A DNA stretch of 64,000 bases from Allobosea sp. 67-29 (GTDB lineage: Bacteria > Pseudomonadota > Alphaproteobacteria > Rhizobiales > Beijerinckiaceae). The stretch is from positions 525,236 through 589,235 of the forward strand of contig NZ_MKSQ01000005.1 of the NCBI RefSeq assembly GCF_001898115.1. The letters run 5' to 3'. The position numbers and the translations under genes were made by a program. The notes below the pieces were generated by a model that had not been told where the DNA came from, ran no database searches, and was given only the letters and a program-made list of their open reading frames with translations. Below are positions 1 to 64,000 of this stretch, in pieces; the first letter of the stretch is position 1, and every line of letters begins with the position of its first letter.

Positions 1-1
1 T

Positions 2-67
2 GCCGACCTGCGCGCCTTGCGTGCGGTGGCGCGGCGCATCCTGGGCGGCGTGGACCTCGCCTGGTGA
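2..67 (+). CDS. C-terminal end of an unidentified protein (partial)
   Basis: An open frame enters from the left edge and ends ...ARRILGGVDLAW at a TGA at 65-67. Only about 21 residues are visible, too few to assign a family. Codon use fits the neighbouring genes, and the next gene on the same strand starts about 120 bp later. Confidence 0.4.
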   Translation, partial: ADLRALRAVARRILGGVDLAW

Positions 68-188
68 CGCTTCGGCTGCGACAGCGGCAGGCCTCTCCGC
101 CGGCCACCTGCAAAATGGCCTTTGGGCGCCACCTCGCGGCCGGATACGCTGGTATCGGCGAGAGGTTGAAGGATGGGGCAGGGCGCGA

Positions 189-1067
189 GTGAACAGCCGT
201 CAGATCGAGGTCTTCGCCGCCGTCATGAAAGCCGGGACGGTGTCCCGGGCGGCGGAAATCCTGGGCGTCACCCAGCCCGGCGTCAGCCGCCTCGTCGCGG
301 AGCTCGAGCGATCGCTCGGATTCGCCCTGTTCGATCGGGTGCGCAACCGCATCGTGCCGACACCCGAAGGGCGGACCTTCTTCGCCGAGGTCGAGGCCAA
401 TTTCCGGGGCATGGACAGGCTTCGCGCCAGCGCCGCCCGCATCCGCGACTACGGGGCCGGGCAGCTCAGGGTCGCGACCCTTTCGGCTTTGAGCTCGTCG
501 ATCGTCCCCAACGCCGTGCTGCGCTTCCGCAATCTGCGGCCGGATGCGACAGTCACCCTTATGGTGCTGCCGTCGCGCGACGTTCGCGACGGTGTCGCGT
601 CCGGCATCTACGACATCGGCCTCGCCGCCGACGAGATCGACGTCACCGGGGTGGTCCACCAGGTCTTCGTCCAGCCGCGCGCGCTCTGCGCGATGCCGCT
701 GGGCCATCCGCTTGCCGAGCGCGAGACCATCGGTCCGCACGACCTCTCCGGCATCGACTTCGTCGCCTATGTTCCGGAGGACCGGGCGCGGCAGCGCTTC
801 GACATGATCCTGTCGGAGGCCGGCGCCGCACCGCCGCGCGTCGTCGTCGAGACGATCTATGCCGCGACGGTCTGCGCGCTCGTGGCCGAGGGGGTCGGCG
901 TCGGCCTGGTCAGCCCCTACGCGATCGCGGGGCATGACCAGAGCCGCCTCGTGCTGCGGCCCTTCGAGCCGGCGGTGCAGAGCCGCAGCTTTCTCATCCT
1001 GCCGCCGGACAGGCCGAAATCCCAACTCGTGCGCGACTTCATCGACTGCCTGATGGCGGCGCGCTGA
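189..1067 (+). CDS. LysR-family transcriptional regulator
   Basis: A 292-residue LysR-type regulator. The N-terminal winged helix-turn-helix (residues about 3-62) includes SRAAEILGVTQPGVSRLV and the typical LGFALFDR wing. The rest is the periplasmic-binding-protein-like effector domain. I chose the GTG at 189 because it places the HTH at the usual distance from the N-terminus and has a purine-rich GAAGGATGGGG stretch upstream. The open frame extends back to 21, but that extension has no HTH-family similarity. The same-strand neighbours are a PLP lyase and an amino-acid-binding protein, so a role in control of amino acid (perhaps sulfur amino acid) use is a reasonable inference. Confidence 0.9.
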   Translation: MNSRQIEVFAAVMKAGTVSRAAEILGVTQPGVSRLVAELERSLGFALFDRVRNRIVPTPEGRTFFAEVEANFRGMDRLRASAARIRDYGAGQLRVATLSALSSSIVPNAVLRFRNLRPDATVTLMVLPSRDVRDGVASGIYDIGLAADEIDVTGVVHQVFVQPRALCAMPLGHPLAERETIGPHDLSGIDFVAYVPEDRARQRFDMILSEAGAAPPRVVVETIYAATVCALVAEGVGVGLVSPYAIAGHDQSRLVLRPFEPAVQSRSFLILPPDRPKSQLVRDFIDCLMAAR

Positions 1068-1159
1068 ACCATAACGATCCGGCATCGAGCCATGCCGCGG
1101 GGATGATTGTCGTTTCGATGTTGGGCGCCCGAGTATCGGCCCGACAAGGGAAATCGACG

Positions 1160-2344
1160 ATGCATGACCTGACACTCTGTGTTCACCACCCGGCCGTCGA
1201 CGAGGAAGGCTATGCCTCGCTCGCCGTGCCGACGCACCGCGCCTCGACCATCGTCTATCCCGATGGCGCGAGCTTCATGGCGCGCAAATATCGCGGCTTC
1301 GACGGCTATACCTACGGGCTGCACGGCACCCCGACGACGCGCACGCTCGAAGCGCAACTGACCCAGTTGCACGATGGCATCCGCACCGTGCTGGTGCCGT
1401 CCGGGCAGGCGGCGGTCACCATCGTGATGCTGTCGGTGCTGATGCCCGGCGACAAAGTGCTGATCCCCGATCATGTCTATCCGCCGGTCCGCAGCTTCTG
1501 CGCCGATTATCTGGCCCCGCGCGGCATCGCCTATGGCGTCTACGACCCGCTGATCGGGGCCGGCATCGCCGATCTCGTCGACGAGACCGTCAAGCTGGTC
1601 TGGGTCGAGTCGCCCGGCTCGAACACGATGGAGGTGCAGGACGTGCCCGCCATCGTCGCGGCGGCGAAGGCGAAAGGCGCGCTCGTCGGCTGCGACAATA
1701 CCTGGGCGACGCCGCTGATCTTCAAGCCGCTGCAGCACGGCGCTGATTTTGCCTGCGAGGCGCTGACCAAATATGTCGGCGGCCATTCCGATCTGCTGCT
1801 CGGCTCGATCACCGTCAGCGACATGGCACTGCGCCAGAAACTGAAGGAAACCTTGCGCGGCTTCGGCGTCGGCGTCTCGCCGGACGAATGCCAGCTCGCC
1901 TTGCGCGGCATCGAGACCATGGGCCTGCGTGTCGCCCATATGGGCGGGGTTTCCGAGGATTTCGCCCGCCGGCTCGTCGATCACCCCATGGTCGAGCGCG
2001 TCCTGCATCCGGCCCTGCCGTCCTGCCCCGGTCACGCGGTCTGGAAGCGTGACATGGGGCGCTCCTCGGGTCTGTTCAGCCTCGTGCTGCAGCCGGTCGA
2101 CGACGACGCGATGAGCGCGGCGCTGAGCGCCTTGCGCGTCTTCGCGATCGGCGCCTCCTGGGGCGGTACGCGCAGCCTCGTCGCGCCGCAGGCGATCGCG
2201 CAGGACCGCAGTGCGACCGCCTGGACGGCGAAAGGCCCGCTCCTGCGCATCAGCATCGGGCTCGAGGAGCCGGATGAGCTCTGGGCCGATCTGAGCCGCC
2301 TGCTGTCGGTGCTTGGACAGGCATCCGCGACCAGAGCCGCCTGA
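1160..2344 (+). CDS. Cystathionine beta-lyase-like PLP-dependent Cys/Met metabolism enzyme
   Basis: About 394 residues, the normal length of the Cys/Met-metabolism PLP family (MetC/MetB/MegL). The PLP-binding lysine lies in ALTKYVGGHSD (about K204), the cofactor aspartate in GCDNTWATP, and the N-terminal YTYGLHGTPTTRTLE segment is typical of beta-lyases. Family members cleave cystathionine or related thioethers to homocysteine, pyruvate and ammonia. The ATG at 1160 removes a 19-residue extension that is not family-like. Pairing with the binding protein at 2456 suggests use of an imported sulfur amino acid. MetC and a C-S lyase of another substrate cannot be told apart here. Confidence 0.87.
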   Translation: MHDLTLCVHHPAVDEEGYASLAVPTHRASTIVYPDGASFMARKYRGFDGYTYGLHGTPTTRTLEAQLTQLHDGIRTVLVPSGQAAVTIVMLSVLMPGDKVLIPDHVYPPVRSFCADYLAPRGIAYGVYDPLIGAGIADLVDETVKLVWVESPGSNTMEVQDVPAIVAAAKAKGALVGCDNTWATPLIFKPLQHGADFACEALTKYVGGHSDLLLGSITVSDMALRQKLKETLRGFGVGVSPDECQLALRGIETMGLRVAHMGGVSEDFARRLVDHPMVERVLHPALPSCPGHAVWKRDMGRSSGLFSLVLQPVDDDAMSAALSALRVFAIGASWGGTRSLVAPQAIAQDRSATAWTAKGPLLRISIGLEEPDELWADLSRLLSVLGQASATRAA

Positions 2345-2455
2345 CGGCAAGCGGCAAGGAACCGCAGCGGCCAAGGACACGGCGCGGATACCGCGCCGTG
2401 CGGGGAGGATTTTGCCCGGAGACGGCAATCCAGACACAACGAGGAAGGGGAAGAC

Positions 2456-3481
2456 ATGATGAGATCGTTACGAGCCTTGGCCGCCTTGGCCTTCCTGGCC
2501 GCGCTGTGTGCGCCCGCGGCGGCGCAGACCAGCCCCACGCTGGCGAAGATCCGCGAGCGCGGTGAACTGATCTGCGGCAGCAGCCCCGGCGTCGCCGGCT
2601 TCTCGATCCAGGATGCGACCGGGCGCTGGAACGGCTTCGATACCGATATCTGCCGGGCGCTGGCAGCCGCGATCTTCGACGATCAGGACAAGATCAAGTT
2701 CATTCCGCTGAGCTCCAAGGACCGGCTCATCGCGCTGCAGGCGGGCGAGATCGATGTGCTGCCGCGCACCACGACCTGGACGCTCTCGCGCAACCTCAGC
2801 CAGGGCGTCACCTTCACGACCGTCAACTACTACGACGGCCAGGGCTTCATGGTGCCGAAGAAGCTCGGCGTGACCAGTGCGAGCAAGCTCGACGGCGCCT
2901 CGATCTGCGTGGCCCAGGGCACGACCAGCGAGCTCAACCTCGCCGACTATTTCCGGCGCAACCGGATGAAATACGAGGTCGCGGCGTTCGGCACGGCCGA
3001 GGAAGCGCTGAAGGCCTATGAATCCGGCCGCTGCGACGCCTACACGACGGACATCTCCTCGCTCTCCGCCGTTCGTCTCAAGCTTCAGGACATCGACAAC
3101 CACGTCATCCTGCCCGACGTGATCTCGAAGGAGCCGCTCGGCCCCTGGGTGCGCACCGGCGACGAAGGCTGGTTCAACCTCGTGCGCTTCACCGTGCTCG
3201 CCCTCGTCAACGCCGAGGAGCTGGGCGTGACCAAGGCCAATGTCCGGGAGATGCTCAAATCCGACAATCCCGAGATCAAGCGCTTCCTCGGGCTGGAGGG
3301 AAAGTTCGGCGAGGCGCTCGGGCTGACGAATGACTGGACGGTGCGCATGATAGCCGCCGTCGGCAATTACGGCGAGAGCTTCGACCGGTATCTTGGCAAG
3401 GGCTCGCGCCTCGGCCTCGAGCGAGGTCCCAACGCGCTCTGGACGAATGGCGGCCTGCAATACGCGCCGCCTTTCCGCTGA
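2456..3481 (+). CDS. Amino-acid ABC transporter periplasmic binding protein (AapJ/BztA-like)
   Basis: A 341-residue solute-binding protein of family 3. A signal peptide (about residues 1-24, ending APAAAQ) is followed by the ligand domain: IRERGELICGSSPGVAGFS, the GFDTDICRALAAAIF motif, and LIALQAGEIDVLPRTTTWT. These match general L-amino-acid binding proteins of the AapJ/BztA type. A GGAAGGGGA ribosome-binding site precedes the ATG. No aapQMP-type permease or ATPase follows, so the gene is an orphan that must use membrane components encoded elsewhere. A hairpin terminator follows directly. Confidence 0.9.
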   Translation: MMRSLRALAALAFLAALCAPAAAQTSPTLAKIRERGELICGSSPGVAGFSIQDATGRWNGFDTDICRALAAAIFDDQDKIKFIPLSSKDRLIALQAGEIDVLPRTTTWTLSRNLSQGVTFTTVNYYDGQGFMVPKKLGVTSASKLDGASICVAQGTTSELNLADYFRRNRMKYEVAAFGTAEEALKAYESGRCDAYTTDISSLSAVRLKLQDIDNHVILPDVISKEPLGPWVRTGDEGWFNLVRFTVLALVNAEELGVTKANVREMLKSDNPEIKRFLGLEGKFGEALGLTNDWTVRMIAAVGNYGESFDRYLGKGSRLGLERGPNALWTNGGLQYAPPFR

Positions 3482-3497
3482 AGCACCGCGCCGCACC

Positions 3498-3521
3498 GCC
3501 CGCCGGCATGAGCCGGCGGGC
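3498..3521. terminator. Perfect 10-bp hairpin between convergent genes
   Basis: GCCCGCCGGC, loop ATGA, GCCGGCGGGC. It lies between the stop of the rightward binding-protein gene and the stop of the leftward ATPase gene, so it can serve both. The T-tract is weak (GACTTTC on the plus strand). Confidence 0.65.
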
Positions 3522-3526
3522 GACTT

Positions 3527-4321
3527 TCAGTCGATGCCGGCGCCGCCGCTCCCGGGCTCCGTCTCGACGAGATATTCGATGTGCCGGCGTCCGGACGCGC
3601 CGCTCCCGATCGCGACCGAGACGCCGAAGATGCGCTGGATCGCGTTCGGCGTCAGCACGGTGTCGGGCGGTCCCGCCGCCTGCAGCCGGCCCTCGTGCAG
3701 CAGCGCGATCTCGTCGCAGAACATCGCTGCGAGATTGAGGTCGTGCAGCGCCATGATGCAGGTGATGCCGAGCCGGCGTACCAGGCCGAGGATCGCGAGT
3801 TGGTGGCGGATGTCGAGGTGGTTGGTCGGCTCGTCGAGGATCAGCTCGCTCGGCTCCTGGGCGAGCGCGCGCGCGATATGGACCCGCTGGCGCTCGCCGC
3901 CGGACAGCGTGTGCCAGGGCTGGTCGTGGCGGTCCGCCAGGCCGACGCGCTCCAGCGCCTGGTTCACGGCCGCCTCGTCCTGGCCGTTCCAGGAGGCGAG
4001 CGCGGTCCGGTGCGGCGTGCGGCCGAGGCGGACCACGTCGCAGACGCAGAGCTGGATGTCGGTCGTCGCCTGTTGCTCGACGAAGGCGAGGCGCCGCGCC
4101 AGCCTGCGCCGGGGCACGCCGGCGATGTCCTGCCCGTCGAGCGTGACGACGCCGCTCGCGACGTTGCGCAGCCGGCAGAGCAGCCGCAGCAGGCTGGATT
4201 TGCCGGAGCCGTTCGGGCCGATCAGCCCGAGCACCCGCCCGGGGGCGGCCTGCAGCGTCACCCCGTCGACGATCATCCGGCCGGCGGCGCCCCAGCGCGC
4301 CTCTCGTGTGGCGAGCGTCAT
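3527..4321 (-). CDS. FecE/BtuD-type ABC transporter ATP-binding protein
   Basis: A 264-residue ATPase for an iron-siderophore/B12-type importer. Walker A GPNGSGKSS is at about 35-43, the signature LSGGERQRVHIARAL near 138, Walker B LILDEPTNHLD near 158, and the switch histidine in MALHDLN. The start ATG (4321) overlaps the stop of the permease gene by 4 nt (ATGA), showing translational coupling. It is the last gene of the riboswitch-controlled operon that starts at 6404. The riboswitch makes a corrinoid the most likely cargo. Cobalt or siderophore uptake is possible but less supported. Confidence 0.9.
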   Translation of the reverse strand: MTLATREARWGAAGRMIVDGVTLQAAPGRVLGLIGPNGSGKSSLLRLLCRLRNVASGVVTLDGQDIAGVPRRRLARRLAFVEQQATTDIQLCVCDVVRLGRTPHRTALASWNGQDEAAVNQALERVGLADRHDQPWHTLSGGERQRVHIARALAQEPSELILDEPTNHLDIRHQLAILGLVRRLGITCIMALHDLNLAAMFCDEIALLHEGRLQAAGPPDTVLTPNAIQRIFGVSVAIGSGASGRRHIEYLVETEPGSGGAGID

Positions 4322-5361
4322 GCCGGCAGCCGTGCGCGATGGAGGATGATCGCGAAGACCGGCGCGCCGAACAGCGCGGTGACGACGCCGATCGGCAGGA
4401 TCTGCTGCGGGATCAGCACGCGGGACAGGATGTCGGCGAGGATCATGAAGATCGCGCCGACGACGAGGCAGGCTGGCAGCAAGCGAGCATGGCCGGAGCC
4501 TACGAGGAAGCGCGCGGCATGGGGAATGATCAGCCCGACGAAGCCGACGGTGCCGACGATAGAGACCATGACCGCGGTCATCACCGCCGTCGTCGCGAAG
4601 AGCACGACCTTGACCCGCGTCACCGCGACGCCGAGGGAGGCGGCGGCATCGACGCCGAAGGCGAAGGCGTCCAGCACCTTGGCGTGCAGCATGCAGATGG
4701 CGAAGCCGAGGACGGCGACCGGCGCCGCGATCCACAGATCCGGCCAGCGCACGCCGCCAAAATTGCCGAGAAGCCAGAACATCACGCCCCTGGCCTGCTC
4801 GGCGCTGGCAAGCGTCGTCACGATCGTGGCGGTCGCCGCGTTGAAGATCTGAGAGGTGGCGACCCCGGCGAGGATGACGCGGTCGCTCGCTCCACCGGCC
4901 CCGGCCGCCAGCATTGCGACCACCGCCAGCGCTGCGCAGGAGCCGATGAAGGCGCCGGCCGAGACCGTCAGCGTCGTTCCGCCGATCCCGACGCCGAGGA
5001 TCAGCACCGCGACGGCGCCCGTCGAGGCGCCGGCGGAGATGCCGAGGACGTATGGCTCCGCCAGCGGGTTGCGCAGCAACGCTTGCAGGATGGCGCCCGA
5101 AAGTGCCAGCGCCCCGCCGCACAGCCCGGCCATCAGCGCCCGGCTGAGCCGATAGTCGAAAATGACGCCCTGCTCGATCGCGCCGACCGGGAAGTCGAGC
5201 GCGAAGAGTCCGTTCGCCAGCGCTTCCAGCGCGGTGCGGAGCGGAATCCGCATCTCGCCGATCGTGACCGCCAGCGCCACCGCGAGGATCAGCGCGATCA
5301 GCGCCGCCAGCGCGATGACGATGCGTGCCGGCCAGTTCGGCTCGTGGACGGCGTGGCTCAC
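4318..5361 (-). CDS. FecCD/BtuC-family ABC transporter permease
   Basis: A 347-residue polytopic inner-membrane protein with nine to ten hydrophobic segments and the FecCD-family features LSRALMAGLCGGALALSGAI, LRNPLAEPYVLGISAGAS and VGFVGLIIPHAARFLVG. It forms the dimeric channel through which the binding protein at 5358-6404 delivers substrate. It overlaps both neighbours by 4 nt. The leader riboswitch and gene order (binding protein, permease, ATPase) fit a BtuFCD-like corrinoid importer. Confidence 0.9.
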   Translation of the reverse strand: MSHAVHEPNWPARIVIALAALIALILAVALAVTIGEMRIPLRTALEALANGLFALDFPVGAIEQGVIFDYRLSRALMAGLCGGALALSGAILQALLRNPLAEPYVLGISAGASTGAVAVLILGVGIGGTTLTVSAGAFIGSCAALAVVAMLAAGAGGASDRVILAGVATSQIFNAATATIVTTLASAEQARGVMFWLLGNFGGVRWPDLWIAAPVAVLGFAICMLHAKVLDAFAFGVDAAASLGVAVTRVKVVLFATTAVMTAVMVSIVGTVGFVGLIIPHAARFLVGSGHARLLPACLVVGAIFMILADILSRVLIPQQILPIGVVTALFGAPVFAIILHRARLPA

Positions 5362-6404
5362 GGTGCGAGGCCGAAGCCGGCGATCGCCCGGGCGAGCGTC
5401 TCGATCCCGTCCACCGTGTCGAGGCCGGCGCGGGTCGCGCCGACATCCAGCACCACGATGCGGTTCTTCTTGACCGCGTCGAGCTTGCTCGCGACGGGGT
5501 CGGTCCGCAGGAACGCCAGCTTCTTCTCAATGTCGTCGGCCGGAAAGCGCCGGCGGTCCATCCGGACGGCGACGATCACCGCCGGGTTGGCGGCGGCGAT
5601 GCTCTCCCAGCCGACGAGTGGCCATTCCTCATTGGTGGTGATGACGTTGCGCGCGCCGAGCTTCGACAGGATGTAGGCGGGCACGCCGTTGCGGCCAGCC
5701 ATGAAGGCGTCGCCCTTGATGTCCTTGCTCGAGAACCAGACGACGACCGGCGCGTCTTTGGCCTTGAGATCGGCCACGGCCCGGACGGCCCTGGCCTCGC
5801 GCGCCTGGAGTTCGGCGATCAGGGCTTCCGCTCTGTCCGACACGTCGAAGATCTGGCCGAACTCGCGAATGTTGCGATAGACGAGCTCCATCGTGAACAT
5901 CCGGGTGCGCACGCCGTCGCCGCCGCCGGAGTTGTCCTTGCCGACGCAGTCCGTCGGAGACACGTAGGTCGGCACCTTCACCTGCGCGAACTGGTCGCGC
6001 TTGCCGACGATGCCGTTGGGCCCGACATGCCATTCGAACATCGCGGTGACGAGGTCGGGCTGCCGGGCCAACACCGCCTCGAAGCTCGGGTCGTTGTCGG
6101 CCAGGCGCTTCACCTTGGCGTCGATCGCCTGATAGGGCTTGGCGACGGGCGAGAACCAGACCGCGGTACCGACGACCCGGTCGCCGAGGCCGAGCGCGTA
6201 GAGGATTTCCGTCTGCGTCTGGCCGATCGCGACGACGCGCTGCGGCGCGACATTGAAGGTGATGGTCTCGCGGCAGTTTTCCAGCGTCAGAGGGTATTTC
6301 GTCGGCGCCGCGGCGGCCGTGCCCGCGGCCAGCGCGCCGAGCAGCGCGGCGGCCGGGAGGCGAAGCAGGTGATGGAACGGGCGCGCAGCCGACATCGGCG
6401 TCAT
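5358..6404 (-). CDS. BtuF/FecB-like ABC transporter substrate-binding protein
   Basis: A periplasmic binding protein of about 348 residues. After a signal peptide (about 1-32, ending AGTAAAAP) comes the helical-backbone TroA/BtuF fold: LTLENCRETITF, PQRVVAIGQTQTEILYALGLGDRVVGT, and a C-terminal half ending VVLDVGATRAGLDTVDGIE. ATG at 6404 and ATG at 6395 are both possible; the second has a weak GGAT motif upstream. It is the first gene after the cobalamin riboswitch, which supports corrinoid binding. Similar N-termini occur in proteins annotated as F420-0 transporter binding proteins, so that label is a possible alternative. Confidence 0.85.
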   Translation of the reverse strand: MTPMSAARPFHHLLRLPAAALLGALAAGTAAAAPTKYPLTLENCRETITFNVAPQRVVAIGQTQTEILYALGLGDRVVGTAVWFSPVAKPYQAIDAKVKRLADNDPSFEAVLARQPDLVTAMFEWHVGPNGIVGKRDQFAQVKVPTYVSPTDCVGKDNSGGGDGVRTRMFTMELVYRNIREFGQIFDVSDRAEALIAELQAREARAVRAVADLKAKDAPVVVWFSSKDIKGDAFMAGRNGVPAYILSKLGARNVITTNEEWPLVGWESIAAANPAVIVAVRMDRRRFPADDIEKKLAFLRTDPVASKLDAVKKNRIVVLDVGATRAGLDTVDGIETLARAIAGFGLAP

Positions 6405-6407
6405 CCA

Positions 6408-6428
6408 AAATGTTACAATGTTGCATTT
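6408..6428 (-). promoter_or_regulatory. Zur-like palindrome next to the importer start codon
   Basis: AAATG-N2-ACA-N-TGT-N2-CATTT, symmetric at 16 of 20 non-central positions. It resembles the Zur operator (AAATGTTATA-type half sites). It lies 3 nt upstream of the ATG at 6404, well downstream of the riboswitch, and is markedly AT-rich against the local background. Binding by a Fur/Zur-family repressor is inference. Confidence 0.5.
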
Positions 6429-6619
6429 CCGATAGAATGCGCGGCGGGCAGCCGTCAAGCCGCGCCGAGCGGCCTGGGTTGTGGTCTTCGTGAACATGGA
6501 TTTCATCGCTCCCCGAGATGACGGCCGGGGTCGCGCTGGGCATGTGGGGCGGAGTGCCGGCCACAAGGACCGCCATCGACTCACAGGCTCCGGAACACCC
6601 CGTCCGAAAGACGTCTTCG

Positions 6620-6815
6620 ACGACCGGGGCAGGTCTCCTGGCTCGCGGGTCGGTGCCGGTTCCGCCCGGCCTTCCCGGCGCAGAGCGCCAGTGGACGATG
6701 GACGGAGAGCTCGCCGCTTACAGTTGCGGGGGCAGCTTCGGCTTCGGCGCATGGCGCCTCACCGAATTCCCTCTTAGCTCCGGGAGCAACCCGGAGAACC
6801 TCGATCGCGGCCAGC
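6620..6815 (-). promoter_or_regulatory. Cobalamin (B12) riboswitch
   Basis: Read on the minus strand, the conserved core is unmistakable. The B12 box GCTGCCCCCGCAACTGTAAG lies at about 6717-6736. It is preceded by GAATTCGGTGAGGCGCC and GCCGAAGCCGAA, and followed by the 3-prime conserved GAGCCAGGAGACCTGCC (about 6629-6645). Exact P1 stem ends are approximate. It lies about 220 nt upstream of the importer start at 6404 and on the same strand, so B12 should repress the importer. No gene lies in 6429-6852; the riboswitch occupies most of it. Confidence 0.95.
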
Positions 6816-6852
6816 CTATCCAGCCGGGCCGCGCCGTCAAGGGCTGTGAGCC

Positions 6853-8085
6853 TCAGCCGGCCCGCAGCAGGAAGAGGCCGACATCGATGCTCCTGGCGCG
6901 GAAGCCGGCCTCGCAATAGCAGAGGTAGAATTCCCACAGCCGGCGAAACCCGTCGTCGAAGCCGAGCGGGGCGATCTCATTCCAGCGCTCGAGAAACCGG
7001 CGGCGCCATTCGCGCAGCGTCAGAGCATAGCTGTCGCCGAAGCGGAACGGCGCGTCCATGCGCAGCCCGGCCGCTTGAGCCTGCGCGTCGAGGGCCGCGA
7101 CGGAGGGCAGGCAGCCCCCCGGAAAGATATAGCGCTGGATGAAGTCCGTCCCCGACTGGTAGCTCTCGAACAGGGCTTCGTCGATGGTGATCGCCTGCAG
7201 CACGATTCGGCCTCCGGGGCGTAGCGTGCTGTTCAGTCTGGCGAAGTAGCCCGGCCAGTAGGCGCGGCCGACCGCCTCGATCATCTCGATGGAAACGATG
7301 CGGTCGAACTGACCGGTGATGTCGCGGTAATCCTGCAGGCGCAGCTCCACCCGTTCGGCAAGGCCCGCCTCGGCGATCCGGCGCTGCGCGAAGGCGAGCT
7401 GGGCCGGCGAGAGCGTCACCGCCGTGACGCGGCAGCCTCGCTGCGCCAGCCGCTCGGCGAGGGCGCCCCAGCCGCAGCCGATCTCGAGCACGTGCTCGCC
7501 CCCCTTGAGGGCGAGCATCTCGATGATCCGGTCGAGCTTGTCCTGCTGGGCCGCCTCGAGGCTTTGCGTCGGCGCGGTGTAGAGCGCGGAGGAATAGGTC
7601 ATGCTGGCGTCGAGCCAGTGGCCGTAGAACGCATTGCCGAGGTCGTAATGGGCCGGGATGTTGCGGCGGCTGCCGGCGCGGCTGTTGGCGTTGCGCCAGT
7701 GCCGCAGCCGGTTGAGGAGCCGCGCCGGCCAGGTTCCGGAGACGAGCGCGCGCAGCGTCGCATCGTTGCGGGCCCCCAGCTCGATCAGCGCGGTCAGGTC
7801 CGGGGTAGTGAAATCGCCGTCGCGATAGGCATGGGCCAGGCCGACATCGCCATCGAGCAGCAGGCGGCGCATGGCGCGCCAGCGCCGCAGCACCATCATG
7901 GCCTGCGGACCCGGCAGCGAGCCGCCGCTCGACAGCCGCTCGCCCTCCGGCGTGACGACATGCAGCCGGCCGATCGCGATGCGCGCCAGCAGCTGCCGCA
8001 GGAACCAGCGCGAGAGCCCGAGGCCGCTTGGCAGCGCAAGGGCGGCATCCTTTGCCGGCGCATGATCGGTTTCGGGTAATGTCAT
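6853..8085 (-). CDS. cfa: Cyclopropane-fatty-acyl-phospholipid synthase family methyltransferase
   Basis: A 410-residue SAM-dependent methyltransferase that methylates cis-unsaturated acyl chains in membrane phospholipids. Motifs: the NIPAHYDLGNAFYGHWLD entry, the SAM-binding VLEIGCGWGALAERLAQRG, then SIEMIEAVG and the FIQRYIFPGGCLPS active-site region typical of Cfa. The ATG at 8085 overlaps the upstream DUF1365 gene by 4 nt. It is the third gene of a leftward operon (10222 to 6853) driven by a putative RpoE-type promoter at 10255-10284. Products could be cyclopropane or methylated/furan fatty acids; the sequence alone does not decide. Confidence 0.92.
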   Translation of the reverse strand: MTLPETDHAPAKDAALALPSGLGLSRWFLRQLLARIAIGRLHVVTPEGERLSSGGSLPGPQAMMVLRRWRAMRRLLLDGDVGLAHAYRDGDFTTPDLTALIELGARNDATLRALVSGTWPARLLNRLRHWRNANSRAGSRRNIPAHYDLGNAFYGHWLDASMTYSSALYTAPTQSLEAAQQDKLDRIIEMLALKGGEHVLEIGCGWGALAERLAQRGCRVTAVTLSPAQLAFAQRRIAEAGLAERVELRLQDYRDITGQFDRIVSIEMIEAVGRAYWPGYFARLNSTLRPGGRIVLQAITIDEALFESYQSGTDFIQRYIFPGGCLPSVAALDAQAQAAGLRMDAPFRFGDSYALTLREWRRRFLERWNEIAPLGFDDGFRRLWEFYLCYCEAGFRARSIDVGLFLLRAG

Positions 8086-8885
8086 CGCTGCATCGATCCT
8101 TTCGGATGAGGTGCCGAGATCTGTGCCGGGCTAAACGGCTGCGCCGGCGGCGCGGGGTGCGGCCACCACGGAATCCGCTTCGCCAGGAGCCTTAGCGCAT
8201 GCCAGTGGATGGCGGCCGTGACCTTCAGGGTCAGAAGCGGATGGGTCGCGAGCAGGCGCAGCAGCGTCGCATCGTCGAGCCTGCGGCGCGTGCCGCTCAG
8301 CACCGCCGCGATCAGGCGCCCACCGGCGTCGTGGCCGTCGATGGCGACGCAGACCTGCTCTCCGGGAGGCTCGACCCGGAAGGCGTAGCGCATCGAAAGT
8401 CCCATGAACGGCGAGACGTGAAAACGCTTCTGCGCCTCCTGCCGCAGCGGCCGCGCGCCGGACCCGGCCGGCGCGACATAGCTGTGCGTCTCGCCGAAGG
8501 TGTTGTGCACCTCGTAGACGGTCGCGCGCAGCTCCCCGTCGCTGGCGTAGCAGAAATAGGTGCTCAGCGGGTTGAAGGCATAGCCGAGGATGCGCGGCAT
8601 GGTCAGCAGCCTGGCCGTGGCGCCGTCCCAGTCGATGCCGGCGGCCGCCAGGACTTCGGCGAGCTGCGCCTTCAGCGGCCGTCCGCTGCCGTCGCCGTAA
8701 TCGGCGTCGCGGAAGGCGTAGAGATTGAAACGATTGCGCGAGAACAGGCGCGAGCCCCCGGCGATGGCGTCGATCTCGTCGAGATCGAGCAGCATCCAGA
8801 AGACGCGATAGGCCAGGGCGTGCGGCTTCGGACGGAAGCGATGATGCCGGACCCTGCCGACATAGAGGGCGGAGGCGATGCTCAT
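8082..8885 (-). CDS. DUF1365 family protein (COG3496)
   Basis: About 267 residues starting MSIASALYVGRVRHHRF, with the family motifs HALAYRVFWMLLDLDE, FSRNRFNLYAFRDADYGDG, LGYAFNPLSTYFCY and VYEVHNTFGETHSY. The biochemical function is not established. Family members co-occur with COG2907 flavoproteins and Cfa enzymes in RpoE-ChrR regulons; from memory, the Rhodobacter sphaeroides member (RSP1090) is needed for full singlet-oxygen signalling. Four-nt overlaps on both sides place it in the same operon as its neighbours. Confidence 0.88.
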   Translation of the reverse strand: MSIASALYVGRVRHHRFRPKPHALAYRVFWMLLDLDEIDAIAGGSRLFSRNRFNLYAFRDADYGDGSGRPLKAQLAEVLAAAGIDWDGATARLLTMPRILGYAFNPLSTYFCYASDGELRATVYEVHNTFGETHSYVAPAGSGARPLRQEAQKRFHVSPFMGLSMRYAFRVEPPGEQVCVAIDGHDAGGRLIAAVLSGTRRRLDDATLLRLLATHPLLTLKVTAAIHWHALRLLAKRIPWWPHPAPPAQPFSPAQISAPHPKGSMQR

Positions 8886-10222
8886 GCCGCGAGCTCGCGC
8901 GGGGCGGACGCGGGGATGCGGCCCGATTCGTCCTGGACCCGCCAGGGCCGGCGGGGCGCGCCCAGCGCCTCGGCGACGGCGAGCCCGGACTGCAGGCCGT
9001 CCTCGTGGAAGCCCGAGCCGAAATAGGCGCCGCAGAACCAGATCCGGCGCCGTCCCTGCAGGCCCCAGAGCCGGTCCTGGGCGGCCAGCGCGGCCCGGTC
9101 GAAGATCGGGTGCTCGTAGATCTCCTCGTGCAGCACGCTTTCGTCGCGCAATGTCGGGGGCGGGTTGAGGGTGACGAACAGGGCTCGCTCGCACGACAGG
9201 CCCTGCAGCCGGTTCATCCAGTAGGTCACGGCGCAGGCAGCGTCCGGCCGGCTGCGGTCGCCAAGGTGGTTCCAGCTCGCCCAGGCGCGGCGTCGCTTCG
9301 GCATCAGGGCAGCATCGCCGTGCAGGACGGCGCGATTGCGGCTGTACCGGAAGGCGCCTAGCGCCTGGCTTTCCTGCGCGTCTGGGTCGGCCAGAATCGC
9401 CAGGGTGCGGTCGGCATGCGTGGCGAAGACGACCTGGTCGAAGCGCTCGCTCCAGCCTTTGCCGGCGACCACGACGCCATCGGCAGCACGGCGGACCTCG
9501 CGCGCGGCCGAGCCGAGCCGGATCTCGCCCGTGAACGCCTGCCGCAGCTTTTCGACATAGCGCGCGCTGCCGCCGGCGACGGTGCGCCAGACCGGCCGGT
9601 CCGTGAGCTGCAGCAGCCCGTGATTGTGGTGGAAGCGCAGAAAGGCTTCGGCCGGGTAGGACAGGATTTCGGAGCAGGGGGCGGACCAGATCGCCGCGGC
9701 CATCGGCAGCAGATGATCGTCGATGAAGGCGCGGCCGTAACCGCCGGCAGCGAGGTAGTCGCCGAGCGTCGCAGCCGTGGCGGCGCCGCCGAGCGCGTCG
9801 CGGGTGGCGCCGCGATAGAAGCGCGCGATGTCCTGCAGCATCGCCCAGAAGCGCGGTTTGGCGAGGTTGCGCGGTTGGGCGAACAATCCGCCGAGGCTTG
9901 TTCCGCTATATTCGAGCCGTCCTGCGTCGAGCGAGACGGCGAACGACATTTCGGTCGGCTGCGTCTCGACCGCGAGATGGTCGAGCAGGGCGACGAAGTT
10001 GGGATAGGTCCTCTCGTTGTAGACGATGAAGCCGGTATCGACCGCGATCTCTCCGCCGGCCTCGTCCGGAACGCGCACCGTGTTCGCATGGCCACCGAGC
10101 CGGTCATCGGCCTCGATCAGCACGACCTCGTGCGCTTGGCCGAGAAGCCAGGCCGCGGAGAGGCCGGCGATGCCCGCCCCGATCACCGCGATCTTCTGCC
10201 CTTGTCCGATCATCCGTCGCAT
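8882..10222 (-). CDS. FAD-dependent amine-oxidase-like flavoprotein (COG2907)
   Basis: About 446 residues. The N-terminal dinucleotide-binding motif KIAVIGAGIAGLSAAWLLG is followed by GGHANTV and DTGFIVYNERTYPNFVALL, a hallmark of COG2907. The C-terminal FAD segment reads IWFCGAYFGSGFHEDGLQSGLAVAEAL. I chose ATG 10222 because it has a GGGAG ribosome-binding site and because the putative RpoE promoter (-10 at 10255-10260) places the transcript start just past the alternative ATG at 10249. Homologues are annotated as cyclopropane/modified fatty acid enzymes and sit in the singlet-oxygen regulon. The substrate is unproven; acting on unsaturated membrane lipid is the natural inference. Confidence 0.88.
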   Translation of the reverse strand: MRRMIGQGQKIAVIGAGIAGLSAAWLLGQAHEVVLIEADDRLGGHANTVRVPDEAGGEIAVDTGFIVYNERTYPNFVALLDHLAVETQPTEMSFAVSLDAGRLEYSGTSLGGLFAQPRNLAKPRFWAMLQDIARFYRGATRDALGGAATAATLGDYLAAGGYGRAFIDDHLLPMAAAIWSAPCSEILSYPAEAFLRFHHNHGLLQLTDRPVWRTVAGGSARYVEKLRQAFTGEIRLGSAAREVRRAADGVVVAGKGWSERFDQVVFATHADRTLAILADPDAQESQALGAFRYSRNRAVLHGDAALMPKRRRAWASWNHLGDRSRPDAACAVTYWMNRLQGLSCERALFVTLNPPPTLRDESVLHEEIYEHPIFDRAALAAQDRLWGLQGRRRIWFCGAYFGSGFHEDGLQSGLAVAEALGAPRRPWRVQDESGRIPASAPRELAA

Positions 10223-10254
10223 GGCCGCTCCCGGCGCTTGTTGCGCCATTGGGG

Positions 10255-10284
10255 TCTATACGGCGCCCGCCGTGCCCTGGATCT
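10255..10284 (-). promoter_or_regulatory. Putative RpoE (ECF11)-type promoter, leftward
   Basis: On the minus strand AGATCC (10279-10284), an 18-bp spacer ending in CG, then TATAGA (10255-10260). Architecture and spacing match the sites at 10317, 11417, 14962 and 15013. It drives the flavoprotein-DUF1365-Cfa operon. Confidence 0.7.
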
Positions 10285-10316
10285 GCCGGGGTGGGCCGGA
10301 AATTTCGAGGTCGCGG

Positions 10317-10346
10317 TGAGCCGCCGGCGCTCCTGGTTCGTAAGCG
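10317..10346 (+). promoter_or_regulatory. Putative RpoE (ECF11)-type promoter, rightward
   Basis: TGAGCC (10317-10322), an 18-bp spacer ending in CG, TAAGCG (10341-10346). It is back-to-back with the leftward site at 10255-10284 and lies 27 bp upstream of the ATG at 10374. Confidence 0.68.
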
Positions 10347-10373
10347 GCAGGATGGAGACAGGAGGTCCTGGTC

Positions 10374-10973
10374 ATGCTCGTCGAGGCTTGGAGGCGGCCG
10401 TTTGCCGCAGTCGGCAGATATGCGGCCCATCGCGAGCCGCGTGCGGCGATCGCCAATACCGTGGCGCTGGTGGTCGCATCGAACCAGCCATTCTATCCGC
10501 TCTATGTCGGCTGGCTCGTCTCCCCCGTCATCTGGCCGTCTTTCCTCACCTTTCTGTCGACGCCGCTTTTCGTGGCGGTTCCGCTCGCGATGCGTCGCGA
10601 TTCCCGGCTCGGCCGATCGCTGCTGCTGTTCGCCGGAATCGGCAACACGCTGCTCTGCCGCCTGGCTTTCGGAGCCGGGTCCGGCGTCGAGGTCTTCCTG
10701 CTCCCCTGCCTGATGCTGGCGATGCTGCTGTTCGCGGGCCGCGAGCGCGTGCTTGCTCTCGGTTTCGGGGCGCTCTGCTTCGCGGCCTATGCCGTGCCGG
10801 TCGCGGCGGTGATGGCACCGCTCCACTCCTACCGGATCGAGGACTACGCGGCGCTGGAGCGCCTCAACTTTCTGAGCGCGGCGTCGCTGACCGCTCTGAT
10901 CGGCTGGCTTTTTGCCAGGACATCGCCGGATCTGCCGCCCCAGGAGGAAACCGAAACCGGGCGGCGAGCGTAG
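10374..10973 (+). CDS. Uncharacterised multi-pass membrane protein in the RpoE-ChrR island
   Basis: A 199-residue protein with about five to six hydrophobic segments, for example LYVGWLVSPVIWPSFLTFLS, LLFAGIGNTLLCRLAFGAG and LGFGALCFAAYAVPVAAVMA, and a charged C-terminal tail. A strong GGAGGT site lies 8 nt before the ATG. I do not recognise a family. Its own putative RpoE-type promoter, divergent from the lipid-modification operon, suggests it belongs to the singlet-oxygen response. It is probably co-transcribed with the DUF2147 gene 32 bp downstream. Confidence 0.75.
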   Translation: MLVEAWRRPFAAVGRYAAHREPRAAIANTVALVVASNQPFYPLYVGWLVSPVIWPSFLTFLSTPLFVAVPLAMRRDSRLGRSLLLFAGIGNTLLCRLAFGAGSGVEVFLLPCLMLAMLLFAGRERVLALGFGALCFAAYAVPVAAVMAPLHSYRIEDYAALERLNFLSAASLTALIGWLFARTSPDLPPQEETETGRRA

Positions 10974-11005
10974 AAGGGGAAAGGATCCGCAGAGAGGACA
11001 CCCGC

Positions 11006-11380
11006 ATGAGACGCCTTCTGCTCGCTTCGGCGCTGTTGCTCGCACCGCCGGCCGCGGCCGGCGCCGCCTCCACCGCACTGGACGGCGTCTGGCTGCGCGA
11101 TGACGGCAACGCCCGCGTCCGGATTGCGCCCTGTGGAGACAAGATCTGCGCCACGAATCTCTGGATCGGCGATACGAGCAAGGGCGAGGAGCCCGGAGAC
11201 AAGCTGATCATGAGCCTGTCGCGCCAGCCCGACGGCAGCTTCTCCGGCACGGCCTACGATCCCAAGCGGGACTGGACCTATGCGATGACGGTGAAGACCG
11301 GTCCGGGCGAGCTCAGCACGCGCGGCTGCGTGCTGGGCCGCCTGCTCTGCCGCGATGTCGGTTGGAAGGCCGCCGAATGA
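11006..11380 (+). CDS. Small secreted DUF2147-like protein
   Basis: A 124-residue protein with a signal peptide (about 1-20, RRLLLASALLLAPPAAAGAA). The mature part, LDGVWLRDDGNARVRIAPCGDKICATNLWI ending in a LLCRDVGW motif, matches the DUF2147 layout: an N-terminal GxW strand, two central cysteines and a Cys near the end. The function is unknown; a periplasmic beta-barrel-like fold is usual for the family. It follows the membrane protein at 10374 and lies upstream of the sigma factor, whose promoter begins 36 bp after this stop. Confidence 0.8.
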   Translation: MRRLLLASALLLAPPAAAGAASTALDGVWLRDDGNARVRIAPCGDKICATNLWIGDTSKGEEPGDKLIMSLSRQPDGSFSGTAYDPKRDWTYAMTVKTGPGELSTRGCVLGRLLCRDVGWKAAE

Positions 11381-11416
11381 TCGGTCTGGCCGCGGCAGGC
11401 GAGATCGCAGCCGGAT

Positions 11417-11446
11417 TGATCCACTGGAACGCCGCGGCCGTATCTT
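11417..11446 (+). promoter_or_regulatory. Putative RpoE autoregulatory promoter
   Basis: TGATCC (11417-11422), an 18-bp spacer ending in CG, TATCTT (11441-11446). TGATCC followed by CGTA at this distance is the ECF11/RpoE promoter pattern known from Rhodobacter. It sits just before the sigma-factor gene, implying autoregulation. Confidence 0.8.
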
Positions 11447-11483
11447 GCCTATGGCTGTCGCATTCGCCTTCACTGTCGAACAG

Positions 11484-12071
11484 ATGCGCGAGGCGCCGGC
11501 CGTCGCGCGGGGAGATCGGTTCGTCGCTTTGTTCGATCCCAATGCCTTGATCGCCGCGATCGCGCGCTCGGGTGACCGGGCCGCTTTCGCCGAGCTGTTC
11601 GATCATTTCGCGCCGCGCGTGAAAGGGTTGCTGATGCGCGGCGGAGCCTCGGCCGAACTGGCCGAGGAGATCGCCCAGGAGACGCTGCTGTCGGTCTGGC
11701 GCAAGGCGGCCCTGTTCGATCCCGCCAAGGCCAGCGCCTCGACCTGGATCGCGACCATCGCGCGCAACCAGCGTATCGACATCGCCCGGCGGGAGACCCG
11801 CTCGCGGCTTTCGCAGGTTTACGAGATTCTCGATGAAGAAGCGCCCGAACGCCCTGACGAGATGGTCGCCGGAGCCCAGCGCGAAGCGCGGGTCAAGGCG
11901 GCCATGACGGAGCTGTCCGCCGATCAGTACCGGGTCGTGGAGCTCGCCTTTATCGAGGGCTTCAGCCATCAGGACGTGGCGAAGCGCCTCGCCATTCCGC
12001 TCGGTACCGTGAAATCGCGGTTGCGGCTTGCCCTGTCGCATCTGCGCGGCAAGCTGGAGGACCTGCGATGA
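11484..12071 (+). CDS. rpoE: ECF RNA polymerase sigma factor, RpoE/ECF11 type
   Basis: About 195 residues. Region 2 reads FAELFDHFAPRVKGLL to ETLLSVWRKAALFDP, with STWIATIARNQRIDIARRE typical of RpoE partners of ChrR. Region 4 is the HTH GFSHQDVAKRLAIPLGTVKSR. An ATG at 11451 is also in frame, but the predicted transcript start falls around 11452, so the ATG at 11484 (MREAPAVARGD) is preferred. The stop overlaps the chrR-like start by 4 nt. Family knowledge: this sigma factor directs the singlet-oxygen response and is held inactive by ChrR. Confidence 0.92.
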   Translation: MREAPAVARGDRFVALFDPNALIAAIARSGDRAAFAELFDHFAPRVKGLLMRGGASAELAEEIAQETLLSVWRKAALFDPAKASASTWIATIARNQRIDIARRETRSRLSQVYEILDEEAPERPDEMVAGAQREARVKAAMTELSADQYRVVELAFIEGFSHQDVAKRLAIPLGTVKSRLRLALSHLRGKLEDLR

Positions 12072-12691
12072 GCGCCGCCCATCGCCCGTCGGACGAGACG
12101 CTGGCCGCCTTCGCCGCCGGCAGCCTCGATGAGGGGCTCGCCCTCGTGGTGGCCGCCCATGTCGAGCTCGACCCCGAGAGCCGCCGCCGCGTGCGCGAAT
12201 TCCAGGCCGTGCAAGGCCTGCTGCTCGATGCCGCGGAGCCGGTCGCGATGGCGGGCCGCCCATCGGTCGGCGGCGGCCGAGCCGTCCCCGTGGCGTTCGG
12301 GGCCGGCGCCCCGCCGGTCGAGGCTGGAATGCCCCGCGTCCTGAGCCCCTACGCCCTCGGCGCCTGGCGGCCGATCGGCATCCGCATCGCGATGCGGCGG
12401 CTGTCGGTGCCGGGCGCGCAATCGCGCGTCTTCATGCTGCGGGCCGGACCCGGTATCGCCCTTCCGCATCACCGCCATACGGGCTTCGAATGGACGACGA
12501 TCCTCTCGGGAGCTTATGAGCATGAATATGGCCGCTATGCCGCCGGCGATTTCGACGAGGCCGATGCGGAGCACGATCACACGCCGCGGGTGGATCCGGT
12601 CGAGGGCTGCACCTGCATCGTCGCCATGACCGGCAATGTGCTGTTCCAGGGGTGGCTCGGGCGGTTGCTGCAGCCGCTGGTGCGGCTGTGA
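12068..12691 (+). CDS. chrR: ChrR-like anti-sigma factor with cysteine-less ZAS domain and C-terminal cupin
   Basis: A 207-residue ChrR-type anti-sigma factor. The N-terminal anti-sigma helices (about 1-60) keep H5 and H31, but the two zinc-ligand cysteines found in ChrR at about 35 and 38 are D35 and S38 here (HVELDPESRR). The C-terminal cupin (about 110-207) keeps likely metal ligands in PHHRHTGFEWT and the DHTP histidine. Translational coupling to rpoE (4-nt overlap) and to the DUF1295 gene (GTGA) is clear. Family role: binds RpoE in the cytoplasm and releases it on singlet oxygen. Without the cysteine pair, zinc binding in the N-domain must be altered or absent. Confidence 0.9.
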   Translation: MSAAHRPSDETLAAFAAGSLDEGLALVVAAHVELDPESRRRVREFQAVQGLLLDAAEPVAMAGRPSVGGGRAVPVAFGAGAPPVEAGMPRVLSPYALGAWRPIGIRIAMRRLSVPGAQSRVFMLRAGPGIALPHHRHTGFEWTTILSGAYEHEYGRYAAGDFDEADAEHDHTPRVDPVEGCTCIVAMTGNVLFQGWLGRLLQPLVRL

Positions 12692-13491
12692 CCGCGCTCT
12701 CGCTCGGCGCGGCGCTGCTGCTGGCCGCGGCGGCCATGTCGGCGGTAATGGCACTTGCCGCGGCGATCGAGCGCCGATCGGGGAATTCCGGCTGGATCGA
12801 CGTGGTCTGGACCTTCGGTCTTGGGGCCGTCGCCGCGCTGGGCGCGCTGCTGCCCTTCGGCTCCGGGCCGCACGACCGTCGCCTCTTCGTCGCCCTGCTG
12901 GCGATCGCATGGGCCTTGCGGCTCGGGCTGCATATCGTCCGTCGCACCCGCGGCATCGGCGACGACCCGCGCTATGCGAAGATGAAGCGCGACTGGGGGG
13001 CGAACGCCGCTGCGAGGCTCGCCTGGTTGCTGCAGCTTCAGGCTCTGGCGAGCGTCCCGCTCGCGCTCGGCGTCGTCCTCGCGGCGCATCGACCTGCGTC
13101 GCTCTGGCAGCCGCAGGACCTGATCGGGCTCGCCGTCTTCGTCACGGGTATCGTCGGAGGCGGCATCGCCGATGCGCAGTTGCGCGCCTTCGCGCGCTCG
13201 GGAGGGAAGGGCGTCTGCACGCGCGGTCTTTGGGGCTTCTCGCGGCATCCCAACTACTTCTTCGAATGCGTGCTCTGGTGCGCCTACCCTCTGATCGCTT
13301 TCGGCTTCGCCTATCCGTGGGGCTGGCTCGCCTGGCTCGCGCCGGCCTGCATCACGCTGCTGCTCGTGCGCGTTTCCGGCATTCCCCCGCTGGAGGAGCA
13401 CATGCTGGCCAAGCACGGCAGCGCCTATCGCGACTATCAGCGCCGGACCAGCGCCCTGATTCCGCTGCCACCAAAAGGAGCGATGCGATGA
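12688..13491 (+). CDS. DUF1295 family membrane protein (steroid 5-alpha-reductase-like, COG3752)
   Basis: About 267 residues from the GTG at 12688, which overlaps the chrR stop as GTGA. Several hydrophobic segments are present. Family motifs include SGWIDVVWTFGLGAVA, ALRLGLHIVRRTRGIGDDPRYAKMKRDWG, the C-terminal LWGFSRHPNYFFECVLW box (NAD(P)H/SAM-binding-like region of the reductase/ICMT superfamily) and PPLEEHMLAKHGSAYRDYQRRT. Genes of this family often sit beside rpoE-chrR and cfa. A role in membrane-lipid reduction or modification is inferred, not shown. Confidence 0.88.
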   Translation: MTALSLGAALLLAAAAMSAVMALAAAIERRSGNSGWIDVVWTFGLGAVAALGALLPFGSGPHDRRLFVALLAIAWALRLGLHIVRRTRGIGDDPRYAKMKRDWGANAAARLAWLLQLQALASVPLALGVVLAAHRPASLWQPQDLIGLAVFVTGIVGGGIADAQLRAFARSGGKGVCTRGLWGFSRHPNYFFECVLWCAYPLIAFGFAYPWGWLAWLAPACITLLLVRVSGIPPLEEHMLAKHGSAYRDYQRRTSALIPLPPKGAMR

Positions 13492-14519
13492 CGATGATGC
13501 AGAGGCTCTCCAATTGGGGCGAGGCGCTGCCCCTGCCGGATGCGATCAGTCGCCTGGTGATCGGCTCGCTCGTCGGACGCACGCAGCGCAGGCTCGCCGG
13601 CGAGCCGTCGAACGCGGCCGGCTTCGCCAGGGGCATGGCCGATTTCCCGATCGCGCTTCACACCGACACGGCCAATGCCCAGCACTACGAGGTGCCGGCA
13701 TCCTTCTTCGACCAGGTGCTCGGGCCGCGCCGGAAATATTCCTGCTGCTTCTATGCCGATGCCGGCGACAGCCTCGCGCAGGCCGAGGAAACCGCCCTGG
13801 CGCTGACGGCCGAGCATGCCGATCTCGCCGACGGCCAGGCCATCCTGGAGCTCGGCTGCGGCTGGGGTTCGCTCTCGCTCTGGATGGCCGAGCGCTACCC
13901 GCGCTCGCGGATCGTGTCCGTCTCGAACTCCGCTTCGCAGCGCGCCTTCATCGAGCGGCGCGCCCGGGAGAGCGGCTTCGACAACCTGCGGGTCGTCACC
14001 GCCGACATGAACGATTTCGCCACGGAAGAGCGTTTCGACCGCGTCGTCTCGGTCGAGATGTTCGAGCACATGGCGAACTGGCGCGCGCTCCTCGGGCGGG
14101 TGCGCGGCTGGCTGAAGCCGGACGGGCGCCTCTTCATCCATGTCTTCGTGCACGAGAACGGTTGCTACCGGTTCGATATCGCGGATCGCGGGGACTGGGT
14201 CGCCCAGCACTTCTTCACCGGCGGCATCATGCCCAGCGTCGCGCTGGCTCATCAGTTTCCGGAGCTGTTCGAGGTCGAAGCCGAGTGGCGCTGGAGCGGC
14301 GAGCATTATCGCCGCACCGCGGAGGACTGGCTGGCGAACTTCGACCGCAATATCGCCGGCATCGAGCCGGTGCTGCGCGAGACATATGGCGCGGAGGCGG
14401 GGCTCTGGCGGCGGCGCTGGCGGCTGTTCTTCCTGGCGACCAGCGGCCTGTTCGGCCATGCGGGAGGAACGCCCTGGGGCGTCGGTCACTATCGGCTGCG
14501 CCCGACCCCTGCCGATTGA
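13488..14519 (+). CDS. Second Cfa-family SAM-dependent methyltransferase
   Basis: About 343 residues, shorter than the Cfa at 6853. The N-terminal part reads AQHYEVPASFFDQVLGPRRKYSCCFY. The SAM-binding motif is AILELGCGWGSLSLWMAER, then SVSNSASQRAFIERRA, SVEMFEHMANW and FFTGGIMPSVALAH. It starts at ATG 13488, overlapping the DUF1295 stop by 4 nt, so rpoE-chrR-DUF1295-this gene form one operon. Its divergence from classical Cfa (SNSASQ in place of TLSPAQ) suggests a different methyl acceptor or product. Furan- or methyl-branched fatty acid synthesis is one possibility. Confidence 0.9.
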   Translation: MTMMQRLSNWGEALPLPDAISRLVIGSLVGRTQRRLAGEPSNAAGFARGMADFPIALHTDTANAQHYEVPASFFDQVLGPRRKYSCCFYADAGDSLAQAEETALALTAEHADLADGQAILELGCGWGSLSLWMAERYPRSRIVSVSNSASQRAFIERRARESGFDNLRVVTADMNDFATEERFDRVVSVEMFEHMANWRALLGRVRGWLKPDGRLFIHVFVHENGCYRFDIADRGDWVAQHFFTGGIMPSVALAHQFPELFEVEAEWRWSGEHYRRTAEDWLANFDRNIAGIEPVLRETYGAEAGLWRRRWRLFFLATSGLFGHAGGTPWGVGHYRLRPTPAD

Positions 14520-14537
14520 GGGCGAAGCCGAGGCGTC

Positions 14538-14939
14538 CTAGCCGACCAGGCGCCGCACGGCCTGGTAGGCGATCCAGCTGCACCCGCCCACGACGACCGT
14601 GCCGTAGATCACGTCGGCCACGGTGATCGCCAGCGTCCAGGGCCGCAGCGTAGCGTAGTTCGTCAGGTCATAGGTCGCATAGGCGAGAAGCCCGATCAGC
14701 GCGCCGTTGATCAGGGCCTCGCTTGCCTGGCCGCTGCGAAGAGCCGGCATCACCGCGAAATGCAGCACACCGAGCGGAAAGCCGAAATAGAACAGGGCCG
14801 CGGGCACATAGCGCACCGGCTCGGCGATGAGATCGCCGAGCGCCGGGCGATAAAGCCTCGCCGTCATGGTGCCGAGCCAGGCGGCATCGCAGAGCCCGAA
14901 GGCGACGAGGAAGGCGATGTAGCCGGCAACGAAGCGCAT
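14538..14939 (-). CDS. DUF2177 family membrane protein
   Basis: A 133-residue protein with four hydrophobic segments and the DUF2177 pattern: FLVAFGLCDAAWLGTMTARLYRPALGDL, RYVPAALFYFGFPLGVLHFAV, GALIGLLAYATYDLTNYATLRPW and DVIYGTVVVGGCSWIAYQAVRR. ATG 14939 has a GGAGGT site; a start at 14963 would lie at or upstream of the predicted transcript start. It converges with the second methyltransferase (18-bp gap). Function unknown; membership in RpoE-ChrR regulons is usual. Confidence 0.87.
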   Translation of the reverse strand: MRFVAGYIAFLVAFGLCDAAWLGTMTARLYRPALGDLIAEPVRYVPAALFYFGFPLGVLHFAVMPALRSGQASEALINGALIGLLAYATYDLTNYATLRPWTLAITVADVIYGTVVVGGCSWIAYQAVRRLVG

Positions 14940-14961
14940 GAGGACCTCCAGGCTGTTCTCC

Positions 14962-14991
14962 AAGATACGCCGGCCGCGCCCGGTCGGTTCA
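14962..14991 (-). promoter_or_regulatory. Putative RpoE (ECF11)-type promoter for DUF2177
   Basis: On the minus strand TGAACC (14986-14991), an 18-bp spacer ending in CG, TATCTT (14962-14967). It has the same -10 hexamer as the rpoE promoter. Confidence 0.72.
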
Positions 14992-15012
14992 GTCGGAGGC
15001 GGCCGTCGCCGG

Positions 15013-15042
15013 CGATCCGGAACGCCTGCCGGCGCGTATAGC
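15013..15042 (+). promoter_or_regulatory. Putative RpoE (ECF11)-type promoter for the esterase gene
   Basis: CGATCC (15013-15018), an 18-bp spacer ending in CG, TATAGC (15037-15042). It is divergent from the DUF2177 promoter and begins about 17 bp before the ATG at 15059. One mismatch in each hexamer makes it the weaker member of the set. Confidence 0.58.
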
Positions 15043-15058
15043 TGGCCATGCAGACCGG

Positions 15059-15916
15059 ATGGCGGCGCCGATCATGATCGCGAATTCACGACGAGCCTTC
15101 GTGGCGGCCGTGGCGGCGGGGCTGTCCTCGGGTTGCGCGGTCCTGCGGCCGGGACTCTTCGCAGCAGGCGCCCGCGACGTCGCCTACGGCCCCCATCCGC
15201 GCCAGACCATGGACATCTATGTTCCGCGCAGCGGCGGGGCGGATCGCCCGGTCGTGTTCTTCATCTATGGCGGCTCCTGGGCCAATGGCGACAAGGAAAG
15301 CTATGCCTTCGTCGGCGATGCCCTCGCGGCGCGCGGCTTCGTCGCCGTGATCGCCGACTACAGGCTGGTCCCCGACGTCCGCTTCCCGGTCTTCGTCGAG
15401 GACGGGGCTTCGGCGCTTCGCTTCGTTTATGACAACGTCGTGCGCTTCGGCGGCAATCCGCGCCGCATCCACCTGATGGGCCATTCCGCCGGCGCCTACA
15501 ACGCGATGATGTTGACGCTCGACGAACGCTACCTCGCTCGTGCCGGCCTGCCCGCCGATCTCGTCCGGTCGACGGTGGGCCTGTCGGGGCCGTATGATTT
15601 CCTGCCGCTCGATATCCCGGTGACGAAGGCCGCCTTCGGCAATGCGCCCGACCCGCGGCAGACCCAGCCGATCCGGTTCGTCCGCGAGGACGCTCCGCCG
15701 ATCTTCCTCGGCACGGGGGGCGACGATCGCACCGTCTTGCCGCGCAACAGCGAGCGCCTCGCGGCGGCGCTGCGGCGCGCCGGCGCGCATTCCGTCGAGC
15801 TCAGGATCTATCCGGGGCTGGGCCATGCGGGAACGGCCGCCTCCCTGGCGCGGATCATGAGCTGGCGTGCGAGCGTGCTCGACGACGTGGTCGCTTTTCT
15901 CGGCGCTCCGGCCTGA
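15059..15916 (+). CDS. Alpha/beta hydrolase (carboxylesterase/BD-FAE-like), probably exported
   Basis: A 285-residue serine hydrolase. The N-terminus RRAFVAAVAAGLSSGCAVL is signal-like; the LSSGC segment is not a perfect lipobox. Catalytic features: the oxyanion strand VVFFIYGGSWANGDKES, the nucleophile elbow LMGHSAGAYN, an acid near GGDDRTVLP and a histidine in PGLGHAG. ATG 15059 or ATG 15074 could be used. A putative RpoE-type promoter just upstream suggests it is part of the singlet-oxygen island, perhaps acting on lipid peroxides or damaged acyl esters (inference). Confidence 0.85.
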   Translation: MAAPIMIANSRRAFVAAVAAGLSSGCAVLRPGLFAAGARDVAYGPHPRQTMDIYVPRSGGADRPVVFFIYGGSWANGDKESYAFVGDALAARGFVAVIADYRLVPDVRFPVFVEDGASALRFVYDNVVRFGGNPRRIHLMGHSAGAYNAMMLTLDERYLARAGLPADLVRSTVGLSGPYDFLPLDIPVTKAAFGNAPDPRQTQPIRFVREDAPPIFLGTGGDDRTVLPRNSERLAAALRRAGAHSVELRIYPGLGHAGTAASLARIMSWRASVLDDVVAFLGAPA

Positions 15917-15972
15917 CGACCGGACGCATCGCCCTCTCCGGTCAGATCGGCGCCCGCGCCGTTTCCGCCGGC

Positions 15973-17040
15973 TTATGCGCCGCGCAGTTGACCATGCAGC
16001 TCGCTTGCCGTCAGGCGTTCGAGCCCGAGGGCTGGGAGCAGGTCGTTCCCTGCGCGGAAGTCCTGCGCGCAGATCGCGTCGAACAGGGCGATGCCGGCCT
16101 GGTGCAGCGGCAGCGGCACGCCGGCCACCCGGCCGAGCGCTTCGAGCGGCACCAGCCCGAAGGGCACGTCCTCGGTGATGAAACGCGTGTCGAGCGTCTT
16201 CGGGCCCATCAGTTCCGGACGGTTCCTGTAGACCGCCGCGGCCATTTCGCCGACCGGCCCCGGCGACACGCCGAAGGAATGCACATAATGATCCTGCACG
16301 CTTCGGACCGAAAGTCCGAAGGCCCGGGCCAGCGCCAGTCGCTCGACATCCATGGCGTCTACGATGCGGCCGACGCCCTGGGTGATCGAGCCGTAGTTCG
16401 GCCAGTCCTCGCCGCGTTCCGCCCGGGTCAGGTTGCCCAGCATGTTGGCGACATGGGCCGGGGGGTTGAGGTTGCTGAGCATGATCGCCAGCACGTCCTC
16501 GCTCGCTTTGAAGCGATCGCCGAACAGCGTCTGGCAGACGGCGAGGCCCGCCTGCGCATGGCGGACCGGCAAGGTGGCGACATCGAGTTGTCCCCGGATG
16601 CCCGAGATGTGAACGCTGCGCGGCCCGCTCTTGCGCGCGGTGAGTGCCGTCGTCGCCCAGCTTGCGATGGGAATGTCGAGCCCGCGCTCCTTCAGCAGGC
16701 GATGGAGGTAGAGCGCCGCAAAGGAGCAATGGGCACTGATGATGACCAGCTGCCCGGCGGCAAGATGGGGCGCGAGAGCATCCAGCACCGCCTTGAAGCC
16801 ATTGGCCTGCACCGCGACGATGACCGCCTCGGCTCCTGCGACGGCCTCGGCGCAATCGCGGGCGATGCGCAACGGCACGGCGGCTTCGAGCTTGCCAGTG
16901 GTGGTGAGCGTCGCATCACCCTCGAAATCGGCAAGTGCGGCACCGCTCGGCGACCAGATGACCGGTTCATGCCCATGAGCGGTCAGGTAGCCGGCATAGC
17001 CGCGCCCGATCCCGCCGAAGCCGATGATGGCGACGCGCAT
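15973..17040 (-). CDS. Opine (octopine/nopaline)-dehydrogenase-family NAD(P)-dependent oxidoreductase
   Basis: About 355 residues. The N-terminal Rossmann motif is MRVAIIGFGGIGRGYAGYL. The middle AEAVIVAVQANGFKAVLDAL resembles ketopantoate/opine dehydrogenases, and the C-terminal helical domain carries MLSNLNPPAHVANMLGNLTRAE and YVHSFGVSPGPVGEMA, typical of the octopine/nopaline dehydrogenase alpha-helical domain. The enzyme would oxidise or form an N-(carboxyalkyl) amino acid. It is 22 bp downstream of, and co-transcribed with, the GntR gene, and divergent from a binding protein and hydantoinase operon. A catabolic (oxidising) direction is inferred from context. Confidence 0.8.
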   Translation of the reverse strand: MRVAIIGFGGIGRGYAGYLTAHGHEPVIWSPSGAALADFEGDATLTTTGKLEAAVPLRIARDCAEAVAGAEAVIVAVQANGFKAVLDALAPHLAAGQLVIISAHCSFAALYLHRLLKERGLDIPIASWATTALTARKSGPRSVHISGIRGQLDVATLPVRHAQAGLAVCQTLFGDRFKASEDVLAIMLSNLNPPAHVANMLGNLTRAERGEDWPNYGSITQGVGRIVDAMDVERLALARAFGLSVRSVQDHYVHSFGVSPGPVGEMAAAVYRNRPELMGPKTLDTRFITEDVPFGLVPLEALGRVAGVPLPLHQAGIALFDAICAQDFRAGNDLLPALGLERLTASELHGQLRGA

Positions 17041-17062
17041 GGGGTGGATCCTCTTCACAGTG

Positions 17063-17749
17063 TCAAACGACTTCGAGGCCGCCGAGGACGTGCTTGTGGA
17101 CGACGGCTTCAAGGGCCGCCTTGTCGCGTTCGCGCAGGCGCTCGACGATCTCGTAGTGCTCGCGCACGGTGTTCGCGAGGATGGCGGCGGTGTTCTTCTC
17201 GCGCGTCAGCGTGACGGGCACGCGGCTGCGCAGATCGAAGATCATCGAGACGAGATCGGCGTTCGGGCAAAATTCGAGCATCGCGGCGTGGAAGGCGTAG
17301 TTCGCCTCCTCCTGTGCGATGACGGTTCCGGCATTGACGGCCTCGGCGAAGGCGTCGGCGCGCCGGTGCAGACGCTCCAGCCCCGCCTCGTCGATGTGCT
17401 TCAGCACCTCGGCGGCGGCTGCGACCTCCAGAATCGCGCGGATCGTCACGACATTGCGGAAGCGTTCCTTGTCGAAGGTCTCGACGCGGTAGCCGCGATT
17501 GGCTTCCAGCTTGACGAAGCCCTTCTCCTCGAGTCGGTCCAGAGCCTGGCGGATGTCGAGGCGGGAGGCGCCGTACTGGGCCTCGAGGTCGACCTGCTTC
17601 AGCCATGAACCTGCGCTCAGGCGGCCGGTGCTGATGTCCTTCTCGATCAGTTTCGCGAGCTCGCGCGCCCGGGATGCGCTGCCGCCTGCGGCGCGCCCGC
17701 CGCGCGTCGCCCCTTCGGCTGCGCCTTCTTGTCCTGTCTCAAACGTCAT
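17063..17749 (-). CDS. GntR-family (FCD-domain) transcriptional regulator
   Basis: A 228-residue FadR/FCD-subfamily regulator. The N-terminal winged HTH (about 25-95) reads LIEKDISTGRLSAGSWLKQVDLEAQYGAS and DIRQALDRLEEKGFVKLEANRGYRV. The C-terminal all-helical FCD ligand domain includes ILEVAAAAEVL, DEANYAFHAAMLE-like metal-site positions and a final HYEIVERLRERD. ATG 17749 puts the HTH after a short charged tail. It lies divergently from the import/hydantoinase operon and probably controls both; an inverted repeat at 17920-17943 is a candidate operator. Confidence 0.88.
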   Translation of the reverse strand: MTFETGQEGAAEGATRGGRAAGGSASRARELAKLIEKDISTGRLSAGSWLKQVDLEAQYGASRLDIRQALDRLEEKGFVKLEANRGYRVETFDKERFRNVVTIRAILEVAAAAEVLKHIDEAGLERLHRRADAFAEAVNAGTVIAQEEANYAFHAAMLEFCPNADLVSMIFDLRSRVPVTLTREKNTAAILANTVREHYEIVERLRERDKAALEAVVHKHVLGGLEVV

Positions 17750-17919
17750 CGACGCCGCTTTCCGCAGACGAATCTCACCATGTTCGCGCCCATATTCGCC
17801 CGCTTTGCCACCGATCCGCAACGAACGGGCAGGGCGTCCCGGCAGGCTCTCCGGAGATGAGATCTCCTGGCTGTGCACCTTCATTGAGCAAAACGTTCCG
17901 CGACGGGCGATTGACAGAT

Positions 17920-17943
17920 GCCAATCATGAACGCAGGATTGGC
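17920..17943. promoter_or_regulatory. Candidate operator between the GntR gene and the importer operon
   Basis: GCCAATC, 10 bp, GATTGGC. It begins 4 bp after a TTGACA hexamer (17911-17916) and lies 27 bp upstream of the binding-protein ATG, a position where bound repressor would block the rightward promoter. The link to the GntR protein is inference. Confidence 0.45.
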
Positions 17944-17969
17944 GCCAAAGTCAATAACAGGGGATTGTC

Positions 17970-19478
17970 ATGCACAACCAGGCCTCAGCCCGTCGTCTCG
18001 CCGTCGCCCTTGCCTGCGGGATCGCTTCGATCGCCCTGGTCGCTCCCGCCGCGGCGCGCGATCTGACGATCGCTCTGTCGAGCAACGTCAATACGCTGGA
18101 TCCGGACAAGTCGACGACGGTCGGCACGGATCTCAGCGTCGCCGCGCATATCTACACCCCGCTGGTCGATCGCGGCCCCGATCTCAAGCTGAGACCCGGT
18201 CTCGCGACCAAGTGGCAGGCGATCGGCGACACGGCCTGGCAGTTCACCCTGCGCGGGGGGGTGACCTTCTCCAACGGCGAGAAGCTCGACGCCGAAGCGG
18301 TGAAATGGAATGTCGAGCGCGTGCTCGATCCCAAGACCGGCGCGCGCAACAAGCCCTGGTTCGCCGCGATCAGCGAGGTCAAGGTGATCTCCCCGACCAC
18401 GGTCGAGTTCGTCACCAAGGGGGCCTATCCCGACCTGCCCGACCAGATGTCGATGTTCCTGCTGATGCCGCCGAAATGGACGGCGCAGAACAATCCGTCG
18501 GTGGCGGCGCTCGGCAGCGGTCCCTATGAGCTGGTCAATTTCTCCAGCGGCGACCGCATCGTGCTGAAGGCGCGCAAGGACTACTGGGGCGAGAAGCCGG
18601 CTTTCGACAACGTCACCTTCCGCATCATTCCCGAGGACGCCTCGCGGATCGCGGCGCTCCAGGCCGGCGACGTCGACCTGATCACGCAGTTCCCCACTTC
18701 CGAGATTGCTCGCATCAAGGCCGGCGGCAAGGCCGATGCCGGCTCGGTCCCCGGCACGCGCGGCATGTTCATCAAGCTCAACGCGATGAAGCCGCCGTTC
18801 AAGGACAATCCCAAGCTCTGGCATGCCCTCAACCTCGGCATCGACCGCAAGGCGATCAATGACGGGCTGCTCGACGGCCTGGCCCAGATCAGCGCCTGCC
18901 AGCCGCTCTCGCCGGTCTATTTCGGTTACAATCCCGATCTCAAGCCGATGCCCTATGATCCGGCACAGGCCAAGAAGCTCCTGGCCGAGGCCGGCTTCCC
19001 CAATGGCCTGACGATGGATCTCGAGGTTCCGACGGGCCGTTACATCCAGGCTTCCGACATCACCCAGGTGGTGGCGTCCCAGCTCGCCGATATCGGCGTC
19101 ACGGTGAAGCTGCGCGAGATGGAGTTCGGCGCCTTCATGAACAAGTATCTCGTGGCCAAGAACCTCGGCGACTCCGCCTATTTCGGCTTGGGCTGGCCGA
19201 CGCTCGACGCGGGCGGGCTCCTGAATTTCTGGGAGAAGCAGAACCCGCAATCCTACTGGGACAGCCCGAGCTTCAATGAGGATGCGAAGGCGGCGCGATC
19301 GACCAACAATCCGATCAGGCGCCTGTCGCTCTACCGCAAGCTGACCAAGCAGCTCTGCGAGGATTCGCCGTCGATCTTCATGTTCTTCACGCCGATCACC
19401 TACGCGCAGTCCAAGAGCATCGAATGGCAGGCGCGCGGCGACGACTGGGTCCGCGCGATCGACATCAAGACCCGCTGA
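17970..19478 (+). CDS. Peptide/opine/nickel-type ABC transporter substrate-binding protein (family 5)
   Basis: A 502-residue periplasmic binding protein with a signal peptide (about 1-29, ending APAAARD). It has the DppA-family signature: NTLDPDKSTTVGTDL, AAHIYTPLVDRGPDLKLRPGLATKW, WQFTLRGGVTFSNGEKLDAEAVKWN and IDRKAINDGLLDG. It is the first gene of the rightward operon with hyuA, hyuB and two permeases. The cargo is unknown; the neighbouring hydantoinase/oxoprolinase and opine dehydrogenase suggest a cyclic amide or opine-like compound. Confidence 0.92.
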   Translation: MHNQASARRLAVALACGIASIALVAPAAARDLTIALSSNVNTLDPDKSTTVGTDLSVAAHIYTPLVDRGPDLKLRPGLATKWQAIGDTAWQFTLRGGVTFSNGEKLDAEAVKWNVERVLDPKTGARNKPWFAAISEVKVISPTTVEFVTKGAYPDLPDQMSMFLLMPPKWTAQNNPSVAALGSGPYELVNFSSGDRIVLKARKDYWGEKPAFDNVTFRIIPEDASRIAALQAGDVDLITQFPTSEIARIKAGGKADAGSVPGTRGMFIKLNAMKPPFKDNPKLWHALNLGIDRKAINDGLLDGLAQISACQPLSPVYFGYNPDLKPMPYDPAQAKKLLAEAGFPNGLTMDLEVPTGRYIQASDITQVVASQLADIGVTVKLREMEFGAFMNKYLVAKNLGDSAYFGLGWPTLDAGGLLNFWEKQNPQSYWDSPSFNEDAKAARSTNNPIRRLSLYRKLTKQLCEDSPSIFMFFTPITYAQSKSIEWQARGDDWVRAIDIKTR

Positions 19479-19497
19479 CAGCGCCCGAGAACACCAC

Positions 19498-19522
19498 CCG
19501 GCGGGCCCGACGGGCTCGCCGG
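19498..19522 (+). other. Stem-loop between binding-protein gene and hyuA
   Basis: CCGGCG-G-GCCC, loop GAC, GGGC-T-CGCCGG: 10 Watson-Crick pairs plus one G-U pair in RNA. No T-tract follows. Such hairpins after a binding-protein gene often stabilise the upstream message and lower expression of downstream genes. Confidence 0.45.
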
Positions 19523-19570
19523 CGGCGAAGCCTTGCCCGAATTTCCGATCAACCGGATCGCGACATAGTC

Positions 19571-21652
19571 ATGACCGCTCAAGACGAAACCACCCTGAAG
19601 CTGCGCGTCGGCGTCGATTCCGGCGGCACCTTCACCGATGTCTGCATGTTCGACGAGACCCATGGCGAGATCCATGTCTGGAAGGTGTCGAGCACGCCGC
19701 AGGACCCCTCGCTCGGCATTGCCGGGGGGATCGAGCAGGGGGTTTCCGAGGTCGCCAGGGCGACCGGGCAGAAGGTCGATGTCGTCTATTTCGGCCATGG
19801 CACCACGGTCGCGACCAACGCGCTGATCGTCGGGCGCGGCGCCGAGACGGGGCTGATCACCACCAGGGGCTTTCGCGACGTGCTGGAACTGCGCCGGCAG
19901 AAGCGCGATTCCCTCTACGACATCCAGACGCAGAAGCCGCGCATCCTGGTGACCCGCGACAAGCGCCTCGAGGTCAGTGAGCGCGTCCGCTTCGACGGCA
20001 GCATCCATACGCCTCTCGACGAGGAAGAGGTGCGGGCGGCCGCCCGCAAGCTCAAGGCGCAGGGCATCACTACCGTCGCGGTCTGCTTCCTGTTCTCCTT
20101 CATCGAGCCGGCGCATGAGAAGCGGGTCAAGGAGATCCTGGCTGAGGAGATGCCGGGCGCCTTCGTCTCGATCTCGCACGAGGTCGCGCCCGAATTCCGC
20201 GAATATGAGCGGCTCTCGACGACGGTCGTGAACGCCTATCTCGGCCCGATCATGAAGTCCTATCTCTCGAAGCTGCAGCCGCGACTGGCCGAGATCGGCA
20301 TCGAGGCCCACCCGCATCTCACTCAGTCGAATGGCGGCGTGATCTCCTCGGAGGTGGCGCAGAACTTCCCGGCGCGCACGGTGCTTTCGGGGCCGGCGGC
20401 CGGCGTCATCGGCGCGCTCTCGGTCGGCGGGCTCGCCGGCTTCGACAACGTCATCACCTTCGACATGGGCGGCACCTCGACCGACGTCTCGCTGATCGAC
20501 CGCGGCCGGCCGCAGATGTCGAACGACGCCGTCGTCCACGGCTATCCGCTGAAACTGCCGATGCTCGACATCCATACGGTCGGCGCCGGCGGCGGCTCGA
20601 TCGCCCATATCGATGCCGGCGGACTGCTCAAGGTCGGCCCGCGCTCGGCCGCCGCCGATCCCGGCCCGGTCTGCTACGGGCGCGGCAACGAGGAACCGAC
20701 GGTCACCGACGCCAATGTCGTGCTGCAGGTGCTGAACCCGACGCATCTCCTCAACGGCCGCATGAAGATCGACCAGGCCCGCGCCAAGGCGGCGATCGGG
20801 CGGCTTGCCGACCAGCTCGGCCTCGGCGTCATGGAGACGGCGCAAGGCATCATCAGCGTGGTCATCGCCAATATGGCGAAGGCGATCCGCGTGATCTCGG
20901 TCGAGCGCGGCTACGATCCGCGCGACTATGTCATGCTCGGCTTCGGCGGCGCCGGCCCGATCCACGCCGCGCGGCTCGCACGCGAACTGGAGATCCCGCG
21001 CCTCGTCATCCCGAAATATCCGGGCATCATGTGCGCGCTCGGCTTGCTGCTGACCGACCTGCGCACCAACCTGTCCCTCACCCGGCTCCTGCCGCTCAGC
21101 GCCGAGGGCGCGCCGGGCATGGAGAGCGGCTTCGCCGGCCTCGAGGAGCGCGCGCAGGATTGGTTCGCCCAGGAGGCGATTCCCGAAGCGCGCCGCTCGC
21201 TGATCCGCTCGGTCGACATGCGCTATGGCGGCCAGGGCTACGAGCTCACCGTGCCCTGTCCCGCCGGCCCGATCGACGCGGCTGCGCTCGTCAAGCTGCG
21301 CGCGGAGTTCGAGCGCATCCACAAGCAGGTCTATGGGTATATCGCCGCCGAGGAGCCGGTGCAGGTCACGACCCTGCGTATCGAGGCGGTCGGCCTCGTG
21401 CCGAAGGCCGATCTCAAGGCCTATCCGTCTGCGACGGAGCCGGTCGAGAAGGCGATCACCGGCCATCGCGAGGTCTGGCTGCCGGAGACCGGCGGCTTCA
21501 CCCACTGCCCGATCTACGACCGCGAACGGCTGGGCCCCGGCCATAAGGTCACCGGCCCTGCCATCATCGACCAGATGGATTCGACCACGCTCGTCCTGCC
21601 GCAACAGGTCGCGACCGTCGACGCCCATCTCAACCTCATCATCGAGGGCTGA
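19571..21652 (+). CDS. hyuA: Hydantoinase/5-oxoprolinase family protein, subunit A
   Basis: A 693-residue ATP-dependent hydantoinase/oxoprolinase A subunit. The N-terminal phosphate-binding motif is RVGVDSGGTFTDVCMFDE. The central VLSGPAAGVIGALS, ITFDMGGTSTDVSLIDRGRP and GAGGGSIAHIDAGGLLKVGPRSAAADPGP are diagnostic, and the C-terminal region ends with GPAIIDQMDSTTLVLP. With subunit B it would hydrolyse a cyclic amide (hydantoin, N-methylhydantoin or 5-oxoproline type) using ATP. I chose ATG 19571, since upstream sequence is not family-like. The hyuB ATG follows after a 2-bp gap. Confidence 0.93.
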   Translation: MTAQDETTLKLRVGVDSGGTFTDVCMFDETHGEIHVWKVSSTPQDPSLGIAGGIEQGVSEVARATGQKVDVVYFGHGTTVATNALIVGRGAETGLITTRGFRDVLELRRQKRDSLYDIQTQKPRILVTRDKRLEVSERVRFDGSIHTPLDEEEVRAAARKLKAQGITTVAVCFLFSFIEPAHEKRVKEILAEEMPGAFVSISHEVAPEFREYERLSTTVVNAYLGPIMKSYLSKLQPRLAEIGIEAHPHLTQSNGGVISSEVAQNFPARTVLSGPAAGVIGALSVGGLAGFDNVITFDMGGTSTDVSLIDRGRPQMSNDAVVHGYPLKLPMLDIHTVGAGGGSIAHIDAGGLLKVGPRSAAADPGPVCYGRGNEEPTVTDANVVLQVLNPTHLLNGRMKIDQARAKAAIGRLADQLGLGVMETAQGIISVVIANMAKAIRVISVERGYDPRDYVMLGFGGAGPIHAARLARELEIPRLVIPKYPGIMCALGLLLTDLRTNLSLTRLLPLSAEGAPGMESGFAGLEERAQDWFAQEAIPEARRSLIRSVDMRYGGQGYELTVPCPAGPIDAAALVKLRAEFERIHKQVYGYIAAEEPVQVTTLRIEAVGLVPKADLKAYPSATEPVEKAITGHREVWLPETGGFTHCPIYDRERLGPGHKVTGPAIIDQMDSTTLVLPQQVATVDAHLNLIIEG

Positions 21653-21654
21653 CC

Positions 21655-23301
21655 ATGCTGGACAAGGCCAAGACGCAGCTCGATCCGATCACCGTCGAGG
21701 TCATCGGCAGCGCGCTCACCACCATCGTCGAAGAGATGGGCAAGGCGATCATCCGCGCCGCCTACTCGACCAACATCAAGGAGCGGCAGGACTGCTCGAC
21801 GGCCCTGTTCGATGCTGAAGGACGCACCATCGCCCAGGCCGAGCACATCCCGGTCCATCTCGGCTCGCTGCTCGGCATCGCCGATCACGTCTTCAAGAAC
21901 CACGATCTTTCGACGGTCCGGCCCGGCGACGTCTTCGTCGGCAACGACGCCTATACGGGCGGCGGCACGCATCTCAACGACATCGTCTTCCTCGAGCCGA
22001 TCTTCCACGACGACAGGCTGGTCGCCTGGGTGACGAACCTCGCGCATCACTCCGATTTCGTCGATCGCGGCCACGCCCACATCTTCCAGGAAGGCCTGCG
22101 CATCCCGCCGGTCCGCCTCTATCGCGAGGGCGTGCTGCAGGAGGACCTGATGCAGCTCATCCTGCTGAACTGCCAGGTGCCGCGCGAGCGCATCAACGAT
22201 TTCCGCGCCCAGATGGCGGCCAACCGCCTCGGCGTGCAGCGCTATCAGGCGCTCTGCGACAAATACGGCGCCGAGACGGTGCGCGAAGCCGGCGCGCAGG
22301 TACTCGACTATACCGAGCGGCGCACGCGCGCCGGCATCGCGCAGATCCCCGACGGCACCTACAGCTTCCGCCACGACTTCGACAGCAACCTGGTCGACGG
22401 CGTGATGGACCTGCAGGTGGTGATCGAGGTCAAGGGCGACGAGATCTTCGTCGATTTCCCCGATGCGCCGCCGCAGGTCCGTGCGCCGATCAACATGGTC
22501 TACACGGCGCTGCTCGCGACCGTGTATTTCGCGGTGAAGGCGATCGTCGATCCCGACCTGCCGGCCAATGCCGGTTTCCACCGGCCGATCCATGTCTCGG
22601 CGCCGCTGGGCTCGGTGCTGAATTCGACGCCGCCGGCCGCCGTCTACAGCCGCACCGATATCGGCCAGCGCCTCGTCGACATGATCTTCGCCGCGCTCGC
22701 CGATGTCGTGCCCGAGCGCATCGCCGCCGCCTCGACCGGTGGCACGCTGCTGACGACCAGCGGAATCCACCCGCGCACCGGCCGCTTCTACGTCTATAAC
22801 GAGATGCATGGCGGCGGCATGGGCGCGCGCTCCGACAAGGATGGGCTCGACGGCGTGCAGGTGAACACGACCAACACGGCGAACCTGCCGATCGAGGCGC
22901 TCGAGATCGAGCACCCCGTCATGGTGAAGTGCTACGAGCTGGTGCAGGATTCAGGCGGCGCCGGCGAATATCGCGGCGGCATGACGCTCAGGCGGCGCGT
23001 CGAGATGCTCGACCATACCGCCCGCATCTCGGCCGGCGGCACCAACAGCATCGTGCCGCCCTTCGGCCTCAGGGGCGGCCGGGACGGCCTGACCGCCCGC
23101 GTCGAGCTCTCGCCCGGCGCAAAGCCGCTCGACCGCCGCGCCGGCATCCTGCAGCCGGGCGAGTGGGTCGGCATGGTGGCGGCCGGCGGCGGTGGCTTCG
23201 GCGATCCGAAGAAGCGTGATCGGGCACTCGTCGAGCGCGACCTGCGCGAGGAGCGGATCTCGCGCCAGGCGGCCGTCGAGATCTACGGGCTGAAGCCGTA
23301 G
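21655..23301 (+). CDS. hyuB: Hydantoinase/5-oxoprolinase family protein, subunit B
   Basis: A 548-residue B subunit of the same ATP-dependent amidohydrolase. It starts DPITVEVIGSALTTIVEEMGKAIIRAAYSTNIKERQDCS and contains NDAYTGGGTHLNDIVFLEPIFHDDRLVAWVTNLAHHSDF, SAPLGSVLNSTPPAAVYSRTDIG and the C-terminal GGRDGLTARVEL plus VAAGGGGFGDPKKRD. It is adjacent to hyuA, so the two form the catalytic complex. The substrate is unassigned. Confidence 0.93.
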   Translation: MLDKAKTQLDPITVEVIGSALTTIVEEMGKAIIRAAYSTNIKERQDCSTALFDAEGRTIAQAEHIPVHLGSLLGIADHVFKNHDLSTVRPGDVFVGNDAYTGGGTHLNDIVFLEPIFHDDRLVAWVTNLAHHSDFVDRGHAHIFQEGLRIPPVRLYREGVLQEDLMQLILLNCQVPRERINDFRAQMAANRLGVQRYQALCDKYGAETVREAGAQVLDYTERRTRAGIAQIPDGTYSFRHDFDSNLVDGVMDLQVVIEVKGDEIFVDFPDAPPQVRAPINMVYTALLATVYFAVKAIVDPDLPANAGFHRPIHVSAPLGSVLNSTPPAAVYSRTDIGQRLVDMIFAALADVVPERIAAASTGGTLLTTSGIHPRTGRFYVYNEMHGGGMGARSDKDGLDGVQVNTTNTANLPIEALEIEHPVMVKCYELVQDSGGAGEYRGGMTLRRRVEMLDHTARISAGGTNSIVPPFGLRGGRDGLTARVELSPGAKPLDRRAGILQPGEWVGMVAAGGGGFGDPKKRDRALVERDLREERISRQAAVEIYGLKP

Positions 23302-23341
23302 GGGCCGGGCCGGCGAGACGGCAGACGAGGGAGCCAGCGCG

Positions 23342-24262
23342 ATGCCACGCCATCTGACCACCCGCCTCGGCGAGGGCCTGATCGCGATCTGGGGCGTGGT
23401 CACGATCGTCTTCATCGTCTCGCGGCTGCTGGGCGACCCCGCCGTGCTGCTGTTGCCGATCGGCGCGACGGAAGCTCAGCTGCACGAGCTGCGCGTGCAG
23501 CTCGGCCTCGACCAACCGCTGCTACAGCAATACCTCACCTTCCTGCTCCACGCGTTGAAGGGCGATTTCGGCCAGTCCTTCCAGTTCGCGCGCCCGGCGC
23601 TCGACGTCGTGCTGGAGCGCCTGCCGGCGACGGCGATGCTCGCCGGCACCGCGCTCGCGATCGGGGTGCTGATCGGCGGACTGGCCGGCGCGCTCGCGGC
23701 GATCTACCGCGGCTCGGCGATCGAGGGGCTCGTGCTGCTGGTGGCGCTGCTCGGCCAGGCGACGCCCTCCTTCTGGCTCGGCATCATGCTGATCCTGTTC
23801 TTCGCCGTGCAGCTCGGCTGGTTTCCCACGGGCGGGTACGGCGAACGGCAGAATCTGGTCCTGCCCTCCGTGACGCTGGCCTGCTTCACGACGGCCAGCA
23901 TCGCGCGCCTGCTGCGCTCCTCGATGCTCGACGTGATGCGGGACGATTATGTCCGCACCGCCTATGCGAAAGGCCTCGCGCCGCGCCGCATCTATCTCTG
24001 GCATGTCGGGCGCAACTCGCTGATCCCCGTCGTCACGATGACCGGCATTCTGGCGGGCGAACTGCTGGGCGGGGCCGCCGTCACGGAGACGGTCTTCGCC
24101 TGGCCGGGCGTCGGCCGGCTGATCGTCCAGGCGATCGAAACCAAGGACTTTCCCGTGGTCCAGGCCGGCGTCGCCGTGGTCGCGGCGATCTTCGTCCTCG
24201 TCAATCTCCTGGTCGACCTGCTCTACGGCCTGATCGATCCGCGCATCCGGCAGGCCTCATGA
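23342..24262 (+). CDS. ABC transporter permease, DppB type
   Basis: A 306-residue inner-membrane permease with about six membrane helices. The N-terminus reads RLGEGLIAIWGVVTIVFIVSRLLGDP, and the conserved loop includes YVRTAYAKGLAPRRIYLWHVGRNSLIPVVT (EAA-type contact with the ATPase), then GELLGGAAVTETVFAWPGVGRLIVQAI. Its stop overlaps the DppC-type start by 4 nt. It pairs with the binding protein at 17970. Confidence 0.93.
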   Translation: MPRHLTTRLGEGLIAIWGVVTIVFIVSRLLGDPAVLLLPIGATEAQLHELRVQLGLDQPLLQQYLTFLLHALKGDFGQSFQFARPALDVVLERLPATAMLAGTALAIGVLIGGLAGALAAIYRGSAIEGLVLLVALLGQATPSFWLGIMLILFFAVQLGWFPTGGYGERQNLVLPSVTLACFTTASIARLLRSSMLDVMRDDYVRTAYAKGLAPRRIYLWHVGRNSLIPVVTMTGILAGELLGGAAVTETVFAWPGVGRLIVQAIETKDFPVVQAGVAVVAAIFVLVNLLVDLLYGLIDPRIRQAS

Positions 24263-25116
24263 AGCTCTTCTCGTTCCTGCGCCGGCAGCAAGCCAACTGG
24301 CTCGGCCTCGCCGGAGCGGCATTGCTCGTGCTCCTGCTGGCGCTGGCGCTGGCCGAGCCCTGGCTCGGTCTGCCCGACCCGACGCGCGGCGATCTGCGGG
24401 CGCGCATGCTGGCGCCGACGATCTCCTGGGCAGGCTTGGGCGCCCATCCCTTCGGCACCGACCAGCTCGGCCGCGACATCCTCAGCCGCATCATCGCCGG
24501 CAGCCGGGTGACGCTGACCATCGCCGGTTCCGCCGTGATCCTCGGCGGCATCGTCGGCGTGCTGCTTGGCCTCGTCGCCGGCTATTTCGGCGGCTGGTCC
24601 GATCGGGTGCTGATGCGGCTGGTCGACATCCAGCTCGCCTTTCCGCTGATGCTGCTGGCGCTTCTGGTCGTGGCCGCGCTCGGTCCCAGCCTGCACAACC
24701 TGGTTGCCGTTCTCGCGCTGACGAGCTGGGTCCGCTATGCCCGCATCATCCGGGCGCAGGTGCTGAGCGTGCGCGAGCGGGAATTCGTGCAGGCTGCGCT
24801 GGCGATGGGCGCCGGGCACGGCCGAATCTTGCTGCGCCACATCCTGCCGAACGTGCTGACTCCGGCGCTGGTCGTCGCGACTCTCGAGCTCGCGCGCACC
24901 ATCGTGCTCGAGGCCGGGCTGAGCTTCCTCGGGCTCGGTATCCAGCCGCCCTCTCCAAGCTGGGGCCGGATGCTGGCCGACGGACGCACCTACATCGCCA
25001 GCGCCTGGTGGATCATCACCCTCCCGGGTCTCGCCCTGATGCTGACCGTGCTGAGCGTCAACCTGCTGGGCGACTGGCTGCGCGACTGGCTCGATCCGCG
25101 CGCCGAGCGCCGCTGA
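24259..25116 (+). CDS. ABC transporter permease, DppC type
   Basis: A 285-residue permease. It carries the DppC N-terminal HPFGTDQLGRDILSRIIAGSRVTL motif, the EAA-type loop EFVQAALAMGAGHGRILLRHILPNVLTP and the C-terminal LEAGLSFLGLGIQPPSPSWGRMLADGR. It is the last gene of the operon. No DppD/DppF-type ATPase follows, so the importer must borrow ATPases encoded elsewhere. Confidence 0.93.
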   Translation: MKLFSFLRRQQANWLGLAGAALLVLLLALALAEPWLGLPDPTRGDLRARMLAPTISWAGLGAHPFGTDQLGRDILSRIIAGSRVTLTIAGSAVILGGIVGVLLGLVAGYFGGWSDRVLMRLVDIQLAFPLMLLALLVVAALGPSLHNLVAVLALTSWVRYARIIRAQVLSVREREFVQAALAMGAGHGRILLRHILPNVLTPALVVATLELARTIVLEAGLSFLGLGIQPPSPSWGRMLADGRTYIASAWWIITLPGLALMLTVLSVNLLGDWLRDWLDPRAERR

Positions 25117-25149
25117 CGAGGAAGGGGACGGCGTCGCCCGGGCCTTGCT

Positions 25150-25281
25150 TCAGTCCGCGGTCAACTCACGGAGATGGCGCACGAGCCGCGCGGAAGGGGC
25201 TGCGAGCGTCCGGCCGCTCTTCTTGACGAGGCCGATCCGCCGATCGTCTCGCCTGTCCCGTCCGCCTTGCCACACGCCGTT
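25150..25281 (-). pseudogene. C-terminal remnant of a LysR-family regulator
   Basis: On the minus strand, an open stretch ending at the stop 25150-25152 reads NGVWQGG...RIGLVKKSGRTLAAPSARL VRHLRELTAD, which looks like the last 40 or so residues of a LysR-type effector domain. No start codon, HTH or remaining effector domain lies upstream before the LacI gene. I read it as a decayed gene fragment between the importer operon and the next cluster. No other gene is seen in 25117-25348. Confidence 0.4.
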
Positions 25282-25348
25282 CAGCGACGGCAGTTGAGCG
25301 GGATCGCGCCCCTGCGTCCAGCGCTTCGGAGCGAGGCGACCATCGGGC

Positions 25349-26449
25349 TCAGGGAAGAACCCGGTTCGGACCCTCGGGACCGGCGGCCTCGCCCGAGCGT
25401 CGGCCGTGCGGGCCTGCCAGGCCCACCGAATCCCGCAGGATGAGCTCGAACGGCAGGATCTTGCGGACGGGCTGGGTGGCGCGGCCTTCGATCATCTCGA
25501 TCAGGATCAGCGCGAGCGCCTCGCCGGCGCCGCGGATCGAGGTCGCCGTCGCCGTCAACGGCGGCGTGAGGTCGGCCGCTCCGCATCCGCGGACGCCGTC
25601 GTCATGACAGACCACCGAGACATCGCCGCCGACGCTGAGGCCGTTCTCCGCGATGGCGCGATAGACCCCGCGCGCCTGGAAGACCGAGCCGCAGAGGAAG
25701 GCCGTCGGCCGCTCGGCGTCCTTCAGCCGGCGCATCGCGGTCTCGTAGCCCGTGGCCTCGGTCATCGAGACGAATTCGATCGCGTCCGGCGGCGGTGTCA
25801 GCCCGCGAGCGGCGAAGGCGCGGCGAAAGCTGGCGGCACGGGCTGCGACGTAGCGGAACTGCGCAAGCCCGTTGATGACGACGATGCGTCGATGGCCATA
25901 GTCGAGGAGAAGGTTGGTCAGGCGCTCGAAGGCGTTGTCGTTGTCGGTGTCGACGAACGAGTACGGCAGCTCGATCTCGCTGCGCCCATGCAGGACGAAG
26001 GGCAGGCGCAGCTCGTTCAGCAGGGCGATCCTCGGATCGGCGACCAGCGGGCGCGTGATTATCACGCCATCGATCGCCTTCGACGAGGCGAGCTTGCGCA
26101 GCACCGCTGCCTCGTCGCCCTGGAAGGGCGACAGCAGCAGATTGTAGTTGCGGCTGGTGACGGCGGTCGAGATGCCGGCCAGGACATCGACGAAATTGGT
26201 TTCGGGCAATTGCAGCCGCTCGAGCGGAAAGGAAAGCCCGATCGTTTCGGTGCGGCCGGTCGCAAGGCTGCGGGCGCGTGCATTCGGCCGGTAGCCCGCC
26301 GCCTCGGCCGCTGCGACGACGCGGCGACGCGTGCTTTCCGGGATGCCAGGATGCGCGCGCAGGGCGCGGCTCACTGTCGACTGCGACAGCCCGAGCTCCA
26401 GGGCCAGGGTCTTCAGATCTGCCGCATGATCGTGCAAGCGCTTGTTCAT
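25349..26449 (-). CDS. LacI-family transcriptional regulator
   Basis: About 366 residues from ATG 26449. The N-terminal HTH reads DLKTLALELGLSQSTVSRALRAHPGIPESTRRRVVAAAEAAGYRPNARARSLATGRT with the hinge helix. It is followed by a sugar-binding-protein-like effector domain (IGLSFPLERLQLPETNFVDVLAGI, DGVIITRPL, FVDTDNDNAF, AFLCGSVFQARGVYRAI). An in-frame ATG at 26470 would add 7 residues. Divergent from a sugar-type importer; the perfect palindrome at 26529-26544 is its likely operator, with a second half-size copy over its own start region, implying autoregulation. Confidence 0.92.
   Translation of the reverse strand: MNKRLHDHAADLKTLALELGLSQSTVSRALRAHPGIPESTRRRVVAAAEAAGYRPNARARSLATGRTETIGLSFPLERLQLPETNFVDVLAGISTAVTSRNYNLLLSPFQGDEAAVLRKLASSKAIDGVIITRPLVADPRIALLNELRLPFVLHGRSEIELPYSFVDTDNDNAFERLTNLLLDYGHRRIVVINGLAQFRYVAARAASFRRAFAARGLTPPPDAIEFVSMTEATGYETAMRRLKDAERPTAFLCGSVFQARGVYRAIAENGLSVGGDVSVVCHDDGVRGCGAADLTPPLTATATSIRGAGEALALILIEMIEGRATQPVRKILPFELILRDSVGLAGPHGRRSGEAAGPEGPNRVLP
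26434..26444. promoter_or_regulatory. Secondary LacI-type operator inside the regulator 5-prime end
   Basis: GCAAGCGCTTG, containing the 10-bp palindrome CAAGCGCTTG that forms the core of the operator at 26529-26544. It lies 5 bp inside the regulator coding sequence. Centre-to-centre distance to the main operator is 97 bp. Confidence 0.5.
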
Positions 26450-26528
26450 TTCAGTGCGTCGAGGGTCCATAGATCAAACGAATCTAGCCTGACGGCCCGG
26501 CGTTGACAAATATTCTGGCAAAGCTAGC

Positions 26529-26544
26529 ATGCAAGCGCTTGCAT
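26529..26544. promoter_or_regulatory. LacI-family operator (perfect 16-bp palindrome)
   Basis: ATGCAAGCGCTTGCAT, fully symmetric, with the central CG pair typical of LacI/GalR-family sites. It starts 10 bp after a TTGACA hexamer (26513-26518) and would cover the spacer/-10 region of the importer promoter. Confidence 0.8.
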
Positions 26545-26583
26545 AATACACTGGCAAACAGTGATGCCCGGGAGGATGTCGAG

Positions 26584-27855
26584 ATGAGCTTTGCAAAAGT
26601 CGCGCGCCGGTCGTTTCTGGCTTCGGTCATGGCCTTCGGAATTTTCGGCGTTGGAGCGGGGCGCGCCCAGGCGGTCGAGATCCAGTATTGGCAATACGTC
26701 TTCGACACCCGTGTCCAGGCGATGACCGAGCTGATCAAGCAGTTCGAGGCCGCGAATCCGGACATCACCGTCAAGCAGGTGACCTTCCCCTATGCCGACT
26801 ACCAGACGCGGCTGATCGCGGCCAAGGCCGCCGGCCGAGGACCCGAGGTGATGCAGCTTTTCTACGGCTGGCTCGACACCTTCATCGCCGGCAAGCTCGT
26901 GCAGCCTCTGCCGAAAGCCGTCTTCAAGGATGCCGAGATCGAGCGCGACTTCTTCCCGATCGTTTCGGCGATGAAGCGTGGCGGGCAGTATTACGGCCTG
27001 CCGACGGCCGTGCGCTGCATGGCGCTGTTCTACAACAAGGACCTGTTCCAGAAGGCGGGTCTCGATCCCGACAAGCCCCCGCAGACGCTCGACGAACTGG
27101 TCGCCGCCGCCAAGGCGATCGTCAAGCGCGACGCCGCGGGCAATTTCCAGCAGGTCGGAATGGCGCTCGACATCGCGCGGCAGGACCACAACTGGTGGCG
27201 CGAAATCCTCCTCCGGCAGTATGGCGGCGAATCCTATTCCGCCGACGGCGCCAAGGTCGCCTACGACACGGAGGCGGGCTCCCGGTCGCTCGCGTTCTAT
27301 ACCGGCCTCCAGAAGGTGCACCATGTCGGTCAGGAGGGCTTCATGGACGAGGGCCAGGCGGCCTTCCGCTCCGGCCTCGCGGGCATGGTCGTGGACGGCA
27401 CGTTCCGCATCGCCTCCTACAAGACCATCCAGGGCTTCAAATGGGGCGTTGCGGAACTGCCGACGCAGGACGGTCGGAAGGCGAACTTCGGAAGCTACTT
27501 CGCCAACGCCATCGGCGCGTCCGCGACAGGCGAGAAATTGGCCGCCGCGGAGAAGTTCCTGGCCTTCATCTCGTCCGAGAAGGCGATGAATGTCTGGCTC
27601 GAAAAGGTGGGCGAACTGCCGGCTCGCCGCGCCGTGGCGTTGACCGAGGCGAACATCAAGGACCCGATCTACGGCCCCTTCATCCGCGGTCTCGATTATG
27701 CGTCGACGCCGCCGATGGTCGACGAGGCGGCCCAGCGCCAGGTCTCGATCGACATGATCAACGCGGTCCTGCTCAAGGACACGCCGATCAAGGAGGCCCT
27801 CTCGGCCGCCGCCGCCCGCGAACAGGCGATCCTCGACAAGTTCAAGGCCAGGTGA
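26584..27855 (+). CDS. Sugar-type ABC transporter substrate-binding protein (family 1)
   Basis: A 423-residue extracytoplasmic binding protein. A signal peptide with a twin-arginine-like start (ARRSFLASVMAFGIFGVGAGRAQA) is followed by VEIQYWQYVFDTRVQAMTELIKQFEAANPDITVKQ and YGLPTAVRCMALFYNKDLFQKAGLDPDKPPQTLDEL, the classic MalE/UgpB-family pattern. A GGGAGG site precedes ATG 26584. First gene of the LacI-controlled operon. Cargo unknown; the lyase gene in the operon suggests an amino-dicarboxylate conjugate rather than a simple sugar (inference). Confidence 0.92.
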   Translation: MSFAKVARRSFLASVMAFGIFGVGAGRAQAVEIQYWQYVFDTRVQAMTELIKQFEAANPDITVKQVTFPYADYQTRLIAAKAAGRGPEVMQLFYGWLDTFIAGKLVQPLPKAVFKDAEIERDFFPIVSAMKRGGQYYGLPTAVRCMALFYNKDLFQKAGLDPDKPPQTLDELVAAAKAIVKRDAAGNFQQVGMALDIARQDHNWWREILLRQYGGESYSADGAKVAYDTEAGSRSLAFYTGLQKVHHVGQEGFMDEGQAAFRSGLAGMVVDGTFRIASYKTIQGFKWGVAELPTQDGRKANFGSYFANAIGASATGEKLAAAEKFLAFISSEKAMNVWLEKVGELPARRAVALTEANIKDPIYGPFIRGLDYASTPPMVDEAAQRQVSIDMINAVLLKDTPIKEALSAAAAREQAILDKFKAR

Positions 27856-27898
27856 GCCGCGGGCGCAGGCCGGCACAGGCGGGAAAAGGGGGCCGTCC

Positions 27899-28828
27899 AT
27901 GAGCGTGACGTCACCGCGCCGGAGCCCGGGCTCCGGCGGCGCCTGGGGGCGGCTGTCGATCGCCGGCAAGCAGATCGTCTGGGCCTGGGCCTTCCTTGCG
28001 CTTCCGGTCGCGTTCTTCGCGATCGTCCGCTTCTACCCCACGCTGGAAGCGTTCTACCTGTCGCTCACGGACTGGGACCTGCTCAGCGAGCCGCGCCTCG
28101 TCGGATTCGACAACTACCGCAAGCTCTTCGCGGACCCGGTCTTCTGGCAGGTGTTTCGCAACACCTTCGCCTATCTGATCTTCGGCACGCCGATCGCGAT
28201 CGTGCTGTCCTTCGTGATCGCCTACTACCTCGACCGTGTGACCTTCCTGCACGGCACGATCCGTGCGCTCTACTTCCTGCCCTATCTGACCACCGCCGCG
28301 GCGATGGCCTGGGTCTGGCGCTGGTTCTACCAGCCTCCGCCGATCGGGGTGATCAACGGTCTCCTCGGCGCTGCCGGCATATCCGCCCAGCCCTTCCTGC
28401 GTTCGGTGGACCAGGCGCTTCCCGCGATCATGCTCACCGCCATCTGGGCTCATCTCGGCTTCCAGATCATCATCTTCATGGCCGGATTGCGGGCCATCCC
28501 GGCGAGCTATTACGAGGCGGCGAGGATCGACGGGCTCGGCGAGGGCGCGATCCTGGCCCGCATCACCATTCCGCTTCTGAAGCCGACCACCGTCTTCCTC
28601 GTGGTCTTCTCCTCGATCGGGTTCTTGCGCATCTTCGACCAGGTCTACAACATGACCAGCAACGATCCCGGCGGCCCGCTCAACTCGACCAAGCCGCTGG
28701 TGCTGATGATCTACCAGACGGCCTTTTCCTCCTACCAGATGGGCTATGCGGCGGCACAGACGGTCGTTCTGTTCGCGATCCTGTTCTCGATCTCGATGGC
28801 CCAGCTCTGGATCCTGAGGAATCGCTGA
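27899..28828 (+). CDS. Sugar-type ABC transporter permease (MalF/UgpA type)
   Basis: A 309-residue permease with six membrane helices and the EAA motif YYEAARIDGLGEGAILARITIPLLKPT. The N-terminal YPTLEAFYLSLTDWDLLSEPRLVGFDNYRKLF segment is typical of MalF-type subunits. It lies between the binding protein and the MalG-type permease, with a 1-bp gap to the latter. Confidence 0.93.
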   Translation: MSVTSPRRSPGSGGAWGRLSIAGKQIVWAWAFLALPVAFFAIVRFYPTLEAFYLSLTDWDLLSEPRLVGFDNYRKLFADPVFWQVFRNTFAYLIFGTPIAIVLSFVIAYYLDRVTFLHGTIRALYFLPYLTTAAAMAWVWRWFYQPPPIGVINGLLGAAGISAQPFLRSVDQALPAIMLTAIWAHLGFQIIIFMAGLRAIPASYYEAARIDGLGEGAILARITIPLLKPTTVFLVVFSSIGFLRIFDQVYNMTSNDPGGPLNSTKPLVLMIYQTAFSSYQMGYAAAQTVVLFAILFSISMAQLWILRNR

Positions 28829-28829
28829 C

Positions 28830-29684
28830 ATGAGCACGCATTCCGAACGCGGCGCTTTCGCGGTCTACGGCAATCTGCGCCCCGGCCGCATCGTCGCATG
28901 GACGATCCTGTTCCTCGGCGGTATCGTCATGGTCACGCCGCTGCTCTTCATGTTCTCGACCTCGCTGAAATCGGCCGGGCACGTCTACGACCTGCGCCTG
29001 ATCCCGGAGCAGCCGACGCTCGCCAACTACGTCAAGGTCCTGTCCGACGGGCGTTTCGCGCGGTGGTTCCTGAACTCCACGCTGATCGCCACGCTCGTCA
29101 CGCTGTCCTGCCTGTTCTTCGACAGCCTGGTCGCCTACACCCTGGCCAAGTTCACGTTTCCGGGCCGCCGGCTGGTCTTCCTGGCGATCCTCTCGACGCT
29201 GATGATCCCGACGGAGATGCTGGTCATCCCGTGGTATCTCATGGCCAGCAAGCTCGGCTGGATCGATACCTACTGGGGCATCATGTTCCCCGGGCTGGTC
29301 ACCGCCTTCGGCGTCTTCCTGATGCGGCAGTTCTTCGAGACCGTGCCGAATGATTTTCTCGAGGCGGCCCGCATCGACGGCCTCAACGAGTTCGCGATCT
29401 GGTGGAAGGTGGCGCTGCCGCTCGTCACGCCCGCGCTGTCGGCCCTGGCGATCTTCACCTTCCTCGGCAACTGGACGGCGTTCTTCTGGCCGCTCATCGT
29501 CACCACCGATCCGTTTCTCTACACGCTGCCCGTGGGCCTTTCGAGCTTCGCCGTCGAGCAGTCGATCCAGTGGGAGCTGATCATGACGGGGGCGGCGCTC
29601 GCGACCCTGCCCACGCTCGCGATCTTCCTCTTCTTCCAACGCTACATCGTGCGCGGCGTCATGCTCGCCGGAGTCAAAGGCTAG
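28830..29684 (+). CDS. Sugar-type ABC transporter permease (MalG/UgpE type)
   Basis: A 284-residue permease with six membrane helices. MVTPLLFMFSTSLKS near the N-terminus, MLVIPWYLMASKLGWIDTYWGIMFPGLV in the middle and the EAA loop DFLEAARIDGLNEFAIWWKVALPLVTPAL are diagnostic. It forms the heterodimeric channel with the upstream MalF-type protein. Confidence 0.93.
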   Translation: MSTHSERGAFAVYGNLRPGRIVAWTILFLGGIVMVTPLLFMFSTSLKSAGHVYDLRLIPEQPTLANYVKVLSDGRFARWFLNSTLIATLVTLSCLFFDSLVAYTLAKFTFPGRRLVFLAILSTLMIPTEMLVIPWYLMASKLGWIDTYWGIMFPGLVTAFGVFLMRQFFETVPNDFLEAARIDGLNEFAIWWKVALPLVTPALSALAIFTFLGNWTAFFWPLIVTTDPFLYTLPVGLSSFAVEQSIQWELIMTGAALATLPTLAIFLFFQRYIVRGVMLAGVKG

Positions 29685-29687
29685 CCT

Positions 29688-31196
29688 ATGGGTTCCCTCC
29701 AGAGCGACGACCTCTCGCGCTTTCCCGACCCGGTCTATCGCGAGACCGTGCTGCGGCCGCTGTTCGACGGAGCCCGCCTCCATCACGCCGACGCCTTGCG
29801 GCGGATCGACCGGGCCCACCTCGTCATGCTGGTCGAGACGGGCATCCTCGACGCCGCTCAGGGCGCGGCGATCGCGCGGGCCCTGCTGGCGATGGAGCGC
29901 GAGATCGATCCGGCGAGCCTCGTCTATGGCGGGGATGTGGAGGACTACTTTTTCTACATGGAGCGCGAGCTCAAGGCGCGCGCCGGGGGCGATATCGGCG
30001 GCCGGCTCCATACCGCCCGCTCGCGCAACGACATCGACCACACCTTCCTGAAGCTCGACCTGTTGCCGCGCATCGACAGGCTGCTCGCGGCCTGCCGGCA
30101 GTTGCTGGTGGCGCTGATCGAGACCGCCGGACGTGACCGCGACGTGCTGATCGTCGCCTATACCCATGGCCAGCCGGCCCAGCCGACGACCTATGGGCAC
30201 TATCTCGCCGCGGTGATCGAGGTGCTGATCCGCGACATCGAGCGCATCGAGGCCGCGCGCGATATCGTCGATCTCTGCCCGCTCGGTGCGGCGGCGATCA
30301 CCACCTCGGGCTTCCCGATCAGCCGGGAGCGCGTCGCCGGGCTGCTCGGTTTCGCCGCGCCGCTGCAGAACTCCTATTCCTGCATCGCCGCGACCGACTA
30401 CCTCACCGCGCTCTACAGCGCCGTCTCGCTGTTGTTCCTTCATCTCGGCCGGCCGATCCAGGATTTCCAGTTCTGGTCGAGCTTCGAGGTCGGGCAGCTC
30501 TATCTGCCGAACGCCTTCGTCCAGATCTCCTCGATCATGCCGCAGAAGCGCAATCCGGTGCCCTTCGAGCATCTGCGCCATCTGTCGAGCCAGGCTGTCG
30601 GGCGCGCTCGCGCCGTCGTCGACGTGATGCACAACACGCCCTTCACGGACATGACCGACAGCGAGTCGGAAACCCATGAGATGGGCTACCAGGCCATCGA
30701 TGTCGGGCTGCGCGTGCTGGACCTGCTGACCGCGACACTTCGGGCCGGCCGCATCGATGCGGATCGCGTCGCGATCAATCTCAACCGTTCCTGCGCCACG
30801 ATCACCGAACTGGCCGATTGGCTGGTGCGCAGCGAGGGACTGTCGTTCCGGCTCGGCCACGAGATCGCTGCCGATGTCGCACGCGCCGTCGTCGCCATGA
30901 CCGGCGATTTGCCGACGGACGGCTATCCGGCCTTCACCACGGCTTTCGAGCATCATGTCGGGCGCAAGCCGGGGGCGGATGCGGCCGAATTCGCCCGCAT
31001 GGTCTCGCCGGAGCATTTCGTCGCGATCCGCGACCGGCTGGGAGGGCCGGCGCCCGCCGCGCTCGACTCAGCCTTTGCCGGCTATCGCGAGGCGCTGGCC
31101 GGCTTCGACCGGCGGGCCGCGCAGGTCGCCGCGCGGCGGGCCGCTGCCGACGCCGAACTGGAACGCCGCGTTCTCGATATCGCCGGAGGGGAGTGA
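29688..31196 (+). CDS. Argininosuccinate-lyase-like enzyme (fumarase/aspartase superfamily)
   Basis: A 502-residue C-N/C-O lyase. The superfamily signature SSIMPQKRNP is at about 281-290 (catalytic serine loop), HTARSRND at about 108-115 and the AYTHGQPAQPTTYGHYL region near 158-173. Compared with housekeeping ArgH (TGRSRND, YTHLQxAQP, GSSIMPQKKNPD) several positions differ, so it is probably not the arginine-biosynthesis enzyme. It sits between the importer permeases and the ATPase, so it likely cleaves the imported compound to fumarate plus an amine. EDDS-lyase-like activity on an aminopolycarboxylate is one candidate. Confidence 0.85.
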   Translation: MGSLQSDDLSRFPDPVYRETVLRPLFDGARLHHADALRRIDRAHLVMLVETGILDAAQGAAIARALLAMEREIDPASLVYGGDVEDYFFYMERELKARAGGDIGGRLHTARSRNDIDHTFLKLDLLPRIDRLLAACRQLLVALIETAGRDRDVLIVAYTHGQPAQPTTYGHYLAAVIEVLIRDIERIEAARDIVDLCPLGAAAITTSGFPISRERVAGLLGFAAPLQNSYSCIAATDYLTALYSAVSLLFLHLGRPIQDFQFWSSFEVGQLYLPNAFVQISSIMPQKRNPVPFEHLRHLSSQAVGRARAVVDVMHNTPFTDMTDSESETHEMGYQAIDVGLRVLDLLTATLRAGRIDADRVAINLNRSCATITELADWLVRSEGLSFRLGHEIAADVARAVVAMTGDLPTDGYPAFTTAFEHHVGRKPGADAAEFARMVSPEHFVAIRDRLGGPAPAALDSAFAGYREALAGFDRRAAQVAARRAAADAELERRVLDIAGGE

Positions 31197-32287
31197 TGGC
31201 ACGCATCGAGCTCGAGCGGATCGTCAAGCGCTATGGCAGCCTCACGACGGTTCATGGCATCGACCTGACCATCGATGACGGGGAGTTCGTCGTCCTCGTC
31301 GGCCCGTCCGGTTGCGGCAAGTCGACGACGCTGCGGATGATCGCCGGGCTGGAGCCGATCTCGGGCGGCACGCTGCGCATCGGCGGGGAGGTGGTCAACG
31401 ACCGCGAGCCGAAATATCGCAACATCGCGATGGTCTTCCAGAACTACGCGATCTATCCGCATCTCACCGTGGCGCAGAACATCGGCTTCGGGCTCTACAC
31501 CTCGAGGCTCTCCAAGGCGGCGAAGCAGGAGCGCATCCGCGAGACCGCGCGCGCCTTGAGCCTGGAGCCCTATCTGGAGCGCCGTCCCGCTGCCTTGTCC
31601 GGCGGGCAGCGGCAGCGCGTCGCGATTGGCCGTGCGATGGTGCGTGATCCCGTCGCGTTCCTGTTCGACGAACCGCTCTCCAATCTCGATGCTCAACTGC
31701 GCGGACAGATGCGGCTCGAGATCAAGCAGCTTCACCAGCGGCTCGGCAGCACGATCGTCTTCGTCACGCATGACCAGGTCGAGGCGATGTCGCTTGCCGA
31801 CCGGATCGTGGTGATGCGCGACGGCCGCATCCTGCAGGTCGGTTCGCCGATGGAACTCTACAACCGGCCGGGCGACGTCTTCACGGCCCGATTCATCGGA
31901 ACGCCCGAGATGAACATGATCGATGCCGTCATCTCGGGCGGGCGGATCGATGCGGGCGCCAACGCTGCCTCTCTCCGCCTGCCGGACGATGCGGAGCTGG
32001 CGCATCGGGTCGGGCAGGGTCGCGAGATCATCCTGGGAATCCGGCCCCAGGCACTGAACCTGCTCGCCGCGGGTCGCAGCGACTATCCCATCACGATCGA
32101 GGGCCGGGTGCGCGTGGCCGAGCCGCATGGCCCCGAAACATTCGTGCTGCTCGACCTGCCGCAGGGCAGCGTCGTTGCGCGCGCACCGTCGACAGTGCCG
32201 TTCAGGGCCGGGGAAGCCGTCGCGTTCGGGGCGGATATCGCGAGCCTGCTGATGTTCGACAAGCAGACGGAGGCCTTGCTCGGCTGA
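31196..32287 (+). CDS. Sugar-type ABC transporter ATP-binding protein (UgpC/MalK type)
   Basis: A 363-residue ATPase. Walker [11 protein letters not shown]-loop [11 protein letters not shown], signature [19 protein letters not shown], Walker [16 protein letters not shown], switch [15 protein letters not shown], and a C-terminal OB-fold/TOBE regulatory domain (about 240-363). It overlaps the lyase stop by 1 nt. It energises the importer at 26584-29684 and, since the second sugar-type importer at 35242-38262 has no ATPase of its own, might serve that one too. Confidence 0.94.
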
Positions 32288-32431
32288 CTCGGGCCGGCCG
32301 GCGGAAAGCCGGCGACGACCCGCGGGTCTCGGCCAGCACCCGAGCTCTTTCGCTGTCGCCCGAAACGATCAGCGTCGTGCCCGTAGAGCATGCGGCGCCG
32401 TGTCTCGCGGGCAGCGGGCTCATCGAGCCGC

Positions 32432-33556
32432 TCAAGCGTGGCTTGCCGGCGCGGTCTCGTCCCGCTCCCGGATGAAATCCATGTTGAGCTTGAGACCGAG
32501 GCCGGGCAGGTCCGGCACATGCATGCAGCCGTCGATCGGCACCGGCGCGCCGTCGAACACCTGGGCCGTGATCTCCTCAAACATCAGCAGGCGTTCTAGG
32601 AAGAGCGCGTTGGGCACGGCCGCGACGAGGTGCAGATGGAGGTTCTCCATCGCGTGGGGCGCGAACTTGACGTTCCAGGCCTGGGTTAGAGCGGCGCATT
32701 TCAGCATCTCTGTGTAGCCGCCGGCTCGCGCACCATCGACCTGCACGATGTCGGCGGCATCGTGCATGAGAAGGTCCCTCACACCGAACTTGGTGTATTC
32801 GTGCTCGCCTGTCGCCAAGGGGATGTCGGTGCCGCGCTTGAAGCGGGCAAGCCCCGGTATGTCGTCGGCGAAAACCGGCTCCTCGAACAGGAAGATGTCG
32901 TATTCGCGGATGCGGTTGGCCAGCTGCACCGCCGTCGCCGCATCGAAGGAATTGTTTGCGTCGACCATCAGGTTGATGTCCGGGCCGACCGCCTCGCGCA
33001 CCTTGCGGACGCGTTCGGCGTCGCGGCGTGGATTGCGGCCACCGTCGAAGCCGACCTTGAACTTCACCGTCGTGAAGCCGCGCGCGACCATGCCTTTGAT
33101 CTCGTCGACGAGCTGGTCGTCCGGATAGGAGGTCCAGCCGCCGCTGGCATAGACCGGCACCTGGGCCCGGTTACCGCCGAGCAGCTTGCAGAGGGGAAGA
33201 TCGACGATCTTGCCCTTCAGGTCCCAGAGCGCGATGTCGACGGCGCTGAGCGCGCAATACATCAGGCCCTTGCGGCCGACCCCGCGCAGATAGTGGAAGA
33301 ACTCCTGCCAGATCGCCTCGGTCTCGAGCGGATCGCGGCCGATCAGCCTCGGCGTCATGTTGCGGTTGATCAGCTCGCAGGTCGCCTCGCCGCCCACCTC
33401 GTGATAGGTGACGCCGATCCCTTCCAGCCCCTGGTCCGTCGTGATGCGAACGATGACGAAGCCGATCGTCTCGACCTTGCGCGTCGCATCCGCGAAGCCC
33501 CCGAGGACGGGAGCGGAGACGAGGTGGACGTCGATCTTCCGGACCCTGTGGCGCAT
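32432..33556 (-). CDS. Enolase-superfamily (mandelate racemase/muconate lactonising) enzyme
   Basis: A 374-residue MR-subgroup enolase-superfamily protein. Visible catalytic groups: KxK at K165/K167 (VKFKVG), metal ligands D199 (VDANNSF), E225 (FEEP) and E251 (GEHEYT), and the general-base histidine H301 (FAPHAMENLHLHL). This pattern is that of acid-sugar dehydratases and racemases. Divergently transcribed from the GntR gene with an operator-like palindrome between them. It probably dehydrates a sugar acid released or imported by the adjacent cluster. The exact substrate cannot be read from sequence. Confidence 0.92.
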   Translation of the reverse strand: MRHRVRKIDVHLVSAPVLGGFADATRKVETIGFVIVRITTDQGLEGIGVTYHEVGGEATCELINRNMTPRLIGRDPLETEAIWQEFFHYLRGVGRKGLMYCALSAVDIALWDLKGKIVDLPLCKLLGGNRAQVPVYASGGWTSYPDDQLVDEIKGMVARGFTTVKFKVGFDGGRNPRRDAERVRKVREAVGPDINLMVDANNSFDAATAVQLANRIREYDIFLFEEPVFADDIPGLARFKRGTDIPLATGEHEYTKFGVRDLLMHDAADIVQVDGARAGGYTEMLKCAALTQAWNVKFAPHAMENLHLHLVAAVPNALFLERLLMFEEITAQVFDGAPVPIDGCMHVPDLPGLGLKLNMDFIRERDETAPASHA

Positions 33557-33585
33557 GAAACGTCCCCGCGGCGGTCTGCATTGAC

Positions 33586-33603
33586 ATCATTATCAATAAT
33601 GAT
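33586..33603. promoter_or_regulatory. Operator-like inverted repeat between enolase-family and GntR genes
   Basis: ATCATTAT, CA, ATAATGAT: 8-bp perfect arms. It overlaps the end of a TTGACA hexamer (33581-33586) and is strikingly AT-rich for this genome. It sits between the divergent starts at 33556 and 33627, consistent with control by the GntR protein. Confidence 0.65.
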
Positions 33604-33626
33604 ATCGATATTCACACAGACACACC

Positions 33627-34292
33627 TTGTCCAGCGAGGCGCCGGCCTTGACCCCGAAGCTCAGCCGCCCCTCCGATCTGGTCTACGGGATCGTCAAGCG
33701 GCGGATCATCCTGAATGAGCTGACGCCGGAAACAGTCCTGACCGAGCTCGGCCTCGCCCGCGAGATCGGCTGCAGCCAGGGACCGATCCGCGAGGCCTTG
33801 TTGCACCTGCAGGAGGACGGTCTCGTCGTCCGTTCGGGACGCCGGACGATCGTGACCCGGCTGACAGCCGAAGAGGCCGACGAGATGCTGGCCCTGCGCC
33901 GCCGCATCGAGACGCGCGGCGCGTTGAAGGCGGCGCTGAATGCCGACGGCTCGGCTCTCGACGATCTGCACGGCATCCTGGCGGCGATGAAGGAGGCCGC
34001 CACGGAGGGCGACGAGTACCGTGTGATCGAGGCCGACAAGGATTTTCATCTCGCGCTGTTCCGGCTCTCCGGGCTCGATGCCCTCGGGCAGATCCTGGCG
34101 CGCTGCATCATGCACTCGAACCGCTACAAGCTCTGGGCGCCGGAGCATCGCCGCCCCCTTATCGAGACGGCGCGGCGCCACGACGTTCTCTTCGAGCGTC
34201 TTGCCGCCGGCGACGGCAGCGGGCTCGCGAAGGCGCTCGGCGGCCATATCGATACGATCGTCATTCAAGGCGGCGACGAGGTCGCGGCGTGA
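33627..34292 (+). CDS. GntR-family (FCD-domain) transcriptional regulator
   Basis: Up to 221 residues. Winged HTH: YGIVKRRIILNELTPETVLTELGLAREIGCSQGPIREALLHLQEDGLVVRSGRRTIV. FCD domain: RRRIETRGALKAAL, ADKDFHLALFRLSG, ARCIMHSNRYK and a final HDVLFERLAAGDGSGLAKALGGHI. No ATG is available. TTG at 33627 gives the longest form, and TTG at 33648 has a GAGG motif at good spacing and may be the true start. It overlaps the esterase GTG by 4 nt and is divergent from the enolase-family gene. Confidence 0.87.
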   Translation: MSSEAPALTPKLSRPSDLVYGIVKRRIILNELTPETVLTELGLAREIGCSQGPIREALLHLQEDGLVVRSGRRTIVTRLTAEEADEMLALRRRIETRGALKAALNADGSALDDLHGILAAMKEAATEGDEYRVIEADKDFHLALFRLSGLDALGQILARCIMHSNRYKLWAPEHRRPLIETARRHDVLFERLAAGDGSGLAKALGGHIDTIVIQGGDEVAA

Positions 34293-35218
34293 GCGCCTTC
34301 GTGCACCCGCAGATGGCCCGGATCCTGGCCGGCTTCGCGGCGGCGCCGGGCGTCGATTTCAAGACCCTCCCGATCGCCGAGGCGCGCGCTTCCGCCGACG
34401 CCGCCTCCATCGCCTGGAACGACGGTGCGCCCGAGATCGCTGCGCGCGAGACCGCGGTGCGGGTCGACGGCGCGTCCCTGCGCGGGCGCCTCTATCACCC
34501 GAAGCCTGGAACGACCCTGCCGGTCATCGTCTACGTTCATGGCGGCGGCTGGACCTTCGGCTCGGTCGACACCCATGACGGCACGATGCGGACCCTCGCG
34601 GCGGCGTCGGGCTTCGCCGTCTTCGGCTTCGACTATCGCCTCGCGCCGGAGCACCCCTACCCGATCCCGCTGGAGGATACGCTCGGCGCCATAGCCTTCG
34701 GGCTCAGCGGCGCACTCGGCTCCGATGTCGATGCGCGGCGCTGGGCGCTTGCCGGAGACTCGGCCGGTGCGACGCTTGCGCTTGCGGCCATGATCCAGCG
34801 TCGCGATGCCGGCCTCGCCCTCCCTGCCGCGGCGGCCCTGTTCTACGGCTGCTATGCCCCCGATTTCGAGACCGGCAGCCATGCACGCTTCGGCGAAGGC
34901 TACCTCCTGACCACGGCGAACATGCGCTGGTACTGGCGCAACTATCTCGGCGCGGCCTTCGGCGCCCCTCCGGCGCTCGCCGCGCCGCTGCATGCCGACC
35001 TCCGCGGATTGCCGCCGCTTTACCTGACAGTCGGCGGGCTCGACCCGCTGGTCGACGACACCATCCGTCTGGCGGATCGCCTCGCGGCAGCGGGCGGCGC
35101 CTTCCGCCACGACCACGTCCCCGGCGTCGTCCATGGCTGCCTGCGCATGAGCCGGGAACTCGCCCCGGCGCAGGCCATGATCGACGCCGCGGCGGCCTAC
35201 ATCACCGAACGACTATAA
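34289..35218 (+). CDS. Alpha/beta hydrolase of the hormone-sensitive-lipase (HSL) family
   Basis: A 309-residue esterase starting at a GTG that overlaps the GntR stop (GTGA). HSL features: the oxyanion motif VYVHGGGWTFGS, DYRLAPEHPYPIPLED, the nucleophile elbow LAGDSAGATLALAA, acid in GGLDPLVDD and histidine in VVHGCLRM. Family members hydrolyse short acyl esters or lactones. In this cluster it could open a lactone or deacylate the imported carbohydrate (inference). Confidence 0.9.
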   Translation: MSAFVHPQMARILAGFAAAPGVDFKTLPIAEARASADAASIAWNDGAPEIAARETAVRVDGASLRGRLYHPKPGTTLPVIVYVHGGGWTFGSVDTHDGTMRTLAAASGFAVFGFDYRLAPEHPYPIPLEDTLGAIAFGLSGALGSDVDARRWALAGDSAGATLALAAMIQRRDAGLALPAAAALFYGCYAPDFETGSHARFGEGYLLTTANMRWYWRNYLGAAFGAPPALAAPLHADLRGLPPLYLTVGGLDPLVDDTIRLADRLAAAGGAFRHDHVPGVVHGCLRMSRELAPAQAMIDAAAAYITERL

Positions 35219-35241
35219 AAAACATCAGGGGAGTGAACGTC

Positions 35242-36462
35242 ATGGAACGCAGGACCTTCATGAAACTCGCGGGAGCGGCCGCGCTGTCCTTCGAGGCCGC
35301 CAGGCCCACGATCGCCCAGGGCAAGGCGACGGTGCGCTGGTGGTACCACTACGACAATCCGCAGAACACGCCGGCCAGCCTCGTCGCGAAGTTCGAGGCC
35401 GAAAACCCGGACATCAAGATCCAGGCCGAGCCGATCCCGTGGGGCGGCGGCACCGACTACATCAACCGGATCTTCTCGGCCTTGGTCGCGGGCAACCAGC
35501 CCGACTGCGCCATGGTGCGCCTGTCCTATCTCTCGCGCTTCGGGCAGATGAAGGCGCTGGAACCGCTGGACGCGTTCCTGGGCAGTTGGAAGGGCCGTGG
35601 CGATATCGCCGAGGATGTCTGGAAGATCAATCGCGCGCCGGACGGCAAGCAGTACTACATGCCGCTGCACTACGTGGTGATCTATCTCTACTATCGGCCG
35701 GATCTGCTGCAGCAGGCCGGGCTCCAGCCGCCGAAGAGCTTCGAGGACTTCCTCACCGCCGCCAAGGCCCTGACCAAGGACGGCGTCTACGGCTACGGCA
35801 TGCGCGGCGGGGCCGGCTGCCACGACAACTGGGGGCCCTTCGTTCTCGGCGGCGGCGCCAGCTTCGACAAGGGCGGCATGGTCACGGAGAAGGCGCTCGC
35901 GGCCAATCGCTGGTTCGTCGACCTCGCCGTGAAGCACAAGGTGGTTCCGCCGTCGGCGCCGACCGACGCTTTCCGCCAGATCGTCGATGCCTTCAAGGCG
36001 GGCCGGACCGGCATGGCGATCCACCATATCGGCTCGGCCGCGGAAATGGTCGGCGCGCTCGGCGACAAGGTCTCGGCCGTGCCGGTGCCGCGCGGGCCGG
36101 ACGGCGGCGGCTGGACCTATTTCGGCGATGAATCCAACGCGATCTTCACCGGCAGCAAGAACAAGGAAGCGACCTTTCGCTGGATCAGCTTCCTGTCGAG
36201 CGCCGAGAACAACGTCGAACAGGCCAAGCTCAGCGGCCAGCTGCCGATCACCATCTCGGGCGCCAAGAACTGGACCGTCCATCCCAAGCGTTTCGTCGAG
36301 GCGAGCGACGCCTCGCTGCCTATCGCCAGGCCCTTGCCGGACAACGTCAAGACGCCGGATTTCGTCGGCCGCGTCCTGCCCACCAACCTGCAGCGGGCAC
36401 TGACCGGCGGGATGAATCCCGACGACCTGATGAGGGCGGTCGAGCAGACCTTCCACGGCTGA
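35242..36462 (+). CDS. Sugar-type ABC transporter substrate-binding protein (family 1)
   Basis: A 406-residue binding protein with a twin-arginine-like signal (ERRTFMKLAGAAALSFEAARPTIAQ). The mature part, TVRWWYHYDNPQNTPASLVAKFEAENPDIKIQ, is MalE/UgpB-like, with YYMPLHYVVIYLYYRPDLLQQAGLQPP in the middle. ATG 35242 is preferred over the upstream GTG 35233 because GGGGAG is spaced 8-9 nt from it. A hairpin follows the gene. Confidence 0.92.
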   Translation: MERRTFMKLAGAAALSFEAARPTIAQGKATVRWWYHYDNPQNTPASLVAKFEAENPDIKIQAEPIPWGGGTDYINRIFSALVAGNQPDCAMVRLSYLSRFGQMKALEPLDAFLGSWKGRGDIAEDVWKINRAPDGKQYYMPLHYVVIYLYYRPDLLQQAGLQPPKSFEDFLTAAKALTKDGVYGYGMRGGAGCHDNWGPFVLGGGASFDKGGMVTEKALAANRWFVDLAVKHKVVPPSAPTDAFRQIVDAFKAGRTGMAIHHIGSAAEMVGALGDKVSAVPVPRGPDGGGWTYFGDESNAIFTGSKNKEATFRWISFLSSAENNVEQAKLSGQLPITISGAKNWTVHPKRFVEASDASLPIARPLPDNVKTPDFVGRVLPTNLQRALTGGMNPDDLMRAVEQTFHG

Positions 36463-36480
36463 GGCCGGATCGCATCGCGC

Positions 36481-36503
36481 GGCGCCGGGCGAGACCCGGC
36501 GCC
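36481..36503 (+). other. Stem-loop between binding-protein and permease genes
   Basis: GGCGCCGGG, loop CGAGA, CCCGGCGCC: a perfect 9-bp stem with no T-tract. It probably tunes the high binding-protein to low permease ratio within one transcript. Compare the similarly placed hairpin at 19498-19522. Confidence 0.55.
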
Positions 36504-36529
36504 AGCCATCGATCGAGAGGGATGACGCC

Positions 36530-37429
36530 ATGAACAATGCGACGGCGAGCGGCGCGATGCTTCGCGCGGCGACCCCTTATGGATTCCTGCTGCCGGCGCT
36601 GCTGGTGACGGCGCTGGTCATCCTGTTCCCCGTCCTGCAGACGGCCTGGTACAGCCTGCACGAATACGTCCTGTACGACCCCGGCAATTTCCGCTTCATC
36701 GGCCTGCGCAATTTCGCGACCGCGTTCTCCGACGAGGTCTTCTGGATCGCCCTGCTGAACTCGGCGATCTGGGTCTCGGGCATCGTCTTGCTGCAGCTCC
36801 TGCTCGGCCTCGGCGCGGCGCTGCTGCTCAACCAAAGCTTCTGGTGGCGCGGGATGGCCCGCGCCCTCGTCATCATCCCATGGGCGCTGCCGAGCGTGAT
36901 CATCGGCCTGATGTGGACCTGGATCTATGATTTCAACCTCGGCGTCCTCAACGACATCCTCCTGCGCATCGGCCTGATCTCGGCGCCGCATCCCTGGCTC
37001 GCCCAACCCTCCACGGCGCTGGCCTGCATCATGCTGGCGCTGGTCTGGCAGGGCTTTCCGTTCTTCACCGTCACCATCCTGGCGGGTTTGCAGACCGTGC
37101 CTCACGAACTCTACGAGGCGGCCGAGATCGACGGCGCCAGCCCGTGGCGGCAGTTTCTGCACGTCACCCTGCCTTCGATCGCCGGCATCGTCGCCACGGC
37201 CGTTCTGCTGCGCATCATCTGGGTCGCCAATTCCCTCGACGTCATCCTGGTCATGACCGGCGGCGGGCCGGGCTATGCCACGCACACGCTGCCGCTCTAC
37301 GCCTTCCTGCGCGCCTATACCGGCATGGAGTTCGGCTATGCCGCCTCGCTCTCGCTGATGCTGACCGCGATCCTGCTTGGCATCGTCTGGCTCTATGTCC
37401 GCCGCCAGGCCGGGGAGCTGGAGCGATGA
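36530..37429 (+). CDS. Sugar-type ABC transporter permease (MalF type)
   Basis: A 299-residue six-helix permease. FLLPALLVTALVILFPVLQTAWYSLHEY at the N-terminus and the EAA loop ELYEAAEIDGASPWRQFLHVTLPSIAGIV are typical. The stop overlaps the MalG-type start by 4 nt. It works with the binding protein at 35242. Confidence 0.93.
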   Translation: MNNATASGAMLRAATPYGFLLPALLVTALVILFPVLQTAWYSLHEYVLYDPGNFRFIGLRNFATAFSDEVFWIALLNSAIWVSGIVLLQLLLGLGAALLLNQSFWWRGMARALVIIPWALPSVIIGLMWTWIYDFNLGVLNDILLRIGLISAPHPWLAQPSTALACIMLALVWQGFPFFTVTILAGLQTVPHELYEAAEIDGASPWRQFLHVTLPSIAGIVATAVLLRIIWVANSLDVILVMTGGGPGYATHTLPLYAFLRAYTGMEFGYAASLSLMLTAILLGIVWLYVRRQAGELER

Positions 37430-38262
37430 TCCGGCGCCGCTCCTTTGTCCGCGGCCTGGTCCAGGTCGAGATTCCCGTCCTGCTGGTGCTCGCCTTCGCG
37501 CTGGCCCCCTTCGTCTGGATGCTGCTGACCTCGATCAAGCCGGATGCGGACCTCTCGCGATTCCCGGTGCGCTATCTGCCGAGCAGCACGACCTTCGAGC
37601 ACTACAGGACGCTGATCCAGCGCACGAGCTTCCCGGTCAACCTGCTGAACAGCCTCGTCATCGCCTGCGGCGCCGTCCTGCTCGGACTCGCGACCAGCGT
37701 GCCGGCGGCCTATTCCTTCTCGCGCTTCCGCTTCGCCGGGCGGCGCACGCTGATGACTGGCTTCCTCGTCATCAACATGTTCCCGATCGTGCTGCTCATC
37801 ATCCCGCTGTTCGTGCTGATGCGCGCCCTCGGGCTGATCGACACCTTCCTGGGCGTCATCATCGGCCACTCGACCTTCTCGATCCCCTTCTCGATCTGGA
37901 TGCTGGTCAGCTATTTCAATGCGATTCCGAAAGACCTCGACGAGGCCGCGACCATCGATGGCGCCTCGCGCCTGCAGACGATCCGGCTGGTCGTGCTGCC
38001 GCTGGTCATGCCGGGCATCGTCACCACCGCGATCTACATCTTCATCACCTCGTGGAACGAATACCTGTTCGCCATGATGCTCTCGGGCGAGACGGTCCGG
38101 CCGGTGACCGTCGCCCTGCAATTGTTCATCGGCGAGTTCACGGTGCAGTGGGGCATCCTCACCGCGGGCGGCACGATCATCGCTTTGCCCGTCACCATCC
38201 TTTTCCTTTTTGTGCAGAAGCGCCTCGTCGGCGGCCTGACGGCAGGAGCAGTCAAATCATGA
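37426..38262 (+). CDS. Sugar-type ABC transporter permease (MalG type)
   Basis: A 278-residue six-helix permease from ATG 37426. It carries APFVWMLLTSIKPDADL, the EAA loop DLDEAATIDGASRLQTIRLVVLPLVMPG and TSWNEYLFAMMLSGE. It overlaps both neighbours by 4 nt. No ATPase gene belongs to this operon. Confidence 0.93.
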   Translation: MIRRRSFVRGLVQVEIPVLLVLAFALAPFVWMLLTSIKPDADLSRFPVRYLPSSTTFEHYRTLIQRTSFPVNLLNSLVIACGAVLLGLATSVPAAYSFSRFRFAGRRTLMTGFLVINMFPIVLLIIPLFVLMRALGLIDTFLGVIIGHSTFSIPFSIWMLVSYFNAIPKDLDEAATIDGASRLQTIRLVVLPLVMPGIVTTAIYIFITSWNEYLFAMMLSGETVRPVTVALQLFIGEFTVQWGILTAGGTIIALPVTILFLFVQKRLVGGLTAGAVKS

Positions 38263-39161
38263 CCAATGCGATCGGGGTGATCTCGATGTTCTATGCGCGC
38301 CCCTTCGGGCGCGAGCATTTCCCGACCTTCCAGCGCATGAAGCAGGCCGGGGCCGATGTCGTCGAACTGCTGGTGCCGGAGCCGGGTGAGCTCGACCTCG
38401 CCGAGACGAAGGCCGCCGCCGCCGATGCCGGGCTCTCGATCGTGCTGGCTGCACGAGTGAACCTGACCCGCGACCTCGCCAGCCCGGACGCGGCGGCGCA
38501 TCAGGCCGGCATCGCCTATCTCGAGCAATGCGTCGACATCGCCGCGGCATTGGGCGCGGGGATCGTCGGCGGGCCGCTCTATGGCGCGCCGCTCGTCTTC
38601 GCCGGCCGCGCGCCGCATCCCGTCGAGCCGGCCGAGCGCCGCCGCCGGGTGGATGCCGTCGTCCGTGGTCTGACACAGGCCGCCCGCCGCGCTGCGGACA
38701 AGGGTGTCGTTCTCGGCGTCGAGCCGCTGAACCGCTTCGAGACCGACATGTGCAACACCTGCCGCCATGCGCTCGACTATGTCGAGGCCGTCGCTTCGCC
38801 GGCTGTCGGCGTGATGCTCGACACCTTCCACATGAACATGGAGGAGTTCGACCTCGCTGCCTCGATCCGGCTGGCGGGCCCGCAACTCGTGCATTTCCAG
38901 GCGAACGAGAACAACCGCGGCTTCGTCGGCTCCGGCCATATCGACTGGCCGGCGATCGCGCGTGCGCTTGCCGCCTCCGGCTATCGCGGCCCCATCGTGC
39001 TGGAGCCGTTCCGCCGCGACGACGAGGCGGCGGGCGTGACGCTGGCGCAATGGCGCGCGCCCTCCCGCAACGAGGATGCCGAGCTCACGGCAAGCATCGA
39101 TTATCTCAAGGCGACGCTCGCCTTCGCCGACCGGCTCGCGACGACGAAGGGAATCGCGTGA
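38259..39161 (+). CDS. Sugar phosphate isomerase/epimerase family (xylose-isomerase-like TIM barrel)
   Basis: A 300-residue AP-endonuclease-2-like TIM barrel, the fold of hydroxypyruvate isomerase and ketose 3-epimerases. Metal-binding residues are visible in LGVEPLNRFE, VMLDTFHMNMEE, VHFQANENNRGFVGSGHIDW and IVLEPF, matching the D-tagatose 3-epimerase arrangement. It is translationally coupled to the permease (4-nt overlap) and to the dehydrogenase downstream (1-nt overlap). It would isomerise the imported sugar; the exact substrate is unknown. Confidence 0.9.
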   Translation: MTNAIGVISMFYARPFGREHFPTFQRMKQAGADVVELLVPEPGELDLAETKAAAADAGLSIVLAARVNLTRDLASPDAAAHQAGIAYLEQCVDIAAALGAGIVGGPLYGAPLVFAGRAPHPVEPAERRRRVDAVVRGLTQAARRAADKGVVLGVEPLNRFETDMCNTCRHALDYVEAVASPAVGVMLDTFHMNMEEFDLAASIRLAGPQLVHFQANENNRGFVGSGHIDWPAIARALAASGYRGPIVLEPFRRDDEAAGVTLAQWRAPSRNEDAELTASIDYLKATLAFADRLATTKGIA

Positions 39162-40180
39162 TGACATCCCCATTGCGCCTCGGCTGGATCGGCTGCGGCA
39201 CCCATGCCAACGAGATGCTGCTGCCGCAGGTCGCGCGGCACGATGTCGTTCTGCAGGCGATCTGCGACATCTCGCCGGAAAACCTCGCCGCGACCGGCCG
39301 GCGCTACGGCATCGCACCCGCGAACCAGCTCGGCGACTGGCGCGCCCTGCTCGCCCGCACGGATATCGACGCCGTCGGCCTCGCCATGGGGCCGCAGCAG
39401 CATCACGAGGTCGGCCTTGCGGCCATCGCACGGGGGCTGCCGCTCTTCATCGAGAAGCCTCCGGCCGCCACGTCCCGACAGGCGCAGGAACTGGCGGATG
39501 CCGCGAAGGCCCGTGGCGTTCCGATCGTGGTGGGCTTCATGAAACGCTACTCCACCGCAAACCGCATCGCGGCCAACGTCATCCGCGCGCCGGAATTCGG
39601 GGAGACGGCGAGCTTCCTCGGCCAGTACATGACCGCGCCGACCTACTTCGCGGGGGACGTCGACTACACCGGCTTCTACCTGCATCACTGCGTGCATTAT
39701 TTCGACCTGGTCCCGCACCTGATGGGCGAGGTCGCGAGCGTCGGGGCACGCCGGCACGAACTGGAGCCCGGCAAGCTCCTCCTCCATGTCGATTTCCGCT
39801 TCCGCAACGGCGGCATCGGCACGCTCGTGATGGGCACGCATCAGTCGCGCGGCACACCGATGGAGTGGTGGCAGGTGATGGGCGACCATCGCCGCGTCGA
39901 GGTCCGCAACCTCCACGAGGTCCGTTATTTCCGCAGCCCGCCCTTCAAGGTTTCGCGGGACGACGCCACTTTGGCCGACGGGCAGGACACGCTGGTCTGG
40001 GAGCCCAACCTCACCGTCGCCGCGAACGAGGATCACAAGGGTTACCACGCGATCCTGGGCGGTTTCGTGCGCGCGGCGCGCGGCGAGGCGGTCGACCTTC
40101 CCGACGCGGCGGCTGGCGCCAGGGCGCTTGCGCTGCTCGAGCAAGCCATTGCCGCCGCGGACGCCGATCGCGGGCAGTGA
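39161..40180 (+). CDS. Gfo/Idh/MocA-family NAD(P)-dependent oxidoreductase
   Basis: A 339-residue sugar dehydrogenase. N-terminal Rossmann motif LRLGWIGCGTHANEMLLPQVARH, the family EKP lysine in LPLFIEKPPAATSRQAQELADAA, then the beta-sheet substrate domain with FYLHHCVHYFDLVPHLMG. ATG 39161 overlaps the isomerase stop by 1 nt; a GTG at 39158 is an alternative. Last gene of the operon. With the isomerase it suggests oxidation/epimerisation of an imported polyol or inositol-like sugar. Confidence 0.92.
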   Translation: MTSPLRLGWIGCGTHANEMLLPQVARHDVVLQAICDISPENLAATGRRYGIAPANQLGDWRALLARTDIDAVGLAMGPQQHHEVGLAAIARGLPLFIEKPPAATSRQAQELADAAKARGVPIVVGFMKRYSTANRIAANVIRAPEFGETASFLGQYMTAPTYFAGDVDYTGFYLHHCVHYFDLVPHLMGEVASVGARRHELEPGKLLLHVDFRFRNGGIGTLVMGTHQSRGTPMEWWQVMGDHRRVEVRNLHEVRYFRSPPFKVSRDDATLADGQDTLVWEPNLTVAANEDHKGYHAILGGFVRAARGEAVDLPDAAAGARALALLEQAIAAADADRGQ

Positions 40181-40321
40181 TCCTCGGATCGCATCGCGCC
40201 GGCGGGCAGAGGTCGCAGTCGGCAGCTTGCGAGGTGCCAGAATATCCAGCATCCGCGCGGCGGACTTCACCTCAGTGTTCATCCATCTGAACGAAATCCG
40301 GCCTGGTGGTTCGCTCCAGTT

Positions 40322-40921
40322 TCATCGTCCATGCCGCCCATAGGCATTGTCGACGATCCGGATGACCGAGCGGTAGAGTTGCTCCAGCCGGCTGAAGTCG
40401 CCGCCGTCCTGGGTGATCCAGCCGGCGCTGTCGGCAATGGCGACGAGTTGCAGCGCAATGTCGGCGCGCGGCGCGTCGGCCGAGAGTTCGCCGTTCACGA
40501 CCGCCTGCTCCACGCCGGCAATGACCAGCCGGTTGAGCTCGGACGCGAAATTCGCCAGGGCCTCCCTGGCCCGCGGGCCGATGACGTTGCTTTCGAGCCG
40601 CATCCGGCCGATCAGCGACCAGGGATGGGCCGTTCTGCCGGTCGGGTTGAACTGGAGATAGCGCTTGCGGTTCGACTCCATCATGCCCTCGACCTTCTCG
40701 AACAAGGTGCTGTCGCCGGTCCAGTTCGCCGTCCACGCCTCGAGCGTGCGGTCGACATATTCGACGATGACTTCCTCGCAGAGGTTGAGCTTGTTGCCGT
40801 AGTGATGGTGGATGTTGGCGCGGGTGACGCCGAGCTGCTCGGCAATGTCGCGAAAGCGCAGGCCCTGATAGCCATGCCGCAGCAGCAAGGCGATCGTCAC
40901 ATGCTTGATCTCGTCCTTCAT
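40322..40921 (-). CDS. TetR-family transcriptional regulator
   Basis: A 199-residue TetR-type repressor. The N-terminal HTH reads ALLLRHGYQGLRFRDIAEQLGVTRANIHHHYGNKLNLCEEV; the C-terminal ligand domain is variable. It is the last gene of the leftward operon starting at 45307. Two near-identical palindromes (45341-45358, 52391-52408) of TetR-operator type lie before the two operons of this island, so it most likely represses both and its own synthesis. Confidence 0.92.
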   Translation of the reverse strand: MKDEIKHVTIALLLRHGYQGLRFRDIAEQLGVTRANIHHHYGNKLNLCEEVIVEYVDRTLEAWTANWTGDSTLFEKVEGMMESNRKRYLQFNPTGRTAHPWSLIGRMRLESNVIGPRAREALANFASELNRLVIAGVEQAVVNGELSADAPRADIALQLVAIADSAGWITQDGGDFSRLEQLYRSVIRIVDNAYGRHGR

Positions 40922-40972
40922 TCCCGGTTGTCCTGACTTCTCCAGCTCGCGGCACGGCGTGCGAGCTGCCTA

Positions 40973-42721
40973 TCACGCGGAGGCGGCTGCGGCATCCATG
41001 CGACCATAGGCGGCCGCGTAGGCGCTGGCGATTGCCGCCTGCGTCTTGCCGGGCACCAGCGCGTCGCCGATGATCTCGATGGGAATGCCAAGGCCTGCGA
41101 GCCGCGCCGCGACCCTGGGGCCACCGGGCTCGCGCGCCCGATGATAGAACCAGTCGCGCAACCCCTCATGCGAGGCCGCGGCCTTCAAGGGCCAATGCCG
41201 GGCCAAGCCTGTCGCGAGCATGGCGCGCACGGCCGTGCCAAGCCCACCGCGATAAGTCGCGCCAGTCGCAACGACGATGTGATCGAAACCGGCGAGCTGC
41301 TCCGGCTTCATCGTCGGATCGCTTGCCATCTCGATCTGAACGCCGCGCTGCCTGCAGAGAAGGAGCGCGGCATCGCCATGCGCGATGAGACTCTGCGGAT
41401 CCGCGGCCACGCCCTGATAGAGCGGCGCGAGCCCGGCCAGCCGCAGCGCGCCTCCGGGCTCGGTGCTGCGTTCGAACAGCGTGACCCGGTTTTGCGCCGC
41501 CGCCAGCCCGGCATAGGTCAGCCCGGCGGGACCGGCGCCGATCACAGCGATCCGCTTCCCGTTCAGCAAGTTCCTGGCCTGGGCGAAGGCACGCTCGCGG
41601 CCGGTCGTGGGATTGACGATGCAATGCAGCCTGCTGCCGGTCCGCATGCCGTCGACGCAGGAGTTGCAGGCGAGACAGCGACGCACCTCGCCACCTGCCC
41701 TCGCATGGGCGACCCAGTCGGGATCGGCCAGCAGCGGGCGGCCGAGTGCGACGAAGTCGATATCGCCGGCCGCAATCGCCGCCCCCGCCCGCGCGGGATC
41801 GCCAAGGCGACCGACGCCGATGACAGGGACCGGAACCGCTGCCTTGACGGCGCGCGCGAAGCCGAGGAACGGGGTCGGCGGCGTCGCCATCGGCGGGATC
41901 ATGATCGCCGCGGAGGGTTGCGAACGATAATGGCCGCCCGTTACGTGGATTGCATCCGCGCCGGCCTGCGCAGCCCAGCGTGCGATCTCCACGGCCTCCG
42001 GAGCCGTCATGCCGTGCTCGAAAAAGTCGTGGCCATTCATCCGGAAGATCACGGCGAGACCCGGTACGGCAGCCTTCACGGCACGCAGGATCTCGAGGCC
42101 GAAGCGCGCGCGGTTTGCGAGCGGGCCGCCATAGCGGTCCTCCCGGCGGTTCTCGAGCGGGTTGAGGAACTGTGAGATCAGATAGCCGTGCGCGGCGTGG
42201 ATCTCGACCGCGTCGAAGCCGGCGGCGCCCGCGCGCCTCGCGGCCTGCGCGAAGGCTTCCACGCAGGCGGCGATGCGGGCCTCGCTCATCGCCCGCGGGA
42301 CGATGACTTCGGTATGGCCTTCCTGAACGCTGTGCGGAATCGCGGAGGGCGCCACCGGCTCCTCGCCGCAGATGTCGCGCCGTGTGTGTCCCCCACCGTG
42401 GCCGAGCTGGATCGAGGCTTTCGCGCCCTGCTCATGGATCAGCTCGACAAGCCGTGAAAGGCCCGGCAGGAAACGGTCGTCGCTGATGCCGAGTTCGAAG
42501 CGGCGATGCTTGCCCGCCGGCTCCGGCGCCGCCATCTCGACCGTGACGAGCCCGACGCCGCCTGCCGCGCGCGCGCCGTAATAGGCGAGCCCGTCCTCGG
42601 TCACGAAGCCCTCGGCATCGGCATGGCGCGTGGTCATGGGCGCCATGATCACGCGATTCTCGAGATGAAGCGGGCCGATGCGGCCTGGCGAGAAGAGGGG
42701 ACTGTTCCCGTCGCGCGCCAT
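40973..42721 (-). CDS. Old-yellow-enzyme-like FMN/Fe-S NAD(P)H-dependent reductase (2,4-dienoyl-CoA reductase-like)
   Basis: A 582-residue enzyme. The N-terminal FMN TIM barrel reads LFSPGRIGPLHLENRVIMAPMTT, IHAAHGYLISQFLNPLENRREDRYGG and DFVALGRPLLADP. The Fe-S cysteines are in RRCLACNSCVDG and SRLHCIVNP, and an FAD-type motif is GKRIAVIGAGPAGLTYAGLAAA. The usual second nucleotide-binding GGGxVG segment is not visible, and the protein is nearly 90 residues shorter than DCR-type relatives, so the NAD(P)H domain looks reduced. It probably reduces an activated C=C bond of the pathway intermediate. Confidence 0.9.
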   Translation of the reverse strand: MARDGNSPLFSPGRIGPLHLENRVIMAPMTTRHADAEGFVTEDGLAYYGARAAGGVGLVTVEMAAPEPAGKHRRFELGISDDRFLPGLSRLVELIHEQGAKASIQLGHGGGHTRRDICGEEPVAPSAIPHSVQEGHTEVIVPRAMSEARIAACVEAFAQAARRAGAAGFDAVEIHAAHGYLISQFLNPLENRREDRYGGPLANRARFGLEILRAVKAAVPGLAVIFRMNGHDFFEHGMTAPEAVEIARWAAQAGADAIHVTGGHYRSQPSAAIMIPPMATPPTPFLGFARAVKAAVPVPVIGVGRLGDPARAGAAIAAGDIDFVALGRPLLADPDWVAHARAGGEVRRCLACNSCVDGMRTGSRLHCIVNPTTGRERAFAQARNLLNGKRIAVIGAGPAGLTYAGLAAAQNRVTLFERSTEPGGALRLAGLAPLYQGVAADPQSLIAHGDAALLLCRQRGVQIEMASDPTMKPEQLAGFDHIVVATGATYRGGLGTAVRAMLATGLARHWPLKAAASHEGLRDWFYHRAREPGGPRVAARLAGLGIPIEIIGDALVPGKTQAAIASAYAAAYGRMDAAAASA

Positions 42722-42741
42722 TGTCGCTTGCCTCGTCGGCG

Positions 42742-43704
42742 TCAGGCCGCCAACGGCAAGGCGCCGTCGCGCCCGATTCCGGCTTGCTTGAGCGCCTGGC
42801 CGATGCGGGCGATCTCGGCGTCCGTGATCTTGACCAGAGGCGGGCGCACGACCGCCTTGTCGAGACGGCCGAGCAGGACCAGTGCCTCCTTCATGCGGTT
42901 GTGCATGTCGAGGAAGGGCGGCGCGTAGAACGCCTGCGACAGGGGGACGATGCGATCGTTGATGGCCTGCGCCGCCTTCAGATCGCCGGCCTGGACCGCG
43001 CGGAACAGGGCAACCTGCAGGTCCGCGATCACGGAGCCCGAGCCCGAGAGCAGCCCGTTGCAGCCCAGCGTCAGTGAAGCCATGAGCCAGGACGAGTGGG
43101 TGGTGAGGACATTCACCGGCCGGGGCAGATTCTGGAAGGTGCGAATGTGCTTCTCGTGCAGCATGGCATCGTTCGACCAGTCCTTGATCGCGGCGATGGT
43201 CGGGACTTCGTCAAACAGGGCAAGCAGCGTGTCGAAGGTGAAGCCCAGCCCGCCGGCCATCGGATACTGGAAGGCGATGATGGGCAGATCGGTGGCATCG
43301 GCGATGCGCCGGTAATGCGCGAGCGCCATCTCCGGCCGCAGCTGCCCTCCCATCGCCATGCTGTTGGGCGGAAAGACCAGCAGCGCCGAGGCACCTTCCC
43401 GGTCCGCCATCGCGGCGATCCTCGCCGCCTCGATCGATCCGTCGGCATAGATCCCGTTGATCAGCGGGACATCGTCGCCGACTTCGGCCAGCGAAGCGGC
43501 CAGGATCTGCTGCTGCTCCTCGAAGCTGCAGGCATGAACCTCGGAGGCGTGGCCGTTGACGGTGACGGCCGCGACCCCGTCGACCAGCGCGCAGTCGCGC
43601 AGGTGTCGGCGCGTCTGGCGCTCGTCGATGCTCATGTCGTGGTCGAGCGCGAGAAGCGTCGCCGGAATGACGCCGGCCGGGCGGAAGTCCTTGAAACGTC
43701 GCAT
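42742..43704 (-). CDS. DapA-like (dihydrodipicolinate synthase/N-acetylneuraminate lyase family) aldolase
   Basis: A 320-residue class I aldolase-fold protein. The Schiff-base lysine is about K174 (IAAIKDWSND) and the family tyrosine about Y147 (AFQYPM). LINGIYADGSIEAARIAAMADREGASALLVFPP is a typical substrate-loop region. The pocket motifs differ from lysine-biosynthetic DapA, so it is likely a catabolic aldolase or hydratase-aldolase. It lies between SDR genes and the OYE-like gene in the TetR operon. Confidence 0.9.
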   Translation of the reverse strand: MRRFKDFRPAGVIPATLLALDHDMSIDERQTRRHLRDCALVDGVAAVTVNGHASEVHACSFEEQQQILAASLAEVGDDVPLINGIYADGSIEAARIAAMADREGASALLVFPPNSMAMGGQLRPEMALAHYRRIADATDLPIIAFQYPMAGGLGFTFDTLLALFDEVPTIAAIKDWSNDAMLHEKHIRTFQNLPRPVNVLTTHSSWLMASLTLGCNGLLSGSGSVIADLQVALFRAVQAGDLKAAQAINDRIVPLSQAFYAPPFLDMHNRMKEALVLLGRLDKAVVRPPLVKITDAEIARIGQALKQAGIGRDGALPLAA

Positions 43705-43752
43705 CGTCGATCTCCGTTTGCTGGTTGTTCCGGCGGGGCGACCCCGGAAACC

Positions 43753-44520
43753 TCAATCGTTCCAGAGGCCGCCGGTCACGCTGATCGTCTCGCCGGTGAT
43801 GTAGGCCGCCTCGTCGGAGGCCAGGAACAGGACGGCGCGGGCGATGTCGTCGGGATAGCCCGGTCGGCGCAGGGGAATGCCCTGCGCCCGGTCGTGGGCG
43901 CTCGGCAGCCCTTCCGCCTTGCGCTGCGCCTCGGATTCGTCGCGCATCTTGGTATCGACGATCAGGCCGGGCCCCACCGCGTTGACCCGCACGCCGAACT
44001 CGCCGATCTCGCAGGCGAGCGACTGGGTCATCGCCACGACCGCGAATTTCGAGGCGCAATAGGCGCCATAGGCCGCGGCGCCGGACTTCCCCATCCAGGA
44101 TGCGATGTTGACGATGGCGCCGCCGCGGCGCTCGACCATCTGCGGCGCGACCTTTCGCGTCACATGGAACAACCCGTCCACATTGATGCCGAAAGTCGCC
44201 TGCCAGTCGGCATCGCTCATGTCCAGCAGCTTGCCGACGCGGCAGATGCCGGCGTTGTTGACGAGGATGTCGATGGGACCGAGCGCTGCCATCAGCGCGC
44301 CGATGCCGTTTTCGACCGCCGCCTTGTCCGAGACGTCGCCGCTGGCGCAGACGATTCTGCCCGCCGCGCCGAGTTCGCGCGCGGTCGCGTCGGCCGCTGC
44401 GCCGTCGAGATCGAAGATGCCGACGTCGCAGCCTTCCGCCAGGAGACGCGCAGCGATGCTCTTGCCGATGCCGTAGGCGCCACCGGTGACGATCGCCTTC
44501 TTCCCCTTCAAGCCGTACAT
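43753..44520 (-). CDS. Short-chain dehydrogenase/reductase
   Basis: A 255-residue classical SDR. NAD(P) motif TGGAYGIGKS (about 12-21), NNAG at 88-91, catalytic Ser near 141 and YCASK at 154-158, then the C-terminal YITGETISVTGGLWND. D37/D39 after beta-2 (IFDLDG) favours NAD. ATG 44520 is 4 bp after the stop of the other SDR. It oxidises or reduces a hydroxy/keto intermediate; substrate unknown. Confidence 0.93.
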   Translation of the reverse strand: MYGLKGKKAIVTGGAYGIGKSIAARLLAEGCDVGIFDLDGAAADATARELGAAGRIVCASGDVSDKAAVENGIGALMAALGPIDILVNNAGICRVGKLLDMSDADWQATFGINVDGLFHVTRKVAPQMVERRGGAIVNIASWMGKSGAAAYGAYCASKFAVVAMTQSLACEIGEFGVRVNAVGPGLIVDTKMRDESEAQRKAEGLPSAHDRAQGIPLRRPGYPDDIARAVLFLASDEAAYITGETISVTGGLWND

Positions 44521-44524
44521 CGGA

Positions 44525-45307
44525 TCAAGCCTTCTTGAGTTTGCGGTCGCCGCGGGCGGTCCAGCCGCCATCGACCACCATCACGGTGCCGGTGCAGAAG
44601 GAGGCGTCGTCGCTGGCGAGCCAGAGCATCGCCTGGGCGATCTCGACCGGCTTGCCGAGGCGCTCCATCGCCTGGCGCTCCTCGAGGCCGCGACGCAGTT
44701 CGGCGCCGTCGGGGCCGCTGAGGATCCTGGCGAAATAGGGCGATTCGATCGTGCCCGGCGCGACGGCGTTGATCCGGATGCCGGCATCGACATGGTCGAT
44801 CGCCATGGCCCGCGTCAGCGCGGCGACGGCGCCCTTCGAGGCGACATAGGCGGCGCGGTCGTGAATGCCGATATTGGCGGCGGCAGAGGCCGTGGAGACG
44901 ATGGCGCCGCCGCCATTGCGTTCCATGACCGGGATGACGTGCTTGCAGCCGAGATAGACGCCCTTGACGTTGACCGCCATCAGGGCGTCCCAATCGGCCT
45001 CCGAGGTCGAGACCACGGTTCCCGCGATGCCGTAGCCGGCATTGTTGACGAGGATGTCGATGCGGCCGTGCTCCGCGACGACGGCGGCGACCATCGCCGC
45101 GATCTGCGCCTCGTTGGCGACATCGACGGCATGCGGCTCCGCCTTGCCGCCGGCGGCGGAGATCTCGTCGGCGACGGCCCTTGCCGCCTCCGCATTGCGG
45201 TCGGCGACGATGACCGTCGCTCCCTCGGCGGCGAAGAGCTTGCAGGCCTCATGGCCGATGCCCGAGCCGCCCCCGGTGATGATCGCGATACGACCGTCGA
45301 GCTTCAT
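44525..45307 (-). CDS. Short-chain dehydrogenase/reductase
   Basis: A 260-residue classical SDR, first gene of the leftward operon. TGGGSGIGHE (about 11-20), VADRN after beta-2 (NAD preference), NNAG at 88-91, Ser near 141 and YVASK at 154-158. The ATG at 45307 has a GGAGGT site and lies 34 bp downstream of the shared palindromic operator. It is only distantly similar to the SDR that follows, so the two probably catalyse different steps. Confidence 0.93.
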   Translation of the reverse strand: MKLDGRIAIITGGGSGIGHEACKLFAAEGATVIVADRNAEAARAVADEISAAGGKAEPHAVDVANEAQIAAMVAAVVAEHGRIDILVNNAGYGIAGTVVSTSEADWDALMAVNVKGVYLGCKHVIPVMERNGGGAIVSTASAAANIGIHDRAAYVASKGAVAALTRAMAIDHVDAGIRINAVAPGTIESPYFARILSGPDGAELRRGLEERQAMERLGKPVEIAQAMLWLASDDASFCTGTVMVVDGGWTARGDRKLKKA

Positions 45308-45340
45308 GGAACCTCCTGCTCCCGTTGTCGGACAAGGCTG

Positions 45341-45358
45341 ACTTACATGTTGGTAAGT
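45341..45358 (-). promoter_or_regulatory. TetR-type operator, copy 1
   Basis: ACTTAC-ATGTTG-GTAAGT: perfect 6-bp arms, 6-bp spacer. It is upstream of the SDR operon and matches the site at 52391-52408 at 16 of 18 positions plus the flanking AT. Confidence 0.75.
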
Positions 45359-45411
45359 ATCAACCCTGTCCGCGTTCCCTTGCAACCCGCTGCCGGCATG
45401 GAGCCCTGCGC

Positions 45412-46209
45412 CTAAAGCATCACGACAGGCGAGAAATACTGCTCGACCGCCGCCAGCAGGGAGCGTGACACGATCCAGGACGATTTGGGATTGGTGGGCG
45501 AGGGCCGGTTCGCGATGGTGATCGCCATGGTGCCGTATTCGCTCTGGGCCCTGACGGAGTGGGTATTTCCCGTGGCGTCCGGATCGCAGACGACCGCGAC
45601 CCGCGTTGCCTCGAAGCCGGGCCCGGCAAGCGCGAGCGCCGCTGCGACGTTGAGATTCTGCGGATAGGCGGCCGCCGCCTCGCGGGCGGTTCCCTCGAAC
45701 AGGGTGACCGGCGATGCCAGCGCCTCCGGATCGTGCCCGAGCGCACGCAGTTCCGCAGCCCAGGCGGCAGGAGGTTTTCGCGATTCATAGGCGACCGAGA
45801 GTCCGTCGGCCGCGCGCGCTGCGCGGATATAGTCGAGGGCCCCGAGCGCGCCGGATGCGAGCAGCAGGCGGCCGCCATGGCTGCCGGCAAGGCCGGCGAG
45901 GCGCTCGAAGAGCAAATCGTCATGCAAGGCCCCGATCGAGGAGATCAGAACCGGTAGGCCGCGCGACAGGCAGTCCGGCACGATTTCGCGGACGGCTTCA
46001 TGCCCGGCAGCCTCGACCACGAGCTCAGGCGCGAAGGTGGCGGCTTCGTCAAGCGTGGCTGCGATCATCACGCCTTCGGGGACGCGCTCGCGCGAGCGTG
46101 AACCGGCGCGCAACAGCGTCGTCACCATATGGCCTCGCTGCCGCAACGCTTCCGAAAGCTCGGCCGCGATCGCGCCATAGCCGATCAGGAGGATGCGTCG
46201 TGGACTCAC
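45412..46209 (-). CDS. L-aspartate-dehydrogenase-like NAD(P)-dependent enzyme (COG1712)
   Basis: About 265 residues, the typical length of aspartate dehydrogenases. Rossmann motif RRILLIGYGAIAAELSEAL, VVEAAGHEAVREIVPDCL, SIGALHDDLLFERL, ASGALGALDYIRAA and the C-terminal YPQNLNVAAALALAGPGFE with NTHSV are characteristic. GTG 46209 overlaps the hydrolase stop by 4 nt; an ATG at 46224 is also in frame. Last gene of the operon led by the flavoprotein at 52377. It may release or fix ammonia on an amino-acid-like intermediate. Confidence 0.88.
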   Translation of the reverse strand: MSPRRILLIGYGAIAAELSEALRQRGHMVTTLLRAGSRSRERVPEGVMIAATLDEAATFAPELVVEAAGHEAVREIVPDCLSRGLPVLISSIGALHDDLLFERLAGLAGSHGGRLLLASGALGALDYIRAARAADGLSVAYESRKPPAAWAAELRALGHDPEALASPVTLFEGTAREAAAAYPQNLNVAAALALAGPGFEATRVAVVCDPDATGNTHSVRAQSEYGTMAITIANRPSPTNPKSSWIVSRSLLAAVEQYFSPVVML

Positions 46210-47024
46210 AGCATTCCGATCCATTCCGCGACTTTCGCCGTAAACGCGTCGGGGCGCGAGTTCGGGAAGAAGTGGCCGCCGCTGTCGAGCAGGATCAGCG
46301 TCGGCTCGAGCAGGGCCGCAGCCAGCTCCTCCTGAAGGAAGGCGGGGACGATCAGGTCGTCGCGTGCCCCCAGCACGAGCAGCGGCATGGTGAGGGCTCC
46401 GGCGTCCGCGCTGCCGTCGAAGGCCAGGAGGGCGTCGATGCGCTCCCGGACGATCTGGCGCGCTTCCGGCGTCTGCGGGGCTGCGGCCGCCGCCGCCTCG
46501 AAGACCGGCCAGTTCGCCTCGAGCCAGGCAGGCGGGTAGGCCATCAGCGCGGAGCTTGCCGCATAGGCCTCCGGCAACGGGTCGAGGATGGCCCGCCGTG
46601 CGCCGAAGAGCGCGCTCATGTAGCGGCCGGGCCTCAGCCAGCTCGCGCTCAGGATGAGGCCGCGCAGCCGTTCCGGCGCCATTGTCCCGAGAGCCTGGCC
46701 GATGCAGCCGCCGGTCGAATGACCGAGCATCACGCAGCTTTCGATGCCGGCCGCATCGAGCACGGCGAGGCAATCGGCCGCGAGCTGCGCGATGGTGCAG
46801 GGGGCGCTGCCGCGGCTGCTCGCGCCGATGCCGCGCTGGTCGAAGCGCAGCACGCGAAACTGCCGGCTCAGCGTCGCGGAGGCTCCTTTCCAGAAACCAG
46901 CGGTTCCGCCGAGGCCGCTGACCAGCAGCAGCGGTGGCCCCGACCCTTCGGACCAGCATCTGAGCCGGGCGCCGTCCGGCAGCGCGACCTCGAAGCTGCC
47001 ATCCGCTTTCACCGCCGCGCTCAT
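46206..47024 (-). CDS. Alpha/beta hydrolase
   Basis: A 272-residue hydrolase. PPLLLVSGLGGTAGFW (oxyanion), FDQRGIGASSRG, nucleophile elbow VMLGHSTGGCIGQALG, acid in GARDDLIVP, histidine in SGGHFFPNSRPD. This is the MhpC/enol-lactonase style of fold used for C-C hydrolysis or lactone opening. Four-nt overlaps on both sides tie it to the NIPSNAP and dehydrogenase genes. Confidence 0.9.
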   Translation of the reverse strand: MSAAVKADGSFEVALPDGARLRCWSEGSGPPLLLVSGLGGTAGFWKGASATLSRQFRVLRFDQRGIGASSRGSAPCTIAQLAADCLAVLDAAGIESCVMLGHSTGGCIGQALGTMAPERLRGLILSASWLRPGRYMSALFGARRAILDPLPEAYAASSALMAYPPAWLEANWPVFEAAAAAAPQTPEARQIVRERIDALLAFDGSADAGALTMPLLVLGARDDLIVPAFLQEELAAALLEPTLILLDSGGHFFPNSRPDAFTAKVAEWIGML

Positions 47025-47335
47025 TGCAGCGGCGAATAGGAAACGGGGGTGAGGATGCGGCTGTTCTGGATATCGATCAGCCCGTCGACGCGGCGCAGAT
47101 AGTCCTGCCAGCGCGGATCGGCCAGCATCCGGCGGCGGCGGGCGGCGCGATCGTCCAGGCTTTCATAGCTCCACAGCGCGACGACATGGTTGAGCTCGCC
47201 GATCTCGGTGGTGAAATAGGCGTGGAAGGTGCCGAGATGTTCCTTCTGCAGGGGCAGGCCGAACTCTCCGTAGAGTTTCACGAATTCGGCCAGCTTGCCG
47301 GCCTTGATGCGATAGTCGCGCTCTTCGTAGATCAT
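47021..47335 (-). CDS. NIPSNAP family protein
   Basis: A 104-residue dimeric alpha/beta-barrel-type protein: MIYEERDYRIKAGKLAEFVKLY, LGTFHAYFTTEIGELNHVVALWSYESLDDRAARRRRM and DPRWQDYLRR are the family signature. Molecular role unknown; such small proteins recur in catabolic operons and may be monooxygenase-like or accessory. Seven bp downstream of the cupin gene. Confidence 0.9.
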   Translation of the reverse strand: MIYEERDYRIKAGKLAEFVKLYGEFGLPLQKEHLGTFHAYFTTEIGELNHVVALWSYESLDDRAARRRRMLADPRWQDYLRRVDGLIDIQNSRILTPVSYSPLQ

Positions 47336-47342
47336 TGTTCGC

Positions 47343-47858
47343 TCACCTTTTCGCGTCGAAACTGGAATCGACCCAGCCGAAGACGGTCTCGCGCTCGATT
47401 TCGGCGATGTTCTCCGGCCTTGGGAACGGCGCCGGGGCCGGTTCCCCCGTCCGTTTCGGCCGCCCGATCCGCGCGAAGAACTCGTCGAGCCCACCTGGCA
47501 TGAGCAGGAAGGTGAAGCTCAGCGGCTCGTCGTTGGGGTTGAGGAAATGATGCCTGAGCCCCTGCCCGATATAGGCGCAAGAGCCCCGTTCGATCGGATG
47601 GTCGACACCGTCGATGCGCGCGATGCCGCGCCCCTCGAAGACGAAGATGACCTCCTCGTGGGCGTCGTGGACATGCTCGCGAATGGAGCATTGCGGCGCC
47701 ACCGTCTGCGTGCCCATCGAGAAGCGGCTCGCGCCGCCGGTCTTGGCGGTATTGAGCAGGTTGCGAACGTAGCCGTTGGCCGGCACGGGCTGCCAGAAGC
47801 TCTCGCCGTCCTCGGGACCGAGCACGAGAGCCCGGCCCACCGCCTCGTTCGTCGTCAT
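47343..47858 (-). CDS. Cupin-domain protein
   Basis: A 171-residue single-cupin protein. Metal-binding motif 1 is in REHVHDAHEEVIFVFEGRG and motif 2 in GSCAYIGQGLRHHFLNPNDEPLSF. ATG 47858 has a GGAGG site at correct distance; an ATG at 47879 lacks one. It may be a small dioxygenase, isomerase or ligand-binding protein of the pathway. Confidence 0.88.
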   Translation of the reverse strand: MTTNEAVGRALVLGPEDGESFWQPVPANGYVRNLLNTAKTGGASRFSMGTQTVAPQCSIREHVHDAHEEVIFVFEGRGIARIDGVDHPIERGSCAYIGQGLRHHFLNPNDEPLSFTFLLMPGGLDEFFARIGRPKRTGEPAPAPFPRPENIAEIERETVFGWVDSSFDAKR

Positions 47859-47883
47859 CGGATCCTCCGTCGCGCGCATGCGC

Positions 47884-49200
47884 TCAGTTTCCGTACATCA
47901 TTCGCGGCATCCAGGTCGCGAGCTGCGGGAAGGTGATCAGGAGGACGAGGACGATCACCTGGCAGCAGATGAAGGGAATCACTCCCCAATACATGTCCTT
48001 CAGCCGGATTTCCGGTGGCGCGATCGCCTTCAGATAGAAGATCGACGGCGCCATCGGTGGGGTCAGGTAGCTGGTCTGCAGCATCACCAGGAAGATCACC
48101 GAGAACCAGATCGGGTCGATCCCGAACTGCTTCACCAGCGGCATCGAGATCGGCACCAGGATCAGCACGATCGAGATCAGATCGACGATGAAGCCGAGCA
48201 GGAAGGCGATGAACAGGATGATCGCCATCACCGACCAGGGCGAGAGGCCGAACTCCCTCAGGATGCCCTGCGTCGCCGCCATGCCGCCCGAGGCGAAGAA
48301 GACGCCGGAGAACATCGAGCCGGCGAGCACGATCGCCAGGATCATCGCCGTCAGCGAGACGGTCTGGATCGAGGCCTGGTACAGCACGCTCCAGGACATC
48401 CGCCCGTAGAGGATGGCCAGCAGGAAGACGCCGAAGGAGCCGCAGGCGGCCGCTTCCGTCGGGGTGGCGAGGCCCATGAACAGCGTGCCGAGCACGGTGA
48501 AGATCAGGATGCCGGGCGGAACGAGGGCGGTGGCCGTGAATTTCAGCTTCTCGCCGAGGCTGCGCGGATCGGGCTCGGTCTCCGGCGGCGCCAGCTCAGG
48601 CTTCATCGCGCAGACCACGACGATGTACAGGATGAACAGGCTCGACATGAGCAGCCCGGGCAGAAGGATGCCCGCCAAGAGGTCGCCGACCGGAAGGGTC
48701 GCGATCGGCGCGAGCACGACCACCGGCACCGACGGTGGAATGATGGTGCCGAGCGAGCCGCCGCCGCAGATCGTGCCTGAAATCAGCTTGGGATCGTACC
48801 GGCGCTTCATCATCGCGGGGATGGCCAGCATGCCGACGAGCGTCTCGGTCGCGCCGACCACGCCGCTCGCCGCGGCGAAGATCGTGCACATCATCAGCGC
48901 GGCGACGGCCAGGCCGCCCGGCATCCGGCGCGTCCACATATAGAGCGCGTCGAACAAGCGCTCGGCGATCCCCGCGCGCTCCAGGATCGAGCCCATGAAG
49001 ATGAAGAGCGGGATCGCGCCGAGCACGTAGTTCGTCGCGACGTCGTCGACGCGCTGGGCGAACTGGTGAACGAGCGTTCCGCCGAAGCGCATGAGCCCGA
49101 AGCCGAGCGCGGTCAGCATCATCGAGAAGGCGACGGGGAAGCCGAGGAAGATCAGCAGCATCAGCGCCGGAAACATCCACAGGACGATCTGGGAGCTCAT
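47884..49200 (-). CDS. TRAP transporter large permease (DctM type)
   Basis: A 438-residue protein with about 12 membrane helices. FPVAFSMMLTALGFGLMRFGG, GSILERAGIAERLFDALYMWTRRMPGGLAVA, SGVVGATETLVGMLAIPAMMKRRYDPKLISGTICGGGSLGTIIPPSV and the C-terminal TPPMAPSIFYLKAIAPP are diagnostic. ATG 49200 overlaps the DctQ stop by 4 nt. It uses an ion gradient to import the substrate captured by the binding protein at 49777. Confidence 0.94.
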   Translation of the reverse strand: MSSQIVLWMFPALMLLIFLGFPVAFSMMLTALGFGLMRFGGTLVHQFAQRVDDVATNYVLGAIPLFIFMGSILERAGIAERLFDALYMWTRRMPGGLAVAALMMCTIFAAASGVVGATETLVGMLAIPAMMKRRYDPKLISGTICGGGSLGTIIPPSVPVVVLAPIATLPVGDLLAGILLPGLLMSSLFILYIVVVCAMKPELAPPETEPDPRSLGEKLKFTATALVPPGILIFTVLGTLFMGLATPTEAAACGSFGVFLLAILYGRMSWSVLYQASIQTVSLTAMILAIVLAGSMFSGVFFASGGMAATQGILREFGLSPWSVMAIILFIAFLLGFIVDLISIVLILVPISMPLVKQFGIDPIWFSVIFLVMLQTSYLTPPMAPSIFYLKAIAPPEIRLKDMYWGVIPFICCQVIVLVLLITFPQLATWMPRMMYGN

Positions 49201-49712
49201 GGCGCGCGCTCCGCATCGGTCGTGCCCAGGGCGACGATCATCAGGTTCTCGGCGGCGCGGGCGGCGCTTTGCAGCCCGAACAGCGCGAAGCCGATCACAT
49301 AGATCGTCCGATATGGCCAGATCTTCGGATTCCAGGCCGAAAGGCCCGAGCCCTCGCCGGTGCGGTAGACGGACATCGCGTTGCCGATCAGCGCCTGCGT
49401 CAACCAGAGCAGCATTCCGGCGAGGACGGCATAGCCGATGGCGTCGATCAGCGCGACGCCGCGTTTCGGCAGCTTCTGGTGGATGAAGTCGACGTTGACG
49501 TGCTGGTCGACCAGCAGGGCGTAGGAGAGGCCGAGCAGGAAGATCGTGCCCATCATCATGTAGCTGAGCTCGAAGGCCCATTGCGTCGGAGCGGCGAAGA
49601 AGTAGCGGCTCACGACCTCGTAGACCATGGCGAGGACGAGCGGCAGCACCAGAAGCGCGCCGGCCCTGCCGGACCATAGCGAGAGCCAGCCGATGAGTTT
49701 GACGAGTGGCAT
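49197..49712 (-). CDS. TRAP transporter small permease (DctQ type)
   Basis: A 171-residue protein with four membrane helices. LIGWLSLWSGRAGALLVLPLVLAMVYEVVSRYFF, WAFELSYMMMGTIFLLGLSYALLVDQHVNVDFI and a C-terminal ARAAENLMI tail match the DctQ family (mannitol/chloroaromatic-type TRAP systems). It partners DctM. Confidence 0.92.
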   Translation of the reverse strand: MPLVKLIGWLSLWSGRAGALLVLPLVLAMVYEVVSRYFFAAPTQWAFELSYMMMGTIFLLGLSYALLVDQHVNVDFIHQKLPKRGVALIDAIGYAVLAGMLLWLTQALIGNAMSVYRTGEGSGLSAWNPKIWPYRTIYVIGFALFGLQSAARAAENLMIVALGTTDAERAP

Positions 49713-49776
49713 GCGCTGCGCGATCCCTTCGAAGGCCAGGGAGCGGCGACACGGGGACGCCGCTCCGGCAGGATCG

Positions 49777-50832
49777 TCAGCGCGAGCCGATGGCGAAGCG
49801 GAATTCGCCGAGCGGCTTGACCGAGGTCAGGAACGCGGCCTGATCCTCATAGACCTTCTTGAACCATTCGTTGGACGCGGACTGCTTCTGCGCCCATTCC
49901 GTCGAGACCTTGCCGACGGCCTCGACGAGACTCTTGTCGACCGTGACGAACTCGTTGTTCGGATTTTCCTTCATCTTCTTGTAGGCGTCGACGTCGAGCT
50001 TGGCGTAGCCGAGATAGGTCTCGAGCATGGTCGCCTTGCCGGCCGTCTCCAGCAGCGCCTTGTCCTTGTCGCCGATCTTGGCCCAGACATCCTTGTTGAA
50101 GATGCAGTCATGCGCCGCGCTCGGCGAGTGCAGCCCCGGCATCACGACGTATTTCGCCACCTTGTTGAAGCCTTCCTGCAGGTTGCCGCCGGGGCCGCCC
50201 CATTCGATGGCGTCGACGACCTTGCGCTCCAGCGCCGAGAACACCTCGGAGCCGGGCAGAACCACCGTCGAGGCCCCGAGCATCGGCGCGATCTCGGCCC
50301 AGGAGGAGGAGGTGCGCAGCTTGAGCCCCTTCATGTCCTCAGGCGTGCGCACGGGCTTGTGGGAATGCATGAAGATTTCGGTTTCGAGCACGCCGCAGGG
50401 AATCGCGACGACGTCGAATTTCTCCTTGCGCCATTCCTTCCAGAGCTTGCCGCCGTTGCCGTTGTAGAGCCACATCATCATCTCTTCCGGGTTGGGCCCG
50501 CCGGGCCAGCCCGAGAAGATCGCGCCGGTGCGGTCGACCGCCCAGTCATAGCCCGGCCAGGCATGGCCCATGTCGGCGACGCCCTTCTGCACCGTTTCCG
50601 TCACCTTCAGCGCCGGGCCGAGCGCCCCGGCCGGGAAGACGTTGATCTTGATGCGGCCGTCGGTGATCTGCTGCACGATCTCGGCGTAGCGCTTCGCTCC
50701 GATGTCGAGCCAGTGGCCGCCGGGCCAGGGCGTCGCCATGTTGAGTTCCATCTTGTTCTGGGCCAACGCGGCTCCGCCCGCGAGCGTCATGCCGGCGATG
50801 GTCGCGGCGGCGGCGAATGTCCTGAATGCCAT
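49777..50832 (-). CDS. TRAP transporter substrate-binding protein (DctP type)
   Basis: A 351-residue periplasmic protein with signal peptide (about 1-25, ending GGAALAQN). LNMATPWPGGHWLDIGAKRYAEIVQQITDGRIKINVFPAGALGPALKVTETVQKGVADMGHAW is typical, and LKLRTSSSWAEIAPMLGASTVVLP contains the conserved carboxylate-binding arginine (R in KLRT). The ligand is therefore probably a carboxylate. First transporter gene of the operon. Confidence 0.92.
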   Translation of the reverse strand: MAFRTFAAAATIAGMTLAGGAALAQNKMELNMATPWPGGHWLDIGAKRYAEIVQQITDGRIKINVFPAGALGPALKVTETVQKGVADMGHAWPGYDWAVDRTGAIFSGWPGGPNPEEMMMWLYNGNGGKLWKEWRKEKFDVVAIPCGVLETEIFMHSHKPVRTPEDMKGLKLRTSSSWAEIAPMLGASTVVLPGSEVFSALERKVVDAIEWGGPGGNLQEGFNKVAKYVVMPGLHSPSAAHDCIFNKDVWAKIGDKDKALLETAGKATMLETYLGYAKLDVDAYKKMKENPNNEFVTVDKSLVEAVGKVSTEWAQKQSASNEWFKKVYEDQAAFLTSVKPLGEFRFAIGSR

Positions 50833-50889
50833 TTGTCTTTCCCCTCTGTGTTTGACTGGTTGGCAATCTCGACGTGGCGCGGGCCGTGT

Positions 50890-52377
50890 TCAGGCCGCCC
50901 GGGCCAGGTCAGAGGCTTGAAGGCCGGCGAGCCGGCCCGAGGTGAAGGCCCAGGCGAGATGATGCCCGTGGCCTTCGAGAAGGACGCCGCCCTGTCCGGC
51001 TGAGCCGGCCGCGAACAGGCCGGGGATCGGCCTGCCGGAGCGGTGCAGGACGCGGAAGCCGGTATCGATGCGCAGGCCGCCCTCGCTGAAGACGATCCAG
51101 GATTTCGCCGGCCCGAGCGCATGGAACGGCCCCTGCGTCATAGGCTTGCGCATGGCGGTGGCGGCCAGGCCGGCATTATGCCTGTCCACGCTTGCCGCCA
51201 GCGCCCGGCCCGGCAGGCCCAGCCTCTTGGCCAGCTCCTCCAGCGTCGGCGCGCAGGCGTAGATGTCGGGGCGCGAGCGGGCGTAGTCCGGCAGATAGGC
51301 ATAGCCGACGCCAGGCGCGGTCGAGATGAAGAAGGGCCAGGTCGAGAACCGGCGGGCGATCGCATCGTCCATGACGATCCAGGCCTGCTGCCCGGGCTGG
51401 CGCCCGATTTCGTCCTGGGGCCGCTCGCGCTCGTCGCAGAAGCGTTCACCCGCCTGGTTGACGAGGACTGCCCCTTGCTCGAACAGCCGAAGCGAGGGCG
51501 CGAGATAGGTCGTGACGAAGCGCAGCAAGACCGGCCGCAGCAGCCGTGCCGGAAGCCAGCGCATGGCCGTGAGCAGCGCGCGCGCAGCCAGGCGGTGCGT
51601 CGGCATGCGTGAGACGATGCTCGGGCGGGGCGGGGCAAGGAAGCGGATCTCCGGGCCCCAGGCGAGGTCTCCGTTCACCACCTCGGCCCCGACGGTTTCG
51701 GCCATGCGTTGGCCGTCGCCCGTGCTGGCGGGATTGATCCCGTCGATGTCGAGCAGCGGGCCGCTCATGAATCTCCGCTTGTAGTCCCTGTCCGCCGAGC
51801 TGAAATCCCCCGAGGCAAGGATCACGCCATGGCGTGCCGCGATGCGCTCCGGCGCCGCGCCGGGGCGGGCGAGTTCGACGCCGGTGACGCGCCCGGCCTC
51901 GGTCGTGAGCGCGGTCGCGCGGGCATTGGTCCGAACGGCGACGCCGTTCGCACGGCAGGCGGCCGCGAGGTGGCGGATGTAGCCGCGCGCATGCGGCAGG
52001 ATCGCATGCAGGCGCGGCTGGCTGTGCGGCGGTTCCGGCAGCGGGCCCATGAAGGTCACGCCGAGAGCCTCCAGCTGACGGATCGTTTCCGCCACCTCGT
52101 CGACGAGAACGCGGCGCAGCGCCGGGCTGTCGCGGTCCAGCAGCGGGCCGATGAACCTTTCCATGTCGGCGTAGTGCGAATCCGGATTGTCCCGGATCCC
52201 GCTCGCGGCCTGCAGGCGCGTCGCCGTCGCGCAGATCGTTCCGACCGAGAGCGCGGTCGTGCCGCCGAGTGCGGCGCATTTCTCGAGGAGCAGCACGCTG
52301 CGGCCCGCTGCGGACGCGGCCAGGGCGGCCATCAGCCCCGCGCCGCCGCCTCCGACCACAATGATGTCGACAGCCAT
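50890..52377 (-). CDS. FAD-dependent fumarate-reductase/3-ketosteroid-dehydrogenase-like flavoprotein
   Basis: About 495 residues. The FAD motif VDIIVVGGGGAGLMAALAASAAGRSVLLLEK is at the N-terminus, followed by GGTTALSVGTICATATRLQ, a GVILASGDFSS segment, and the C-terminal GLRIDTGFRVLHRSGRPIPGLFAAGSAGQGG plus HHLAWAFTSGRLAG. ATG 52377 is preferred because an upstream in-frame ATG (52398) lies inside the operator palindrome. First gene of the TRAP operon. It probably introduces or reduces a C=C bond; whether the substrate is a steroid-like ketone or a small unsaturated acid is open. Confidence 0.9.
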   Translation of the reverse strand: MAVDIIVVGGGGAGLMAALAASAAGRSVLLLEKCAALGGTTALSVGTICATATRLQAASGIRDNPDSHYADMERFIGPLLDRDSPALRRVLVDEVAETIRQLEALGVTFMGPLPEPPHSQPRLHAILPHARGYIRHLAAACRANGVAVRTNARATALTTEAGRVTGVELARPGAAPERIAARHGVILASGDFSSADRDYKRRFMSGPLLDIDGINPASTGDGQRMAETVGAEVVNGDLAWGPEIRFLAPPRPSIVSRMPTHRLAARALLTAMRWLPARLLRPVLLRFVTTYLAPSLRLFEQGAVLVNQAGERFCDERERPQDEIGRQPGQQAWIVMDDAIARRFSTWPFFISTAPGVGYAYLPDYARSRPDIYACAPTLEELAKRLGLPGRALAASVDRHNAGLAATAMRKPMTQGPFHALGPAKSWIVFSEGGLRIDTGFRVLHRSGRPIPGLFAAGSAGQGGVLLEGHGHHLAWAFTSGRLAGLQASDLARAA

Positions 52378-52390
52378 TGCCGATGAGGTT

Positions 52391-52408
52391 ACTGACATGT
52401 AGGTAAGT
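52391..52408 (-). promoter_or_regulatory. TetR-type operator, copy 2
   Basis: ACTGAC-ATGTAG-GTAAGT, one mismatch between arms. It is aligned with copy 1 (45341-45358) in orientation and sequence. It sits between the flavoprotein/TRAP operon and the divergent cupin gene and could control both. Confidence 0.72.
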
Positions 52409-52543
52409 ATGGATAGGACGCCATGGCTGTCAACGGGATCTCTGCAGGTCGCAGCGCGGATGGACCCGCGTGGCGCGGTCTGGAGGATCGTCCCGACTCG
52501 CGCTACGCCGGATGCGTCAGGAATGATCGATCGGGAGCCGGCC

Positions 52544-52924
52544 ATGGACCTTCTTGAGCACGAGACGCAGCCGCTGGAGGCCTGGCGGGACGGCGTGATG
52601 ACCCGGATGCGGGTCTCGGCCCTGGTGAAGGCCCATCAGCTCTGCATCTTCGAGCAGTTCTGTGATCCTGGCCTCGGCGCTCCGCTGCACATCCATGCCG
52701 TCGAAGAGGTGCTGGAAGTGATGGAGGGCGTGGCCGAGATCCATCTCAACGGCGAAAGCCGCATCGTGCAGCCCAACGTCTCCGTGCTCATTCCGGCAGG
52801 CGCGAAGCATGGCTTCAAGAATGTCGGGACCGGCATCCTCAAGGTGCGTGCCACGCTGGCGGCCTCGATCTTCGAGGCGAGCTACGACGACCGGGCGGAA
52901 CTGTCGCGCCGGTACACGCCTTAG
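52544..52924 (+). CDS. Small cupin-domain protein, divergent from the TRAP operon
   Basis: A 126-residue cupin: LGAPLHIHAVEEVLEVMEGVAEIHLNGESRIVQPNVSVLIPAGAKHGFKNVGTG contains both cupin motifs with H, H, E and H ligands. ATG 52544 is preferred because GGGAG precedes it; in-frame ATGs at 52523 and 52409 are possible but add non-cupin sequence. It lies 136 bp from operator copy 2. Possibly a pathway isomerase or a small dioxygenase. Confidence 0.85.
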   Translation: MDLLEHETQPLEAWRDGVMTRMRVSALVKAHQLCIFEQFCDPGLGAPLHIHAVEEVLEVMEGVAEIHLNGESRIVQPNVSVLIPAGAKHGFKNVGTGILKVRATLAASIFEASYDDRAELSRRYTP

Positions 52925-53155
52925 GCGTGCGCTGCAACGGGCGGCTGATCACCGTACCCGGCATCGGCGATGACGGCGCGGCAATGTCGCTTGGCGCTGC
53001 GGCTTGGCGGTTGGAGAACAGCATTCCGCCGGTCTCGGCTCGGAAGCCGCAAAAAAGGCGGTCGCTTCAGTTCGGGCTGGACGCCGTCATGAGCCGCACC
53101 CGTAAGGCGACGATGCGTCGCGCGTTGCAGGTCAGGTGCTGGGGTTGGACGGCGC

Positions 53156-56100
53156 TCAGAACCTGACCCTGAACTGGGCCGACGCGCCGATGCGGTTGCT
53201 GTTGGCGGCAAGCTCGCCATCGAGGTTGAAGCCGAGGGTGACGCGTTCGCCCAGCCTAGCGCTGACACCGGCGGCAAGGAGCGCGCTGTCGCGGTCGGCC
53301 TTTGCTCCGGTCGCGGTGAAGGCCGCAGCCGGCAGGCCGACGAGGCTCGCCGTCAGATCGGCATCGCGTTGGAAGGAATGCGCCCACGCCGCCCGGACGT
53401 AGCCGGTGATCGGCATCCCGCCGAAGACGCCGTCGGCGTCGATCTGCAGGCCGAGCTCGCCGCGCGAGGAGACCGCGCTGCGCTTAGCCAGCCTGAGCGC
53501 TCCGGCACTGGCTCCGGCCCAGTTCGTCTCGGTCAGCGCCGGGTTGCGCGCCCGCGTGGCCTGCAGCGCGGCCAGCGGCGAGAAGCTCAGCCGGTTCCAC
53601 GAGAACGCCGCGACGCTCGCCTGCAACCGGCCGCTCCAGGCCGTGGTCTCGTAGGACGAGGACAGGCTTGCGCCAAGCGCGGGGATACCGCGGCTGACAT
53701 CGTTGTCGAGCCTGGCATAGCTCGCGGCCGCGCCGAGCTTGACCGGGCCAAGCTGGCTCACGCCGTAGAGGCCGGCCTGGAAGACCTCGGCGTCGATCTT
53801 GCCCAAGAGCCCGGGCAGCGAGGCGCGGGCCTTGCCGCCGGCCACCGCGAGACCGGCGACGGTGCCCGGCATCAGCCGAATATCGATGCCGGTGGCGAGA
53901 TGGGCGTCGTCGAGACCGCGCCGGGCCGAGCCGGCCGCGGCGTCGCCGTCGCTGCGGCCATGGGAGCCGAAGGCCGTCCCCCAGATCGAATAAGCCGGCG
54001 TATCGAGCCGCGTCGGCGCCGGCGTCCGATCACCCTGCCGCCGCGCCAGCCCCGCGAAGGCGGCGGTGCCCGGCCCGGGAGCGCCGGGGGGCAGCCGGCC
54101 GGCCGCCATCGGATCGAGCATGGCGCGCAGGAACTGGTCGGAGGCGAGGTTCGCCAGCGCCGGCGCGGCACTATGGATTTCGCCCGAGAGCTGGTTGACC
54201 GCGGCCGGGATCGCGACCGCCGACAGGTTATAGATCCCGAACAGCGCGGATGGGTCGCCTCCGGCCGCGACCGCGCCGTCGATCGCCGCCGCGACGGCGT
54301 AAGCGTTCGCCGGGGCGGCGACGCCGAGGCGCGGCGTCGCGACGATCGGCGTCAGCGGCTTCGGAGCCAGCGTCAATCGGACGTCGGTGGCGGTGTAACT
54401 CACCGTCGTGGTGACGCCATCGCCGAAAGGCCCGGTCGCGTCGACCGGGCTGAACGTGCCGTTGCGGCCGCCCGTTGCCGAAAGCAGCGTGTAGGGACTG
54501 TTGAACGCGTAGGCGCCGCCGAGCGGGATGATCTTCAGCGTGCCGGCCAGCGCCGCCGTGCCGGAGACGTTGACCCGGTCGGAAACCGCACCCTGAACCT
54601 CGGCCTCGTAGGCCGAGCCCGCAGCCAGGGTCAGGTTGCCGCTGACCGTCATCGTTCCCGGCGAATTGCCCGGAGCGAGGGTCCCGTTGACCGTCAGCGA
54701 GGGCACGATGCCCGAACCGCCGATCGCCGCGCCCGCAGCAACCGTCACGCCCGATGACGACGCGATCGTGCCGTTCACGACCAGCTTGCCGCCGTTGACC
54801 AGCGTCGCGCCGTCGTAGCTGTTCGTGCCGGAGAGCGTCAGCGTCCCGGGCCCGGTCTTGGTGAGCGACCCGCTGCCGACAATCGTGCCGGAATAGCTGT
54901 AGCTGTCGGTGAAATTCGCGACGATCGCGCCGTCGTTGACGATCGCCCCGGAAGCGACGTCGATGCGGCCGGCGCGGCCGCCATTGCCGATGTTCAACCG
55001 GCCGAGCGCCGCGATCTGCAGGTCTCCGGACGCGATGCGAAGCTCACCCCCTTCGGCCACCGTGACCGAACTCGCCGTGGTCGCTCCTGGGGCGATCGAG
55101 AGCCCGCCTCCACCCACGATCCATCGTGAGCCGTTTCCGCTGACGAGCGCTTCGGCCGAGCCGCCGAAACCGATCAGGCTGGCTCCGCCGCTGCCGGTCA
55201 GCGATGCGCCGCCCGAAATGGTGAGCGAGGTCGTGCCAGCGAAGCTCTGGACCAGCGTGATGCCGGTCGAGATGGCGGAGCCCGCTCCGTCGACCGTAAC
55301 CTTGGAGGCGACAAGAAGGGTCCCGCCGCCATTGTCGAGTTGGCCGCCCTGATCGACGAGAAGCGTGCCGCCCTGAACTTTGACATCGTCGCCGAGGGTC
55401 AGCGATCCCCCCCGGACCACGAATTGGCCGGTGGCGCAAACGCATGTGGCGAAGCCGCCCCCCAGCGTGCCGGTGCCCGTATAGATCTGCATTCCCGCGC
55501 CAGTGAAGCCGAGAGCGCCGTCGCCCGAGAAGCTCCCGGAGAAGGTCTTGCTCTGGTCCGTCGTTCCCGTGATCAGCGTCGCGCCTGAAGCGATCTCGAC
55601 GCTGCCCGCCCCCGAAAGAGAGCCGACCGCCGCAACGATCCCTCCGGAAACGGCGAGTGTCGCTCCGGCCGACACCGTGACATTGGAGTCCAACGAGAAG
55701 CTGGAGGCGGTGTCGCCAACCAGCCGGCCGGCCTGCACCAGTGTATCGCCCGTATAGCTGTTCGAGCCTGACAGAACGAGCGTGCCGGCGCCGAGCTTGG
55801 TCAGGCCGCCCGAGCCGTCGAAGCTGACCGAGACGACGATGTCATAGCCGTTGCTGTCGAAGAAAGCACCGTTCGCGCCGATGGTCTGCCCGCCGACGCT
55901 GTCGAAGAACGACGCGTGATTCATGCGTGCGCGCAGGATGCCGCCGTTCAGATTGACGGTCCCGTAATTGCCGATCAGGTAATTGATCTCCAGGACGCCG
56001 CGTCCATCGATGGCATCGCCGAGCAGGTTCAGCGTGCCGCCAGTCGTTCCGGACAAAAGCATCGCAGCCGTGCTGACATGACCACCTTTTTCGACGCTCA

Positions 56101-56530
56101 GCGTGCCGGCATTGCCAATTTCGATGATGGTGCCGTACCAGGCCGAGCCGGCGCCCGTCACGGTCACCGTGCCGCTGCCGCTGCCGTTCTTTCCGATAGA
56201 GCTCCAGGTGGTGCCCTGGACCGTGCCGCCATCGGCGATGGTCAGCGTGCCGGTGCCGGCATTGCCAACATTGAGTGCGCCGCCGACAGACCAGACAGGG
56301 AGCGGCGGCGCGGGTACGCTTGGGTTGATGTCGCCCGTTCCCGTCACCGACTGAGCCAAGGCTGATTGCGTGCCGGCTAGCAACCAGAGCCCCAGCGCAG
56401 GTACGATCAGCCTCGCCGCCAGCAGTGGCAAGGCCGTGCCAGTGAGCAGCCGCGCTGCAAGCCATGCGCCCGGTCGCCTTTCGGCAAGGCCAAAAGGCAT
56501 CACGACATCGAAATTCGTCGGCGCAAGCAA
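53156..56530 (-). CDS. Autotransporter outer-membrane beta-barrel protein
   Basis: About 1124 residues. A long hydrophobic signal (about 25-60, ending TQSALAQS), a glycine/serine/threonine-rich beta-helical passenger (60-780) with repeats of the type LTKxGxGTLxLSGxNSYxGxTLVxxGxL (PATR repeats), and a C-terminal barrel of about 280 residues starting near GTAAFAGLARRQGD and ending QFRVRF with the terminal phenylalanine required for barrel insertion. The start is uncertain: TTG 56530 or ATG 56500. Surface display or secretion is expected; the ligand is unknown. The 231 bp before 53156 hold no gene. Confidence 0.9.
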   Translation of the reverse strand: MLAPTNFDVVMPFGLAERRPGAWLAARLLTGTALPLLAARLIVPALGLWLLAGTQSALAQSVTGTGDINPSVPAPPLPVWSVGGALNVGNAGTGTLTIADGGTVQGTTWSSIGKNGSGSGTVTVTGAGSAWYGTIIEIGNAGTLSVEKGGHVSTAAMLLSGTTGGTLNLLGDAIDGRGVLEINYLIGNYGTVNLNGGILRARMNHASFFDSVGGQTIGANGAFFDSNGYDIVVSVSFDGSGGLTKLGAGTLVLSGSNSYTGDTLVQAGRLVGDTASSFSLDSNVTVSAGATLAVSGGIVAAVGSLSGAGSVEIASGATLITGTTDQSKTFSGSFSGDGALGFTGAGMQIYTGTGTLGGGFATCVCATGQFVVRGGSLTLGDDVKVQGGTLLVDQGGQLDNGGGTLLVASKVTVDGAGSAISTGITLVQSFAGTTSLTISGGASLTGSGGASLIGFGGSAEALVSGNGSRWIVGGGGLSIAPGATTASSVTVAEGGELRIASGDLQIAALGRLNIGNGGRAGRIDVASGAIVNDGAIVANFTDSYSYSGTIVGSGSLTKTGPGTLTLSGTNSYDGATLVNGGKLVVNGTIASSSGVTVAAGAAIGGSGIVPSLTVNGTLAPGNSPGTMTVSGNLTLAAGSAYEAEVQGAVSDRVNVSGTAALAGTLKIIPLGGAYAFNSPYTLLSATGGRNGTFSPVDATGPFGDGVTTTVSYTATDVRLTLAPKPLTPIVATPRLGVAAPANAYAVAAAIDGAVAAGGDPSALFGIYNLSAVAIPAAVNQLSGEIHSAAPALANLASDQFLRAMLDPMAAGRLPPGAPGPGTAAFAGLARRQGDRTPAPTRLDTPAYSIWGTAFGSHGRSDGDAAAGSARRGLDDAHLATGIDIRLMPGTVAGLAVAGGKARASLPGLLGKIDAEVFQAGLYGVSQLGPVKLGAAASYARLDNDVSRGIPALGASLSSSYETTAWSGRLQASVAAFSWNRLSFSPLAALQATRARNPALTETNWAGASAGALRLAKRSAVSSRGELGLQIDADGVFGGMPITGYVRAAWAHSFQRDADLTASLVGLPAAAFTATGAKADRDSALLAAGVSARLGERVTLGFNLDGELAANSNRIGASAQFRVRF

Positions 56531-56689
56531 AGCGATGTCCCCACCAGCAGGGCTTCTGTTGCCGATCGGATGCGCGACGACAACGCCTGCAGGCGAGATC
56601 CGGACTGACTATTTTTGAAACAGCGGAATGGCGGAAGCCGGATAATGCGAGGCCGATGCCCGCCGTTACTGACGCGGGCGAGAGACTTG

Positions 56690-56713
56690 TATAGGATACC
56701 CCCCTATCCTATA
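56690..56713. promoter_or_regulatory. RcnR operator
   Basis: TATAGGATA, C6, TATCCTATA: perfect 9-bp arms around a six-C tract, the arrangement recognised by RcnR/CsoR-family metal sensors. It ends 8 bp before the rcnR start codon, so it implies autoregulation of rcnRA. Confidence 0.85.
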
Positions 56714-56721
56714 ATCCAGAG

Positions 56722-57000
56722 ATGTCGCACACCATCTATGAGAAGCAGAAGCTGATCGCGCGCGTCCGCCGCATCAAAGGTCAGGTCGAAGCGATCGAGC
56801 GAGCGCTGGAAACCGAAGCCGGCTGCGACCGCATCATGCCGTTGATCGCTGCCGTGAGGGGGGCGACGGCCGGCCTGATGGCCGAGGTTGTCGAGGGCCA
56901 TGTGCTTCACCACCTCGTCGACCCTGACAAGCATCCCGGTGCGCTCAACGACGACGCTGCCCAACAGTTGCTGGAACTCATCCGCACCTATCTGAAGTGA
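56722..57000 (+). CDS. rcnR: Nickel/cobalt-responsive repressor RcnR
   Basis: A 92-residue all-helical CsoR/RcnR/FrmR-family repressor. H3, C35, H60 and H64, the four ligands that define Ni/Co-sensing RcnR, are all present (MSHTIYEKQK, EAGC, EVVEGHVLHH). ARVRRIKGQVEAIERAL is the DNA-contact helix. The downstream efflux gene starts 7 bp later, and the C-tract palindrome just upstream is its operator. Metal binding should release DNA and induce efflux. Confidence 0.93.
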   Translation: MSHTIYEKQKLIARVRRIKGQVEAIERALETEAGCDRIMPLIAAVRGATAGLMAEVVEGHVLHHLVDPDKHPGALNDDAAQQLLELIRTYLK

Positions 57001-57007
57001 CCGCGCG

Positions 57008-57847
57008 ATGACCCCGTTCTCGGAGCTGCTCCAGCAAGGTGTGGCGCATGCCTGGTTCTTTATCCCGTCCGCCATCCTGCTGGGTGCGCTGCACGGGTTG
57101 GAGCCGGGCCATTCGAAGACGATGATGGCGGCCTTTATCGTCGCGATTCGAGGCAGCGTGCCACAGGCCATTCTGCTCGGCCTGTCTGCGGCGCTGTCGC
57201 ACACGCTCGTCGTCTGGGTCGTCGCGCTCGTCGGGCTTCATTACGCGAACAGCTTCGACGTGAAGACGTCAGAACCTTATTTTCAGCTCGCATCGGCCGT
57301 CATTGTGATCGGTGTTGCAGCTTGGATGCTGTGGCGCACGCGGCAAGACGAGCTCGCGGCGCACGGGCATCGTCACGATGATCATGACCATCACCACCAC
57401 CATCATCACGGGCATGCTCATGTCCATAGCGATTCCAGCGAGCAGAAGACGGCCGGCCAAACCGCGTTTCAAGATGCACATGAGCGCGCTCATGCGCGGG
57501 ACATCGAGCGGCGATTTGCCGGTCGAAAGGTAACCACCTGGCAGATTGCGCTGTTCGGCTTGACGGGTGGCCTGATCCCGTGCCCGGCGGCCATCACCGT
57601 CTTGCTGCTCTGTCTTCAGCTCAAGGAATTCACGCTCGGCGCGACCCTGGTGCTGTGCTTCTCCATCGGCCTTGCCGTCGTGATGGTCGGCGTCGGCGTG
57701 GCAGCCGCTATCGGCATGCGCCATGCTGAAAAACGCTGGTCGGGAGCCTTCGATCGGGTGGCCCGCCGGGCGCCGTATTTCAGCGCCGCGCTGATCCTGA
57801 TCGTCGGGCTCTACATCGGCTGGAGCGGCTGGACCTCTCTGCCCTGA
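57008..57847 (+). CDS. rcnA: Nickel/cobalt efflux membrane protein RcnA
   Basis: A 279-residue NicO/RcnA-type exporter. About six membrane helices; GALHGLEPGHSKTMMAAFIVA carries the NicO-family histidine motif. A cytoplasmic loop near residues 118-140 has a very histidine-rich stretch (HRHDDHDHHHHHHHGHAHVH), the metal-binding loop of RcnA. LFGLTGGLIPCPAAITVLLLCLQL is the second signature. It forms an operon with rcnR. Confidence 0.94.
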   Translation: MTPFSELLQQGVAHAWFFIPSAILLGALHGLEPGHSKTMMAAFIVAIRGSVPQAILLGLSAALSHTLVVWVVALVGLHYANSFDVKTSEPYFQLASAVIVIGVAAWMLWRTRQDELAAHGHRHDDHDHHHHHHHGHAHVHSDSSEQKTAGQTAFQDAHERAHARDIERRFAGRKVTTWQIALFGLTGGLIPCPAAITVLLLCLQLKEFTLGATLVLCFSIGLAVVMVGVGVAAAIGMRHAEKRWSGAFDRVARRAPYFSAALILIVGLYIGWSGWTSLP

Positions 57848-58144
57848 CGACGGTGCGGAGGACTGCTCGCGGGCCGTTGCCGACGTGTCGGCCGGAGCGA
57901 CCTTGGCCCGGGCCCTTCATCCCCACCGCCACCCGGTCGCGCCGCTGCCCGTTCGGTCCGAGAGGCGGGGCGCCATTCCGGGGCGCGAAGCTGGAGGCTG
58001 CGTGAGTCCGGCGCTGCGGCATCCGCGCCGAGGCCGATGGCCGATCCGCGATCGAGAACGGGCCTCGCTGCCGACGCTGACGGGTCAGCGGATGCCGCTG
58101 CATCGCGATCGCGATCCGGCGCGATCTTGCGCTCGGGCGGGGGA

Positions 58145-58353
58145 TTATCCCGGGCTGCGCCGGCGGGAGGCCGACCTCTTTTCCCAGTTTTCGATGGCCG
58201 CCCTCAATGCCTGCCGCTCGCGAAAGCTGCATCCGTCCTGGACCGTGAGCGCCTCGATCCGGCGTTTCGCGAGCAGTCCCCGGCCGTTTCGAGCGTGAAG
58301 ACCGGCGGGGCTGAATCGTAGCCGTTCGGTCCGTGCCTGACCGTCGTTCTCAT
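58145..58353 (-). pseudogene. Possible small gene disrupted by a frameshift
   Basis: On the minus strand an ATG at 58353 has an excellent GGGAGGT site 6 nt upstream and begins MRTTVRHGPNGYDSAPPVFT, stopping at 58204. Switching frame near 58280 gives a better-looking tail, GLLAKRRIEALTVQDG ... FRERQALRAAIENWEKR, ending at TAA 58145-58147. The combination looks like a protein of about 68 residues broken by one indel. No family is recognised. Confidence 0.3.
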
Positions 58354-58408
58354 GGCGACCTCCCTCGAACTGATGCGCTCATGCTAGTGCCGAACCCGGG
58401 GTCGTGAT

Positions 58409-58422
58409 TTGCGTCAGATCAA
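58409..58422. promoter_or_regulatory. FNR/FixK-like box
   Basis: TTGCGTCAGATCAA compared with the consensus TTGAT-N4-ATCAA: two mismatches in the left half, right half intact. It is about 207 bp upstream of the MFS gene, so its target is uncertain. Confidence 0.3.
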
Positions 58423-58628
58423 CTTTCGCGCGCCGCTCCACGCTTTCGGCGTCTTGCGGGGACACCGGAGAAGACAATGGGCCGACCATTCGCTCGTGTT
58501 TCATCAGCACGCAACGCGAGGTGCGCAGGGAACCAGCGGGCGGCTCTCCATGTTGAGGCCGCGCCAGCCTCGCAAGAGGCTTTCTCGCGACCCGAGAAGA
58601 CCCCGATGTCCTGGCGAGAGAGGTCCCG

Positions 58629-59942
58629 ATGCCGCTGCCGAACCCGGGATTCTTCGAGGCGCCGGGACAGCGCCGGCCAACCAGGCGCGCACTTTTGGGC
58701 CTCGATGCCCTGAACTTCTTCCTGGCCGACGTGCGCGACGGCCTCGGGCCCTATCTGGCGATCTACCTCATCGCCGTGCGCGGTCCGGAGCGGGGCTGGA
58801 ACGAGGCTACCATCGGCCTCGTCATGACGATTGCCGGCATCGTCGGACTGATCGCGCAGACGCCGGCCGGCGCCGCCATCGACAGGGGCCGCCACAAACC
58901 GGCGATGGTCATCGCCGCGGCGATCGCGGTGACGCTCTCCTGCATCGCGCTGCCTTTCATCGAAAGCTTCTACCTCGTCGTCGGCACGCAGTCGGTGGCG
59001 GCGGTCGCGGGTGCGGTCTTCCCGCCGGCCCTGGCTGCGATCACGCTCGGCCTCGTCGGTCCGAAGATGTTTTCCAGGCGCATCGGCCGCAACGAGGCGT
59101 TCAATCACTTCGGCAATGCCGTCTCGGCGGCGCTGGCGGGCGGGACCGCCTATTTCTTCGGCCCTGCCGTGGTGTTCTGGCTGATGGCGATCCTTGCGGT
59201 TCTCAGCATCGCAGCCATGCTGATGGTGCCGGAGAGTGAAATCGACGACGATCTCGCTCGCGGGCTCGACGAGGCCGTCGAGGGAGAGAAGCCGTCTGGA
59301 TTGAAGGCTCTGCTGAGGAACCGCCACCTGATGCTGTTCGCGTTGCTCTGCGCCGTCTTCCATCTCTCGAATGCCGCGATGCTGACCTCGGTCGGGCAGT
59401 TGCTCGCTCGCGTCGTCGGCAAGGACCAGGCGACCTCGCTGGTCGCGATCTGCATCGTCGCCGCGCAATGCGTCATGGTGCCGATGGCGGTCATGGTCGG
59501 CGCCAAGGCCGATGCCTGGGGCCGCAAGCCGGTCTTCCTCGCCGCCTTCGGCGTGCTGGCGCTGCGCGGCGCGCTCTACGTCCTCTCCGACAATCCGTTC
59601 TGGCTGGTCGCGGTCCAGGCGCTGGACGGGGTCGGGGCGGGCATCTTCGGCGCGCTCTTTCCGATCGTGGTCGCCGACCTCACCCGTGGCACCGGCCGAT
59701 TCAACGTCGCGCAGGGCGCGGTCGCGACCTTTCAGGGCGCCGGCGCGGCGCTGTCGGCCTCGCTTGCCGGCGTGATCATCGTGCAGGCGAGCTATGCGGC
59801 GGCCTTTCTGGCACTCGCTGCCATCGCCGCTTGCGGATTCGTGATCTATCTCGTTGCCATGCCTGAAACGCGCGACTATCAGCCGCCGACCGACCATGAC
59901 GCCGTCCCGGCGCGTGCGACGACGGGCGAGCAGGCGGCGTGA
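58629..59942 (+). CDS. Major facilitator superfamily transporter
   Basis: A 437-residue MFS protein with about 12 membrane helices. NFFLADVRDGLGPYLAIYL, the motif-A-like QTPAGAAIDRGRHKP after helix 2 and its second-half repeat AKADAWGRKPVFLAAFG are visible. The next gene starts at an overlapping GTGA, so the two transporters are translationally coupled. Substrate unknown. Confidence 0.9.
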   Translation: MPLPNPGFFEAPGQRRPTRRALLGLDALNFFLADVRDGLGPYLAIYLIAVRGPERGWNEATIGLVMTIAGIVGLIAQTPAGAAIDRGRHKPAMVIAAAIAVTLSCIALPFIESFYLVVGTQSVAAVAGAVFPPALAAITLGLVGPKMFSRRIGRNEAFNHFGNAVSAALAGGTAYFFGPAVVFWLMAILAVLSIAAMLMVPESEIDDDLARGLDEAVEGEKPSGLKALLRNRHLMLFALLCAVFHLSNAAMLTSVGQLLARVVGKDQATSLVAICIVAAQCVMVPMAVMVGAKADAWGRKPVFLAAFGVLALRGALYVLSDNPFWLVAVQALDGVGAGIFGALFPIVVADLTRGTGRFNVAQGAVATFQGAGAALSASLAGVIIVQASYAAAFLALAAIAACGFVIYLVAMPETRDYQPPTDHDAVPARATTGEQAA

Positions 59943-61183
59943 CGGCAATGACGGTTTGGGGGCTCAGCGCGACGCAGATCGCCGCGGTCGCGATCTTCCT
60001 CGCGACCTATGTGGCGGTCGCCATCGGCCGGATGCCGGGTCTGCGCGTCGACCGGGCCGGCGCGGCGCTGATCGGCGCGGGCTTGATGGTCGCCTGCGGC
60101 GTCCTTTCGCTGGAGCAGGCCTATCGGGCTATCGATCTCGACACCATCACGCTGCTGCTCGGCATGATGATCGTCGTCGCCAATCTCCGGCTTTCCGGCT
60201 TCTTTCGCATGGTGACCGGCTGGGCGGCCGGCCGGGCACATCACCCGGCGCTGCTCCTGGTGGCGGTGGTGGTGACGACCGGCCTGCTGTCCGCAGTCCT
60301 CGTCAACGACGCCATCTGCCTGGTGATGACGCCGATCGTGATCACGCTGACCCGAGCGCTCGGCCGCAATCCGGTGCCCTATCTGATCGCGGTCGCGCTG
60401 TCCTCCAATGTCGGCTCCACCGCGACGATCACCGGCAATCCGCAGAACATGATCATCGGCAACCTGTCGGGGATGTCCTACGGCGCCTTCGCCGCGGCGC
60501 TGGCGCCGGTCGCCGCAGCGGGTCTGCTGGTCACGATCCTCGTCCTGCTGGTGCTCAACCCGCGCGAATTCCTCACGAGGCGAGGCCTGCCGCGCGTCAC
60601 CGTCCCGTCCCATTATCATGGCTGGCTCGCGGCCAAGTCCGCCCTGGTCTCGGTGGCCATGATCGGGCTGTTCTTCACGGGGCAGCCCGTGGCCAAGGTC
60701 GCGATCTGCGCGGCTGCGCTGCTGCTGCTGACGCGGCGTATCGAGCCGAAGAAGGTCTATGCCGAGATCGACGGCCAGCTGCTCTTGATGTTCGCCGGCC
60801 TCTTCGTCGTGGTGGCCGGGCTGGAGCATGCGGTTCTGACCAAGGATGTCCTCGCCCGGGCCGCGCATGTCGACCTCGGCAACGTCGCGCTGCTGACCGG
60901 CGTCACCGCCGTTCTCTCCAACCTCGTCAGCAACGTTCCGGCCGTGCTGGTGCTGAAGCCTTTCGTCGAGCAGTTGCAGGACCCGACTCACGCCTGGCTC
61001 GTCGTGGCGATGGCATCGACCCTCGCCGGAAACTTCACGCTGCTGGGCTCGGTCGCCAATCTGATCGTGGCCGAGCGCGCCGCCAAGGACGGCGTCAGGA
61101 TCGATTTCTGGACTTATTTCAGGGTTGGGGCGCCGCTTACCGCGGTCACCATGGCCATCGGAGTGCTTGTGCTGGGTCGATGA
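59939..61183 (+). CDS. ArsB/NhaD/citrate-type anion permease (ion transporter superfamily)
   Basis: A 414-residue protein with 10-12 membrane helices. The family motifs are in both halves: DTITLLLGMMIVVANLRLSGFF, VLVNDAICLVMTPIV, SSNVGSTATITGNPQNMIIGNLSG in the first; MFAGLFVVVAGLEHAVL, VLSNLVSNVPAVLVLKP and LAGNFTLLGSVANLIVAE in the second. It starts at GTG 59939 (overlap with the MFS stop) or ATG 59948. Arsenite, citrate or other anion transport cannot be distinguished here. Confidence 0.9.
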   Translation: MTAMTVWGLSATQIAAVAIFLATYVAVAIGRMPGLRVDRAGAALIGAGLMVACGVLSLEQAYRAIDLDTITLLLGMMIVVANLRLSGFFRMVTGWAAGRAHHPALLLVAVVVTTGLLSAVLVNDAICLVMTPIVITLTRALGRNPVPYLIAVALSSNVGSTATITGNPQNMIIGNLSGMSYGAFAAALAPVAAAGLLVTILVLLVLNPREFLTRRGLPRVTVPSHYHGWLAAKSALVSVAMIGLFFTGQPVAKVAICAAALLLLTRRIEPKKVYAEIDGQLLLMFAGLFVVVAGLEHAVLTKDVLARAAHVDLGNVALLTGVTAVLSNLVSNVPAVLVLKPFVEQLQDPTHAWLVVAMASTLAGNFTLLGSVANLIVAERAAKDGVRIDFWTYFRVGAPLTAVTMAIGVLVLGR

Positions 61184-61399
61184 GAGCGCCGGCTGTCGTC
61201 GCGTAAGCAGCGAATTCCGGCTGCGGCAGGACATTTCTTGCTTTAATCGGACGCTGGAAGCCGTCGTATCGATCACCGATTGGGTCTTCTGGAAGATCCT
61301 CGATCTCCGCAATCGGCGCTGACGCTGAAGGCGGCCAGCGCTCCGTGTGTCGGTTTGGGCCAGCGACACGAACCGTTGACGATCGAGCCGCAAATCCGG

Positions 61400-61452
61400 C
61401 GGGAGCGCCCCGCGCGCACCGCTACCGATGCCGCGAGGCGCTCCCGTTTCTT
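61400..61452. terminator. Terminator between convergent transporter genes
   Basis: CGGGAGCGCC (61400-61409) pairs with GGCGCTCCCG (61437-61446), followed by TTTCTT on the plus strand. A 27-nt loop separates the arms. It follows the anion permease and abuts the stop of the leftward osmoprotectant gene. The rest of 61184-61451 holds no gene. Confidence 0.6.
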
Positions 61453-62339
61453 CAGATGAGGCCTGCGGTCTTGAGGAACTCTCGCGAGACATCCGGGATC
61501 GAGGCCTTCTCGACATCGACCCTGGCATTGAGACCCTGCAGGACCTTGTCGTCGAGCTTGGCCGAGAGAGCCTCGAGCGCTTGGCCGAGCTTCGGATTGG
61601 CCTTCAGCACCTCGGTACGGACGACCGGAACGGCGGCGTAATCGGGGAAGAAGCCCTTGTCGTCGGTCAGGACGCGAAACTTGAAGCCCTTGATCCGCCC
61701 GTCGGTTGCGAAGACCAGCGCGACATCGACTTGCCCGTCCTTGAGGGCCTGGTAGGTCAGCCCGGAATCCATCGAGCGCAGATTGGCGCGGCTCGTCTTG
61801 AAGCCATAGGTCGACTGCAGGCCCGGCAGGCCATCGGGGCGGCCCGGGAATTCCGCATTGACCGCGATGACCGGCTTGTCCTTGCCGCTATTGAAGGCGG
61901 CTGCGAGATCCGACAGCGTCTTGATGGCGTCCGTCTTGGGGTTCTCCTGGCGGACGGCGAGCGCATAGGTGTTGTTCGCGGCCGAGGGCTTGAGCCACGT
62001 CAGCCCTCGCTTCGCATCCAGCGCCTTGACGCGCTCATAGGTGTCCTTGGCGTTCAGCCGCTCCTTGACCTTGTTGTAGGTCACGAGCGAGGTGCCGGTG
62101 TACTCCCAGTACACGTCGACCTGGCCATTCACCTGCGCGTCGCGCAGGACCTGCGAACCCAACCCGTCCCGCTTCTCGACCTCGAAGCCCTTCTTCGCGA
62201 GAAGCTGCGCCGTGATCTCGGTCAGCAGAAGCTGCTCGGTGAAGTTCTTGCCGCCGACGACGATCGGCTTGGCCTGCACCGGCATCGCCCAGGCGGCCGC
62301 GATCGCCGCCACGGCAAGAATCCGGGATGAGAGCTTCAT
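61452..62339 (-). CDS. Glycine-betaine/choline-type ABC transporter substrate-binding protein (OpuC/YehZ type)
   Basis: A 295-residue periplasmic protein with signal peptide (about 1-23, ending MPVQAKP). IVVGGKNFTEQLLLTEITAQLLAKKGFEV, DVYWEYTGTSLVTYNKV and SGLTYQALKDGQVDVALVFATDGRIKGFKF are the OpuAC/QAT-family hallmarks. Third in a leftward operon after the ATPase and permease. Quaternary amine osmoprotectants are the expected ligands. Confidence 0.92.
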   Translation of the reverse strand: MKLSSRILAVAAIAAAWAMPVQAKPIVVGGKNFTEQLLLTEITAQLLAKKGFEVEKRDGLGSQVLRDAQVNGQVDVYWEYTGTSLVTYNKVKERLNAKDTYERVKALDAKRGLTWLKPSAANNTYALAVRQENPKTDAIKTLSDLAAAFNSGKDKPVIAVNAEFPGRPDGLPGLQSTYGFKTSRANLRSMDSGLTYQALKDGQVDVALVFATDGRIKGFKFRVLTDDKGFFPDYAAVPVVRTEVLKANPKLGQALEALSAKLDDKVLQGLNARVDVEKASIPDVSREFLKTAGLI

Positions 62340-62377
62340 GGGAATCTCCTTGTATTCGTTGCTGAAAAGCCCGGCGG

Positions 62378-63118
62378 TCAGCGCAGCGGATTGACACCGC
62401 GGGGGATGGTCCAGAACTGAAGCTGGGCCACGATGAAATCGATCAGGACCGCCAGGAGGGCCGTCGGGATGGCGCCGGCAAGCATCGTCCCGAATTCGTT
62501 CAGGGCGATGCCGGTGAAGATCAGCTCGCCGAGCCCGCCGCCGCCGATCAGGAAGGCCAGGGGAACGGTGCCGACATTGATCGCGAGCGCCGTACGGATG
62601 CCGGTGTAGATGACGAACAGGCTGTTCGGCAGCTCGACCTGCAGGAGCGTGTGGCGCGGCGACAGGCCCATGCCGCGCGCGGCCTCGAGCAGCGCGGGCG
62701 GCACGTCGCGCAAGCCGGCCATCGTGTTGCTGACGATGGGCAGGAGCGACGCGATGAATAGCGCGAAGACGGCCGGCCTATCGCCGAGGCCTAGCAGGCT
62801 CATGGACAAGGCCAGCACCGCCAGCGTCGGGATGGTGGCGCCGATGTTGAGGATCTGCACCGCGGCATCGCCGATCCGGCGGAAGCGAGGCCGTGTCAGC
62901 ACGATGCCGAGCGGCACGCCGAACAGGATCGCCGCGCCGCCCGAGAGGGCGACCAGCTCGACATGCTGCTGGCCGAGATAGGCGATGTCCTCCCATCTCT
63001 CCAACAGGCCGGGCAGGAGCCCGCTGCCCCAGGCCCAGGCCCCGAGCAGGAAAATGCAGAGATGGGCCGCGTTCCGGCGCATCTGCGCGATCATGCCGGG
63101 CGCCAGGACATCAGCCAT
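62378..63118 (-). CDS. Osmoprotectant ABC transporter permease (OpuCB/YehW type)
   Basis: A 246-residue permease with five to six membrane helices. YLGQQHVELVALSGGAAILFGVPLGIVLTR, LLPIVSNTMAGLRDVPPALLEAARGMGLSPRHTLLQVELPNSL (EAA loop) and GGGGLGELIFTGIALNEFGTMLAGAIPTALLAVL are typical. ATG 63118 overlaps the ATPase stop by 8 nt. Confidence 0.92.
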   Translation of the reverse strand: MADVLAPGMIAQMRRNAAHLCIFLLGAWAWGSGLLPGLLERWEDIAYLGQQHVELVALSGGAAILFGVPLGIVLTRPRFRRIGDAAVQILNIGATIPTLAVLALSMSLLGLGDRPAVFALFIASLLPIVSNTMAGLRDVPPALLEAARGMGLSPRHTLLQVELPNSLFVIYTGIRTALAINVGTVPLAFLIGGGGLGELIFTGIALNEFGTMLAGAIPTALLAVLIDFIVAQLQFWTIPRGVNPLR

Positions 63119-64000
63119 CCCGATAGGTCTCTGAGAGCAGATGGGTGATGCCGCGCAGCGTGACATAGCCGACGAACATTCCGTCGTCGTCGACGCAGGC
63201 CAGCCACAGCGTGTCGTGCCGGAACATGGTCGAGACCGCGGTGCGCAAGTCCTCCTGCGGCCTTATGGTGGTGGGCAGGGCTTCGTAATTCTCTCCGACC
63301 GTTCCGTTGCCGCTGCGCGCCATCTGCAGGTTTATGTAGCCGCGCGCCCTGCCGCGCGGGCCGACCAGGACGATCGACTGATGGCCGTGCGCCTCCATCG
63401 CGGCTGCGGCCTGCTGCAGGCTGTCCGCCGCCCGGACCCTCGGCGGATCGGCGATCATCGCGTCGCGGACGGTGAGCAGTTGCAGGCGCTTGAGCGTGCG
63501 GTCGCCGCCGACGAAATCGGAAACGAACTCGTTCGCCGGATGGGCCAGCATGGTGTCGGGCGTGTCGTACTGGACGAGCCTGCCGTTGCGGAAGATGGCG
63601 ATCCTGTCGGCCATCTTGACCGCCTCGTCGATGTCGTGGCTGACGAAGAGGATCGTCTTGCGGATCTGCGCCTGCATCTTCAGGAACTCGTCCTGGATGA
63701 TGACGCGGTTGATCGGATCGATGGCGCCGAAGGGCTCGTCCATCAGCAGGACGGGCGGATCCGCCGCAATGGCGCGCAGAACGCCGATGCGCTGCTGCTG
63801 ACCACCGGACAATTCCTTCGGATAGCGCTTGAGGAACACGCCGGGATCGAGCGCGACCATCTCGAGCAGATCGGCCGCCCGTTGGCGCGATTTGCGCCGG
63901 TCCCAGCCGAGGATGTCGGGGACGATACAGATGTTGTCCTCGATCGTCTTGTTCGGAAACAGGCCGATCTGCTGGATGACGTAGCCGATGCTGCGCCGCA
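63111..64000 (-). CDS. Osmoprotectant ABC transporter ATP-binding protein with CBS domains (OpuCA/YehX type), partial
   Basis: The visible part starts at the right edge with RRSIGYVIQQIGLFPNKTIEDNI (Q-loop), then signature LSGGQQQRIGVLRAIAADPP, Walker B VLLMDEPFGAIDP and switch VSHDIDEAVKMADRI. The C-terminal half contains a CBS-domain pair (about VRDAMIADPPRVRAADSLQQAAAAM and TTIRPQEDLRTAVSTMFRHDTLWLACVDDDGMFVGYVT), which sense ionic strength in OpuA-type ATPases. The Walker A and N-terminus lie beyond the window. Confidence 0.92.
   Translation of the reverse strand, partial: RRSIGYVIQQIGLFPNKTIEDNICIVPDILGWDRRKSRQRAADLLEMVALDPGVFLKRYPKELSGGQQQRIGVLRAIAADPPVLLMDEPFGAIDPINRVIIQDEFLKMQAQIRKTILFVSHDIDEAVKMADRIAIFRNGRLVQYDTPDTMLAHPANEFVSDFVGGDRTLKRLQLLTVRDAMIADPPRVRAADSLQQAAAAMEAHGHQSIVLVGPRGRARGYINLQMARSGNGTVGENYEALPTTIRPQEDLRTAVSTMFRHDTLWLACVDDDGMFVGYVTLRGITHLLSETYRDG

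Follow-up and report, generated by a model that had tools for sequence, protein, structure and literature searches.

Can an ECF11 sigma factor circuit operate with an anti-sigma factor that has lost the cysteines of its zinc site? This question is raised by a stretch of 64,000 nt of Allobosea sp. 67-29 (GCF_001898115.1, NZ_MKSQ01000005.1, forward strand, positions 525,236 to 589,235), in the following called the window. The genome is Bosea-like. An island of the window (6853..15916) contains eleven ORFs in five transcription units, each with a promoter site upstream, and two divergent promoter pairs (Table 1). The genes, their families, the five units behind the sites, and the two divergent pairs had been proposed in a preliminary description, and all of them were recovered. 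Families of the published ECF11 core regulon account for 5 of the 11 genes, common neighbours in relatives for three, and lineage-specific genes for three. Much of this layout is already known for the family, and the island falls within a known type of stress regulon, one that protects membrane lipids. We consider it quite probable that the island as a whole is an ECF11 RpoE-ChrR regulon with a ChrR devoid of zinc in the anti-sigma domain, a leaderless rpoE mRNA, and a furan-lipid output.

Table 1. Promoter sites and genes of the island (window coordinates)
Feature	Position	Strand	Remarks
Promoter of ufaD-ufaO-ufaM	10284 to 10255	-	AGATCC-N18-TATAGA (AGATCC-N16-CGTATA); ECF11-type
Promoter of MASE7 membrane protein-DUF2147	10317..10346	+	TGAGCC-N18-TAAGCG (TGAGCC-N16-CGTAAG); ECF11-type
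Autoregulatory promoter of rpoE	11417..11446	+	TGATCC-N18-TATCTT (TGATCC-N16-CGTATC); ECF11-type; start codon 34 nt from first base
Promoter of DUF2177	14991 to 14962	-	TGAACC-N18-TATCTT (TGAACC-N16-CGTATC); ECF11-type
Promoter of esterase	15013..15042	+	CGATCC-N18-TATAGC (CGATCC-N16-CGTATA); ECF11-type
UfaM-like CFA-type methyltransferase	6853..8085	-	Pfam CMAS 279.9 bits; operon with ufaO/ufaD; named by family (PMC7380195)
UfaO-like DUF1365 protein (putative furan ring oxygenation)	8082..8882	-	Pfam DUF1365 273.9 bits; UfaO contains DUF1365 (PMC7380195)
UfaD-like desaturase, FAD amine-oxidase family	8882..10249	-	family match; RSP_1091 ortholog annotated as flavin-containing amine oxidase (PMC5507510, table 2)
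MASE7-like membrane domain, stand-alone, 199 aa, without catalytic domain	10374..10973	+	Pfam MASE7 28.7 bits
DUF2147 protein, 124 aa	11006..11380	+	family match
rpoE, ECF11 sigma factor, 206 aa	11451..12071	+	poorly conserved N-terminal extension of about 30 aa
chrR, anti-sigma factor	12068..12691	+	D35 and S38 in place of zinc cysteines; cupin H135 H137 E141 H171
DUF1295 membrane protein	12688..13491	+	family match; also a weak steroid 5-alpha-reductase match
Second CFA-type methyltransferase	13488..14519	+	FufM-like by analogy only (FufM from PMC7380195); 29% to UfaM-like protein
DUF2177 membrane protein	14538..14939	-	family match
Alpha/beta-hydrolase esterase	15059..15916	+	Pfam BD-FAE 106.9 bits

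Identity of the sigma/anti-sigma pair

The best solved relatives of the two proteins were SigE and ChrR of Rhodobacter sphaeroides, which bears out the ECF11 identity that had been assigned earlier. RpoE matched 2q1z_A with an E value of 4e-40, and its gene lies directly before, and overlaps, the ChrR-family gene. ChrR scored 152 bits against TIGR02451 (cut-off 124.5), and 173.7 bits over residues 5-207 against NF051881, a narrower NCBIfam ChrR equivalog model with a cut-off of 300. The promoter type was confirmed as well: the island sites fit the consensus TGATCC-N16-CGTA that ChIP-seq yielded for ECF11 (RpoE-ChrR; PMC5507510), and rpoE is preceded by an autoregulatory promoter of this form.

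The start of rpoE

Because the rpoE start codon lies only 34 nt from the first base of the promoter, the rpoE mRNA is predicted to be leaderless, and translation would have to begin on such an mRNA. Alternatively, the start at 11451 might be misassigned and the true start might lie downstream, e.g. at the ATG at 11484, which would give the mRNA an ordinary leader. Two findings speak for this: selection on codons 2-30 of the N-terminal extension is weak (dN/dS 0.60), and many loci of the window's group have an in-frame ATG at offset 67. However, of 100 alphaproteobacterial rpoE genes that have a site, 89 contain a start in frame at 33-37 nt from the -35 element, even though the extensions differ between clades. 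Outside the Alphaproteobacteria, this spacing was found in only 1 of 11 rpoE genes, and before ufaD, MASE7, DUF2177 and the esterase gene at only 8 of 111 sites, six of the eight being esterase sites. A downstream start is thus unlikely in our estimate; because of the weak constraint on the extension, the ATG at offset 34 may nevertheless not be the sole start. A leaderless rule for the other units was rejected (ufaD 2/42, including the window's own site; MASE7 0/18; DUF2177 0/39; esterase 6/12). A promoter placed on the start codon, a layout common among the ECF11 rpoE genes of Alphaproteobacteria and rare in the other classes examined, suggests a leaderless feedback loop. In the open-access papers searched, no related work pairs "leaderless" with "ChrR".

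A ChrR without the zinc-ligand cysteines

The anti-sigma domain of the window's ChrR lacks both zinc-ligand cysteines, Cys35 being replaced by Asp and Cys38 by Ser (HVELDPES; ungapped in this region against 2z2s). Accordingly, the protein does not contain the ZAS (zinc-binding anti-sigma) motif H/C-X24/25-H-X3-C-X2-C (PMC6432622). The zinc ligands of the C-terminal cupin-like domain are kept, and this was also true for 80 of 81 rows (the window plus 80 named loci) and for 55 of 56 rows of a second sample. Neither cysteine was present in any of the 29 sampled rows of the window's clade, which has 100/100 support; some other lineages also lack them, and the tree requires three changes of state. 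Residues 35 and 38 are limited to few types, mostly Asp/Asn and Ser/Thr. At position 35, replacements in the 36 rows with cysteine loss included Asp (17), Asn (11), Arg (5) and Ser (2). A paralogue from the same genus (L036, the second copy in genome G012) combines Asp35 with Cys38.

One explanation would be that the cysteine-less domain still binds zinc, with His5, His31, Asp35 and one more residue as ligands. Among the 36 cysteine-loss rows, His31 never varies and His5 rarely does, 29 rows have both, and Asp is the commonest replacement at position 35. Yet Asn, Ser and Arg are poor or impossible zinc ligands, and His5 is lost in 7 of the 36 rows, so that we regard zinc retention as rather improbable. 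We favour a domain that works without zinc, in which Asp/Asn and Ser/Thr could cap helix 3 instead. In the ChrR model, positions 35 and 38 are located at the start of this helix (helices 22-34 and 36-55; pLDDT 94-98 for residues 11-50), and the best fold matches were R. sphaeroides ChrR. Because the AlphaFold alignment mixes in cysteine-bearing relatives and the ChrR fold may be reproduced from known structures, the model is no evidence of zinc-free stability. The Arg35 of Brevundimonas (5 rows) is at odds with helix capping.

A second explanation would be the decay of anti-sigma function in ChrR, leaving RpoE constitutively active and the regulon deaf to oxidant. Inhibition of sigma-E in R. 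sphaeroides indeed needs zinc binding (review PMC6852236), and the -35 elements of ufaD and DUF2177 are mostly non-consensus in the cysteine-less lineages, as if offsetting a leaky sigma factor. In contrast, the dN/dS of the anti-sigma domain was 0.19 in the window's group (19 rows lacking the cysteines), close to the 0.155 of nine chosen cysteine-bearing rows, and the domain thus stays under purifying selection. In addition, chrR has not been separated from rpoE within the clade, and residues 35 and 38 are restricted as described. Decay is therefore very unlikely. No title on a zinc-less ChrR came up in searches of open-access papers; the ECF reclassification paper lay outside these searches, and a prior mention may exist.

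Cysteine loss and the strength of target promoters

A perfect TGATCC was found at 1 of 34 ufaD and 2 of 29 DUF2177 sites in the cysteine-loss lineages, but at 31 of 33 ufaD and 17 of 18 DUF2177 sites in the cysteine-bearing lineages, after sites without a perfect CGTA at the 16-bp gap had been dropped (1/35 ufaD and 4/33 DUF2177 with cysteine loss; 9/42 ufaD, 13/31 DUF2177 and 11/45 rpoE in cysteine-bearing lineages). The rpoE promoter keeps TGATCC where the cysteines are lost. We hypothesize that cysteine loss goes with a non-consensus -35 element at the ufaD and DUF2177 targets. Tree-based pairing leaves only two to three independent pairs for this correlation, which Caenispirillum contradicts; two Brevundimonas also retain TGATCC before DUF2177. 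In a follow-up of 13 loci, those of family f47 had TGATCC in 0 of 3 cysteine-loss and 5 of 8 cysteine-bearing cases (Fisher P 0.18), and the remaining two loci, G088 and G164, had no usable ufaD site. It is conceivable, if doubtful, that loss of the zinc site re-tuned the whole circuit more than once, towards sensing by the cupin domain only (or by membrane lipids), an undiminished leaderless rpoE promoter, and attenuated -35 boxes at the targets.

Specificity and conservation of the five sites

A pattern search found the five sites with the exact 18-bp spacer and with CG before TA in all five cases, as had been described. The AGATCC and CGATCC sites depart from a strict TGANCC and are within the earlier wording "TGANCC-like". 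In the 64-kb window, [ACT]GANCC...CGTA with a spacer of 18 had six matches, five inside the island and the sixth at 46217, whereas 16 other spacers (10 to 26) yielded 0-3 matches each (mean 0.69). In the 4.86 Mb genome, TGANCC-N16-CGTA, a pattern that leaves out the AGATCC and CGATCC sites, had nine matches (reversed-pattern control: 10), and three of the nine fall in the 9-kb island (binomial P 5e-7). Matrix scoring, as suggested in the preliminary description, was performed with 113 sites of loci L081-L141, which are outside the window's nearest group and include four loci named Bosea. The five sites ranked 1, 2, 3, 6 and 8 among 127,942 window positions, with the rpoE site (11417) at the top. 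Two of them scored just 14.5 and 12.8, and one or both were outranked by 46217, 9714 and 5003 (ranks 4, 5 and 7). These three positions head no island gene, and the 46217 match is antisense within listed ORFs.

Most of the five sites were conserved in relatives, another check that had been proposed. The site before the esterase gene was conserved in 16 of 18 group loci and that before the MASE7 membrane protein in 17 of 20, and the esterase gene directly follows chrR on the same strand in six loci without the Bosea label; these findings strengthen the membership of both genes in the regulon. Of the 19 group loci with ufaD, 18 have AAATCC as its -35 element; before DUF2177, 15 of 20 have TGAACC, and the -35 element of the esterase gene is highly variable. 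Coincidental matches in GC-rich DNA, or recognition by a different ECF sigma factor, might be suspected from the short motif core and the similar scores at 46217, 9714 and 5003, but either is extremely improbable in view of the spacer control, the genome-wide count, the matrix ranks and the conservation.

Six strict matches are located outside the island in the whole genome, and two of them were read by eye in their sequence context. One lies, in antisense orientation, where a presumed YggS-like frame begins, upstream of a presumed leuS-like frame, and the other lies inside an apparent coding frame before a presumably trpB-like gene. None of the outside matches was accepted as a regulon target. 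No site was found within the 3.5-kb locus of the photolyase gene (G000:C7, locus L172). Because ufaD itself has AAATCC in nearly all group loci, targets of this type elsewhere in the genome would escape a TGANCC scan, and calling the island "self-contained" therefore goes beyond the evidence.

Function of the regulon and proposed mechanism

The island had been described as a singlet-oxygen membrane-lipid regulon. The membrane-lipid part can, on family grounds, be narrowed to the synthesis of furan fatty acids: genes of the UfaM, UfaD and UfaO families lie together behind the ECF11-type site at 10284, and judging from these families their products would form methylated furan fatty acids within membrane phospholipids. 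The singlet-oxygen part is inherited from relatives; the ChrR of the window has no counterpart of the Zn(Cys)2(His)2 site in the protein that was studied. The MASE7 match is marginally above the Pfam gathering cut-off of 26.2 bits, and the model of this protein (pLDDT 84.4) had the membrane cyclase 7yzk as its best fold match.

In the proposed mechanism, ChrR would hold RpoE through an anti-sigma domain that still binds it without zinc. A membrane oxidant signal, in analogy to relatives singlet oxygen or an organic hydroperoxide, would free RpoE, with sensing placed in the cupin domain or upstream of ChrR. RpoE, translated from the leaderless mRNA made by its own promoter, would then transcribe its own operon and the four neighbouring units from TGATCC-N16-CGTA-type promoters. 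Besides furan fatty acid synthesis, the removal or sensing of damaged lipid is a probable role of the products.

The literature disagrees on the mechanism by which ChrR senses singlet oxygen: from peptide chemistry, a key event may lie at the zinc cysteines (PMC6432622), genetics points to the cupin domain, and a 2019 review called the role of the anti-sigma-domain zinc in ChrR unknown. A minority of cytoplasmic anti-sigma factors is already on record as lacking the zinc motif, which 92% possess (PMC6432622); the new element would be their place in a conserved ECF11 regulon. Lineages that lack the cysteines and keep the sigma factor, the promoters, the furan-fatty-acid families and the cupin ligands offer a natural test of the zinc-cysteine sensor model. 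If the circuit was re-tuned in this way, ECF11 systems would require the Zn(Cys)2(His)2 site neither as a singlet-oxygen sensor nor for sigma binding.

Comparison with known systems

The closest system is sigma-E (RpoE)-ChrR of R. sphaeroides, which is alike in its sigma/anti-sigma relatives, promoter motif type, UfaD/UfaO/UfaM families and cupin zinc ligands. It differs in that the window's ChrR lacks Cys35/Cys38 and in that ufaM joins ufaO, ufaD and rpoE-chrR in one island, instead of occupying a separate locus such as RSP2144. The published ECF11 core regulon also includes a photolyase, a short-chain dehydrogenase and a lipoprotein (PMC5507510); here, the photolyase is outside the island, and MASE7, DUF2147 and the esterase are added. 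The UfaM, UfaD and UfaO families are shared with the furan-fatty-acid pathway of Rhodopseudomonas palustris and R. sphaeroides (PMC7380195) and stand behind ECF11-type promoters in the window, where the genes were assigned by family rather than by comparison with those proteins, and FufM by analogy.

The PSPTO_1043/1042 ECF11 regulon of Pseudomonas syringae has the promoter consensus in common, and its targets include a diguanylate cyclase and the esterase/lipase PSPTO_4843 (10-fold, qRT-PCR, sigma overexpression; PMC5507510). That regulon is scattered over the genome, whereas the window's is gathered in an island, and the esterases are likened by gene type. In a different ECF system, sigma-R/sigma-R' of Streptomyces coelicolor (PMC4921905), a stress-induced autoregulated promoter gives rise to a sigma factor with an extra N-terminus; the isoform and its instability were shown there, and a similar isoform may occur in the window.

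Absence of the zinc cysteines from ChrR

The ChrR of the window was compared with that of R. sphaeroides (2z2s). The zinc knuckle aligned ungapped, and the two zinc-ligand cysteines of the anti-sigma domain (ASD) were replaced, Cys35 by Asp and Cys38 by Ser. The comparison was extended to 80 homologous loci (L062-L141, the named loci), which represent 80 of 83 confirmed matches to the ChrR alignment. They lie partly on the same contigs as our other locus set, such that the two sets are not independent. Among the 81 aligned rows, 45 had both cysteines, 35 had neither, and one (Kaistia) had a single cysteine; a further 56 high-scoring loci (L142-L171 and L173-L198; the second sample) gave 51, 4, and 1. 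The same-genus paralogue L036 carries Asp35 but Cys38. The cupin ligands (H135, H137, E141, H171) were retained in 80/81 and 55/56 rows, respectively, the exceptions being L090, with a deletion, and a row of the second sample with gaps there.

In a tree calculated without columns 35 and 38, the window belonged to a clade of 29 rows, mostly Bosea and Phreatobacter, with 100/100 support and neither cysteine. Caenispirillum, and Brevundimonas together with Kaistia, were placed apart from it, and the tree needs three changes of state. The tree is unrooted, and we infer that these changes were losses rather than gains. Position 35 was replaced by Asp (17), Asn (11), Arg (5), or Ser (2), and position 38 by Ser (27), Thr (5), Ala (3), or Asn (1). 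In the ChrR model, helix 2 extends to residue 34 and helix 3 from residue 36 on, which places residue 35 at a helix start. Helix capping by this residue may substitute for zinc, a proposal that does not cover the Arg cases. The dN/dS of the ASD was 0.19 in the window's group (19 rows, L073 left out) versus 0.155 in cysteine-bearing rows (9 chosen of 45); for the cupin domain, the values were 0.09 and 0.16. Thus, the cysteine-less ASD does not look decayed.

The -35 boxes of two target promoters differed between the two types of ChrR. A perfect TGATCC preceded ufaD in 31/33 and DUF2177 in 17/18 cysteine-bearing rows, versus 1/34 and 2/29 rows that had lost a cysteine, whereas the rpoE box was perfect in both (33/34 and 33/36); rows without a perfect CGTA at the 16-bp gap were dropped from these counts, more of them cysteine-bearing. 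The independent events were too few for a test of correlation, and Caenispirillum disagrees with the pattern, which a follow-up in family f47 only weakly favours (0/3 with a cysteine lost versus 5/8 cysteine-bearing).

Promoters of the island

The preliminary description had proposed five promoters with a TGANCC-like hexamer, an 18-bp spacer, and a TA-rich hexamer preceded by CG, and a pattern search bore out both their positions and their form. When the spacer of [ACT]GANCC...CGTA was varied from 10 to 26 bp in the 64-kb window, 18 bp yielded six matches, and the 16 other spacers a mean of 0.69 (range 0-3). TGANCC-N16-CGTA occurred nine times in the 4.86-Mb genome (reversed control: 10), and three of the nine lay inside the 9-kb island (P 5e-7). 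A matrix was trained on 113 sites preceding rpoE, ufaD, and DUF2177 in L081-L141, which are outside the window's nearest group (the window and L062-L080), yet four bear the label Bosea. Of the 127,942 positions of the window, it placed the five sites at ranks 1, 2, 3, 6, and 8; the positions in between (46217, 9714, and 5003, at ranks 4, 5, and 7) head no island gene. The first of these is the sixth match, CGATCC-N16-CGTA, antisense inside listed ORFs.

Most of the sites are kept across the nearest group.

Features of the window and its genome, and forms of the promoter sites in the nearest group
Feature	Position	Strand	Nearest group
ufaD site	10255		19/19; AAATCC in 18
MASE7 site	10317		TGAGCC or TGACCC, 17/20
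rpoE site	11417		TGATCC, 19/20
DUF2177 site	14962		TGAACC, 15/20
Esterase site	15013		some site in 16/18; four AAATCC (relaxed pattern)
ufaD-ufaO-ufaM (by family)	10249-6853	-	
Second CFA-type enzyme	13488		
Nine-codon frame after the esterase site	15048-15077		
ATG overlapped by the TGA of this frame	15074		
Sixth pattern match	46217-46246	+	
Photolyase match (L172)	G000:C7:49149-49637		

The ufaD sites suggest that functional sites may depart from TGANCC, such that weaker targets elsewhere in the genome would escape the scan, and the island may not be self-contained. chrR is patchy in the genus, as 11/36 same-genus relatives had no match and 5/36 a distant match only. One relative (G012) contains two island copies (L035 and L036), with ChrR proteins 78-79% identical to that of the window. 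In five loci of one Bosea group (L049-L052, L054), the UfaM-like gene does not follow ufaO but lies beyond DUF2177, indicating that the island was rearranged yet stayed together; in L049 and L051, the esterase is likewise beyond DUF2177. Several Bosea (L066, L069, L072, which shares a contig with L042, and L075) have a second, distant ECF sigma gene beyond ufaM (36-38% to rpoE).

The start of rpoE

A strict site preceded 67 of the 81 rpoE genes, and in 62 of these an in-frame start codon followed 33-37 nt from the first base of the -35 box, mostly at 34 or 35 nt, that is, 4-5 nt past the -10 hexamer. With a slightly looser pattern, the spacing was found in 17/22 further loci (30, minus 7 without a site and 1 without an rpoE match). 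In a third set, also with a looser pattern (26 loci, 4 without a site), it was found in 10/11 within the class or order versus 1/11 in other classes of the phylum. Both of these sets may share genomes with the named loci. For the other ECF11-type promoters of the named loci, the counts were 2/42 (ufaD), 0/18 (MASE7), 0/39 (DUF2177), and 6/12 (esterase). Judged from this spacing, rpoE transcription probably starts at the start codon, yielding a leaderless mRNA. In the window's group, rpoE codons 2-30 had a dN/dS of 0.60 versus 0.085 for the remainder, and a lower synonymous divergence (pS 0.29 versus 0.48). Thus, the extension stays in frame, and constraint is weak.

Members of the regulon

The published core comprises rpoE, chrR, RSP_1087 (short-chain dehydrogenase), RSP_1088 (lipoprotein), RSP_1090, RSP_1091, phrB, and cfaS (PMC5507510, table 2; see also PMC6852236). 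PMC7380195, on furan fatty acids, assigns UfaM to RSP2144, UfaD to RSP1091, UfaO to RSP1090 (DUF1365), and FufM to RPA0924. With ufaD-ufaO-ufaM assigned by family, five of the eleven island genes are core members. By analogy, the second CFA-type enzyme may be FufM-like. DUF1295, DUF2177, and the gene for this enzyme accompany rpoE-chrR in many named loci, DUF2177 in 64/81 including the window. Photolyase is an ECF11 target in other bacteria; no ECF11-type site was found in the 3.5-kb locus around the single photolyase match.

The 199-residue membrane protein is the sole MASE7 match in the genome, a marginal one (28.7 versus 26.2 bits), and occurs in 20/80 named loci (all 19 of L062-L080, plus L117). 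A fold search with its model (pLDDT 84.4) gave Rv1625c, a membrane adenylyl cyclase, as the best match (7yzk; E 1e-3, TM 0.66 on the query) and no other at or below 0.001. Hence, the protein appears to be a membrane sensor domain of the cyclase type that lacks the catalytic part.

Membership of the esterase, previously inferred, gained support from six loci not labelled Bosea (L093, L094, L098, L102, L103, L108), in which the family directly follows chrR on the same strand. In the window, an ATG 35 nt from the -35 box opens a nine-codon frame, the TGA of which overlaps an ATG at 15074, which might permit leaderless entry and then coupled re-initiation. By eye, the N-terminus of the protein read from 15074 is Tat- and lipobox-like (SRRAFV...LSSGC).

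Comparison with known ECF11 systems

The consensus TGATCC-N16-CGTA was obtained by ChIP-seq in P. syringae, where it is said to resemble the Rhodobacter/Caulobacter motif (PMC5507510), and is also reported for Shewanella (PMC4336711); the promoter motif of the window is this consensus. A diguanylate cyclase is under ECF11 control in P. syringae (PMC5507510), and a link to the MASE7 protein would be speculation. One possibility for the RpoE extension is a stress-specific, perhaps labile isoform, for which sigma-R' of Streptomyces (PMC4921905) offers the comparison. For ChrR, PMC6432622 makes the case that a key event in sensing may be the oxidation of the zinc cysteines, and describes their role as debated and the cupin domain as required. 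In R. sphaeroides, inhibition needs zinc binding, and the exact role of the ASD zinc is given as unknown (PMC6852236). A lineage that lacks the two cysteines but retains everything else makes the role of the zinc site testable.
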